Source of the DNA: a virus
Virus record (IMG/VR): IMGVR_UViG_3300019487_000070
Coordinates: 1-33,724 of that record
DNA: 33,724 bases
Reading direction: 5' to 3' (one strand)
The notes beneath the pieces were generated by a model. It saw only the letters and a program-made list of their open reading frames with translations, ran no database searches and had not been told where the DNA came from. Shown here piece after piece: positions 1 to 33,724 of this stretch. How positions within the stretch are numbered: position 1 is the stretch's first letter; each line of letters starts with the position of its first letter. Both the position numbers and the translations under genes were made by a program.

Positions 1-701
1 CCCCCCGCATAATCGCCGCCCGCCGCCGCGGCCCCGCCGCCCCCGCCGCCGCTGCCGTAGCCCGTGCCGTTGGCGCCGGCGCTGTTGTTTCCCCCCGCGC
101 CGCCGCGGCCGAAGGCCGACGAGCCGCCGCCGCCGCCTCGTGATCCGGTGCCCCCGCGCGCGGCGGTCGCGTCGCCCCCTTTTCCGCCGCCCGTGCCGGC
201 TTCATCCCCGCCGCCGCCGCCACCACCGATCTCGTGCATGCCGGCGCCGATCGAGTTCCCGCCGGCGGTGCGCGCTGCGCCGCCCTCACCGCCGCCGCTG
301 CCCCCTTCCCCACCACCGGCCCCGCCGTTGCCGGCAGCGCCAATCCCGGCGCCGTTGCCAAACGCGCCTCCATAAGCGGTCAGCGATCCGAAGGAGGAAT
401 TACCGCCATTGGCGCCGTTCACGCCGCCCGACCCTGCCGCACCACCAGTGCCGCCCGCGCCGACCGTGACGGTGACGTTCCCGGTCACGGTTACCGGGTA
501 CCGCAGAATCGCGTGGCCAGCCCCGCCACCGCCGCCAGCAGATCCAGCGCCGCCCGATGAGTCACAGCCGCCGCCGCCGCCGCCGCCGCCGACAAGCGTC
601 ACCCAGACGGTATCGACGGACGCGGGGCGGGTCCAGGTGGCGTCCCCGGTAAACACTTGCACCTTCCACTTGGGTTGCGACCCGGTCTGACTGATTGGCA
701 T
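1..701 (-). CDS. Glycine-rich tail fibre/adhesin-like protein (3' part missing)
   Basis: The frame starts at ATG 701-699 and stays open to the left edge, so the C-terminus is missing (at least 233 codons). The first 35 residues form a short beta-type domain containing WTRPASVDTVWVTLVGGGG, the usual opening of the Gly_rich_2-type domains found at phage tail tips. After that the protein is mostly Gly with Ala, Ser and Asn, interrupted by short beta motifs (VTVTGNVTVTVGAGG). The start overlaps the upstream stop as TAATG, which supports coupling. By position at the end of the tail operon it is probably a receptor-contacting or fibre protein; that role is inferred. The poly-Gly tract is encoded by GGC/GGT/GGG runs and produces the proline-rich shadow frame on the other strand. 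Confidence 0.8.
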   Translation of the reverse strand, partial: MPISQTGSQPKWKVQVFTGDATWTRPASVDTVWVTLVGGGGGGGGCDSSGGAGSAGGGGGAGHAILRYPVTVTGNVTVTVGAGGTGGAAGSGGVNGANGGNSSFGSLTAYGGAFGNGAGIGAAGNGGAGGGEGGSGGGEGGAARTAGGNSIGAGMHEIGGGGGGGDEAGTGGGKGGDATAARGGTGSRGGGGGSSAFGRGGAGGNNSAGANGTGYGSGGGGGGAAAAGGDYAG

Positions 702-1435
702 TACGAGGCCACCTCGAGCATGGTCAGTCGGCAGCTCACCACGTTTGCGAGCGCGCTATTCCTGACGGCTACGAAATCGCTCGGCTCCAGCACGCGCCAG
801 GTATCGTCCAGGAGCGTATTTTTGGGGCCGATGGTGTCGCCGAAGACTTCGTCTTCCACAGACGCGGTATCCCCCGATTCCACGATCGCGAGCTGCGGCG
901 TGTGGGCGCTGCTGTCCGTGTTGCAGAGCGTGTAGTTCAGCAGGAGCGCATGCTGCACGCCGCTCCCGGGGACCGTGTAGAGGGTGCTGTAGCTCGTCCC
1001 CAACTGGACGCCGTCGACCACCTTCAGCGTCACGCCGTCGGGCTGACTGGCGTACTCGGTGATCTCCGCGCGCATGGCGACCACGCCCGCCGCGGCCGCC
1101 TTGCCGCGCAGCGTGCCGCTCGGCCCGAGGAACCACCCGCCGATGGGCGCGAGCGCAAACGTCCGGCCGGGCGGCACGACCTTGTCGAAGATCCGCTCCG
1201 GCACCCCGGCGGATCCCCCGCTCGGGACGAGATAGATCTCGACCGCGCGTTCCACGCTATCGGTGTTCCGGATCGTGATCGCGTGGAGTTGGACCACGCT
1301 GCCGCCCGTCGATGGCGCGGTGTAATGCGTCGCCACGCTGGTGCCGAGCGTCGCCCCGTCATTCGGCTTCGCCGTGACCGTCACGACATCGGCCCCGTCG
1401 ACGTCGTACAGAGCCCCGCCGAGCAGGCGGCTCAT
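701..1435 (-). CDS. Tail structural protein with two similar beta domains
   Basis: A 244-residue protein from ATG 1435. No catalytic motif is visible; the composition (Val, Thr, Ser, Gly) suggests beta sandwiches. Two halves look related: about 48-130 (LHAITIRNTDS ... PERIFDKVVPPGRTFAL ... MRAEITEYA) and about 165-244 (HALLLNYTLCNTDSS ... EDEVFGDTIGPKNTLL ... CRLTMLEVAS). The order N-T-D, then an acidic-FGD/FDK loop, then a final beta strand is repeated. The ATG at 1435 has no Shine-Dalgarno. The frame is open upstream to an ATC codon at 1498, preceded by a good GAGGAGG, and would add STLWTADDVLKAKRLNRYAI, a typical tail-protein N-terminus. The true start may therefore be the ATC or a misread ATG. 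The product is probably a fibre or baseplate component. Confidence 0.75.
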   Translation of the reverse strand: MSRLLGGALYDVDGADVVTVTAKPNDGATLGTSVATHYTAPSTGGSVVQLHAITIRNTDSVERAVEIYLVPSGGSAGVPERIFDKVVPPGRTFALAPIGGWFLGPSGTLRGKAAAAGVVAMRAEITEYASQPDGVTLKVVDGVQLGTSYSTLYTVPGSGVQHALLLNYTLCNTDSSAHTPQLAIVESGDTASVEDEVFGDTIGPKNTLLDDTWRVLEPSDFVAVRNSALANVVSCRLTMLEVAS

Positions 1436-1508
1436 GATGGCGTACCGGTTGAGCCGCTTAGCTTTCAGAACGTCGTCCGCCGTCCAGAGCGTACTGATGG
1501 CGCCCTCC

Positions 1509-1991
1509 TCACTGACTGACGGTGACGGTCCATGTCGACGTCACCGTGATGCTGCTCGTTTTCACGATCGCCGACGCGAGGACGGCGCGGGTGAACATCA
1601 GCGGGCCAGAGGCCGCGTTGAACAGGCCGAATTCACGCAGCGTGTTCCCGTTGGCCTGCACGTCCGACAGAAAATGCTTGAAGACGATCTGCTGTGCCGT
1701 GCGGGCCCGCGAGGCGAGCAGGCTCCGAAAGACCTCCGCGACAAGCGCCGTCTGCGTCGCGGCGGCCGCGGTCGCATCGGTGCCGAATGCGAGATGTGTC
1801 GGCGGGGTCGGCGGGGTGATCGTCGCGTCCCACGCATCCCGCGTCGCTTGGCGCCCGCCGTTGGTGACGACGTTGTGCTGTCGCAGCCGACGGAGCAGGC
1901 GGCCGGTCCGTGCGGAACGGATCTCCACGACGAGCGCGCCCGTGAGGGCGAGGCGATCGCGACTGTGCAGCGAAGCAGCGCAGCGCGGCAT
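1509..1991 (-). CDS. Small tail-tip/baseplate structural protein
   Basis: A 160-residue protein starting directly after the upstream stop (TAA ATG). The visible pattern is an early beta hairpin (VVEIRSARTGRLL), a Val-Thr-Asn-Gly-Gly segment, a THLAFGTDATAA stretch with TQTALVAEVFR, then LREFGLFNAASGPLMFTRAV and a final KTSSITVTSTWTVTVSQ strand. This layout (low-complexity Ala/Thr, FGLFNA, then IxVTxTWT) is one I associate with small tail-tip or fibre-attachment proteins of siphoviruses. No enzymatic residues are seen. It lies between the hub-like protein and the duplicated structural protein, so a baseplate position is inferred. The Shine-Dalgarno is weak, as expected if translation is coupled to the upstream gene. 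Confidence 0.75.
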   Translation of the reverse strand: MPRCAASLHSRDRLALTGALVVEIRSARTGRLLRRLRQHNVVTNGGRQATRDAWDATITPPTPPTHLAFGTDATAAAATQTALVAEVFRSLLASRARTAQQIVFKHFLSDVQANGNTLREFGLFNAASGPLMFTRAVLASAIVKTSSITVTSTWTVTVSQ

Positions 1992-3425
1992 TTAGCCCAC
2001 CATCCCAAACTCGACGCGCGCGTGTTCGACCCGTCGCTCGGGTGTGCCGGTGCTGGCGTCGCTCGTATCGTCGAGCAACACGGTCTCCTGAGCACTGCGC
2101 ACGAGCACGAGGACTTCGTTGTCGCGTGGCGTGGTCGCCCGCTTGGCCGCCAGCAACTTCTGATAGAACATGCGCCAGCCGACGACGGGATCACCTTCGA
2201 CGAGCGTGACGGTAGACAGCAGTGTCGCCACCCCGCCCTGGTCCTGGCCGAGCCAGTCGCGGCCACGCACGGCCTCGATCAGAAATTCCCCCATCAGATC
2301 GTGGCGCGGCACGATGACGGCGACGAGTTGGCCCGCCCGATAGCCGGCCGTGAGCGTCTCACACTCGAGTCGCCGCCCAGTACGCGCGAACCGCGCCAGC
2401 AGCGCCGCGGCCGTATCCGTCGCGAGATCGGCATCATCCAGATCCGGCCGGTCCTCGCGCGCTTCGTACACACCCGTGCCGCCCTCGAGCGTCTTCCGGG
2501 CGGCGATCGCCGTATCATCGTCCGCGAGAATCCGGATCGGGAACTGACCCCGATACGTGACCCGGAGTTGATCGACGGCGGCCAGGATCGTCCCGCCACT
2601 GTCCTGCGAGATCTCCGTGAGCCCCTTGTTCCAGTACCAGTCCTTCCCCGTCTCGACGCCGCGAATGCCGATTGTCTTGCTGACCCACCCGGCGCCGTTC
2701 CGATTCTCTTCGATGAGACTCGGGACTGTGCCCACCGGAAACGCCAGGTTGAACACGCGGCGGGTGCCGTCGCCGACAAACGATTCGGTGCGCGCGTCCG
2801 TCAGATCCGTGCCGGCGCGCACGAGTTGTCTGTTCCGGTAGTCCTCCCGGTGCGTGACGATGCGGAGCGCGACGTAATTCGTGGCGCCGATCGCGGGCCC
2901 GGTCAGGGCGGCGCGATCGTGGAATTGCACCACCTTGGCCGGGGTGACCCACCACGCCATGCCGGTCCGCTCGGTGAGTTCGTTGGCCGCCTCGGTCGCC
3001 GTCACGTAGTCGAAGACGACGCGCGCGAGCGTCGGCCCATCATCGATCCCGGCATCGCTGAGGCCTTCGCCGGCGAGGTCCTGCGCGAGGAGATCCCTGA
3101 GGATGGCGCCGGCGGACTGATTCTCGTAAATGCGCGCGACGAGATGGCGATCGAAGAGGCCGCTGTAGTCCTCGGCCTCGACGTCGTACGTGAGCAGCTC
3201 GGAGTCGCCCTCCTGCGCGATACCGACCCGTTGAATGATGCCGCCGAAGAGTGCCGTCGCGCCGTCCTGCAGCAGGACACTGTGCCCGTCGAGTGGCACG
3301 AAGTCGGCCAGGCGGCCCTGCAGCCGCACCTGCAGGCGATCGCGTCCGTTGACGGAATTCTCGTACTGCAAGGATTCGCGCAGGAACGCGCGCGGTGAGC
3401 CGGCGATGGTCAGGGTGAGTGCCAT
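1992..3425 (-). CDS. Tail hub / Tal-like baseplate protein
   Basis: A 477-residue protein from ATG 3425. The first half reads like the hub domains of siphophage tail-tip proteins: repeated beta strands (RLQVRLQGRLADFVPLDGHS), LFGGIIQRVG, TYDVEAEDYSGLFDRHLV, then a helical segment (AGAILRDLLAQDLAGEGL) and a GMAWWVTP strand. These correspond to the gp27/Tal-type N-terminal fold described for phage baseplate hubs. The second half is beta-rich with a SYRAGQ-like turn (AGYRAGQLVAVIVP) and ends in VEFGMVG. No peptidase or lysozyme motif is visible. It sits two genes after the BppU-like proteins, as expected for a tail-tip hub that closes the tail tube. The match is by pattern only. Confidence 0.8.
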   Translation of the reverse strand: MALTLTIAGSPRAFLRESLQYENSVNGRDRLQVRLQGRLADFVPLDGHSVLLQDGATALFGGIIQRVGIAQEGDSELLTYDVEAEDYSGLFDRHLVARIYENQSAGAILRDLLAQDLAGEGLSDAGIDDGPTLARVVFDYVTATEAANELTERTGMAWWVTPAKVVQFHDRAALTGPAIGATNYVALRIVTHREDYRNRQLVRAGTDLTDARTESFVGDGTRRVFNLAFPVGTVPSLIEENRNGAGWVSKTIGIRGVETGKDWYWNKGLTEISQDSGGTILAAVDQLRVTYRGQFPIRILADDDTAIAARKTLEGGTGVYEAREDRPDLDDADLATDTAAALLARFARTGRRLECETLTAGYRAGQLVAVIVPRHDLMGEFLIEAVRGRDWLGQDQGGVATLLSTVTLVEGDPVVGWRMFYQKLLAAKRATTPRDNEVLVLVRSAQETVLLDDTSDASTGTPERRVEHARVEFGMVG

Positions 3426-3440
3426 CAGGGATAGACCGGG

Positions 3441-3770
3441 TTACGGGTTGGCGACTGGCACGACGAGCCAGAGATCCGCATGTTCGCCATTTGGGACATA
3501 GGCGATCTTGCTGCTGCCATCGGTGAGCCTGAAGCGCACCAGATAATTGCCGGCCACGAAGGCCTCCACGCCCGTGACGCGGACGGTGCCAGCCGCTTGC
3601 ACAAGCCAGGCGATCGATGGCGCTGGCACACCGATCACGGCACCGTCGGCAAACCGCGCGACCTCGATGCCAATCGCGTAACCGGTGCCATTGATAGCGA
3701 CGCCGTTATTACGCAGCTCGAAGTCTTGGGGTTCGCTCGTACCGAGTGGAATCACATATCTGGTCTGCAT
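3441..3770 (-). CDS. BppU-like N-terminal domain protein (small baseplate protein)
   Basis: A 109-residue protein read from ATG 3770, which overlaps the upstream stop as TGATG; a GTG one codon earlier is possible. It is a single beta domain: TRYVIPLGTSEPQDFELRNN, then NGTGYAIGIEVARF, VRVTGVEAFVAGNYLVRFRL, and a final ADLWLVVPV strand. This is the arrangement of the immunoglobulin-like N-terminal domains of upper baseplate proteins (BppU/DUF2479-type), where the domain docks receptor-binding proteins. A second gene with a similar N-terminal logic lies at 3970-5121. Function as a baseplate adaptor is inferred from fold pattern and neighbourhood. Confidence 0.7.
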   Translation of the reverse strand: MQTRYVIPLGTSEPQDFELRNNGVAINGTGYAIGIEVARFADGAVIGVPAPSIAWLVQAAGTVRVTGVEAFVAGNYLVRFRLTDGSSKIAYVPNGEHADLWLVVPVANP

Positions 3771-3964
3771 CACGTCCCCATCGTGGTCCGGCGTGGAACC
3801 AGGCTTGCGACGGATCGCACCGATGTCAGACTCACAGTGGACCGCTGAGGACCAAGGGCGACCGTGCGCGTCTCGCCGACAGCGAGGAGCTGACCAGAGC
3901 CGCCGATCTTTGGCCAGTAGCGGCGGGTAAAGAAACGAAGGGGCCAGAATCGCGCGGGAAACAT
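3770..3964 (-). CDS. Small tail-region protein with aromatic-Arg repeat motif
   Basis: A 64-residue protein between two baseplate genes; its stop overlaps the next start as TGATG. The N-terminus contains PARFWPLRFFTRRYWPKIG, in which an aromatic/Arg unit is repeated about every five residues and ends in YWPKIG. Short phage proteins with this PRYF-type repeat followed by a Thr/Val-rich tail are common in tail modules, but I know of no proven function. The remainder (LGPQRSTVSLTSVRS) could be one or two beta strands. Position suggests a linker or minor virion protein. Confidence 0.65.
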   Translation of the reverse strand: MFPARFWPLRFFTRRYWPKIGGSGQLLAVGETRTVALGPQRSTVSLTSVRSVASLVPRRTTMGT

Positions 3965-3969
3965 AGGCG

Positions 3970-5121
3970 TTACGTCAGGTCCGTCGCCACAGCCGTGCGG
4001 TTGCCATCCACGTCGACCGTGGCGGTGATGCGATCCTTGTTGTCGGCCACGGCATTACGCACAGTTACAGTCGTCGTCGCTGCGCCGGCGAGTTTGCCCG
4101 CGGCGGCGGCCGTTTGCAGTCGCTGCGCCTGGCGTGGCGTCAGCCCAGTCTCGATCGCATTCACGCGATCAAGGTGGGCATCTGCGATCGCGTCGCGTTC
4201 GCTCGCGCTGAGTGTCATCTGGTCTCCGATGGCCGCTGGGCTCGCCGGCAATGCGTCGGTCTTCGTCTTGATGGCCGTCGTGTCCGCCTTCACCGTAGCC
4301 AGGTCTGCGCTCACGCTCGCCCCAGCTGGGGCCCCGAGCCGCGCGAAACTGTCCCCGGTCTGCGGCGCCGTCGTCCCGCCGGTGGACGTGATATTCGTCG
4401 CAGCCGTGAGCGTGCGTGTCCCAGAGGCCCACACGTCGGCGGCGCTGTGGCTTGAGCGGCTACTGATGGCCGCGTTCAGGTTATCGACGAAGAGTTTGCC
4501 GATTGAACCGGCCGTCGTGAGTGCGGATGTCGCGCGGTCGAAGATCTCCTGTACCAGCGATGCGCCGAAGGCCGTCAAGGTCCGCGTCGACACCGTCCAG
4601 ACGGCATCGAAGGCGCCAGCGGCGAAGGATGCCGCCGCAAGCACGCCCGCTGCCGCCGCGCCGATGCTGCTGTCCATCCGACCACCAACCAGCGCCGCCG
4701 GGATCCGCGTTTGGATATTATCGGTGTCTGATTGCACACCGGCGATGTCGGCCGAGACAGACGCCCCACTGGGAGCACCGAGTCGGGCAAAGGCCGCACT
4801 CCGGCCCAGCGTGAACGAGCCAATGACCTCCCCCACCACGGACACGCTGTCCACGGTCCCCGTCGTAATCACAAGTGCGTAGCTGGACCCGGCCGCGTAG
4901 CCATTGCCCACTGTCGCGACGACCCGGACATTGTTAAGTCCGGTTACGGAATCGAAGTCAACAGTCAGGGTAATGCCCGCCGTGAGCTGGGTGACGCTGT
5001 TATCCGGATAGGCCGAGATGACCGGTGTGCCCGCGAGCGTGAACGGCGCGCCTGTGGAAAATCGCCGCGTCGTGAACTTGACATCGAACGTGTCGCCGGC
5101 GGTGAAGTCTCCTGCGTACAT
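3970..5121 (-). CDS. Baseplate upper/tail fibre protein with internal repeats
   Basis: A 383-residue protein starting right after the upstream stop (TAG ATG). Residues 1-110 form an Ig-like beta domain (MYAGDFTAGDTFDVKFTT ... ISAYPDNSVTQLTAG) typical of upper baseplate proteins. The middle is repetitive and predicted helical. The segment FARLGAPSGASVSAD appears twice, near residues 111 and 261, each followed by a Thr/Asp-rich coiled-coil-like stretch (VQSDTDNIQTR and VKADTTAIKTK). The C-terminus (GLTPRQAQRLQTAAAAGKL, then a beta segment ending AVATDLT) resembles ends of many phage proteins of this class. The repeats probably form a trimeric stalk between a virion-anchored head and a tip. No catalytic residues are apparent. 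Confidence 0.8.
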   Translation of the reverse strand: MYAGDFTAGDTFDVKFTTRRFSTGAPFTLAGTPVISAYPDNSVTQLTAGITLTVDFDSVTGLNNVRVVATVGNGYAAGSSYALVITTGTVDSVSVVGEVIGSFTLGRSAAFARLGAPSGASVSADIAGVQSDTDNIQTRIPAALVGGRMDSSIGAAAAGVLAAASFAAGAFDAVWTVSTRTLTAFGASLVQEIFDRATSALTTAGSIGKLFVDNLNAAISSRSSHSAADVWASGTRTLTAATNITSTGGTTAPQTGDSFARLGAPAGASVSADLATVKADTTAIKTKTDALPASPAAIGDQMTLSASERDAIADAHLDRVNAIETGLTPRQAQRLQTAAAAGKLAGAATTTVTVRNAVADNKDRITATVDVDGNRTAVATDLT

Positions 5122-6222
5122 CTAGCCCGCCAATCCGCCGTGTCCGGCGAGACGCAATCCGCCGCCGCTGCTACCACTACTAATCGAGTCCACCATGAGC
5201 ACCATCGGCGACGCGAGCGTGTCATTCAACGTGTAGGTGGAGGGATCCTGCGAGCCGCCGACGAAGCCGAGGAACCAGGAGGGCTTCCAGGCCAGCACAT
5301 CGGCGGGGAGATTGTCGGAGGATTCGCCCATGTAGGCGCGAATGCCCGCGTTGGTACTCCCACCTACCGTCACGACGATGTTGTAGGCCACATCCTTCAA
5401 GAGCGTCACGTCGAAATGAGTCGACCCGCCCAATTGCGCGGACTCGTCCAGCGTCAGCGACAGGATCACGCTGTTGTCAGAGACCCGCGTGATTTCCAGC
5501 GTAGCCACATTCGTGTTGCCGACGTTGGATAATATCCCTACGACTCGTGTGTCGTTGGCGAACTGCACACGATTGCCGCGGTCGTTGGCGTTGCTCGCGT
5601 GCGCGGTGCTTGAGGCCCAGCTATTACCAAAGAGCGGGCCATCACTCGTCTTGATCACCGCGAGCCCAACGCCACTCCCTAGCGTCGGATCCGTCGTGAA
5701 GCCGCTCTGTGTATAGCCGGTTCTCAGTTGTACGAGCCCCGTTATAGTGACTGTCGCTCCAACTTGCCCCTCATACGCTGCTCGATACTCCCACGAGGCG
5801 TAGTCGCTGACGGGATCGGCCGACGTGTTCTTGACGATCAGAAAGTACGTCTGGCTCTGCACGAGCGTGATCGAGGAAAACGTAAACGTCGCCCAACGAT
5901 TGGCGGTCGGTGTGATGTCGCTCCCAGGGGTGCCAATCGTGGACCCTGCGGCCTCTGGCCGGTCCCAATCGCCAGCCGCGAGGGCGCCGTTGCGCGCCTC
6001 GATCCCGAAGGTCGGCGTGCCGGTCACGGCCGTGCAGAAGACATAGAGCGTCAGCGCGGCATTCGTCTGGGACACGGGCGCGACGAAACGCGCGAAGAAG
6101 GCTTCCTTGCCCGCCGTCTCGAACGTCCAATCGGTATCGATCTGGATGCTCGTCGCCAAGCCACTGTCGCCAGCGATCCCGACGACCGACGAGTCGATCC
6201 CGCGCGCGTAGTTCCAGGCCAC
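5122..6222 (-). CDS. Beta-rich tail protein, possible carbohydrate-contacting
   Basis: A 366-residue protein from ATG 6222, adjacent to the next gene with no spacer. The sequence is almost entirely beta: an N-terminal domain (IDTDWTFETAGKEAFFARF ... LTLYVFCTAVTGTPTFGIEA) and a second domain (GNRVQFANDTRVVGILSNVG ... FDVTLLKDVAYNIVVTVGG) that look like jelly-roll sandwiches, then a flexible Gly/Ser tail ending GGGLRLAGHGGLAG. Gly-rich C-termini of this sort are common on the distal parts of tail proteins. The architecture suggests a structural or receptor-contacting baseplate protein; no enzyme motif is visible and I cannot name a family. Confidence 0.75.
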   Translation of the reverse strand: MAWNYARGIDSSVVGIAGDSGLATSIQIDTDWTFETAGKEAFFARFVAPVSQTNAALTLYVFCTAVTGTPTFGIEARNGALAAGDWDRPEAAGSTIGTPGSDITPTANRWATFTFSSITLVQSQTYFLIVKNTSADPVSDYASWEYRAAYEGQVGATVTITGLVQLRTGYTQSGFTTDPTLGSGVGLAVIKTSDGPLFGNSWASSTAHASNANDRGNRVQFANDTRVVGILSNVGNTNVATLEITRVSDNSVILSLTLDESAQLGGSTHFDVTLLKDVAYNIVVTVGGSTNAGIRAYMGESSDNLPADVLAWKPSWFLGFVGGSQDPSTYTLNDTLASPMVLMVDSISSGSSGGGLRLAGHGGLAG

Positions 6223-6225
6223 GGA

Positions 6226-6555
6226 TTACCCCACCGCGATGACGTTCACGGCACCCGTCAGATCCAGCGTGCAGGTCTTCGCCCGGCAGTTGGCCTCGAA
6301 GGTCACACCGAGCGTGGGATCCCGTTCCACCGCAGAGAGCAGTTGAAGGAGCGCCAGCTCGTCTGGTCTCAGCCGCGCCTTGAGTGCGGCGAGCTGCTCT
6401 CGTAGCACCTCGGCTCCGCTGAACAGCAGGCTTTGTCCCTGCCACGTCAGCGGCAGTGGGGCCTCGCCGGTCGTGATCTTGACCGTGATCCGCCCGCTCG
6501 TTCTGTTCCCCGTGACGTCATCCAGCCGTCCTGCGGTCACTGCCATGTCTCGCAT
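6226..6555 (-). CDS. Hypothetical tail-operon protein
   Basis: A 109-residue protein between the tape measure gene and the beta-rich tail genes. ATG 6555 has a GGAG about 10 bases upstream. ATG 6546 (MAVTAGRLDD) with AAAGGA eight bases before it is an equally good start and would give 106 residues. The visible parts are an N-terminal beta segment (SGRITVKITTG), a helical middle (GAEVLREQLAALKARLRP, LALLQLLSAVERDP) and a C-terminal beta segment with two cysteines (FEANCRAKTCTLDLTG). Its position immediately after the tape measure matches small tail-tip or baseplate assembly proteins of siphoviruses, but no family is recognised. Confidence 0.65.
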   Translation of the reverse strand: MRDMAVTAGRLDDVTGNRTSGRITVKITTGEAPLPLTWQGQSLLFSGAEVLREQLAALKARLRPDELALLQLLSAVERDPTLGVTFEANCRAKTCTLDLTGAVNVIAVG

Positions 6556-6567
6556 CCTTTCGGGCTC

Positions 6568-6651
6568 CTATCCCCGGAGCTGGTCCCGTAGTCCGTATGG
6601 GGCGTCCCAACAAAAGCCTTCCTCGCGCCGCCGGGTGGCTCTGCTCTGCAT
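6568..6651 (-). CDS. Possible 27-residue micro-ORF after the tape measure gene
   Basis: A short frame starts with ATG five bases after the tape measure stop and ends with TAG 12 bases before the next ATG. The peptide contains RREEGFCWDAPYGLRDQLRG, which looks more protein-like than random GC-rich frame. There is no clear Shine-Dalgarno, so it would depend on translational re-initiation. It fills the gap that the two neighbouring genes leave. I rate it as possible only. Confidence 0.35.
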   Translation of the reverse strand: MQSRATRRREEGFCWDAPYGLRDQLRG

Positions 6652-6656
6652 AATCG

Positions 6657-8987
6657 TCAGAGCCGGAACCCGCGGCGCTTCAGCTCGCCGGGGAGATCTT
6701 CCACGACCGCGCTCGCGAGCTCGCGGCCATTCGCGTGCAAGTGCACATGCAGGACGACGGGCGCGCTGTCTCGCCCGCCGCTGGCCGCCGCGTCGACGCT
6801 GGCCCGCCCGCCCATGCGCGCGACCTCCGCGCGCGACAACATGCGTTCGCCGGTCTGCGCGATGATCGGCACCTCGTCCATCCAGAGGCCCCGGTGCGCC
6901 CGCGGCCACGCGTCAATCCACCCGCCGCGATGCCGGTCGGTGATATTTCCAAACGCCTCCTGAATCCGGTGCACGTCCCCCGGATTGCGGCGGAGAAAGT
7001 CATCGATGTCGGCCTGCGTGGCGGCCCGGAAGCCCGATCCCCCAGGGCTGGCGCCGGCCGCACTGCTCGGCGAGGGCAGGCCGGGGAAGTTCGCGATGTC
7101 CCATCCGACCTTGATGGTGATCGGCTTCGCGATCTCGGCCTTGACCTCGTCGGCGAGGCTCCCGAGTGCGGTCAAGCCCGCGCCGGCGCGAGCCGTGGCG
7201 TCGACGAACGTCTCGCCAAAGGCCTGCGACGCCGGCGTGAGGCCCGTGCGCATGACTGCCTCGATCTCCTGGATCACGAGTCGCACGGCGTCGCCGCCCT
7301 GCTTCTCGGCCTTCCAGAGCCGGTCCATGATGGCCAGCGCCTCCTGCTCGGTGCGGCCCGCCGCAAGGTAGGCATCGCGCACGGCGATCACGCTCTGCTT
7401 CCAGCGCTCATTCCCGGCCTCGAGCCGCTGCGTGTCGGTGAGCATCTGCTCGAGTTGCTCGCGGAACTGTGCGGCGACCGTCCGCCCCTCCCGTTCGGTG
7501 GCGTCTGGACCGCCAAAGAGCCCAGTGAGTGCGCCCCAGATTTTTTTCGCGCCTGCGACAATCGCCCCGGAAAACTGGCTGAGGATCTCACCGACCACTG
7601 GGATCTGTCGCAGCAAATCGCCGACGAGGCGTGTCGCGAACGATTGCACCGCGCCGCTGACTCCGCCGCCCCCTTCAAAGGCCGCTTGGAAGATGCGATT
7701 CAGATCCGCAAGGGACGATGAGACGACATTCCCGAGTTGCGCAAATAGCCCTGATGTCTGCGCGACCGCGCCCTGGGTCGCCGCCACCATCCCCTGTCCC
7801 ATGCGCGTGAACCAGTCGAGCACGCCGCGCACCATGTCTGGCACGTACGATCGGCCGACGACCTGCTCGTACATGTCGCGGAAGAACCCGGTCACCGCCT
7901 CGACCTTCTTGCCGATCCAGTCCACGATCGCGGTAAATTTGTCGACGAGCCACGTCTTCACTCCCTCATAGACGCGCTGCGCGATCGTCGTGATCTGATC
8001 CCAGTTCTTCCACGCGAGATAGACGCCGGTGATGCCGGCGATGATGACGCCGGCCGGGAGGAGGAATGGGGCCAGCGCGCCCAGCGCCGCCGTGACACCG
8101 GCCAGCGCGGCAGGCGCGGCGGCGGCCAGTACGGGCATGAGCAGGCTGACGGCCGAGAAGATGCCCGTGAACCCGAGGGCGACGGGGCCGAGCACGCTGC
8201 CGAGAATGACCGCGGCGGAAATGACCGTTTGGGTCGACTGCGGCAGGGACGTAAACGCTTCGAGCAGCGGCAGAATCGCGCGCGCGAGGAGCGCGCCGGC
8301 CTGTTCTTTGACTTCCCCGTATTGATTGCCGAGTTGCTGCAGCCGGCCGCTGTACGTCTCGGCTTGCGCCTGCGCTTGCCCGCCGAATTTCTCGTTGATC
8401 GCCTCGAGGACGGCCGTCGCGCCGCCCGCCTTCAGCTTCGCCTCATCGATCACGATGCCGTAGCGCTTCAGGGTGCCGGTCTCGCCTTCGAACGCTTTGC
8501 CGACAAGCATTGTCGCCGTCCGCAGATCGATCCGCAGGCCGGAGGCCAGATTCGTGGCTGCTGAGAGGGCCGCCTCCATCTGGTTGGGCATCACATTGCC
8601 GACCTGAACCAGGAGCGCCTGCATCTCACTGACGAGCTCGTCCCCGAACACCGTCGTGCGTTGAAACTGGCTCGCCAGCTCGGCATACTGCGCGGCCAGC
8701 GCGGGCGTGAACGTGCCCTGCGCCTGGAGCGCCGTGTTCACACGGACAAGGGCATCTTCCTGGGCAGATGATTGCGACATGAGATCGCGAAGCTCATCCC
8801 CGGCTTTCTGAATGCCGATCGCCGCCGCGCCGGCGGAGGCCGCAAACGCCGCCCAGCGCTCCTGGAACAACTCGCTGGCGCTTTTCATCTGATCGCCGAG
8901 ACCAGCGACGGCCGCCCGCGCCTTGGCAAACTCCTCATCCGTGAGGTTTTTGGCCGTAATCCGAATGGCGATTTCGCGTTCGCTCAT
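6657..8987 (-). CDS. Tape measure protein
   Basis: The product, 776 residues from the ATG at 8987 (MSEREIAIRI), sets tail length and is injected with the DNA. A further ATG at 9047 lies inside the upstream chaperone frame and is unlikely to be used. Evidence: it is the longest tail gene, lies directly after the frameshifted chaperone, begins with an IRITAKNLTDEEFAK strand-helix, is helix-rich with Gln/Ala heptads (LQAQGTFTPALAAQYAELAS), and has a central hydrophobic block at about 255-330 (SAAVILGSVLGPVALGF, GVIIAGITGVYLAW) as in lambda-like tape measures. A PIIAQTGERMLSR motif near the C-terminus is frequent in this family. By the lambda ratio of residues to length, the tail would be roughly 115-120 nm; that figure is an inference. 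Confidence 0.93.
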   Translation of the reverse strand: MSEREIAIRITAKNLTDEEFAKARAAVAGLGDQMKSASELFQERWAAFAASAGAAAIGIQKAGDELRDLMSQSSAQEDALVRVNTALQAQGTFTPALAAQYAELASQFQRTTVFGDELVSEMQALLVQVGNVMPNQMEAALSAATNLASGLRIDLRTATMLVGKAFEGETGTLKRYGIVIDEAKLKAGGATAVLEAINEKFGGQAQAQAETYSGRLQQLGNQYGEVKEQAGALLARAILPLLEAFTSLPQSTQTVISAAVILGSVLGPVALGFTGIFSAVSLLMPVLAAAAPAALAGVTAALGALAPFLLPAGVIIAGITGVYLAWKNWDQITTIAQRVYEGVKTWLVDKFTAIVDWIGKKVEAVTGFFRDMYEQVVGRSYVPDMVRGVLDWFTRMGQGMVAATQGAVAQTSGLFAQLGNVVSSSLADLNRIFQAAFEGGGGVSGAVQSFATRLVGDLLRQIPVVGEILSQFSGAIVAGAKKIWGALTGLFGGPDATEREGRTVAAQFREQLEQMLTDTQRLEAGNERWKQSVIAVRDAYLAAGRTEQEALAIMDRLWKAEKQGGDAVRLVIQEIEAVMRTGLTPASQAFGETFVDATARAGAGLTALGSLADEVKAEIAKPITIKVGWDIANFPGLPSPSSAAGASPGGSGFRAATQADIDDFLRRNPGDVHRIQEAFGNITDRHRGGWIDAWPRAHRGLWMDEVPIIAQTGERMLSRAEVARMGGRASVDAAASGGRDSAPVVLHVHLHANGRELASAVVEDLPGELKRRGFRL

Positions 8988-8994
8988 CGCTGGT

Positions 8995-9923
8995 TTACCG
9001 CGGTTGCTCGGCCAACAACTGATTCGCCACGTCGCACACGTGCGCAAGCGCCTGCATCATTCTCGCGTCCTGATCGGCGAGTCCACCCGGCGCCGGCAGG
9101 GCCACCCGTCGCCATCGCGCTGCGCCGAATCCGGTGCTCTCCACGTCATGCGTCCACTCGAACCAGCGCAGCAGATCGTCGACGTCCGGTGTCAACAGGC
9201 GAACCGGGCATGTCGTCAGGACCTCACCGCGATCGCTAATCCAGACGGGTGTTCCTCGATCGACGCCGTCGCAACTCCGCTCGTAACAGAGCGCCCGTCG
9301 CTGACACTCAACGCAGGAGCGCCCGGTCTCACCCCAGGTGCTGCCTGATCCTCGAGTCCGGCGGAGGAAGTCTGAGAACCGGAGCCCAAGGGCGAGCCGT
9401 TTTTTGCGGCGGGGGACAGCGTGTTCTGCTCGAGGATGGCATCCATCAGGGCGCTGAGGACGCTGCGTCTGGCGCCGTAGAGCCGCACGATGTCTGCGCC
9501 AGCCGTGATCGCACGCGTCGTCTGGGTGGCGTCGTCGACCTCCTCGATCTGCCCAGGGACGACGGTCACGTACCGACTGATCGACTCCGCGAGAAAGGAC
9601 CGCGCGAAGATCTCCTCCTCGTCCATGAGACGCTCGTATGCGGCGCGCTGATCGTCGGTCATTTCGACGAGACGCCGCCGACGAATCTCTGCGGCGCTCA
9701 CGACAAACGCCTCACCGTGTGTCTCTTGTTCCGGCCCTGGCATTCGCATCGTGACGAGCCTCGCGGAATGCGGGTCCACGATGCGCTGAAAGCCAGCAGA
9801 AAAGGCACTCCACTGGTCGAGGGTGAGGCGCGTGATGCGGACGTTGATCGCGTAGCCGTCGATCGGCACCGTCGCCGGGTAGTAGCCGGCGGTCACTCGG
9901 AGCTTGGGTTGTGGTTGGTCCAT
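8995..9923 (-). CDS. Tail assembly chaperone, long product via -1 frameshift
   Basis: Translation from ATG 9923 reads 175 codons to the heptamer A AAA AAC (9405-9399). A -1 slip there continues for 134 codons to TAA at 8997-8995, giving about 309 residues, analogous to lambda gpGT. The shifted frame has no stop between 9399 and 8998 and reads like real protein: RLALGLRFSDFLRR, then a Cys cluster (SCVECQRRALCYERSC), PVWISDRGEVLTTCPVRLL, DDLLRWFEWTHD and a helical end. In contrast the zero frame after the slip site is low-complexity Ser/Gly/Ala. The gene lies between tail tube and tape measure, exactly where such chaperones lie. The distal part has only a TTG as an independent start, so frameshifting is the simplest explanation. 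Confidence 0.82.
9216..9923 (-). CDS. Tail assembly chaperone, short (zero-frame) product
   Basis: The unshifted product is 235 residues from ATG 9923 (MDQPQPKLRV), with a weak AGGT upstream; a TTG-initiated extension to 10022 is possible but looks non-coding. It contains a compact beta start (VTAGYYPATVPIDGYAINVRI), a helical domain (LTLDQWSAFSAGFQRIVD, DDQRAAYERLMDEEEIFARS) and a second helix pair (SRYVTVVPGQIEEVDDATQT, RRSVLSALMDAILEQN). These are typical of siphophage gpG-like chaperones that hold the tape measure before the tube polymerises. After residue 175 the tail is disordered and ends LAIAVRS. In known systems the short and long forms are made in a fixed ratio. Confidence 0.85.
   Translation of the reverse strand: MDQPQPKLRVTAGYYPATVPIDGYAINVRITRLTLDQWSAFSAGFQRIVDPHSARLVTMRMPGPEQETHGEAFVVSAAEIRRRRLVEMTDDQRAAYERLMDEEEIFARSFLAESISRYVTVVPGQIEEVDDATQTTRAITAGADIVRLYGARRSVLSALMDAILEQNTLSPAAKNGSPLGSGSQTSSAGLEDQAAPGVRPGAPALSVSDGRSVTSGVATASIEEHPSGLAIAVRS
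9399..9405 (-). promoter_or_regulatory. Programmed -1 ribosomal frameshift site (A AAA AAC)
   Basis: On the minus strand the chaperone codons GCA AAA AAC contain A AAA AAC in the exact X XXY YYZ register for tandem -1 slippage. The two frames on either side are both coding-like, and the shift joins them. About 20 bases downstream there is a possible 5-bp stem (TCCGG / CCGGA, loop about 17) and, closer, GCCC-TT-GGGC; neither is a strong stimulator. A AAA AAC is among the more slippery bacterial heptamers, so a strong structure may not be needed. Confidence 0.8.
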
Positions 9924-10096
9924 GCACGCACCTGCCTGGTTGAAGGGGGTTGAAACGACCGTCACCTTCCAAGGCGCGCCAGGCGAGGTAGGCCCCGGGA
10001 TACCGGAAGGAACCCGATCCAAAGGCCCAGGCGAACGCGCAGAGCTGCAGGACCCGAGACGCCGCGAAAACCGTCCTTATTTACCCGACCACGCCG

Positions 10097-11248
10097 TTAC
10101 GCCAGCGCCAGCCGCACTTCGTCGTTGTTGCCATCGGCCGTCGCGAGCGCCGTGCCCGTCCACGACCAGGACACCGCCTCGTCGGGATCGTCAATCGCGG
10201 GCACGTCGAAATCCACCTTCGGGAGATAGAGCGCGATGATGTTGCCCTCGGTCCGCCCGGTCTGCTTGAGGATCGACACCGGGGTGCCGACGCGCGCGAG
10301 GTCGTAGAGCGTGGCCTGGTTCTCGACGAAGGTGGTCAGGCTGCACTTCACCTCGCGCTTGCCATCGCGATACGACTCGGTCGCCACCGAAACGCCGTAC
10401 TCCGAGTTCCGCGCTCGGAGGCTGTTGCTCAGCATCACCTCGCAGCGCTTGAACAGATACGCCGTGTTGTTGACCAGCAGCTCGCCGATGAGCCCGGAGG
10501 GCGGATTCCCGCCGACCGTGGTGAAGGCGCCTGGCTCGGCGGGCACATCCGTCGCCGTCTTGTCATCCGCCGCCTGCCCGCTCAAGGAGAACCGCGGCTC
10601 CTCGTTCCCGTCGAACGTCATCGTCAGCTCGTTCGCGCCGAGGCCGAGCAGCATCTCCTTGAAGTTCGCGAGATAGTGCGCGATGGCCAGCGACAGGCCC
10701 AGCGTGGTCGTGCACGAATAGGTCAGGCAGCCCTTGACCGATTCGCCATCCGCCATCGCGCTCGGCAACGCCGGCGCCCAGGTGACGCTGCTGCCGGCGA
10801 TCGCCGTAATCACGCGCACGTATTTCACGCTGTTGCGCGTGAGCAGAATGGCATCCCCGACCGCGAGCCCCGTGACGGAGGTGAAATCGTCCTGCGTCGT
10901 CGTGCCCGCCCCGGCCACGGCGATCGTGGTGCTGAGTGTGACGTTGCGCTTCGAGCCGAAGGCGCACTCGAAGAGCTCGTCGGCCTCGGGCAGGGTGTTC
11001 AGCACGCCAGATGGGCGGAGCACGGCCTCGAGACTGGAGAGCGCGGCCGTGCGGCGCCGGTCAAAGCGCGCAGTCACGCCGGCCGCCGCCGTCTTCTCGG
11101 GCGAGATCACCCGATTGAGCGGCTGAAAGGCTGGAATGAAGCTGATGTGCCGCAGCGCATCGGTCGCCGCAAACGTGACGGCGGGATCCGCATACGTGCC
11201 TTCTTTCTTGACGAACAGCTTCCCGGCGCTGCCGAGATTCAGAGCCAT
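10097..11248 (-). CDS. Major tail tube protein
   Basis: A 383-residue protein beginning MALNLGSAGKLFVKKEGTY, with GAGGGG upstream of ATG 11248; the start overlaps the previous stop as TAATG. The N-terminal pattern (G-x-L-x-x-K-x-E-x-x-Y) and a later SLAIAHYLANFKEMLLGLGAN ... LTMTFDGNEEP region are those of the large tail-tube proteins of siphoviruses. A central insertion (about 105-160, DDFTSVTGLAVGDAILLTR) resembles an added beta domain, which would be surface-exposed on the tube. It lies between the terminator/completion genes and the chaperone. It should be one of the most abundant virion proteins. Confidence 0.85.
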   Translation of the reverse strand: MALNLGSAGKLFVKKEGTYADPAVTFAATDALRHISFIPAFQPLNRVISPEKTAAAGVTARFDRRRTAALSSLEAVLRPSGVLNTLPEADELFECAFGSKRNVTLSTTIAVAGAGTTTQDDFTSVTGLAVGDAILLTRNSVKYVRVITAIAGSSVTWAPALPSAMADGESVKGCLTYSCTTTLGLSLAIAHYLANFKEMLLGLGANELTMTFDGNEEPRFSLSGQAADDKTATDVPAEPGAFTTVGGNPPSGLIGELLVNNTAYLFKRCEVMLSNSLRARNSEYGVSVATESYRDGKREVKCSLTTFVENQATLYDLARVGTPVSILKQTGRTEGNIIALYLPKVDFDVPAIDDPDEAVSWSWTGTALATADGNNDEVRLALA

Positions 11249-11475
11249 TAGGCGTTCCCCTCTCTAGGCACAGCAGCGTCCGGTTCGGACGCGAGCGGCT
11301 CGAACCAGGACGGATCGACGACGTCGCGGACGCGGAGCCCAGGCGCCACGAGCGTATTCAGATCCACCATCGAGCCTGGCCCGAACCGGACACTCCAGTC
11401 CGCCCCGCGCGCGGTGCATTCCACGCGACAGCGGCGCAGATCGGGTGCGCGCGCGGCCGACGATCGCTCACGCAT
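11248..11475 (-). CDS. Small protein between tail terminator and tail tube
   Basis: A 75-residue protein. ATG 11475 overlaps the upstream stop by eight bases (ATGCGTGA) and its TAA overlaps the tail tube ATG. The upstream continuation of this frame is shadow of the terminator gene. Visible features are a basic N-terminus (MRERSSAARAPDLRR), a Cys pair (CRVECTARG) and a C-terminal VDPSWFEPLASEPDAA. Small proteins at this position occur in many lambda-like tail operons, but I cannot assign a family. The tight coupling and codon pattern support a real gene. Confidence 0.65.
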   Translation of the reverse strand: MRERSSAARAPDLRRCRVECTARGADWSVRFGPGSMVDLNTLVAPGLRVRDVVDPSWFEPLASEPDAAVPREGNA

Positions 11476-11944
11476 TGGGCGCCCCATACGTGCGCCGGAG
11501 CGCAATCTCGACGTCGACCATCGCCCACACCTGCGACCCGTCCACGGCGAGATCGAGCTCGCGTTTGACGATCTTCGTGTCGAAGGCGTACCCGCCGCGG
11601 GTGATGTCCACCGCGATCGCCTGCTCGACATCGGCGCAGCCACGCAGATACGTCTGCAGGCGGCTTGTGTCATCGGTCGGCGTCGAGTCGCTGATCCAGT
11701 GAATCGTGACCGGGAGCACGAGACGCGCCTGGTTCGCCGGGTCGTATTCCCACGTCTCCGGCTGGAGTTGCAGGACGACGAACGGCCGCGGCCCCCCCGA
11801 CGCGATGAGCGCCTCGACGTTCTGGTTCGGATCGAGCTTCACGGCGCCGGCGGCCACGGTGTAGTGGTAGCCACCGGCGACGCTGATCGCGAGCAGCGCG
11901 GTTTGCAGGTTCTGCAGAATGCGGAACTCAATCGGTTCCGGCAT
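11468..11944 (-). CDS. Tail terminator / tail completion protein
   Basis: A 158-residue protein from ATG 11944, preceded by AGGGGGG; a GTG at 11950 is an alternative. The fold pattern is an N-terminal helix (EPIEFRILQNLQTALLAI), a beta hairpin with TVAAGAVKLDP, then PFVVLQLQPETWEYD, LVLPVTIHWISDS, a helix with LQTYLRGCADVEQAIAVD and a final VDVEIALRRTYG strand. This alternation matches the gpU-like tail terminator family that caps the tube at its head-proximal end. Its position just before the tail tube gene is the usual one. It overlaps the upstream gene by 17 bases. Confidence 0.75.
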   Translation of the reverse strand: MPEPIEFRILQNLQTALLAISVAGGYHYTVAAGAVKLDPNQNVEALIASGGPRPFVVLQLQPETWEYDPANQARLVLPVTIHWISDSTPTDDTSRLQTYLRGCADVEQAIAVDITRGGYAFDTKIVKRELDLAVDGSQVWAMVDVEIALRRTYGAPNA

Positions 11945-12488
11945 CCCCACCCCCCTGCGCCTGTTGGAAGCGCAGCTCGTGATCGAAGTTCTTCAGAAAC
12001 GAGGCGTGCATCGCCTCGAGGACCTGCGGCCGATACTTCGCGAACACGCGGCCGAGCGACGGGCCGAACAGCTCCTGGATCGGCAGGCGTTGCCGCGTCC
12101 GGCGCGTGAAGACGCCCCGATGCCCGCTGCCCATCGTCGCGATAAAGGCGCCGGGCACGTGCCCCCGGCTCGCCCCGAGCTTGTAGGTGACGCGGCCCCG
12201 GCCGCGCGACGGCTCCGGCCCGCGGGCGTTGAATTGGATGAGGGGGATCCGCTTCAGACTCGCCCCGAGCTCGGCGCTGGGCCGCTGGAAGGTGGCGTCG
12301 CGTTGGCGCAGCGCCGTCCGGACGGCCGTCTGGCGCAGGCCGACGTCGCCGGCCATCGCGCGCACCATGACCGTCCGTCCGCTGACGAGCGCGCGGTTGA
12401 GGGCGCGGACCATCGCGCGCGTCGTCCGACCCGGGAAGTCCCGGAAGTCGGCGATCAGCGCCGCGTCGCCCTCGATGTGCAATTGCAT
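11928..12488 (-). CDS. Minor tail protein Z-like (tail completion)
   Basis: A 186-residue basic protein with an AGGGA Shine-Dalgarno six bases before ATG 12488. The N-terminal helix (DFPGRTTRAMVRALNRALVS, then GRTVMVRAMAGDVGLRQTAV), an IPLIQFNARGPEPSRGRGRV segment and a C-terminal PIQELFGPSLGRVFAKYRPQ helix are characteristic of prophage minor tail protein Z (GPZ) relatives. In lambda, gpZ acts at the head-proximal end of the tail before joining. The placement between the head-tail joining gene and the terminator agrees with that. Confidence 0.82.
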   Translation of the reverse strand: MQLHIEGDAALIADFRDFPGRTTRAMVRALNRALVSGRTVMVRAMAGDVGLRQTAVRTALRQRDATFQRPSAELGASLKRIPLIQFNARGPEPSRGRGRVTYKLGASRGHVPGAFIATMGSGHRGVFTRRTRQRLPIQELFGPSLGRVFAKYRPQVLEAMHASFLKNFDHELRFQQAQGGGDAGTD

Positions 12489-12497
12489 CGGTCGTCC

Positions 12498-12839
12498 CTA
12501 CTGCGTCAGTACCACCAGAGCGCGCCAGACCTGCGGGTCGTCCTGGTCGTCTGCATAGCCGTCCACCCGCCACGTTTTCACGGCCCCGCCCTGGATCTCC
12601 GGGGCGGCGATCGTCGTCCCCCGCGGGAGCGTCGGCACCGCCGACCGCACGAGATCCAATCGGCGCCGCGGCTCGCGCGCCCGGAAGTCCGTGCCGTACG
12701 GCTGCGCGTTCGCGACGGGGAGGCCCACCCAGATCGCCGTCGTGGCGATCGGCGTGTTCTCCGGCACCGGCCGCGTCACCGTGGCGGCCACGCCGTAGGC
12801 CGCCAGCAGCGGCGCGATCGGGACCCGCTGATCGGCCAT
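12498..12839 (-). CDS. Head-tail joining/completion protein
   Basis: A 113-residue protein lying between the cement protein and the gpZ-like gene. It has an N-terminal helix (VPIAPLLAAYGVAATVTRP), then beta segments (IATTAIWVGLPVAN, FRAREPRRRLDLVRSAVP, TIAAPEIQGGAVKTWRVDGY) and a final WRALVVLTQ strand. Size and order match lambda gpFII-type or gp16-type connector proteins, which attach to the portal/gpW and receive the tail. No individual diagnostic motif is certain, so the assignment rests mainly on position and secondary-structure pattern. Confidence 0.65.
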   Translation of the reverse strand: MADQRVPIAPLLAAYGVAATVTRPVPENTPIATTAIWVGLPVANAQPYGTDFRAREPRRRLDLVRSAVPTLPRGTTIAAPEIQGGAVKTWRVDGYADDQDDPQVWRALVVLTQ

Positions 12840-12845
12840 CCGCGA

Positions 12846-13562
12846 TCAGGCGTAGACGACGTACGCTTCCGCCGCCGCGGTGACGTTCGTCAGCCGGATG
12901 CGCACCACCTTCGAGGCGCCGCCGCCCACGATGCGCGAGACCGCCGTCTGATTCGCGTCGAAGCCTCCGCCGGTGCCGGCCGCCAGCGTGATGACCTCTG
13001 TGATCGGGTCGGACCCGTTGACGACCAGGCACTGGACCACATCGCCCACCTTCGCGCCCGGGATCGCCGCCACGAGCAGCGCCGCCGTCGGCAACGTGTC
13101 TGTCCGCGACGCGCCCGCGCAGTCGCGCACGATGATGCCGCCCAGAATCTGGGCCGCCGTATACGTCTCGGCGCCAGCCGTCGCCAGGGACGCGGCCGCA
13201 GGACCCGCCTCCCCCTGAATCGGCCCGATGCGCCAATCGAGCCGTACCTGGCCCGTGCTCGAGGGATTCGCCGCGTCGGCCGCCGCCACCCCGATGCGCC
13301 GGAACCCGGCGCTCGGGACGTTGTCGGCGCGCTTGTTGGTGTTGTCCCAGTAAATCGGGTCGCCGACGACCCAGGCCTGCGCGCTGGTCTTCGCCAGGTC
13401 CCAGACCCCATTGGTCGCGCCGACAAACGCCGCGGCCGCGGCCACCGTCTGAAGCGCGATCGAGAACAGGCGCCCGATGAGGACGCCGACGCCGGTCGTC
13501 ACGCCGCCGGTCGGGGCGGTGAGGTCCAGGTGTTTGCCTGGCTGCACGAAGTTCTTGGCCAT
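12846..13562 (-). CDS. DUF2190-type capsid cement protein with extra C-terminal domain
   Basis: A 238-residue protein with GAGGAG upstream of ATG 13562. Residues 1-110 fit DUF2190: MAKNFVQPGKHLDLTAPT, GVLIGRLFSIALQT, VWDLAKTSAQAWVVGDPIYW, then FRRIGVAAADA and GQVRLDWRIG. DUF2190 proteins decorate or stabilise HK97-fold capsids. The remaining 125 residues (AAQILGGIIVRDCAGASRTD, TGGGFDANQTAVSRIVGGG, VVRIRLTNVTAAAEAYVVYA) form a second beta-type domain ending in a single strand, not part of the minimal family. It may be an external decoration domain. The gene lies 88 bases after the major capsid gene and should be highly expressed. Confidence 0.8.
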   Translation of the reverse strand: MAKNFVQPGKHLDLTAPTGGVTTGVGVLIGRLFSIALQTVAAAAAFVGATNGVWDLAKTSAQAWVVGDPIYWDNTNKRADNVPSAGFRRIGVAAADAANPSSTGQVRLDWRIGPIQGEAGPAAASLATAGAETYTAAQILGGIIVRDCAGASRTDTLPTAALLVAAIPGAKVGDVVQCLVVNGSDPITEVITLAAGTGGGFDANQTAVSRIVGGGASKVVRIRLTNVTAAAEAYVVYA

Positions 13563-13650
13563 CGAATGCGTCTCCTCTGCGGCGATGATTTAGGAGGCTC
13601 GCCGTGACCTCATGTCCATCTGCGTTCAGCCCTCGCGTCGTCAGCGCGAC

Positions 13651-15183
13651 TCACGCGCCGGCGTTGGTCACCGCGGGGCGGAAATCGACCCCGGCGCACA
13701 CGAGGTCGTGGCGCACCTTCATCTCGGTGCCGTCGACGTTCCACCCGTCCTTCGTTTCGATCACGGGCTCGGCCGCGCCTTCGAGGAAGGCCATCTCGAA
13801 CGCGGGCGCGACGCTCGGATCCGCAAACAGGTACCGACGCGTCCCAGAGAGCCGGGCCGTCCCCACGATGCGCGCGAACAGCCCGCGCACCTTGTTCGGC
13901 TTCTGGAGCTTGTTGGCGGTATCGGGGTCGTACTGCGCGTCGTTGATCACCCGCGCATCCCCCAGGAGCTCCCGCGGGAGCAGCAACACCCACGGCTGAA
14001 TGTCGAGGAACTCGTTGCTGTTGACGTCCTTCTGTTTCGCCAGCAGGACCGCATCGGCGTCCAGCGCGTTGACCGCGAGCGCCGACCCCGTGCCGATGTT
14101 GTTGTGATCGGCGTGGAACAGGGACTTGGTGTCGTTCAGGGTCGGGCCGAGGTTGCTGTTCTTCGCGAGCTCGGCGTAGGCCGCGATCTCTTCCGACAGT
14201 CGGGCGGCGCGCCCCAGCATGGTGAGCAGCCGCATGAACACGCCCATGTCGTCGTTGACGATCATCTGGCGCGAGACGTTGATGATGTTGCCCTTCGTGG
14301 TGAGCGTGACGAGTTCCTTTTCGCCATCCAGGATCGCTTTGTTCCGGAACTCGCCGTTCTGGGTCAGCGCGTCGAGGCCGCCGAACATCCCGAAGCGGTA
14401 TCGGTTGTGGGCGCGGAAATCCGACACGGTGCCACGGGCGCACCACTGCGTCCAGGTGTCCGGCGTGATCGCGTACTGCGCCTGCAGGGTCTTGTGCATC
14501 ACGTTCTCGAGCAGCACGGCGAAATCGCTCGTCGACTGCGTGGCCCGATACGTAAAGGCCTGCGCGACGAGCGCCATCTTGTCGAGCCCGCGCGTCTTGA
14601 CGCCCCGGAGTTCGAGGCAGTGCTTGGCCAGCTCCAGCAGCGTCATGCCGCGGAACTCGCCGGGGTCGAACGTCGGCCGCGGCTCCTTTCGGCGCTCCGC
14701 CGCGCTGACGAGCACCTGCTCGACGTCGCCCTTGATCGCGAGCCACTGCGACGCGCCGCGAATCGCCTTCTCGATGGCATCCTCGCCCGGCACAATCGCC
14801 TGCGCCGGATCGGTGCGCGGCGGCTGTGTCTTCACGAGCTCGTCGATGACGAGGGCGCGGAAGGCCTCGATCGTCGTGCCATTCGTGATGTGCGCATCCG
14901 CGAGCGCGGTGGGGAGCTGCGCCGCGCGGGTCGCCTGCTGGATGCCGAGCACGCGCTGACGCTCCGCGGTGGCCGCGTCGGGTGGCGCGGGATCCTCGTC
15001 GTCCTCGTCATCCTCATCAGGCGTCTCGATGGCACGGATCTGGGTCTCCACGGCGGCGATCTCCGCCTTCTTCGCATCGAAGGGGGGGCGGGATGCGTCC
15101 GTGAACGTGCCGTCGGCCGGCGTGAGCGCGTGAAGCTGCCGCTGCAGCGTGGCGAGCTTGCGCTTGAGGGCCTTGAGATTCAT
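13651..15183 (-). CDS. Major capsid protein with N-terminal scaffold region
   Basis: A 510-residue protein with GGAG in the short spacer after the protease gene. Residues 1-45 form a basic coiled coil (ALKRKLATLQRQLHAL) and residues 54-70 an acidic linker (PDEDDEDDEDPAPP). A helical region follows to about 150, consistent with a scaffold or delta domain removed by the protease. From about 170 the sequence is capsid-like: GMTLLELAKHCLELRG, FAVLLENVMHKTLQ, FRAHNRYRFGMFGGLDALTQ, NIINVSRQMIVNDDMGVF and LFHADHNNIGTGSALAV. These resemble capsid proteins often fused to the prohead protease (Mu gpT-like). The C-terminus (VDFRPAVTNAGA) is typical. Confidence 0.88.
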   Translation of the reverse strand: MNLKALKRKLATLQRQLHALTPADGTFTDASRPPFDAKKAEIAAVETQIRAIETPDEDDEDDEDPAPPDAATAERQRVLGIQQATRAAQLPTALADAHITNGTTIEAFRALVIDELVKTQPPRTDPAQAIVPGEDAIEKAIRGASQWLAIKGDVEQVLVSAAERRKEPRPTFDPGEFRGMTLLELAKHCLELRGVKTRGLDKMALVAQAFTYRATQSTSDFAVLLENVMHKTLQAQYAITPDTWTQWCARGTVSDFRAHNRYRFGMFGGLDALTQNGEFRNKAILDGEKELVTLTTKGNIINVSRQMIVNDDMGVFMRLLTMLGRAARLSEEIAAYAELAKNSNLGPTLNDTKSLFHADHNNIGTGSALAVNALDADAVLLAKQKDVNSNEFLDIQPWVLLLPRELLGDARVINDAQYDPDTANKLQKPNKVRGLFARIVGTARLSGTRRYLFADPSVAPAFEMAFLEGAAEPVIETKDGWNVDGTEMKVRHDLVCAGVDFRPAVTNAGA

Positions 15184-15192
15184 GACTACTCC

Positions 15193-15828
15193 TTACAGGC
15201 TGTGGGCGTACGCGAATCGCAGCCGATCGGCATCGGCGAGCTCGAGCGGCGATGCGGCGGCGGCGGTGACGATCTCGCAGGGATTCGTGCTGAGTGCCTG
15301 CGCGCTGCGGAACCCGGCGGCGGCGTCTTCGCCCGCCGGCACGACGGAGACCTCGAACGGTTCCCAGTCCACGGCGCGCCGCGTCGGGATCTTGTTGGTG
15401 ACGTCTTCTGTCTTTTCGAACTTGTAGACGCGGTAGCCGACGCTGATGTTTTGAATGATGCCGTCGCGCACCTTGCGGAAGATCGCGTCGGCGGCGGGGT
15501 CATCCTCCGGCTTGGCAAACCGGACGCGCGCGGTGCCGTGCTTGCCATCGACGCGCGCGGAACCGCTTTCCACGACGCCGATCACCGCGCGGAGCTCGAA
15601 CAGGTTGTGCGTGTCGAGGAGCGGCGCGCCGTCATTCAGCCGCGCCAGGCGCACGTGCTTCGGGTCGAGCGAGAGTTCTTCCCAGAACGGTTCCCAGAAG
15701 CCGCGCAGGACCTTCGCGCCGGTCGACCAGATGACGTCGACCGTCCGCTTCTCGGCGTTGACGGTGGACGGCGCGAACGCCGCACGCAGCGTCAGCGGAG
15801 GAAGGTCGCGAGTCACGACCTGAGGCAT
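15193..15828 (-). CDS. HK97-family prohead protease (U35/S78-like)
   Basis: A 211-residue protein from ATG 15828; a GTG one codon earlier is possible. Key motifs are the catalytic His in LLDTHNLFELRAVIG (about H74) and the catalytic Ser in GIIQNISVGYRVYKF (about S129), the His/Ser pair of herpesvirus-assemblin-like prohead proteases. A downstream acidic residue in WEPFEVSVVPAGEDAAA completes the family pattern. It cleaves scaffold and capsid N-termini during head maturation. The gene is followed after nine bases (TAA GGAGTAGTC ATG) by the capsid gene. In many related phages the two are one fused protein; here they are separate. Confidence 0.9.
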   Translation of the reverse strand: MPQVVTRDLPPLTLRAAFAPSTVNAEKRTVDVIWSTGAKVLRGFWEPFWEELSLDPKHVRLARLNDGAPLLDTHNLFELRAVIGVVESGSARVDGKHGTARVRFAKPEDDPAADAIFRKVRDGIIQNISVGYRVYKFEKTEDVTNKIPTRRAVDWEPFEVSVVPAGEDAAAGFRSAQALSTNPCEIVTAAAASPLELADADRLRFAYAHSL

Positions 15829-15847
15829 CACCGCCAGCGTGCGTCAC

Positions 15848-16159
15848 TCACGGCTTCGCGCGCGAGGGGGTCGTGTACAGAAGTCGTCTTGTGTGCGGTG
15901 TGTTGTCTTCTGTGTGCCTCGCGGCGCGTTCCCGGTCGAGGCTCCGTAGGAGCTTCTGGGCCTCGGACTCCCGAATGCGGAGTACGCGCGGCCCGACGCG
16001 CACGGCCGCGACCGCGCCTTTCCGAATCCAGCGACGCATCGTTTCCACATGGATCCGGCAGCGTGCGGCCACCTCGCTCGGCAGCAGCAACGGATCCTCC
16101 TCCCCGAGCGGCGGCGACCCAGGCAGCCCCATGGCCATCGCGTTCCAGGCCTGGCTCAC
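15848..16159 (-). CDS. Excisionase/MerR-like helix-turn-helix protein in head operon
   Basis: A 103-residue protein using a GTG that overlaps the portal stop (GTGA). Residues 25-75 hold an HTH_17-type domain: LLLPSEVAARCRIHVETMRR, WIRKGAVAAVRVGPRVLRI, RESEAQKLL. This is the wing-helix arrangement of excisionase and MerR-like DNA-binding domains. The N-terminal PGSPPLGEEDP and C-terminal tails are probably disordered. Lying between portal and protease, where lambda-like phages have no regulator, it may feed back on late transcription or act at a packaging site. A related domain is encoded at 33200-33484. Function is not known. Confidence 0.78.
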   Translation of the reverse strand: MSQAWNAMAMGLPGSPPLGEEDPLLLPSEVAARCRIHVETMRRWIRKGAVAAVRVGPRVLRIRESEAQKLLRSLDRERAARHTEDNTPHTRRLLYTTPSRAKP

Positions 16160-17667
16160 TCGTTCTCGGCTGACGGCGGCGCGGCCGCGCCGCCAGTCTG
16201 CGCGGCATTCCCTGCCTGCGTGGTCTTGCGCGGATCGCTATCCAGCGTGATCTTGAGCGCGTCGAGCCGGGCGAGGTCAGCGGCGTACTCGTCGAAATGC
16301 GTCTCCGGATCGAGACCGCGCTCGCGCAGGACCTGGCTGAAGGTCGCCTGGCCGCCCCGAATGCGCGCGATGTCCGCACGGGCCTCGCGATCGGGCTCGA
16401 TGACCGGCATCGGCTGCGCCGTCCAGTCCGCGGCGGGGGTCTCGGGGACCTCGCCGGCGACGAGCGCGGCCTCCATGGCCCAGGCCCAGATCCGATCACA
16501 GAGCGTCGGGACGAGCATGTTCCATTGCCAGTCGTAGACGTTGGCCCAATGGGCGAGCCGCGCCATGCGGGCCGAGCTGAAGTTGACGTGGGAATAGTCG
16601 CCGCTGATGTCCTCGTAGGTCACGCCGAGTCCGGCGGCCGCGGCGCGCAGCTGGCGCACATCGAAGGTGCCGTCGGGCACCTGCGGAGGCGCGACGAATT
16701 TCACCTCCTTGCCGACGGGCAGATATTGCACGAGTCCAGGCGAGAGGGTCCGCGCGAGCGGCGCGATGGCGCTCTGCTCGCCGGCGGGGAGCCCTGAGCC
16801 GTCGACGTCGGTCACGAACGCGGTCAGGCACGCCGCGATCTTTTGCTTGAAGAGCGTCGCGTCTTCGTATTCGTCGTAGTCCTTCAGGCGCACGATCACC
16901 GGCGCATACCACGAGGGCCCGCGCACCTGGCCTGGCCGCTCGATCTTATAGGCGTGGATCACGTCGGCGGCGGGCACGCGCTGCGACTGGCCGATCAACC
17001 AGCTCGTGCCGAGTTGATACGAGGCGCCAGGATGGACGCGAAAGAGCCAGTACGCGACACGTCGACCGTCCGCGTCGTACTCGACGCCTTGCACGATGCG
17101 GCCGCCACCCTCGGTCGGCACGCCGTCGCGCGTGGTGTCGAGATGGTCCGGTTCGAGGACCTGTAGCTGCAGCGGGAGCGTCAGTCGCTCGCGCGTGGAG
17201 CGCCAGTAGCGCCGCACGAGCACCTCGCCGCTTTCCACGATGGTCTCGATCGCCAGGCGCTGCATGCCATAGACGTTGAGCTGGCCGGCGACGTCGCACG
17301 CGGTCGTCTCGAAATGGCGTTGCCACAGGCGCCGCGCGCGCACCTGCGCGCGTGTGCCGGCGCGGACGGGTGTCGGCACGAGGCCCCAGCCGACGGTGTT
17401 GTTGGCGATCACCTGTTTGCCGCGTTTCGCCCAGGTGTTGTTGCGCACCAGGTCGCGCGCGATGTTCCTGAGCGTATGGAGGCTGGCCGCGTTCGCGGCG
17501 TTCGCGTCGCTGGCGACCTTCTTCCAGTGCTCGGTGCGGTAGCCGCCCTGCGCCGCTTCGTAGTGGCGTAGCAGCGACTCGGCGAGAACACGGGCGCGAA
17601 TGCGGTCGGCCGCGCGGCGTGGGGCGAGCTGTAGCAGCACGCGATCCAACAGATTCAGGCTGGCCAT
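16156..17667 (-). CDS. Portal protein, lambda gpB family
   Basis: A 503-residue protein from ATG 17667, two bases after the gpW-like stop. It shows the lambda-portal pattern: a basic N-terminal helix region (RIRARVLAESLLRHYEAAQG), HTLRNIARDLVRNNTWAKRG, then QVIANNTVGWGLVPTP, a CDVAGQLNVYGMQRLAIETI segment, SGEVLVRRYW, QVLEPDHLD and, near the C-terminus, GDYSHVNFSSARMARL. The dodecameric portal occupies one capsid vertex, binds terminase and is the DNA channel. A Gln/Ala-rich tail (QAGNAAQTGGAAAPPSAENE) is likely disordered. Gene order terminase-gpW-portal-protease-capsid supports the assignment. Confidence 0.92.
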   Translation of the reverse strand: MASLNLLDRVLLQLAPRRAADRIRARVLAESLLRHYEAAQGGYRTEHWKKVASDANAANAASLHTLRNIARDLVRNNTWAKRGKQVIANNTVGWGLVPTPVRAGTRAQVRARRLWQRHFETTACDVAGQLNVYGMQRLAIETIVESGEVLVRRYWRSTRERLTLPLQLQVLEPDHLDTTRDGVPTEGGGRIVQGVEYDADGRRVAYWLFRVHPGASYQLGTSWLIGQSQRVPAADVIHAYKIERPGQVRGPSWYAPVIVRLKDYDEYEDATLFKQKIAACLTAFVTDVDGSGLPAGEQSAIAPLARTLSPGLVQYLPVGKEVKFVAPPQVPDGTFDVRQLRAAAAGLGVTYEDISGDYSHVNFSSARMARLAHWANVYDWQWNMLVPTLCDRIWAWAMEAALVAGEVPETPAADWTAQPMPVIEPDREARADIARIRGGQATFSQVLRERGLDPETHFDEYAADLARLDALKITLDSDPRKTTQAGNAAQTGGAAAPPSAENE

Positions 17668-17669
17668 GG

Positions 17670-17873
17670 CTAGTCGAAGCCTTTCGTCGTATTCAGGAGG
17701 CCGTAGGTGGCGGTGCCCGCCGCGGTGTTGACTTCCTGCTGCATGGCGCTCAGCGCCTGCAGCATGGCGTCCGTCGATTGGTAGGTGACCTCGCGGTCGG
17801 CGTACTGCACGCGCAGCACGCCGCTCGCGATCGCCGCCTTCAACGTGTCGATGTCGCTTTGGGACCAGGCCAT
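17670..17873 (-). CDS. gpW-family head-tail joining protein
   Basis: A 67-residue protein from ATG 17873; the larger frame extending upstream is terminase shadow. The sequence (WSQSDIDTLKAAIASGVLRV, YADREVTYQSTDAMLQALSA, MQQEV) is a helix, a beta hairpin and a second helix, the alpha-beta-alpha layout of lambda gpW, which is 68 residues. gpW binds below the portal before the tail is attached. The gene sits exactly between large terminase and portal, as in lambda. AAAGGA lies within the terminase end upstream. Confidence 0.85.
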   Translation of the reverse strand: MAWSQSDIDTLKAAIASGVLRVQYADREVTYQSTDAMLQALSAMQQEVNTAAGTATYGLLNTTKGFD

Positions 17874-17877
17874 CGGG

Positions 17878-19857
17878 TCATCGTCCTTTCTTGAGCCAAT
17901 CGGGCCGCGGCGGAATCCACGGGCGCGGCGACGGGGTCGGGGAGGTCGGTGCCGCCGGCGCCGGCGGGGGCGGCATGTCCTGGCCGATCGCGGCCTCGAG
18001 CGTCTGCCAGTCGGCGTCGCTGAATCGGTCGAGCCCGAGGACGGCGGCGGCCGCGCGCGCGTAGACGCGGCAGTCGAGCGCGTGATTCTCTTTCCCCGGC
18101 GGCAGCGTCCACTGATAGACGGTGAAGCCCTGGGCCGTGCGGGTCGCCTGCAGCTGCTCGGCGGTGAGTTGCTGGAAGTAGGCCTCGGCGTATTCCGGGA
18201 AGCGGCAGTACCCGGGCGGCTCACCGGCGCCGTCCCTGGCCCGGAGCTTCAGCCAGCCGTACAGCTCGCTCTTCGCGATCGTGGGCGCGATGGGCCAGAC
18301 GCGATAGCCGACCTTCTTGCCCCCGATCGTGACGTCGATCTTTGATGGCAGGCCGACAAGCACGCCGGCGCGGTCCGTGCCCTTGACCGCGATCACCCGC
18401 GACAGCGGATAGCCGCGGGCCCACCCATACACGATCTGGGTGTTGTAGCCGCTGTCGATCGCGAGCATGCGAACCGGGAGCTCGGCGCCGCCGGCGTGGC
18501 GGAACGTGCGCTCGAGCAGCGCGGCGAGCGTGGGCCAGGGGCCGGTCGGCGACGTATCGGACGTCTCGCCTGGAATCGCGTGCGCCTCGATCGACCACGA
18601 CCGCTTGCCGCGGCCCCAGCCCACGACTTCGTAGATGAGGTAATTCTTCTGGACGTCCACACCGGCGGTCAGGAGCAGCACGCCCGGCGGGCACGTGCCG
18701 ATCGGATAGGGCTCGCGCCGCTGATAGAGCAGCTCCCAGTCTGGCGCCTCGCCGTCTTCCTTCCAGGTCTCGCCGAGGCCGGTATTGACGAACGTCTTGA
18801 GCGTCTCCCGGTTGTCGCGGGCCTGTTCGTATTCCGCGGCGAGCTGCGCCCAGCTCGCGTTCGGGGAGTAGCTGTAGGCGGCCCAGATGTGGAAACTCGC
18901 GTGTCCCGTGAACGGCGCGTGCGCAACCCACCCAATGCCTGGCTCGCCGTCGCGTTGTCGGCGATCGGCCACCTCGATCATCGCGCGCTTGTCCTTGTGC
19001 TCGATGACCCCGCCGCACGCCCGGCAGACGAAGTGCGCCGTCGCTGGGTGCCCCTTCGTCCACCGGAGCACGTGCCCGATCGGGGCGCCAGTGTCCTCAT
19101 CGGTCACCGCGCGCTGAAACACGAGCGGCGCCATGTGGCCACACTGTGGACACGGCACGTAGTACCGCCGCTGGTCGCCGGCCATGTAGAGCAGCTCGAT
19201 GCGGCTGGCGCCGGCGAGCGTCGGCGTGCTGCCCCAGACCAGTTTGCGATTCCAGAAGTACTCACTGCGGCGGGTCGCCAGCGCGATCGGGTCGCCCTCC
19301 TGGCCGGCGCTCGGCGGATACCCGTCGACCTCGTCGCCAAACACGAGGCGCCGCGACACGCGGCGGAACGCGGCCGGGCTGCGGGCGCCCACGATCTGCA
19401 GCACGCCGCCACGAAACCGCTTATGAAGGAGCGTGTTCTTCCGTTCGTCTTCTTCGGGGAATTTCTCCGCCAGCACCGCACAATCGCGCAACATCGGCGC
19501 GATTTCTTCTTTGCTGTAGCCTTTCGCGTCTTGAATCGTCGGCTGGATGAGCAGCATCGCGCACGGGTCGTGGTGGATGTGAAACCCGATCGCGGCGTTC
19601 AGCATCTTCGTGTAGCCGACGCGCGCGGACTTCATGACCGTGATCTGCTCGACACGCGGGTCGGTGACGCAGTCCATCGGCGCGCGCTGATACGGCAGGG
19701 TGTGCCACCGACCAGGTTCCGCGGACGATTCCGGCGAGAGATAGAAGTGCTCGTCGGCCCACTCGGAGAGCTTCAGCCGCGGCGGCGGCCGCCAGGCCTG
19801 CAGCGCGTGGGCGACCAGCGCGTCGGCCGAGGCCAGGCCGTCGAGGACCTGCATCAT
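17878..19857 (-). CDS. Terminase large subunit, GpA family
   Basis: A 659-residue protein whose first ATG overlaps the upstream stop (ATGA). The N-terminal ATPase has a Walker A-like KSARVGYTK at 76-84 and Walker B LVFGDE at 171-176. Two Cys pairs (CPQC at 236-239 and CRAC at 278-281) form the zinc site of the GpA family. The C-terminal nuclease shows GVDVQ (D401), LAIDSGYNT (D468) and ALDCRVYARAA (D595), the three acidic positions expected of the RNase H-like fold. It cuts concatemeric DNA and drives packaging. A Pro-rich C-terminal tail (PPPPAPAAPTSPTPSPRP) probably contacts the portal. It is lambda-like in order, so cos packaging is likely. Confidence 0.95.
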   Translation of the reverse strand: MMQVLDGLASADALVAHALQAWRPPPRLKLSEWADEHFYLSPESSAEPGRWHTLPYQRAPMDCVTDPRVEQITVMKSARVGYTKMLNAAIGFHIHHDPCAMLLIQPTIQDAKGYSKEEIAPMLRDCAVLAEKFPEEDERKNTLLHKRFRGGVLQIVGARSPAAFRRVSRRLVFGDEVDGYPPSAGQEGDPIALATRRSEYFWNRKLVWGSTPTLAGASRIELLYMAGDQRRYYVPCPQCGHMAPLVFQRAVTDEDTGAPIGHVLRWTKGHPATAHFVCRACGGVIEHKDKRAMIEVADRRQRDGEPGIGWVAHAPFTGHASFHIWAAYSYSPNASWAQLAAEYEQARDNRETLKTFVNTGLGETWKEDGEAPDWELLYQRREPYPIGTCPPGVLLLTAGVDVQKNYLIYEVVGWGRGKRSWSIEAHAIPGETSDTSPTGPWPTLAALLERTFRHAGGAELPVRMLAIDSGYNTQIVYGWARGYPLSRVIAVKGTDRAGVLVGLPSKIDVTIGGKKVGYRVWPIAPTIAKSELYGWLKLRARDGAGEPPGYCRFPEYAEAYFQQLTAEQLQATRTAQGFTVYQWTLPPGKENHALDCRVYARAAAAVLGLDRFSDADWQTLEAAIGQDMPPPPAPAAPTSPTPSPRPWIPPRPDWLKKGR

Positions 19858-20141
19858 GATGGCGGCCCAGACGGTGCGGCCAACATGGCAGCCCTGGTGT
19901 GATAGTCGTCGGCCGCGATCTCGTATCGCTTGATCGCCTCACCGTAACTGGCGTGGAGTCGCAGCCGCGCCTCGTCATAGTCGGTGGCTGCACGCGCGAT
20001 CTTCGCCGCGGCATCCGCCTGGAGTCGTGTCTGCGTCCCAAGCTCGCGCGCGATCGTATCGACGGCCTTGGCGATGCTCCCGACCAACGCCAACGCCAGC
20101 AGCGCACAGAAGATTCCAATCCAGGCGAGCGCAGCGATCAT
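19854..20141 (-). CDS. Small membrane-anchored coiled-coil protein between terminase genes
   Basis: A 95-residue protein coupled on both sides by ATGA overlaps. Residues 3-24 (ALAWIGIFCALLALALVGSI) are one hydrophobic helix; the rest is an Ala/Arg/Glu-rich coiled coil (LGTQTRLQADAAAKIARAAT, DEARLRLHASYGEAIKRYE). There is no lipobox. N-anchored coiled-coil proteins of this size include i-spanins (Rz-like), so a lysis role is conceivable. But no partner o-spanin, endolysin or holin is next to it, and a place between terminase subunits is unusual. It is not recognised as any named family. Confidence 0.65.
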   Translation of the reverse strand: MIAALAWIGIFCALLALALVGSIAKAVDTIARELGTQTRLQADAAAKIARAATDYDEARLRLHASYGEAIKRYEIAADDYHTRAAMLAAPSGPPS

Positions 20142-20968
20142 GCAGCTGCTCCGTTCTCTTCCGCTGCTGGCGGCGGCACGAGCTCCTCGAGCGCCTCGCG
20201 CACGATCGCGTCGATCGCGGCCAGGTCCTCGAGCGTGAGATGCGGCAGCCGCTGCTTCGCCTTGCTCGGCAGCCCGAGCAACTTGGTGCGGCAGATGGTG
20301 ATCGCGTCGACGAGTTGCGCCGTGACGACCGCGGCCTCGACCAGCTCGCCGGCGCGCTCGCGGTACTTCAGCTCCGCGAGCTTCGCGCGGAAGTGCTTCT
20401 CCCGGGCAGACGCCGTGGCCAGGGATTGGGCGTCTGAGGCTTCAGCTAGAATCCCTTCGTCCGACGACGTCGGAACTGAAGCCGGATGGCCGGTGCTATC
20501 AAGGCCGGTTCTGGAATGCCGGTCCCGCGCGTGGGGCGGGGAGAGGGGCGCGCCCTGAATCGCTCCCCGCTGTGGTTCTAATCCACCGTCCGGCGTCGTC
20601 GGCCGTAACGCAGCGCGAACCTTCACATCGTCAGGTGCACGCGACAGGTCGGTGTTCGCGTCCCACTCCCGATCCGCCGCCGCCGCGTCAGCGATCCGCG
20701 GCCGGTTGTCGACGTACACCAGGCTCGTGCGGAGCCGGCCACTGGCCACCGCCCGCATCACCGCCTGGTGGGAGACCTGCCGGTGACGGGCGTACGCCCG
20801 AAGCGAGAGCGATTGTCCGGCTTCAGCTGGACGCGCCGGCGCCGCCCCGCCAGGCCCGGCCGTCTGGCCGCCCTGCCGCGACCGACCACCGCGACGACCC
20901 TTCGCGGCTCCTGCGGGCTTCTGCGGCTTCCGACGGGTGGTCCGCCTGATCCGGGTGGTAACACTCAT
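20138..20968 (-). CDS. Terminase small subunit (Nu1-like)
   Basis: A 276-residue protein. Residues 1-45 are very basic and low complexity. LRAYARHRQVSHQAVMRAVA (about 56-76) followed by SGRL...VDNRPRI is a helix-turn-helix with a wing, the DNA-binding domain of Nu1-type small terminases. A disordered middle follows, then a C-terminal helical region (EKHFRAKLAELKYRERAGEL, VTAQLVDAITICRTKLLGLP, LEDLAAIDAIVREALEEL) that is typical for oligomerisation and terminase large-subunit contact. It precedes the large subunit with one small gene between. It should recognise the packaging site, which may lie nearby. Confidence 0.85.
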   Translation of the reverse strand: MSVTTRIRRTTRRKPQKPAGAAKGRRGGRSRQGGQTAGPGGAAPARPAEAGQSLSLRAYARHRQVSHQAVMRAVASGRLRTSLVYVDNRPRIADAAAADREWDANTDLSRAPDDVKVRAALRPTTPDGGLEPQRGAIQGAPLSPPHARDRHSRTGLDSTGHPASVPTSSDEGILAEASDAQSLATASAREKHFRAKLAELKYRERAGELVEAAVVTAQLVDAITICRTKLLGLPSKAKQRLPHLTLEDLAAIDAIVREALEELVPPPAAEENGAAA

Positions 20969-21067
20969 TTCGGCTCAGAGATACGTCTACGGCGCGACGC
21001 GGAGCGCCCGCTCACGGCGGCGGCGATCCTAGGACCCAACGGCAGGGGGGGTACGTTGCTGAAGCGC
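20969..21067. other. Unassigned intergenic region before small terminase gene
   Basis: A 99-base gap between the HNH gene stop and the TerS start. It holds a TCCTAGGA palindrome at about 21027-21034 and a C7 run on the minus strand, but no promoter or terminator that I can defend. In lambda-like phages cos lies just upstream of the small terminase gene, so this gap is a candidate by position only. Confidence 0.3.
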
Positions 21068-21787
21068 TCAGAAGAGCGTGTCGGCGCGTGTTTGTTTCTT
21101 GATGTTGCAGCCGAGATGCGCGAGCTGCACGTTCGCCGCTTCATCTCGTCCGCCCTTCGCGAGCGGAATGACGTGGTCCAGTGATGCAGCTCTCTGGTCA
21201 GGCCAGCGGAACGTTCGGCCGACGCGCTTGCGACATAGACCGCAGCGTCCTCGATCGCGTTCGTAAATCGTCCACAACGACGGCAGCCTGTTGCCAGCAT
21301 TTCGCAGTTTGGCTTTCCGCCGCTTGCTCTTCGCGATGTTGTTGTGTTGCTCGCAACAGTATTTGTGCCGACCCCCGCCGCGGCGTCGCAGGAACACCAC
21401 GCCGCACCACGCGCATTGTCGTTCGCGACGCAGCCGCGCGCGACACCCCTGGCAGAGCGCCGCGTGATTCCTCGGGTGTAACAGCGCACCACATCGGCAG
21501 AACCGCGGCGGCTTCCGCCGCCTTTGATCGGGTACGCGCTGGCGGTAGTCGCGCTTCCGCCTAATATCTCGCTCGCGGAATGTGTCGTCGGTGGCGCGGC
21601 GCTCGCGGACGCGTCGTTGCTTGTGCACTCGGCGACAGGCAGGCCCGCAGGTAAGTGATGGTTCGCTCGCCGTGAATTCTTGGCGGCACACTGAGCAGGT
21701 GATGCGTAATACGCGACGTCGCCTGGCCTCTGTCGAAGCGCGTTGAGCGCGCCGGCGTTGTTCGCGAATAGACTCTTGATCAGCCAT
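21068..21787 (-). CDS. HNH endonuclease with multiple Cys pairs
   Basis: A 239-residue, very basic protein with GGAGA before ATG 21787. Several zinc-type Cys pairs precede the catalytic domain: CSVC (31-34), CGPAC (47-51), CRCG (98-100), CQGC (112-115), CAWC (125-128) and YCCEQH (143-148). The HNH core is at 180-230: RCGLCRKRVG, then SLDHVIPLAKGGRDEAANVQ (DH at 204-205, N219) and CNIKKQT. HNH proteins encoded next to terminase are often required for cos cleavage or packaging in siphophages. A homing role is also possible, given the string of zinc fingers. The nuclease call is firm; the biological role is inferred from the neighbourhood. Confidence 0.88.
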   Translation of the reverse strand: MADQESIREQRRRAQRASTEARRRRVLRITCSVCRQEFTASEPSLTCGPACRRVHKQRRVRERRATDDTFRERDIRRKRDYRQRVPDQRRRKPPRFCRCGALLHPRNHAALCQGCRARLRRERQCAWCGVVFLRRRGGGRHKYCCEQHNNIAKSKRRKAKLRNAGNRLPSLWTIYERDRGRCGLCRKRVGRTFRWPDQRAASLDHVIPLAKGGRDEAANVQLAHLGCNIKKQTRADTLF

Positions 21788-21825
21788 GCCGAGCGGTCTC
21801 CAGATCCGCAGGGTGTGGTTAGGGG

Positions 21826-21851
21826 CGGACCGATGCTTTCAACATCGTCCG
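21826..21851 (-). other. Stem-loop between Ku and HNH genes
   Basis: On the minus strand CGGACGATG and CATCGGTCCG pair over nine base pairs with one bulged C, around the loop TTGAAAG. No U tract follows, so it is not a standard intrinsic terminator; it lies in the 85-base gap between the two genes. It may stabilise the 3' end of the Ku message or reduce read-through. Confidence 0.5.
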
Positions 21852-21872
21852 TCCCGCTCATTCTACCCGCGA

Positions 21873-22637
21873 TCATCCCCGCCGCCTTGCTGCCTTAACC
21901 CGTACCGTGCTCGCGGCCCTGCCGCGCGTGGCGTCACGTGTCGCAGCCGTGACCCGCGCGGTGAGCAGCGTGCGCACGTTGACGCCGTAGTAGTCGCGCA
22001 CGTCCGCGTACGTGAAGCGCCCCACGAGCGCACGCAGCATGGTGCGCATGTCGTGCACGCGGGCACGTGAGACCGTCGGCGAGGGAGTCGCGTCGACGTC
22101 GATGAGCGCATTCACCTGGTCACCCGTACGCAGTAGGTAGAGGACGCAGCCACGTGCGCGTGCTGCGATCGCGACGTAGACCGCGCGCTTCTGCAGTACG
22201 AGCTGCCCGATGGCGTGCATCGTCCCGAGCCCAGCACGGAACATCTCGAACAGTGCCGTCGCCGCGGGCCCGTCAGGAATCAGGCGCGCCGTCATGGCGA
22301 TGCACAAGGGATTCAGCGGCTGCTCGAGCATCGCCGTGATCGTGAGCGTCGAGGACGGCGCCGGCTCACAGGTGGCGAGGTCCGTATCGGTGATCTCGAG
22401 GTACTGGCCAGGGGCGTACTCAAACACGCGCACGACGTCGGTCTGCTTCAATTGTCGGTCGCAGGTCGGACACCACTTTTTCTGCTGCAGCCGTGTGAGC
22501 GTGGTGGCTGAGCAGCGGTGCGCGTGGTTGAACGAGACCGTTCCGGCGGATGCGTCGATCGTGACAATCCGCACAAGTAGGTTGACTTCCGTGTTAACTA
22601 CGGTGAGCGTGCCTTTCCAGATGGTGCGCGTGCTCAT
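21873..22637 (-). CDS. ku: Phage Ku homologue (DNA end-binding)
   Basis: A 254-residue protein from an ATG that overlaps the previous stop (ATGA). It matches bacterial/phage Ku throughout: TIWKGTLTVVNTEVNLLVRI at the N-terminus, HAH-RC near 38-42, a CPTC pair (56-59) at the place of the RxCxxC segment, then TDVVRVFEYAPGQYLEITD, a PLNPLCIAMTARLIPDGP strand, FEMFRAGLGTMHAIGQLVLQ and RAVYVAIAARARGCVLYLLR. These correspond to the Ku beta-barrel ring. Bacterial Ku threads on double-strand ends and recruits LigD. The C-terminus is basic. Known phage Ku proteins (for example in Corndog-type phages) may aid genome circularisation; that role here is inference. No LigD-like ligase is in the window. Confidence 0.85.
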   Translation of the reverse strand: MSTRTIWKGTLTVVNTEVNLLVRIVTIDASAGTVSFNHAHRCSATTLTRLQQKKWCPTCDRQLKQTDVVRVFEYAPGQYLEITDTDLATCEPAPSSTLTITAMLEQPLNPLCIAMTARLIPDGPAATALFEMFRAGLGTMHAIGQLVLQKRAVYVAIAARARGCVLYLLRTGDQVNALIDVDATPSPTVSRARVHDMRTMLRALVGRFTYADVRDYYGVNVRTLLTARVTAATRDATRGRAASTVRVKAARRRG

Positions 22638-22921
22638 GCCCAGCGCGCCAACGCCGCGCGCCCTTTGTCTGTGAGATATCCGAGGGAGGGGATCGTCCCC
22701 TCCGTCACGTAGCCGCGCGTCCGGAGATCATCGAGGCGCGCGAGGACCGCGCGTTCCCCATGCGCATCGAAGAGCGCGAAGAGGCGCTGCCGCAACGCCG
22801 GCGTCTCGGACGGTGCGGCCAACTGGAGGCACGCCAGCGAGAAGTCGTTCAGCGGGCTGGCGATCTTGCGCGAGAGCCGCGGCGGCGGCGGCCAGCGGTG
22901 GGGCGCCTTTATCTTTATCAC
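22634..22921 (-). CDS. Winged-helix-like small protein
   Basis: A 95-residue protein from a GTG overlapping the previous stop (GTGA). A basic N-terminus (IKIKAPHRWPPPPRLSRKI) is followed by helices (PLNDFSLACLQLAAPSETPA, LRQRLFALFDAHGERAVLAR) and LDDLRTRGYVTEGTIPSLGY with LTDKGRAALARWA. The last segment reads like the helix-wing of winged-helix proteins, in which a YLT-x-KG-x-x-AL motif is frequent. It may be a regulator of the neighbouring Ku gene, to which it is coupled, but this is inferred. No named family is recognised. Confidence 0.65.
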   Translation of the reverse strand: MIKIKAPHRWPPPPRLSRKIASPLNDFSLACLQLAAPSETPALRQRLFALFDAHGERAVLARLDDLRTRGYVTEGTIPSLGYLTDKGRAALARWA

Positions 22922-23127
22922 GGTCCGTCGATCAGATGCCCGCCGACGTCGGCCGGCGGATCGGTGAGGGCGCCGAGCTGCGCCCGCAGGTCGGCGAGCT
23001 GGGCTTCGAGCGCCGCCAGCTGTTCGCGCTGCTTCGCGCGCGGGTTCACGATGACCATCGACGTCGGTGTTTCACCGATGACCTCCCACGGGTCCTCGTC
23101 GCCGACGATGCGGATGGTCCGGGCCAT
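22918..23127 (-). CDS. Small beta-barrel plus coiled-coil protein
   Basis: A 69-residue protein. The first 30 residues (ARTIRIVGDEDPWEVIGETP, then TSMVIVNPRAKQ) resemble a small SH3/KOW-like barrel fragment, and the rest is a heptad-type helix (REQLAALEAQLADLRAQLGA). The IGETPT motif reappears in the protein at 23904-24143, suggesting paralogy. The stop overlaps the next gene start as GTGA. There is no obvious Shine-Dalgarno. Function unknown. Confidence 0.6.
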   Translation of the reverse strand: MARTIRIVGDEDPWEVIGETPTSMVIVNPRAKQREQLAALEAQLADLRAQLGALTDPPADVGGHLIDGP

Positions 23128-23133
23128 GTCAGG

Positions 23134-23212
23134 GTTCAGTGGGTGCCCACACGCACCGTGGACACCGAACAGGATGGCCGAGGTTCAGGCCAGGGCGGGT
23201 GCGTTGGTGAAC
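23134..23212 (-). promoter_or_regulatory. Nested inverted repeats in intergenic gap
   Basis: The 92-base gap between the XRE regulator and the next gene contains three nested perfect inverted repeats: GTTCA/TGAAC (outer, at 23134-23138 and 23208-23212), ACGCACC/GGTGCGT (23151-23157 and 23198-23204), and TGGCC/GGCCA (23175-23179 and 23188-23192, loop of eight). All three pair around the same centre, so the transcript could form one extended hairpin. No U tract follows. It may be an attenuator, a processing site, or an operator for the adjacent regulator. Confidence 0.5.
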
Positions 23213-23219
23213 TGCAGTG

Positions 23220-23507
23220 TTACGGCGTGCGCATCGAGCGCAGGCTGATGACGACCTCGTAGCCGAAGAACGCGAAGATGCGCACGATCGTCGATAACTT
23301 CAGGTCGCTCTGCATTTTACTGATGTGGAGCACGCCCTGCTTGGACAGGCGCGTGCCGTCGGCCACTTGCTGGACGGTGCAGCCGTGACGTGCCTGTAAG
23401 TCGCTGATGTGCTGCCCGATCGCCCCGAGCGCCCGATCAAAGGGTGGGGCGAGGGCGGGCTCGTCGCGGAACGGGTGCACCCAGCGGCGGTACCTCGGCC
23501 GTGCCAC
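23220..23507 (-). CDS. XRE-family (Cro/C1-type) transcriptional regulator
   Basis: A 95-residue protein from GTG 23507. After a basic N-terminal extension, residues 29-80 form a helix-turn-helix of the Cro/C1 type: IGQHISDLQARHGCTVQQVA, DGTRLSKQGVLHISKMQSDL, KLSTIVRIFAFFGYEV. The SKQGVLHISKMQSDLK segment corresponds to the recognition helix and following turn, and LSTIVRIFAFFGYEVVISL is the typical late helix-strand (HigA-like end). It is flanked by an AT-rich island upstream and nested inverted repeats downstream, likely places for autoregulation. No divergent partner gene exists, so it is not a classical cI/cro pair. Confidence 0.82.
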   Translation of the reverse strand: MARPRYRRWVHPFRDEPALAPPFDRALGAIGQHISDLQARHGCTVQQVADGTRLSKQGVLHISKMQSDLKLSTIVRIFAFFGYEVVISLRSMRTP

Positions 23508-23555
23508 GCTCAGCAGAATAACAGAAATTCATGAAACCTGTTGTTGCATAAGCAG
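23508..23555 (-). promoter_or_regulatory. AT-rich island upstream of the XRE gene, possible promoter/operator
   Basis: This 48-base gap is about 40% GC (19 of 48), far below its surroundings. It contains a TTCATGAA palindrome at 23528-23535 flanked by CAG/CTG at equal distance. TATTCT and TATGCA hexamers could serve as -10 elements on the minus strand, but no convincing -35 at correct spacing was found. The location just before a DNA-binding regulator suggests a promoter with an operator. Confidence 0.4.
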
Positions 23556-23897
23556 TTACGTCACGCGTCGAACTCCGAGCGAGGCCGCGATCGTCGTCAG
23601 GGTGTCGGCGTACCGACGTAAGTTCTTCGCAATAACCCTCCAACCAACGGAATCGAGCACGGATGTGGTCTTGCGTGCCCATTTCTCAGATTGAGCGGCG
23701 TTAGTATTCATCTCGTCAATCACCGCCTGCAGCTGGGCGCGCAGGTCCGCGTTGGCGGCGTCGAGTTCGTCGGCATGACCATCGAAGACCCGTGCAAGGG
23801 TCGTGACGAATGGGTGCGCGCTTTGCTGATACTCAGCGGCCTTGTCCCGCCACTGCTGCGGCAGCAATCCAGCTGTCGGCCGTGTCTGTTCACTCAT
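23556..23897 (-). CDS. Hypothetical helical protein
   Basis: A 113-residue protein from ATG 23897, six bases after the previous stop. It is almost entirely helical: PQQWRDKAAEYQQSAHPFVT, HADELDAANADLRAQLQAVI, NTNAAQSEKWARKTTSVLDS, then RVIAKNLRRYADTLTTIAAS. Heptad spacing in the middle suggests a coiled coil. No metal or catalytic motif is seen. It precedes the XRE gene and may share its promoter region. I do not recognise the family. Confidence 0.65.
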   Translation of the reverse strand: MSEQTRPTAGLLPQQWRDKAAEYQQSAHPFVTTLARVFDGHADELDAANADLRAQLQAVIDEMNTNAAQSEKWARKTTSVLDSVGWRVIAKNLRRYADTLTTIAASLGVRRVT

Positions 23898-23903
23898 CGG
23901 CTG

Positions 23904-24143
23904 TCACTGTTCTAGCGTGACCACGGTTTTCGGTAGTAGGGCGTGCGCGCCGCGCCGGAGCACACGCGTGCGCCCGGCCAGTCGCGTGTCTGTCAATGCC
24001 ACCACCCGGTACTTCGTCGGCGTCTCACCAATGATCCCTATACGCTGACGGGTGACGCCAGCCCACCCGTCTAACGCGAAGGATCCGTATCGAATCGGTT
24101 CGCCGCACCGTACGTCTGGCGTCGTCCGCGCTTGCTCACTCAT
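23904..24143 (-). CDS. Small SH3/KOW-like protein
   Basis: A 79-residue protein overlapping the upstream stop as ATGA. It reads as a small beta barrel: RYGSFALDGWAGVTRQRIGI, IGETPTKYRVVALTDTRLAG, RTRVLRRGAHALLPKTVVTL. The order beta-GETPT-beta-basic-beta-LLPK is common in short phage proteins thought to bind nucleic acid or protein. It shares IGETPT with the gene at 22918-23127. Function unknown. Confidence 0.65.
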   Translation of the reverse strand: MSEQARTTPDVRCGEPIRYGSFALDGWAGVTRQRIGIIGETPTKYRVVALTDTRLAGRTRVLRRGAHALLPKTVVTLEQ

Positions 24144-24391
24144 CGGCTGACTCCGTCATCGCGACGAACTCGCCGTCCCTCCGGCGCCGCTTCCTGCTCC
24201 CGATTCCAGAACAGCACCGCGTCGATCGCCTCCGCATAGCCACGGTGCGCCCCGCTGTGGCCAGGCTCTCGGTCGCACGTCAACACGCACCAGAGGCCAG
24301 GCACCGGCCGGCTCGTCGCGCCGCAGTTCACTTCCGGATCCGGAGGACCGCCTCCGCCATCAGGAACCGTATCCGGCCACCCCCTGCTCAC
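24140..24391 (-). CDS. Hypothetical protein with Cys pair
   Basis: An 83-residue protein from a GTG (GTG AGC AGG) with no strong Shine-Dalgarno; it starts 12 bases after the truncated P-loop gene. Contents: a Gly/Pro-rich start (DTVPDGGGGPPDPEVNCGAT), WCVLTCDREPGHSGAHRGYA and a C-terminal helix. The pattern C-x(n)-W-C-x-L-T-C-D-R-E-P-G-H-x-G-x-H is one seen in many small actinophage-like proteins with a possible metal site (Cys/Cys/His/His). Stop overlaps the next start as ATGA. Function unknown. Confidence 0.6.
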   Translation of the reverse strand: MSRGWPDTVPDGGGGPPDPEVNCGATSRPVPGLWCVLTCDREPGHSGAHRGYAEAIDAVLFWNREQEAAPEGRRVRRDDGVSR

Positions 24392-24403
24392 TCTGCGCCG
24401 GCC

Positions 24404-24649
24404 TCAATCGCCGTAGAGCCCGCCAAACACGACGACGTCATACGAGGGCCCGCCCTTCGTGGCCGGCACGCGCAGGCCTCGCCAGACGCCGACGGGGTCA
24501 AGCGCACCGATTTGCGCGCCGGCGTCGAGCATCAGCTCGGCGAGCTTCATCGCGCCGTACGTCTTGCCGCTGCCGGTGCGCCCGAGCCAGGCGAGCTTCT
24601 CGGTCACGACGTCGAGCGGGAGCTTCAGGTGGTCAGCGAGCGTCAGCAT
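24404..24649 (-). CDS. Truncated P-loop ATPase (HerA/FtsK-like N-terminus)
   Basis: An 81-residue protein from ATG 24649; a TTG at 24661 is an alternative. It starts MLTLADHLKLPLDVVTEKLA and has a perfect Walker A motif, GRTGSGKT, at about 23-30, then AMKLAELMLDAGAQIGALDP and a VVVFGGLYGD strand, directly followed by TGA. That series is the N-terminus of phage and bacterial HerA-like ATP-binding proteins that normally continue for several hundred residues with Walker B and arginine finger motifs. None of those are present downstream, so the gene is a remnant or a stand-alone mini P-loop protein. It overlaps the HNH gene end by 17 bases. Confidence 0.7.
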   Translation of the reverse strand: MLTLADHLKLPLDVVTEKLAWLGRTGSGKTYGAMKLAELMLDAGAQIGALDPVGVWRGLRVPATKGGPSYDVVVFGGLYGD

Positions 24650-24989
24650 CGCAGTGCGCAAACAACCATTGTTGCCCAGCCTCTCGCAACCGCCGCGCCC
24701 GCGTCGTCGCGGCGTTCCTGGCGTGATGATCAGCGTCGTACGTCACATGGCAGCGCTGGCACCACGCGACAAGATTCTGGCGTACATAGTTCGACGGGTT
24801 GTGATCGCGGTGCGCCACTGTGAGGACGACCTTCGATCCGGTGACCGGGTGTTCCTCGCCGTGCGCGGCGCGGCAGTCCGGATAGGCCGGCGAACCGGCG
24901 CACCGCCAGCCCTGCTCGACTTTCACGCGCAGCGCGATCGCGTCCCAATCGGGCGGATAGAGGGCGGCGTTGGCGGCGCTGATCGGCAT
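24633..24989 (-). CDS. Small HNH-type endonuclease
   Basis: A 118-residue protein from ATG 24989 (MPISAANAALYPPDWDAIAL); the longer frame upstream is shadow of the metallopeptidase gene. Motifs: RCAGSPAYPDCRA (C30, C39), HPVTGSKVVLTVAHRDHNPS with the catalytic His pair region (H60-x-D62-H63), and LVAWCQRCHVTYDADHHAR (C77, C80). The order CxnC ... AHxDH ... CxxCH is the HNH/beta-beta-alpha-metal fold. Stand-alone phage HNH proteins of this size are nicking or homing-type enzymes or take part in packaging. It sits in a nuclease-rich cassette rather than near terminase. Start and motif are clear; role is not. Confidence 0.85.
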   Translation of the reverse strand: MPISAANAALYPPDWDAIALRVKVEQGWRCAGSPAYPDCRAAHGEEHPVTGSKVVLTVAHRDHNPSNYVRQNLVAWCQRCHVTYDADHHARNAATTRARRLREAGQQWLFAHCDADAR

Positions 24990-24997
24990 CGGGCGCG

Positions 24998-25684
24998 TTA
25001 CGCCGACACCGCCGCCGTGTCCTCGACGATCTGCTCCGCCTGGATCTCCGCCCGCTGCTCGACCCAGCGCAGCCAGCAGGGGCATCGTGTCAGGCGTTCG
25101 GTGCGGGTGTTCGTGTCGAGGACCGCGACGTAGCCCGGGTGCCCGGTGTCTCGGCACGTGGCGCACGGCTCGAATGGCGTCGTGAGAGTGGACCGCCGGA
25201 GCGCCAGGGCGAACGCCTCAAGGTCTGACGTCCACGTGCCATACCGCTCGACAATGGCCCGGAACTCCTCGATGTCGTGCCGCCGCGTGCGGTAGACCTT
25301 GCGGCCGCGCTCATCCTCCACCGGCTCGCCCCGCGCGTCGTATTTCATGGCGGCGTGACAGAGCTCGTGGTCGAGCAGGGCGCGCCGTTGCTGCGGGGTC
25401 ACTTCCTCGTGTGTCCAGAACGATCGCCGGAGCAGGATCACAAAGTCCCACTGCGACAGTTCCCGATCGAAGTCGGAGGCCTTCCGACACATGCCGAGCT
25501 TCACGCGGCCGTCGGCGTCCGGTTTCCACGAGAGATTCCACGCCAACCCGATCCGCGCCTGGCGCAGGTCGGTGTGATGGAGGTCGACGAGCTCATCGAG
25601 CAGGCAGTACATCGGATGCCCGATGACACTGTCGCGCGTGAGAAGTTCGTAGTGGACGGCTTTCGGTTTAGGCGCCTTCGGCAT
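24998..25684 (-). CDS. Phage metallopeptidase (HExxH) with C-terminal Cys module
   Basis: A 228-residue protein with GGGAG six bases before ATG 25684. HELCH at 106-110 is a zincin-type HExxH motif, inside RRALLDHELCHAAMKYDARG, and RRHDIEEFRAIVERYG downstream contains candidate third-ligand residues. An upstream segment (HHTDLRQARIGLAWNLSWKP) matches the putative phage metallopeptidase family. The C-terminus carries a Cys module, PCATCRDTG (C174, C177) and RCPCW (C201, C203), that recurs in the protein at 26921-27337. The enzyme is presumably cytoplasmic; its substrate is unknown. In this family the peptidase might act on host defence or regulatory proteins, which is conjecture. Confidence 0.82.
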   Translation of the reverse strand: MPKAPKPKAVHYELLTRDSVIGHPMYCLLDELVDLHHTDLRQARIGLAWNLSWKPDADGRVKLGMCRKASDFDRELSQWDFVILLRRSFWTHEEVTPQQRRALLDHELCHAAMKYDARGEPVEDERGRKVYRTRRHDIEEFRAIVERYGTWTSDLEAFALALRRSTLTTPFEPCATCRDTGHPGYVAVLDTNTRTERLTRCPCWLRWVEQRAEIQAEQIVEDTAAVSA

Positions 25685-26165
25685 GCTCGACTCCCTTCTG
25701 CGGCGGCAGCTCCACGCCGCGCGCACGAAACGCTTCCGTGATCAACTCGATCGCCCCACCGTCGCGAATCATCGTGGTCGTGACGCGCACGACGAGCCAG
25801 CCAAGAATCGCGGCATACGAGTACTTGAAACAATCCGCCTGCATGCCTTCGCCGGTGTTGTGCCGACCGCCCGCGCGGATGACGGTTCCGGGTTTCAGTG
25901 GAATCGTCTGCCCGCGGCGCCGCTCGTAGCCGCTCGTCACCACGAGGTAGCGGCCGAACGCGCCGCCCTCGACTTCGATGGCGATGCGGTGGCCGATGTA
26001 CGCGTAATCGAACGCCCACTTCCGACCGATCGATGTGGCGAAGAGATGCTCGGGCTCCGGCTCCGGCAACCCAACAGCCGCAAGCTGCGCCTCTAAGTCC
26101 GGCCGCTTGCCGGTGCTGACCTTCTGCGTCGCGAAGAGGCGCGGGTGGCGAGCGGGGCGCGGCAT
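25668..26165 (-). CDS. PD-(D/E)XK-type endonuclease
   Basis: A 165-residue protein whose start overlaps the 22-codon ORF before it (TAATG). The core reads AFDYAYIGHRIAIEVEGGAF with D53 and E64/E66, then GGRHNTGEGMQADCFKYSYA with K114, then ILGWLVVRVTTTMI. This D-x(10)-ExE plus downstream H/N-rich loop and Lys helix is the PD-(D/E)XK nuclease arrangement used by Vsr-, Holliday-junction- and DUF559-like enzymes. It lacks an obvious DNA-binding add-on, so it is likely a small structure-specific nuclease or restriction-type enzyme. It shares 17 bases with the metallopeptidase gene, which suggests a single translation unit. Confidence 0.75.
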   Translation of the reverse strand: MPRPARHPRLFATQKVSTGKRPDLEAQLAAVGLPEPEPEHLFATSIGRKWAFDYAYIGHRIAIEVEGGAFGRYLVVTSGYERRRGQTIPLKPGTVIRAGGRHNTGEGMQADCFKYSYAAILGWLVVRVTTTMIRDGGAIELITEAFRARGVELPPQKGVEHAEGA

Positions 26166-26233
26166 TAGAGGCGGCTCGCCATCGGCGGTGCCAGCACCGC
26201 GTCCGCGATGGCATCAAGTTTCTTCTGACTCAT
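26165..26233 (-). CDS. 22-residue micro-ORF coupled on both sides
   Basis: The frame starts at ATG 26233, overlapping the previous stop (ATGA), and ends at TAA 26167-26165, overlapping the nuclease start (TAATG). The peptide begins MSQKKLDAIADAVLAPP, a short basic amphipathic helix with a plausible N-terminus. A frame this exactly fitted between two overlaps is unlikely to be accidental. It may exist mainly to pass ribosomes to the nuclease gene, or encode a functional peptide. Confidence 0.55.
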   Translation of the reverse strand: MSQKKLDAIADAVLAPPMASRL

Positions 26234-26454
26234 GCCGAACCCTCGATAAGCGTCTGCATTTCAACGCAGGCTGGGATATGTCTAGCCGCGTCTGGCCCTC
26301 TGAACACGCTGGGGCACTTCAAAGAGCAAAACCCTGGTTGCGCGACCTTGAGCGCCGCCAGCAGGCGGTCTCTCTGCTCGGACAGACACGCGAAACAGTC
26401 ATTGGGCCGCGAACCGACTTCATGGTCTTCGCCGCACTCCAACAGCGCATCCAT
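26230..26454 (-). CDS. Cys-rich small protein
   Basis: A 74-residue protein starting directly after the previous stop (TAA ATG) with GAGAGAGGGA ten bases upstream. It contains seven Cys: ECGEDHEVGSRPNDCFACLS, then FCSLKC and a later CVEM. The CxH, CxxC and CxxxC spacing suggests one or two zinc sites. The centre is a helix (EQRDRLLAALKVA). It belongs to a row of small Cys-containing genes (26230-27337). Function not known. Confidence 0.65.
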   Translation of the reverse strand: MDALLECGEDHEVGSRPNDCFACLSEQRDRLLAALKVAQPGFCSLKCPSVFRGPDAARHIPACVEMQTLIEGSA

Positions 26455-26658
26455 TTACAGTCCCTCTCTCGGCTGCAAGCACGGCAGCGCCGCCTCGCCG
26501 CGCGCTCTGAAGTAGGCCGCGATCTCGGCATCCGTGTATCCGAGCCGTTCCAAAACTCTCTCGCGTTCAGGGGCGGACAGAAAGCCGATGGCCGCTTCGA
26601 CGTGCTTGCAGGTGACGCACCTTTCCTTCAGGTTGAGCCCGGCGTCCGTCTCACTCAC
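26455..26658 (-). CDS. Small CxxC protein
   Basis: A 67-residue protein from a GTG overlapping the previous stop (GTGA). The text begins SETDAGLNLKERCVTCKHVE, with one CxxCxH group, then helices (AIGFLSAPERERVLERLGYT, DAEIAAYFRARGEAALPCLQ). A single CxxCxH plus a later Cys (C61) could bind one metal. The longer frame upstream is shadow. Function not recognised. Confidence 0.6.
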   Translation of the reverse strand: MSETDAGLNLKERCVTCKHVEAAIGFLSAPERERVLERLGYTDAEIAAYFRARGEAALPCLQPREGL

Positions 26659-26924
26659 CGTCGCAGCCTCCGCCGCCACACCGGTTCCACGGCCCCGATC
26701 GGCTCCAACCCGAGCGACGGCTGATGCCTCACGTCGAGCGACGGCGCCAGCGGTTCTTCGATGCTGTCTGGGGCCGGCTCTCCGGTCATGTCCTCGCCGC
26801 ACGCCAGGCACCGGACCCGCTGGGCCGTGCCGATGCGGTATTCGAGATACGGCTCGCCCGTCGCGATCGCGCCGTGACAGTTGCCACACCGGCGCGCCCC
26901 GTGGGCGACGCGCCATGAGCTCAC
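26655..26924 (-). CDS. Zinc-ribbon protein
   Basis: An 89-residue protein from a GTG that overlaps the previous stop (GTGA). Two Cys pairs at fixed distance form a zinc ribbon: RRCGNCHGAIATGEPYLEYR (CxxC) and VRCLACGEDMTG (CxxC). The intervening YLEYRIGTAQR is a beta hairpin, the usual ribbon layout. The rest is acidic then basic and likely unstructured. Such small zinc-ribbon proteins are common in phage replication operons; a role in nucleic acid binding is plausible but unproven. Confidence 0.7.
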   Translation of the reverse strand: MSSWRVAHGARRCGNCHGAIATGEPYLEYRIGTAQRVRCLACGEDMTGEPAPDSIEEPLAPSLDVRHQPSLGLEPIGAVEPVWRRRLRR

Positions 26925-27337
26925 GCCGGCACCTCGCTCGCCGCCGGCAGCGCCAAGACCGGATAGTCAGTGACACCGAGCTGCGCGAGCCGCCCGCGAT
27001 AGCGCGCGAAGCAGGTGCAGCGCTTGACGCGTGCGACGCCGTCGGTGTCCGTGAACGCCGCCCATCCGCCCGTATCGCGGCACCCCGTGCACGGCGTAAA
27101 CGGGTGCGCCTGCAAGAGCGCCTGGCGTTCAGCTTCCGCGTCCGCGCGCAGCTCCGCGGTCGACGGAAAATACCGCCGGTTCGCCGCACGAATCAGCGCG
27201 CGATCGAGTAATTGGCGCGTGGGGGCCGGTGGCGCCAGTAGCGCTGCGTGGTAGAGCCGCCAGGTCGGCTCGTCGCGCGCGTCGTGAAAGTGCAGGGCTA
27301 GTGGCAGGATGTACCGTTGGAATTCCTCGAACGTCAC
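26921..27337 (-). CDS. Cys-rich protein following the replication initiator
   Basis: A 138-residue protein from a GTG with GGGAGGG five bases before it, overlapping the initiator stop (GTGA). Residues 1-75 are helical (FEEFQRYILPLALHFHDARD, LLDRALIRAANRRYFPS, TAELRADAEAERQALLQ). Residues 83-110 form the module CTGCRDTG...RVKRCTCFARY with C83, C86, C107 and C109, similar to the C-terminus of the metallopeptidase encoded at 24998-25684. In phages with a lambda O-like initiator the next gene is often the helicase loader, so that is the most likely role, but no P-loop is present, so it would have to be a non-ATPase loader. This is inferred. Confidence 0.7.
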   Translation of the reverse strand: MTFEEFQRYILPLALHFHDARDEPTWRLYHAALLAPPAPTRQLLDRALIRAANRRYFPSTAELRADAEAERQALLQAHPFTPCTGCRDTGGWAAFTDTDGVARVKRCTCFARYRGRLAQLGVTDYPVLALPAASEVPA

Positions 27338-28149
27338 GGCACCCTCCCGAGTCCGCGGAGCACGTCGACGGTTCGCGCGGAGAGATAGGGTTGCTGGTCC
27401 GGCTCGTCCTGCCAGCGCCCCTGAGAGAGCCACGTGCGCGGATGGGGAATAAACTGGCCGCCGTCCTTGAGCCATTGCGGAGAGGTCCGCTGCTGCTCGA
27501 CCGCGGCGATCATCTGCGCCGTGAGCGCCTCGGTCGGCGTGATCCGCTCCCACACCGCCCACGCGGCTTCTTTCCCCACCTTGCGCGGATACACGGTCCA
27601 GAATTGCTCGAAGCGTGCGCGGTGTGTACGTACCACCACCTGATCGGATGTACGATCCGATCCGGATCCTGAATTCTCAGCAGAGTACGTACTTGAGAGA
27701 TCCGTACACGTACTGATCACGGCCGGCACTGCCGCCCCATCCGGCGCGTGATCATCGCAGAGGGTCGGCGCCGCCGGCCGATCGCGTCGGTGATCCCCGA
27801 TCACGGCCGGCACTGCCGCCCCATCCGGCGGTGCGGGGAGAACACTCCGCGGCTCGCTCTTATGTGGCTGCTGGTGTTTGTGCCACGTGGGAATGGCTAT
27901 CAGTCTGCTGCCGTCCCGTTCGTACCTCACGATGAGCCCCGCGTGTGCGAGACAGCCGAGGCCCGCTTCGATGTCGAGGTCGTCATAGGGAAATAGCTCG
28001 CCTTTGATCCGCCGCGGCCGGTCTTCGAGCCGGCCGTCCCGATCGGCAATCGTCCAGAGTCCGGCGAACAGCAGCCGCCACTCGAACGGGAGCGCGGTGA
28101 GGGTATCGGTCACGAAGAACCCCCGCTTAATGAACCGCCGTACGGACAT
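27334..28149 (-). CDS. Replication initiator / replisome organiser (lambda O-like)
   Basis: A 271-residue protein with GGGGAGGGG just before ATG 28149. The N-terminal domain (FIKRGFFVTDTLTALPFEWR, LFAGLWTIADRDGRLEDRPR, YDDLDIEAGLGCLAHAGLIV) is the winged-helix DNA-binding part of phage replication organisers. A long low-complexity linker (about 105-190) includes PDGAAVPAVI twice, encoded by 32-bp direct repeats. The C-terminal part (FEQFWTVYPRKVGKEAAWAV, then FIPHPRTWLSQGRWQDE) matches the WxxYP-K and P-x-TWL-x-x-x-RW-x-DE motifs of this protein class. In lambda the origin lies within the O gene; the repeat cluster here suggests the same. Confidence 0.85.
   Translation of the reverse strand: MSVRRFIKRGFFVTDTLTALPFEWRLLFAGLWTIADRDGRLEDRPRRIKGELFPYDDLDIEAGLGCLAHAGLIVRYERDGSRLIAIPTWHKHQQPHKSEPRSVLPAPPDGAAVPAVIGDHRRDRPAAPTLCDDHAPDGAAVPAVISTCTDLSSTYSAENSGSGSDRTSDQVVVRTHRARFEQFWTVYPRKVGKEAAWAVWERITPTEALTAQMIAAVEQQRTSPQWLKDGGQFIPHPRTWLSQGRWQDEPDQQPYLSARTVDVLRGLGRVP
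27715..27746. repeat. 32-bp direct repeat, copy 1
   Basis: Perfectly repeated at 27799-27830. The sequence begins gatcacggccggcactgccg and ends catccggcg. The copies are 84 bases apart, i.e. exactly 28 codons, so the protein repeats DGAAVPAVI. Part of the putative origin. Confidence 0.85.
27799..27830. repeat. 32-bp direct repeat, copy 2
   Basis: Identical to 27715-27746 over all 32 bases. Only two copies, inside one gene and in the same reading frame, which argues against a CRISPR array and for iterons or a small tandem duplication. Confidence 0.85.
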
Positions 28150-29017
28150 CCCCCTCCCCTGCTCGTCCTTCCTCGGAATCGTGCGCCTGGTGTGGCGCCG
28201 GATACGTACCGCGCAGCGCCTGCTGCACGATCGCCTTCGTGTCTGCCGGAAAGTCCTTCGTGGTCATCCACTGCAAGAACCCGGGATCGCAGAGCCGCAG
28301 TGGGACACCGGCGTACTTCCCGAACCCGATACACGCGTCGCCGCCCCGCCAGACGATCTTCCCGTCGCGATCGACGAAGGACGGATCGCGCGCAATCGCG
28401 TCGAGGCCGTCAATATCGCGCGGGAGATCTGGGTAGCGGTCGAATTGCGCGACGAGCACGCGGAGCGTCGCGATCACGTCGGCGGTGGTGCCATGGGCGC
28501 CGTCGTGCGCCTCCCCACAGAAGAACTGCAGGGCGGCCGCGAGCGTCCGCGGTTCGCGCTTCATGAAAATCTGCCTGACGTCGACCAGGCGCGCGGTCTC
28601 GCAGGGGTGCGGGCGCCCGACGCGCCGGCATTCGGCGGCGATCAGGCGGACGTCGAACCGGCGATGGTTGAACCCCACCAGGTCGGCGCCGCTCAGCAGC
28701 CGCTCGACGCGCGGGCTGATGCGCAGGAACGGCGGCGCCGTCGCCACGTCGGCCTCAGTGAGGCCGTGGATCGCAGAGACTTCCGGCGCAATCGGCACGC
28801 CTGGGTTGACGCGCGTGTGCAGCGTCTCGACGTCGAACGTCACGGGCTCGACGCGCACGATCGTCAGCTCGACGATGCGGTCGAGCTCCGGGTTCGTGCC
28901 GGTCGATTCGAGGTCCAGCGCGGCCAGCGGCCGCTGAATGGTCAGCAGCCGCGCGACGACGCCGAGCAGCTCGCCGAGGACCTGGTCTGGGGCGATGGCG
29001 AGAGCCGACGCACTCAT
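28127..29017 (-). CDS. DnaQ-like 3'-5' exonuclease with extra C-terminal domain
   Basis: A 296-residue protein overlapping the previous stop (ATGA). It has the DEDDh exonuclease motifs: LAALDLESTGTNPELDRIVE (D35, E37), DLVGFNHRRFDVRLI (D122) and HGTTAD (H175, D180, spacing H-x4-D). After residue 230 a second domain (GDACIGFGKYAGVPLRLCDP, then GFLQWMTTKDF) has the GKYxGxP...DPxYLxW-type pattern of DUF3820/ExoX C-terminal modules. It probably proofreads or resects DNA in replication or recombination, next to the Cas4-like nuclease. The last residues (HDSEEGRAGEGDVRTAVH) are disordered. Confidence 0.87.
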   Translation of the reverse strand: MSASALAIAPDQVLGELLGVVARLLTIQRPLAALDLESTGTNPELDRIVELTIVRVEPVTFDVETLHTRVNPGVPIAPEVSAIHGLTEADVATAPPFLRISPRVERLLSGADLVGFNHRRFDVRLIAAECRRVGRPHPCETARLVDVRQIFMKREPRTLAAALQFFCGEAHDGAHGTTADVIATLRVLVAQFDRYPDLPRDIDGLDAIARDPSFVDRDGKIVWRGGDACIGFGKYAGVPLRLCDPGFLQWMTTKDFPADTKAIVQQALRGTYPAPHQAHDSEEGRAGEGDVRTAVH

Positions 29018-29238
29018 ACGCCGACCAGCTCGCGAGTCGCGGCGACCGGCCCAGGGTGACTCGGCTGGTCGTCACTAAAGCTGTTCTCGACGAAGGCGAG
29101 CACGCGCTGTCGGTCGCGCGTGCCGAGCGGCATCAGGGCGGCGACGACGTTCATGAGCGCCCGCGTCGCCGGATCGCTGATGGCCTCTTGGAGTCGTTCA
29201 CCTTCGGACTTGTCTTTCACCTGCACTGCGACTTTCAT
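29014..29238 (-). CDS. Small conserved-looking phage protein
   Basis: A 74-residue protein coupled to both neighbours by ATGA and TATGA overlaps. Sequence: KVAVQVKDKSEGERLQEAIS, DPATRALMNVVAALMPLGTR, DRQRVLAFVENSF. The pattern DPATRALMxxxxALxPLxxRxRxRVLAFV is one I associate with short proteins in phage recombination operons, but no function is established to my knowledge. A helical hairpin is likely. It sits between the two nucleases. Confidence 0.65.
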   Translation of the reverse strand: MKVAVQVKDKSEGERLQEAISDPATRALMNVVAALMPLGTRDRQRVLAFVENSFSDDQPSHPGPVAATRELVGV

Positions 29239-30275
29239 GACGGCACCTCCGGTGTTGGCGCGGCATCGCCGAGCCGTGTGATCTCCAGCGTGAACCGCCC
29301 CTGCATGTCGGTTCTCGTGTATTGCTGTTTCAGCGCCTCCGGCAGCTCGAGGCGCGAGGACTTCCCCCACGTCCCCGACACGTGAAAGTGGCCGCAGATG
29401 CCCTGCTCGACGCCGCGCAGCTGCTCCTTGATGCGCTTGTCGAGCCTGGCGTATTCCTTCCCGGCGGCTTCGATCTGCGCGCGCCGCTCGAGCGCCGCCT
29501 CGAGCTCCGGATCCGTGAAGACCTGGACGCCGGGCGACGAGATCGGCGGTTGGCAGGCGGTCCCGAAGAACGGGCACCGCTGGCACTCCCCGGGCTGGCC
29601 GACGAGAAAGTCCGGCAGCGTACTGGCGCGCTGGTGGTCGATGGCGCGCTCGGCCCTGGTGAGGAACTCCTCGACGCGGTCGAGATGCGCGTCGAGCTCC
29701 ACCGGCAGCGGCAGCGGCAGGCCGGACCGATCGAGCAGCAAGAACCCGAACGGCTGCGCGGTCGCGTAGAGGTAGACCAGGAGCTGATACCCGCCGCTCC
29801 GCGTCCACGGTTGGTCGAAGAGGTCCTCGAACCGGTCGATGCGCTCGACGAGATGCGGCGCCCACGCCTTCACCTCGAGCGGCGCGCTGACGCCGGGCGC
29901 CTGCACCCGCGCGTCGACCTTCCCGACGATGGCCACGCGGCCCTGACGGTCCTTCACCTCGAACCGCTCCTGCTGGCCGATGACCTGGAATGACGGCTCG
30001 GCATCGCGGCCGATGCGCGCCAGGTCGGTGAGGAGGTCCCGTTCGCGATCGTCGCCGCGGCGGAACCGTGCGAGCACCTCCGGCGGGAAGGGCGGCTTCT
30101 GATCCGGGACCGTCATGTCGAGCACCATCCGGCGGTCACAGACGCTCCAGCCGCTTGCGTACACGTAGGGATGCGGGGCAGGGGGTCGGCGGTCGCGCTC
30201 GAGAAACCGGGACCAGGACGCCTCGATCGCGGAGGCCAGCTGCGCCGGGGAGATGGCGGCGGTGCTGCTGGTCAC
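29235..30275 (-). CDS. Cas4/RecB-like nuclease with Fe-S Cys pattern
   Basis: A 346-residue protein from a GTG overlapping the upstream stop (GTGA). Motifs in Cas4 order: first Cys at C46 (SVCDRRM), GRVAIVGKVDARVQ (D121), APLEVKAW (E134, K136), the QxxxY motif GGYQLLVYLY (Q164), and the last three cysteines CQRCPFFGTAC (C231, C234, C241). This set (C...D...ExK...QxxxY...CxxCx6C) is that of Cas4- and AddB-type 5'-3' resection nucleases. The C-terminal 90 residues, helical then beta (RLDKRIKEQLRGVEQGICGH), are an added domain. It may supply single-stranded ends for the neighbouring annealing candidate. Confidence 0.87.
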   Translation of the reverse strand: MTSSTAAISPAQLASAIEASWSRFLERDRRPPAPHPYVYASGWSVCDRRMVLDMTVPDQKPPFPPEVLARFRRGDDRERDLLTDLARIGRDAEPSFQVIGQQERFEVKDRQGRVAIVGKVDARVQAPGVSAPLEVKAWAPHLVERIDRFEDLFDQPWTRSGGYQLLVYLYATAQPFGFLLLDRSGLPLPLPVELDAHLDRVEEFLTRAERAIDHQRASTLPDFLVGQPGECQRCPFFGTACQPPISSPGVQVFTDPELEAALERRAQIEAAGKEYARLDKRIKEQLRGVEQGICGHFHVSGTWGKSSRLELPEALKQQYTRTDMQGRFTLEITRLGDAAPTPEVPS

Positions 30276-30514
30276 AGCGACTCCAGTGCGCGGTTCAGCC
30301 CGAAGCGGATGACGCGGAGCTCGTTCTCGCTGAATGCCGGCGGATGTTCAGGCCCTTCCGGACCTTCGTACGCGATCTCAACGATGTTCTTCAGGCCAGG
30401 TCCCAGGTGCTCGGTGATGCGTGCGACGACTCCCGCGACCGCCGCCTGCACCATGTCCGCGTTTGCGCCGGTACCGAATTCCGGATCGAACGAGTCGGAC
30501 ACAGGGCCTGGCAT
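30272..30514 (-). CDS. Hypothetical small protein
   Basis: An 80-residue protein; ATG 30514 overlaps the upstream stop (TGATG), and a GTG at 30517 is possible. It has an acidic N-terminus (DSFDPEFGTGANADMVQA), a helix with VAGVVARITEHLGPGLKNIV, then EIAYEGPEGPEH and a final helix (SENELRVIRFGLNRALESL). No motif is recognised. It is coupled to the Cas4-like gene, so perhaps a partner of the recombination proteins. Confidence 0.6.
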   Translation of the reverse strand: MPGPVSDSFDPEFGTGANADMVQAAVAGVVARITEHLGPGLKNIVEIAYEGPEGPEHPPAFSENELRVIRFGLNRALESL

Positions 30515-31503
30515 CACCGCCTCCTATTGCCACGGCCGCCGCCGAAGTCGAGATCCGAATCGGTGATGAGCGGCGGTTCGTCGGCGGGCACGGGAGAGGC
30601 GGGCGCCGGCACGGACTGCTGCGTCGGCGCGCTGTTCGCCGTCGCCTGGCCGGCACCCTGTTGAGCCTTGACGTCGATCGGCTTCGAGCGCGGGTCCTGC
30701 TTCCACTTCTCGAGGTCGAGCGTCCACTTCTTGTCCTCGTGCTGCTTCCACCGCGGGCACCCGTAGAACGGCCCGCGCGCGCTCGAGCGCAGGACCGCGA
30801 CCGCGCCGCAATGCGGGCAGCTCGGCGGCACGACGTCGGTCGGCGCGTCGGGATGCTCGCCACCGGATCGCTCCTGCGTGGTCCCGAAGCCGCGGCCGCG
30901 CCGACAGTCAGCCGCCTTCTTATGCGTGCCGGTCCACGCCGCCTCGAGCTCCGCGAGGGGCACGGAGCCGAGGCCGGCGAGCTCGCGTACGATCTGCCCG
31001 TCGAGATTGGCCCGGGCGGCTTTCCGCACGGCGAGCTCGAGCGCCGCGCCCGTTTTGTCTTTGCAGAAGTCCTCCGTCGACGAGCGCCCGCCCTCGATGC
31101 CTTCGATCATCTGTCCCGTCAGCGAGCACCGGCCGTCGCCGCGCACGAGGTAATGAAACGTATTGGCATCGGCGCCGGCGATCTTCTCGGGCGCGTGCAC
31201 GTTCTCGATGCCAATCCCGAAGATGTCGCGCACGCGTTCGCAGCCGGAATCCTGCAGGTAGCCGACGATCTGCCCGCCCTGATCGTCCTTCGCCTTGAAC
31301 AGGATCCAGTCGGTCGGATGCGTGGCGCGGATGCCGGCCTTGCGCGCCGTCTCGAGGACGCGGATGCGGGCCTCGATGATCTCGTGCCCCTCGCCTCGGA
31401 GATTCGCAAGTTCGGCGAGGGTGGTCGGGACGCCGGGGTGTCGAATCAGGTCCGTCGTCGGTTCGTCCTCGCGGTCGAGGACGTCGGTGTCAGTTGTCGG
31501 CAT
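30514..31503 (-). CDS. DNA metabolism protein with zinc finger and acidic tail; possible annealing protein
   Basis: A 329-residue protein with AAAGG before ATG 31503. The central domain (about 55-200) includes THPTDWILFKAKDDQGGQIV, CERVRDIFGIGIENVH, EGGRSSTEDFC and LELAVRKAARANLDGQIVRE, a conserved block seen in phage recombination operons. A CPHCGAVAVLRSSARGPFYG...C topoisomerase-type zinc finger follows (about 228-250), and the C-terminus is disordered ending in the acidic DSDLDFGGG, similar in style to SSB tails. With the Cas4-like nuclease next to it, a role as single-strand annealing or recombination mediator is a reasonable inference; I do not recognise a named family. Confidence 0.65.
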   Translation of the reverse strand: MPTTDTDVLDREDEPTTDLIRHPGVPTTLAELANLRGEGHEIIEARIRVLETARKAGIRATHPTDWILFKAKDDQGGQIVGYLQDSGCERVRDIFGIGIENVHAPEKIAGADANTFHYLVRGDGRCSLTGQMIEGIEGGRSSTEDFCKDKTGAALELAVRKAARANLDGQIVRELAGLGSVPLAELEAAWTGTHKKAADCRRGRGFGTTQERSGGEHPDAPTDVVPPSCPHCGAVAVLRSSARGPFYGCPRWKQHEDKKWTLDLEKWKQDPRSKPIDVKAQQGAGQATANSAPTQQSVPAPASPVPADEPPLITDSDLDFGGGRGNRRR

Positions 31504-31831
31504 AGGGGCCGCCTTTCAGTGCGGTGATGGTGGTTGGTGAGTGGGGGTGGGCGACCAACTGCAGCCGGTGGCCGTTGGTGGAGCGCAGTGAAGAGGCCGA
31601 GGTCTGGGGTCGAACCAGATCGCCGGACACCGTTGGGGTATGAGCCCGTGGTGTGCGCAGCGGCGCCAGCCGTCCTCGGCGTGTGATGACGATGCGCAGC
31701 CAGTGGAACCGGCGAGCCGCGTACTGCAGGTCCTGCCGCAGGTCCTCGCGCAGCTCACGGTGGAGACACGCGGCCGCGACAGCCGCCACGCAAAGCGCGA
31801 GAACCGCGAGCAGGTAGACAAGGAACGTCAT
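31490..31831 (-). CDS. Membrane protein, single N-terminal helix
   Basis: A 113-residue protein from ATG 31831, overlapping the previous stop (ATGA). Residues 1-23 (MTFLVYLLAVLALCVAAVAA) form one transmembrane helix, then a basic amphipathic region (HRELREDLRQDLQYAARRFH) and a low-complexity tail ending ALKGGPYADN. The last part overlaps the next gene by 14 bases. Positive-inside rules place the tail in the cytoplasm. It could be a small membrane effector or lysis-related protein; no family is recognised. Confidence 0.6.
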   Translation of the reverse strand: MTFLVYLLAVLALCVAAVAAACLHRELREDLRQDLQYAARRFHWLRIVITRRGRLAPLRTPRAHTPTVSGDLVRPQTSASSLRSTNGHRLQLVAHPHSPTTITALKGGPYADN

Positions 31832-32025
31832 CGCTGCAGCTCCTCCCGGATGGCCTCGCACTCGTCCTCGATCGCCTGTTGCATCGCGCGGGCGGCGCGG
31901 TTGACGAGGTCGTTGTACGTGAACGCGGACGTCTTCTCCGGATCGAGCTCCTGCAGCAGCTCATCGATGAAATCGGAGGCGAGGCCCCACACGCTCGGGT
32001 CGACGGGGATGACAGGGTGTGGCAT
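31828..32025 (-). CDS. Small acidic helical protein
   Basis: A 65-residue protein from ATG 32025, three bases after the 12-codon ORF, whose GAGGGA end provides the Shine-Dalgarno. It is acidic and helical: WGLASDFIDELLQELDPEKT, YNDLVNRAARAMQQAIEDEC. It ends EELQR and overlaps the next start (ATGA). Function unknown. Confidence 0.6.
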   Translation of the reverse strand: MPHPVIPVDPSVWGLASDFIDELLQELDPEKTSAFTYNDLVNRAARAMQQAIEDECEAIREELQR

Positions 32026-32028
32026 CGC

Positions 32029-32067
32029 TCAGTCCCTCGGATCCGGCACGTCGGGATTGACGCTCAC
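32029..32067 (-). CDS. 12-residue coupling ORF
   Basis: GTG at 32067 overlaps the stop of the 26-codon ORF (GTGA); 12 codons follow (MSVNPDVPDPRD) and TGA is three bases before the next ATG. The last codons contain the GAGGGA used by that gene. It may be a leader-type ORF for ribosome hand-over rather than a functional protein. Confidence 0.4.
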   Translation of the reverse strand: MSVNPDVPDPRD

Positions 32068-32144
32068 CGCCGCCTCCGCTGCGCGAGGTAGAACGGCACC
32101 ATGAACACGACCAGCAAGACGAGCACCCAGATGATCCAGGTCAT
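32064..32144 (-). CDS. 26-residue single-helix membrane microprotein
   Basis: ATG 32144 overlaps the upstream stop (ATGA); 26 codons end at TGA. The peptide is one transmembrane helix with a basic end: WIIWVLVLLVVFMVPFYLAQ then RRRR. The overlap at both ends and the clear membrane pattern support translation. Similar microproteins can be holin-like or regulators of host membrane proteins; neither is shown here. Confidence 0.6.
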   Translation of the reverse strand: MTWIIWVLVLLVVFMVPFYLAQRRRR

Positions 32145-32371
32145 GACCGCCGCTCCAATTCTGGGAACAGGTCGACGGCGCTTGTCGGCGCGATGTCGAT
32201 GGTGACGCGCCGCGTCGCAGTGAACGTCCGCGCGGCGCCGGAGTGTGCGTCCCGCAACGTGACCGGCACCCGCACGAGCGATTCGCAGTGGGCGCGACTC
32301 GCATTCACGTAGAGCACGCGGAAGCGGCGGCCGCCCATCGTGAACCGTTGCCCGCGCTGCAGCAGGCTCAT
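32141..32371 (-). CDS. Small beta-rich protein
   Basis: A 76-residue protein overlapping the upstream stop (ATGA). The sequence is beta-rich: LQRGQRFTMGGRRFRVLYVN, SRAHCESLVRVPVTLRDAHS, GAARTFTATRRVTIDIAPTS. An RG-F-x-x-G-G-x-x-Y/FRVxYVNxSRA pattern recurs in small phage proteins of unknown function. A small barrel is likely. No enzymatic residues are visible. Confidence 0.65.
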   Translation of the reverse strand: MSLLQRGQRFTMGGRRFRVLYVNASRAHCESLVRVPVTLRDAHSGAARTFTATRRVTIDIAPTSAVDLFPELERRS

Positions 32372-32640
32372 GACTGCACCTTATGCAGGAGCGCGAGCGT
32401 GATCGACGCGTCGCAGCCCTCATCCGCGTGGGCGAGCACGTGCGCCACGGCGGCGGCCAGCCGCGTGGTGGCCTGCTCAATGTCCCCCGCGCGCGTCGTC
32501 TGACGAGCGAGATGATGCGACAGGTCCACGCGTGCGCCGTTGGTCGTGTCGGTGAAGGAGACGGCGAGATAGATCGCATGGGGGCGTCCATGTGTCTCCG
32601 GTCCGGGCTTCTGCTTTGCGGTCGCTTCTGGTACGCTCAT
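32368..32640 (-). CDS. Hypothetical early protein
   Basis: A 90-residue protein from ATG 32640 with AAGGAG eight bases upstream; the longer frame is shadow. Central motif: AIYLAVSFTDTTNGARVDLS, then HHLARQTTRAGDIEQATTRL and AAAVAHVLAHADEG. The first part is a beta strand followed by helices. It lies directly after a structured intergenic RNA (32655-32706). Function unknown. Confidence 0.65.
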   Translation of the reverse strand: MSVPEATAKQKPGPETHGRPHAIYLAVSFTDTTNGARVDLSHHLARQTTRAGDIEQATTRLAAAVAHVLAHADEGCDASITLALLHKVQS

Positions 32641-32654
32641 CGCCGTTACTCCTT

Positions 32655-32706
32655 GCGCGCCCTGCTGCGGCCGACGGCGCTTCCAACGCCGCGCGGCCGG
32701 GCGCGC
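32655..32706 (-). promoter_or_regulatory. Three-part stem-loop upstream of an early gene
   Basis: On the minus strand, GCGCGCCC (32706-32699) pairs with GGGCGCGC (32662-32655), GGCC (32698-32695) with GGCC (32672-32669) and CGGCG (32691-32687) with CGCCG (32679-32675), with loop TTGGAAG. The stop of the preceding gene is about 12 bases before and the AAGGAG Shine-Dalgarno of the next gene almost abuts its 3' side. No U tract is present. It could be an attenuator, a processing site, or control access to the Shine-Dalgarno. Confidence 0.6.
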
Positions 32707-32717
32707 GTTCTTCCTTG

Positions 32718-33023
32718 TCAGTGCTGTCGCCAGCGCACGTCCCGCACCAATCGACTGCGGAGGTCGTCCAGGAAACTGGTTGTGGGAGCCGCCGAGTCGC
32801 GGGGGACGACTCGCAGACGCCGCTTCTCCCAGCCCGCGCGTGTCACACGCGCAGCCGGCACGGTCCTCGCGTGCCATCGGCGCTGGCTGCATGCACGGCT
32901 CCAACTCTCTTCAACGGCCACGACGATCGCGTCCCCCACCAACCGGCGGCGATCGCGGCGCTCGGCCCATCGGGCGCGCAGGTTCGTGACGAACAGGCGC
33001 AGCAGCTCACCCACGAGGCCCAC
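32718..33023 (-). CDS. Basic helical early protein
   Basis: A 101-residue protein using a GTG at 33023 or 33014. It is basic and helical: ELLRLFVTNLRARWAERRDR, RRLVGDAIVVAVEESWSRAC, SFLDDLRSRLVRDVRW. It overlaps the upstream gene by up to 17 bases. The last 75 bases before the next gene hold the stem-loop at 32655-32706. No family is recognised. Confidence 0.55.
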   Translation of the reverse strand: MGLVGELLRLFVTNLRARWAERRDRRRLVGDAIVVAVEESWSRACSQRRWHARTVPAARVTRAGWEKRRLRVVPRDSAAPTTSFLDDLRSRLVRDVRWRQH

Positions 33024-33207
33024 CCCACGGCTCGCCGATCGGCCCGAACTCGAACGTCACCGCTGGCGGCGCGCCGTGTCCGGTGAGCCTGGTCCGGACG
33101 GCGGCCTGGAACGCCTCCTCGGTGTCGACAGCCAGCGTGAGCACGTGCCGATGGATCGGCACGCCGGCGATCACGAGGTAGACGGTGCCGCGGAGCGGGC
33201 TAGCCAT
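33007..33207 (-). CDS. Small beta-rich early protein
   Basis: A 66-residue protein whose ATG overlaps the previous stop by eight bases (ATGGCTAG). It reads RGTVYLVIAGVPIHRHVLTL, then AVDTEEAFQAAVRTRLTGHG and VTFEFGPIGEP, a beta-helix-beta arrangement. Function unknown. Confidence 0.65.
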   Translation of the reverse strand: MASPLRGTVYLVIAGVPIHRHVLTLAVDTEEAFQAAVRTRLTGHGAPPAVTFEFGPIGEPWGGPRG

Positions 33208-33484
33208 AGCGCTTCGCCTCGTCCAGGTTCGCGAGGGACCGCCGCGGCAGCCGATGCGGCACGCGCGAGACGTCGGGGTACTCGCGGTCGGCGGCCGCGA
33301 CGTGGCGATGGCGCGTGATGAACGCCGCGAGGTCCTCTTCGGTGAATCGGATCGGCGGCTTCTGCTCGCCGGTGCCGATGCGGATATGCGACAGCTTGCC
33401 GGCGCGGACGAGCGCCCGCACGGTGTCGTCGCTGACGCCGAGCCGCTCGGCGGCCTTGGCGACGGTGAGGAGCGGCGTCGTCAT
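33200..33484 (-). CDS. Excisionase-like helix-turn-helix protein
   Basis: A 94-residue protein with GGAGGAG before ATG 33484. Residues 1-55 carry an HTH_17 domain: LLTVAKAAERLGVSDDTVRA, LVRAGKLSHIRIGTGEQKPP, IRFTEEDLAAFITRH. The pattern TVAKAAERLGVS-x-x-T-V-R-x-L-V-x-x-G-x-L-x-x-x-R-I is the wing-helix of excisionases and related phage regulators. It may control early transcription or excision; no integrase is present in the window to pair with it. A second such domain lies at 15848-16159. Confidence 0.85.
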   Translation of the reverse strand: MTTPLLTVAKAAERLGVSDDTVRALVRAGKLSHIRIGTGEQKPPIRFTEEDLAAFITRHRHVAAADREYPDVSRVPHRLPRRSLANLDEAKRYG

Positions 33485-33724
33485 ACTCTCCTCCTCCGCT
33501 GTTGGCCGAATTCGCACTGTAGCGCGTCGACGATGACGTCACTACACTCGCCAGCAGCAAACAGCGCGGCAGCGCGGTCCACGTATTGACGGAGCAACGG
33601 CAAGCCGGCGCGACGTACGGCGGCTTTCGCCCAGGCGCGCTTGCGAGCGGCCGACAGCCGCGCCCGCACCTCGGGGTTCGCCCAGGCGCGCTTGCTCGCG
33701 GCCGACAGCCGCGCCCGCACCTCG
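33481..33724 (-). CDS. Repeat-containing early protein (5' part missing)
   Basis: The frame runs off the right edge and ends by overlapping the HTH gene (ATGA). The visible N-terminal part repeats a 17-residue unit (RARLSAASKRAWANPEV, RARLSAARKRAWAKAAV). The unit resembles NUMOD3-like repeats found in homing-type nucleases or DNA-binding phage proteins. The C-terminus (LPLLRQYVDRAAALFAAGEC, SDVIVDALQCEFG) is helical. At least two repeat copies are encoded by 51-bp near-perfect tandem DNA repeats. Number of copies and the start are unknown. Confidence 0.65.
   Translation of the reverse strand, partial: EVRARLSAASKRAWANPEVRARLSAARKRAWAKAAVRRAGLPLLRQYVDRAAALFAAGECSDVIVDALQCEFGQQRRRRV
33626..33724. 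repeat. 51-bp tandem repeat (at least two copies, runs off the edge)
   Basis: Copy 1 at 33626-33676 and copy 2 from 33677 to the edge begin ttcgcccaggcgcgcttg and differ at only two bases over 48. The unit encodes 17 residues. Near identity suggests recent expansion or gene conversion. Confidence 0.8.

Follow-up and report, generated by a model that had tools for sequence, protein, structure and literature searches.

The model in which a tail assembly chaperone gene gives rise to a short G product and to a frameshifted GT product has been established for phage lambda and for other phages (PMC5009743; PMC4493119). In lambda, a -1 shift takes place on the heptamer G_GGA_AAG shortly before the first frame ends, the distal domain is made as a fusion, and the G/T genes are located between the genes of the tube and the tape measure proteins (PMC5009743). 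The ratio of the two products is critical, with G binding the tape measure protein and T binding the tube protein (PMC5009743, PMC4493119). The similarity of T domains between phages has been documented to be low (PMC5009743). The heptamer AAAAAAC was described at the same gene position in gp93/gp94 of phiCbK (PMC3556154), in the sequence of which we also observed it, and it was proposed at this position for gp12/gp13 of Acinetobacter phage Loki (PMC5313236). Both the mechanism and the presence of an AAAAAAC site in tail chaperones are already known (PMC3556154, PMC5313236, PMC5009743).

The DNA analyzed here comprises the 33,724 bases of a virus record and has a GC content of 67.6%; its whole length is referred to below as the window. 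The data suggest that the tail assembly chaperone gene of this long-tailed phage is very probably expressed by a programmed -1 ribosomal frameshift of the lambda gpG/gpGT type. The positions of the relevant features are collected in Table 1.

Table 1. Features of the tail assembly chaperone locus in the window
Feature	Position	Strand	Remarks
Major tail tube protein gene	10097..11248	-	Pfam PF18906 Phage_tube_2 E=1.1e-8; PHROG 290 tail protein E=1.8e-11; neighbor upstream
0-frame ORF, G-like tail assembly chaperone, 235 aa	9216..9923	-	ATG at 9923, TGA 9218-9216
Slippery heptamer A AAA AAC, predicted -1 frameshift site	9399..9405	-	in register, single in window, conserved
-1-frame ORF, T-like distal domain, 136 codons plus stop	8995..9405	-	ends with TAA 8997-8995
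Cys4 motif, -1 frame	9208..9315	-	Cys codons 9315-9313, 9306-9304, 9273-9271, 9210-9208 (Pro next)
Tail tape measure protein gene	6657..8987	-	PHROG 1272 E=4.2e-17 and others; neighbor downstream

The initial annotation had placed the two frames between tube and tape measure genes, as in lambda, and had read the heptamer as being in register for -1 slippage. Both statements were borne out, the former by the Phage_tube_2 and tape measure matches on the two sides of the locus, and the latter by the 0 frame from the ATG at 9923, which reads ...CTG TCC CCC GCC GCA AAA AAC GGC... and corresponds to X XXY YYZ. The first 174 residues of the 0-frame ORF form a conserved G-like domain, while its last ~61 codons are an unconserved tail. 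The Ser/Gly-rich character of the 0 frame after the heptamer, and its end at 9216, also agree with the earlier description, with a tail of about 60 codons rich in Ser, Gly, Pro, and Ala. The -1 frame, for which 134 open codons had been given, has 136 when both lysines of the heptamer are counted. As had been claimed, the distal part would require a TTG start if no shift occurred, because the first in-frame start codon of the -1 frame is a TTG located 210 nt past the heptamer, which in the window falls beyond the conserved Cys motif. The T-like distal domain is predicted to be made solely as part of a 309-aa protein in which it is fused to the G-like domain. The tape measure ATG is located 7 nt past the -1-frame stop.

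In the proposed mechanism, the majority of ribosomes would translate the 0 frame through to its stop and produce the short G-like chaperone, while a minority would step back by one base on A AAA AAC, with the P-site and A-site tRNAs re-pairing to AAA AAA, and would end at 8995 with the 309-residue G-T fusion. By analogy to lambda, the G part would coat the tape measure protein, the T part would recruit the tail tube protein, and the ratio of G to G-T would govern tail assembly. The sequences themselves show the conserved heptamer with its register, the change of coding to the -1 frame, the gene order, and the homology of the distal domain to -1-frame domains of cultured phages, whereas a ribosomal slip, its efficiency, an activity of the products as chaperones, and possible metal binding by the Cys4 motif are inferred.

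The sequence AAAAAAC occurs once in the whole 33.7 kb of the window. Eight further genes for structural proteins contain in-register heptamers of the C/G type only, and none of the A type. Given the codon usage of the window, an in-register heptamer of this kind would be expected at a rate of about 8e-6 for each codon, or 5e-4 for a stretch of 60 codons.

Six independent relatives were obtained by searching viral contigs (L002/L003, L014, L010, L020, L021, and L022). The near-identical contigs L002 and L003 were scored as one relative, and the Cys-region patterns used in part of these searches do not contain the heptamer. No match was obtained when the chaperone ORF of the window and the closest distal domain were compared by tblastn with 50,697 phage records, and scans of genome contigs found no relative. 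In all seven independent loci, including the window, the 0 frame contains xxA AAA AA(C/A), that is A AAA AAC or A AAA AAA. The xxA codon preceding AAA encodes A, L, E, A, R, Q, and A across the seven loci. In the genes of the window, codons ending with A are rare (196/3740, about 5%), and lysine is mostly encoded by AAG (AAA:AAG of 23:94, AAG being 94/117). The fact that xxA is constant while the encoded residue varies, against the rarity of A-ending codons and the AAG bias, points to selection on the nucleotide rather than the residue level.

The -1 frame of the window, L002, L014, L010, L020, and L022 contains no ATG, GTG, or TTG within 150 nt after the heptamer, and that of L021 has a single TTG at +9. 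Conservation of the protein encoded in the -1 frame starts right at the heptamer (K-K-[RS]-L), and in L014 and L020 this frame opens just 6 nt ahead of it. The -1-frame stop adjoins the tape measure start in L002, L014, and L022, as in the window. Two further contigs reached via the tail hub protein, L015 and L016, were set aside; the chaperone-like ORFs that they contain show no sequence relationship and have a different frame of overlap. The overlap in L016, a distant phage, consists of two ORFs ahead of the tape measure gene (L016:2907-3672), whose frames are offset by +1 (or -2) close to GGGAAAG, and may reflect a different type of chaperone frameshift.

No unusually stable RNA structure was detected downstream of the heptamer (z-scores from -0.7 to +2.0), and no SD-like stimulator was present upstream in the window or L002. 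SD-like sequences are present in L014, L010, L021, and L022, and no SD-like element is conserved across the relatives. As neither a stable downstream structure nor an SD-like stimulator was found in the window, the efficiency of frameshifting is uncertain and may be low, which would be in keeping with the low level required in the lambda system. In E. coli, A_AAA_AAC and A_AAA_AAA shift less readily than A_AAA_AAG (PMC5009743).

The expectation of the initial annotation that purifying selection would act on the -1 frame after 9399 was supported by substitution counts in the overlap and by codon periodicity and protein similarity, both of which change over to the -1 frame past the heptamer. Upstream of the heptamer, the differences between the window and L002 favor the third position of 0-frame codons (52/45/97). 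In the overlap, the differences counted by -1-frame codon position are 9/10/24 (p=0.007), where the third positions of the -1 frame are the second positions of the 0 frame. In the overlap, synonymous and nonsynonymous codon changes between the two loci are equally frequent in the -1 frame (16:16), while the nonsynonymous ones prevail in the 0 frame (4:28) and in the +1 frame (4:26). The distal -1 frames of the window and L002 are 65% identical. When all pairs of loci were compared, the mean BLOSUM62 score was 2.72 in the -1 frame, 0.88 in the 0 frame, and 0.96 in the +1 frame, these pairs being non-independent. The 0 frame past the heptamer is thus conserved no better than the unused +1 frame, and for this reason its 60-codon tail looks like an unconstrained overlap with no conserved domain. 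The distal domain, which is selected at the protein level in the -1 frame and has no start of its own, agrees in this respect with the gpG/gpGT systems.

The metagenomic group could be connected with cultured phages by its distal domain. A tblastn search with the distal domain of L022 identified Agrobacterium phage JP1 (E=6e-5), in which the matching region is located between the tube and tape measure genes. The search with the JP1 distal domain then led to Rhizobium phages L338C, P11VFA, RHph_I4, and RHph_TM16, and to Rhodobacter phages RcTiptonus and kin, and RcZahn; the match to Alteromonas phage P24 was weak (E=0.8), while its position, heptamer, and motifs back P24. The seven cultured phages examined were JP1, L338C, RHph_I4, RHph_TM16, RcTiptonus, RcZahn, and P24. 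All seven contain a homologous Cys4 distal domain with an in-register heptamer before the tape measure gene, which is AAAAAAC in JP1, RcZahn, TM16, and P24, AAAAAAG in RcTiptonus, and GGGAAAC in L338C and I4. They differ from the window in their varied heptamers, in G-like domains that are not detectably related, and in shorter 0-frame remainders, as the 0-frame stop is located 10-91 nt from the heptamer start. The order of tube, G/T, and tape measure genes is common to the window, L003, L014, L022, JP1, and RcTiptonus. An in-register slippery heptamer was thus present in all homologues checked (6/6 metagenomic relatives and 7/7 cultured phages), and none was found in which the heptamer was destroyed with both frames intact.

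The relationship of the distal domains was also seen with a profile built only from the cultured phages, for which the six best of 1401 six-frame ORFs were the -1 ORFs of L022, L003, L014, the window, L020, and L021, with E=3.6e-7 for the -1 ORF of the window among these 1401 ORFs. Profile-profile comparison of the distal domains gave 97.1% probability and E=7e-11, and the same kind of comparison detected no sequence relation between the upstream G-like domains of the window group and of the cultured phages. In RcZahn, A AAA AAC is in register at L030:1501-1507 (MW677529.1, about 23927-23933), and the -1 frame, which includes the Cys4 domain, opens 3 nt ahead of the heptamer and extends for 139 codons. 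Together with the 6-nt distance in L014 and L020, this pins the entry point into the distal frame. A candidate from Synechococcus phage MinM1 (L025:83-89) contains AAAAAAC followed by a frame that reads KKLIAAL and has a G-G-L-N-D-Q-P motif like that of the family, with no cysteines. As its match was marginal (E=0.1), the Cys motif was missing, and the gene was cut by the record end, MinM1 was not accepted as a family member and was excluded from every count.

The same fusion protein could also arise by transcriptional slippage, if RNA polymerase lengthened the A6-A8 run by one A and the changed transcript were translated straight into the distal frame. A pure A run of 6-8 is indeed the feature conserved in the metagenomic loci, and slippage on A/T runs is known in bacteria (cited in PMC3711429). 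We consider this explanation very unlikely, because the run in the window and in L002 is just A6 followed by C, because it always spans the third base of a 0-frame codon, which is the register needed for tandem tRNA slippage and not for slippage of the polymerase, and because related phages use GGGAAAC, with no homopolymer run, for the same domain.

A still less probable explanation is that the distal domain is a separate gene, which would be translated from its own start or by reinitiation past the 0-frame stop, without a fusion. It is annotated in this manner in several GenBank records (e.g. JP1_032, RCTIPTONUS_43, and RCZAHN_28), and a start codon is found 18-36 nt past the heptamer in RHph_I4, RcZahn, and TM16, with that of RcZahn overlapping the 0-frame stop. 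However, the earliest start in the window lies, as noted above, beyond the conserved Cys motif, and conservation has by then already begun, at the heptamer. The sequence KKLRLGV, which precedes the annotated ATG of RcZahn, is identical in TM16, while TM16 has Ala at the position of the annotated Met of RcZahn. A separate gene would also leave the conserved heptamer unexplained. In the records of JP1, RcTiptonus, and L338C (L024, L027, L028, L032 with P24), the distal frame is a separate gene which starts past much of the Cys region, and in the record of P24 it is unannotated. Finally, although homopolymer runs are error-prone, a sequencing error or a decayed gene, with the two frames being really one and the A run an assembly artefact, is extremely improbable, as the same frame arrangement is shared by seven independent loci, which come from different metagenomes, and by cultured phages with complete genomes, one group of which has GGGAAAC and not an A run.

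The programmed -1 frameshift would append to the G-like domain a distal domain with distinctive features. All 13 full-length distal domains (13/13) contain C-x2-C-x(5-10)-C-...-C-P, a pattern found in 0.035% of shuffled sequences, as well as a G-G/S-x3-Q motif further along. The Cys4 T-domain family is defined in this analysis by these motifs, both of which are present in the window in the -1-frame domain after the slippery site. The Cys4 motif suggests a putative zinc or other metal site. This is different from the T domain of lambda, which has no Cys4 motif and no cysteine at all, and from the distal domain of phiCbK, which also lacks the motif. The window differs from lambda as well in its heptamer (A AAA AAC versus G_GGA_AAG) and in the length of the 0-frame tail past the site (about 60 versus about 6 codons), so that the heptamer is farther from the 0-frame stop than in lambda. 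No model in Pfam or PHROGs matched any distal-domain member tested, and no significant hit was obtained when the distal domain was compared with NCBIfam and with the sequences in PDB. An AlphaFold model made for the T-like domain with a four-sequence alignment was unusable (pLDDT 44.7). The chances appear evenly balanced that the distal domains form a previously undefined zinc-binding Cys4 T family, made only as frameshift products, which has moved among phages whose hosts are Alphaproteobacteria, Gammaproteobacteria, or unknown, with G domains that were swapped or diverged beyond recognition, and in which tube recruitment would be metal-stabilised, unlike in lambda.

The AlphaFold model of the G-like domain was fair (pLDDT 76.6). 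A Foldseek search of viral structures (BFVD) with this model returned no significant match; its weak matches (prob up to 0.97, E at least 0.02) include several named tail assembly chaperones, that of Loki among them, the best of those named having E=0.04. The PDB fold search also gave no significant match, with HK97 gp13 (PDB 2ob9), which has the same role by position, at rank 17 (E=2.9, TM 0.16-0.23). At the sequence level, searches of Pfam, PHROGs, and PDB linked the G-like domain to none of the known chaperone families with significance, and lambda G scored only 5.5 bits against the G-like profile. As neither the structural nor the sequence matches are significant, the identity of the G-like domain as a chaperone follows mainly from its position and the frameshift architecture.

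Elsewhere in the window, the product of the capsid gene (13651-15183, minus strand) shares about 56% identity with the capsids of the Bordetella phages PBb001 and PY223, and a separate Peptidase_S78 prohead protease is encoded upstream of it on the minus strand (15193-15831). In the phage collection, nothing matched the tube protein, and the matches to the tape measure protein were weak. The combination of a Bordetella-like capsid with an unmatched tube and a weakly matched tape measure protein indicates that the genome is mosaic. At the end of the record (33626-33724), a 51-bp tandem repeat of 1.9 copies with 95% matches is located within a minus-strand ORF running off the end.

What is new here is the window member, the Cys4 T-domain family and the connection that it makes with cultured phages, and the site in RcZahn. 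Comparative evidence by itself supports the frameshift in a phage group of which no cultured member was found here. This group is now tied to cultured phages whose fusion is missed, the distal frame being given as a separate hypothetical protein, often with a late start. The in-register A AAA AAC of RcZahn bears on the statement of a 2021 paper that the frameshift which tail assembly chaperone genes usually have was not clearly evident in this phage (PMC8601537). The Cys4 domain provides a signature by which chaperones of a class outside Pfam and PHROGs can be searched for, and RcZahn, RcTiptonus, and JP1 are cultured systems in which the predicted frameshift is open to direct test.

Follow-up and report, generated by a model that had tools for sequence, protein, structure and literature searches.

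The window analysed here spans the whole of an IMG/VR record (33,724 bases, classed as linear) and encodes a genuine Ku homologue that lies far from typical Ku. The protein is likely derived from the Ku of its probable hosts, the Vicinamibacterales (Acidobacteriota), and, as judged by alignment, has neither the helix that docks LigD nor an unaltered motif for Ku-Ku synapsis. The reading that best accounts for these features, to which we assign an even chance of being correct, is that a host-derived and strongly remodelled Ku binds, holds or protects the phage DNA ends, perhaps with no part in Ku-LigD joining of the classical kind. Almost all of the phage Kus discussed in experimental work come from mycobacteriophages; in the model for these phages, a 4-base end needs Ku and host LigD. 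The present analysis extends phage Ku to probable Acidobacteriota phages, provides a Ku in which the recently defined LigD and synapsis surfaces are missing or altered, and connects ku with HNH and terminase genes in viruses whose terminases belong to two unrelated types. It raises the questions of whether a Ku ring without the LigD helix is still useful to a phage, and whether Ku is active at cos ends.

Identification of a divergent Ku homologue

Sequence and structure searches agree on the Ku identity of the 254-residue product, bearing out the assignment made in an earlier note on this DNA. The protein matches PF02735 (Ku70/Ku80 beta-barrel) with 34.4 bits against a curated cut-off of 25 (E 2.6e-8), phrog_4873 ('Ku-like DNA end binding') at 1.7e-10 over residues 4-231, Ku structure 9vnq in a sequence search of the PDB at 7e-8, and TIGR02772 at E 5e-22 over profile positions 1-232 of 259. 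The strong, full-length profile match that had been expected was not obtained: the 78.6 bits on TIGR02772 fall below the 150-bit equivalog cut-off for bacterial NHEJ Ku, and the last 27 profile positions are unmatched. On the same profile the Ku of the probable host scores 274 bits, that of viral record L117 260 bits and that of Firecracker, a Corndog relative, 168 bits. The AlphaFold2 monomer model (pLDDT 75) has bacterial Kus as its best solved matches, with Z-scores of 17.5 for 9vnq (B. subtilis) and 17.1 for 9i91 (M. tuberculosis) across residues 3-177. At E values up to 0.1, Pfam and PHROGs returned no family other than Ku; the Mu Gam family profile was unmatched, and PADLOC gave no defence match for the protein.

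The open reading frame runs from an ATG start to a TGA stop and contains the IWKG (residues 6-9) and RGCVLYLLR motifs. Its GC content at codon positions 1, 2 and 3 (0.63, 0.52 and 0.82) is coding-like, and its start overlaps the stop of the preceding gene (ATGA).

Descent of the viral Ku and its probable host

Of 162 Vicinamibacterales genomes searched with the window Ku, 104 contain a matching Ku, with full-length matches down to E 2e-35; identity from residue 1 to about residue 231 is 27-34%, and 31-34% for the best. The window protein and the chromosomal Kus of this order (e.g. L125 and G036 contig C46) have in common an SFNxxH...QQKKWCPxC signature (Table 1). In two trees the window Ku is sister to one of two Vicinamibacterales Ku clades (support 99/90 and 96/92), on a very long branch of 3.0-4.1 changes per column. 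Placement with mycobacteriophage Ku is less likely, as the best trees favour Vicinamibacterales, although the AU test does not reject that grouping (p 0.156). Given this p-value and the very long branch, descent from a Vicinamibacterales Ku is likely, short of proven. The trees weaken a kinship with the Corndog and Omega Kus, the phage examples named in the earlier note. The Kus of cluster J/O mycobacteriophages (Omega, Corndog, Firecracker, Pound) resemble that of the window in being phage-encoded, and share about 21-23% identity with it; those phages have no LigD, and none is visible in the window record, which may be incomplete.

Relatives of the window's large terminase subunit at 55-62% identity come from viral contigs of metagenomes and from one MAG of the Vicinamibacterales (L069), in which a phage module matches the window in its head-decoration protein (74%), minor tail protein (58%) and TerL (57%). 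The host is probably a soil acidobacterium of the order Vicinamibacterales.

A single-sequence search with the window Ku returned no relatives in 50,697 phage records or in IMG/VR; profiles and host-type Ku were therefore taken as queries, a mixed Ku alignment being too divergent to serve as one. With typical-Ku queries, 82 of the 50,697 named-phage records contained Ku, and 81 of these were mycobacteriophages, in keeping with the claim that Ku is rare in phages. No Ku was found in the TerL relatives or in three relatives of the window's putative exonuclease.

The ku gene adjoins the packaging genes

The minus-strand gene order is two small ORFs, ku, HNH, terS, a small ORF, terL, portal, and then the capsid and tail genes (Table 1). 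The HNH gene is the immediate downstream neighbour of ku, separated from it by 85 bp. The two small ORFs preceding ku likely lie in the same operon with it; the nearer one, for which profile searches gave no family match, looks by eye like a small winged helix.

Table 1. Features of the ku region and packaging module of the window.
Feature	Position	Strand	Evidence or remark
Portal protein, lambda family	16156..17667	-	PF05136 6e-101
Terminase large subunit (TerL), lambda GpA type	17878..19857	-	PF20454 2.3e-84; PF05876 6.6e-78
Terminase small subunit (TerS)	20138..20968	-	phrog_57 4e-21
Non-coding gap HNH/terS, 99 bp	20969..21067	-	Candidate cos region by synteny with relatives' termini
HNH endonuclease, 239 aa	21068..21787	-	PF01844 2.2e-7; phrog_1271 1.7e-18
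ku-like gene, 254 aa	21873..22637	-	PF02735, phrog_4873 and TIGR02772 matches; AlphaFold2 model against solved bacterial Ku
Ku C-terminal tail, residues 232-254, RDATRGRAASTVRVKAARRRG	21876..21944	-	Basic; without LigD-docking helix [LIV][MLIV]xx[LIM]xxS
Ku residues 40-59, HRCSATTLTRLQQKKWCPTC, Cys-bearing signature	22461..22520	-	Alignment; common to Vicinamibacterales Ku (LHxECQTRIQQKKWCPxC)
Ku residues 13-21, VVNTEVNLL	22575..22601	-	Alignment; at GLVN[IV]P filament/synapsis loop of other bacterial Kus
95-aa ORF	22634..22921	-	Stop overlaps ku start (ATGA)
69-aa ORF	22918..23127	-	Overlaps the 95-aa ORF

In two contigs with a related packaging module (L006/L162 and L047/L163; 48.2 and 46.8 kb), 12-base terminal repeats (GGTGCGTAGAAT; GGTGTACGCAGG) lie immediately upstream of terS, and a lambda-like CGCGAAATC... 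element comes after them; further contigs begin at the same place. These two contigs are apparently complete genomes with lambda-like cos ends. The equivalent place in the window is the 99-bp gap between HNH and terS, which by synteny is likely the cos region; the right-hand end of the linear genome would then be occupied by Ku and HNH. Neither a position-weight search based on the relatives' cosN nor motif scans of the window gave a credible site, and a candidate 12-base end picked by eye, GAGCGGGCGCTC at 21013-21002, was dropped as evidence. By analogy with lambda, the relatives' 12-base ends would be long enough to anneal. Mycobacteriophage J/O genomes, by contrast, have 4-base 3' ends, and the reasoning built on these for mycobacteriophage Ku may therefore not apply here.

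The HNH protein of HK97 promotes cos cleavage (PMC9410871), so the association of ku with an HNH gene points to end metabolism. The earlier note had linked the position of ku beside the HNH and terminase genes to cos, and comparative evidence strengthens this connection to the genome ends, since ku has the same neighbours in four further viral lineages, whose terminase is unrelated to the window's. When host-type Ku was the query, five more viral contigs (L185-L189) were identified, with 66-67% GC and Vicinamibacterales-type Kus, which form a clade nested within the Vicinamibacterales Ku clade (93/96) and retain the C-terminal helix; one further search added L191-L193. In seven of the eight contigs ku lies 44-1340 bp from HNH, followed by terS and terL. 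These seven represent four lineages (L186, L187, L188 and the L189/L191/L192/L193 group), and their terminases are of the HK97/TerL_ATPase type, a family unrelated to the window TerL. The set differs from the window in that ku is divergent from HNH and in that the Kus retain the LigD helix and fall inside the host clade. No ATP ligase was found in the five records of the set that were tested. A single founding event may underlie all four lineages, so ku beside HNH may have been gained fewer times than there are lineages; and since these other HNH-linked Kus retain the helix, the position by itself is no sign of a LigD-free role. No homologues of the window terminase or HNH lie within about 2.5 kb on either side of ku in Pound and Firecracker. 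The eighth contig, L185, is the exception in that its ku is not beside HNH-terS-terL; its Ku lies amid metabolic genes (aminotransferase, oxidoreductase), it shares the window gene at 30272-30517 (48%), and it may be a prophage edge.

Loss and alteration of the interaction surfaces

Alignment of the window Ku with other Kus indicates changes at the LigD-docking helix, the synapsis motif and several DNA-contact residues. All 71 other full-length Kus compared have a recognisable C-terminal helix pattern; the window protein has none, and its matches to host Ku mostly stop near residue 231. A frameshift was rejected as the cause, the other two frames after residue 230 containing no such helix when read by eye. 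This minimal helix is the LigD recruitment site in the Kus of B. subtilis and P. aeruginosa (PMC13201618). Without this segment, through which the repair ligase is normally recruited, the window Ku probably has an unusual way of handling the viral DNA ends.

The GLVN[IV]P loop, which makes the Ku-Ku contacts in synapsis, is also changed. Oligomerisation is abolished by the substitutions L30G and N32E in B. subtilis Ku (bsKu) and by L13A/V14A in the M. tuberculosis (Mtb) protein; in M. smegmatis, repair is not complemented by the counterpart of L13A/V14A (PMC12784961, PMC12658125). The window loop has a 2-residue insertion, and its G and P are gone under either gap placement; the position of bsKu L30 is occupied by E17 in the alignments made, or by V13 with the alternative gap. 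Vicinamibacterales chromosomal Kus have the LigD helix, a basic extension and an intact [SG]LVx[IV]P, and the mycobacteriophage J/O Kus retain GLVxVP and DL[VL]AKLEAS, unlike the window Ku. Among the DNA contacts of bsKu, W22, K23, K36 and K79 are retained as W, K, R and R, whereas K106, R126, Y128, R161 and R188, in the second DNA-binding motif, align with S, M, A, Q and N; the R126 and R161 positions vary in host-type Ku too.

Paired, neighbouring and oppositely oriented Ku genes occur in Tabrizicola soli (L173/L177) and Gluconacetobacter johannae (L175/L178), and in each pair a single copy carries E where bsKu has the synapsis residue L30; these sequences are suggestive of heterodimeric Ku.

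Proposed role of the viral Ku

In the reading that we prefer, a tailed phage of probable Vicinamibacterales hosts would have captured Ku from that host lineage and then remodelled it. The protein would form a ring on double-stranded DNA ends and act on the ends of the phage genome itself, either those made at cos in packaging or those entering at injection, and would mainly protect or hold them. Sealing might fall to the host's ordinary ligase after cos annealing, or to host LigD recruited via the Ku core; classical helix-dependent recruitment of LigD would not be the route. Among known phage proteins, Mu Gam is a ring resembling Ku that binds the phage DNA ends and protects them; according to Bhattacharyya et al. 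(2018), cited in PMC8136500, it reportedly promotes NHEJ together with E. coli ligase. The window Ku is closer to bacterial Ku than to Gam, whose family it does not match. Counting against the preferred reading are the five replaced DNA contacts, the retention of the helix in HNH-linked Kus elsewhere, the unrecognised cos of the window and the chance that the four other lineages inherited their gene order from one event. A more ambitious version, in which Acidobacteriota phages repeatedly joined host-derived Ku to HNH-terS-terL as a cos end-management module and the window Ku was stripped to a ligase-independent end cap, is one that we put forward tentatively.

The model developed for Corndog and Omega, in which phage Ku binds the injected genome ends, recruits host LigD and circularises the genome by NHEJ, is somewhat unlikely to hold for the window, and the earlier note's proposal that host LigD is recruited is weakened. 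Circularisation by NHEJ, with Ku at the genome ends, is the model for cluster J/O mycobacteriophages (PMC3706429, PMC4351075), and several observations speak for it here. A match to the ATP-dependent ligase domain (PF01068) is absent from the 33.7-kb record, which may be incomplete, so that no ligase of the phage's own is visible, as had been noted. The search for ligD in the predicted host order was positive, with the LigD polymerase in 109 of 149 Vicinamibacterales genomes (67 of these over the curated cut-off), and the MAG bearing the related phage module encodes both Ku and LigD. Furthermore, the core of Mtb Ku is by itself enough for LigD binding at wild-type affinity (PMC9638933), and the mechanism might operate through the core. 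Against the model, the LigD-docking helix is missing, and none of five point mutants in the C-terminal region of Mtb Ku stimulated end ligation (PMC9638933); the synapsis motif is altered, and the ends of the relatives are 12-base rather than 4-base.

Interference with the host, in which the phage Ku would pair or compete with host Ku through mixed rings or end-capping and so block or redirect host NHEJ, appears improbable. Ku is common in the likely hosts (98 of 149 genomes), and the window protein retains the barrel/ring part with the LigD and Ku-Ku surfaces lost or altered, as expected of a dominant-negative. The two bacteria with neighbouring Ku pairs fit this idea in having one copy with E at the L30 position, but both of these copies retain the C-terminal helix.

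A last reading, that the ku gene was captured from a host and is now decaying without a function, could be suggested by its very long branch, the loss of several conserved residues and the failure to find a close relative, but is improbable too in view of its intact frame, coding-like codons (third-position GC 0.82), translational overlap with its neighbour and retained fold signal.

Other genes of the window and of Ku-bearing viruses

Elsewhere on the minus strand, 29235-30275 has a weak Cas4-like/PD-(D/E)XK exonuclease match and 30514-31503 encodes an unassigned protein with a C-terminal zinc ribbon (AlphaFold2 pLDDT 40). The pair is conserved in contigs L056, L057 and L058 (44-63% identity), which suggests a recombination module. 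The product of 24998-25726 (minus strand) matches Pfam PhageMetallopep at 4.8e-22; PHROGs labels the same family 'transposase', probably wrongly.

Among Ku-bearing viral records, the LigD polymerase domain was found in none of the 13 tested, and an ATP-dependent ligase lies near ku in three of the 14 searched (L115, L116, L117). These three, with Ku and a nearby ATP-dependent DNA ligase and with no LigD polymerase domain, are possible self-contained two-gene phage end-joining sets. In L113, a polynucleotide kinase gene (phrog_505; 12038-12982) lies about 3 kb from the viral Ku gene, where a function in end processing is possible.
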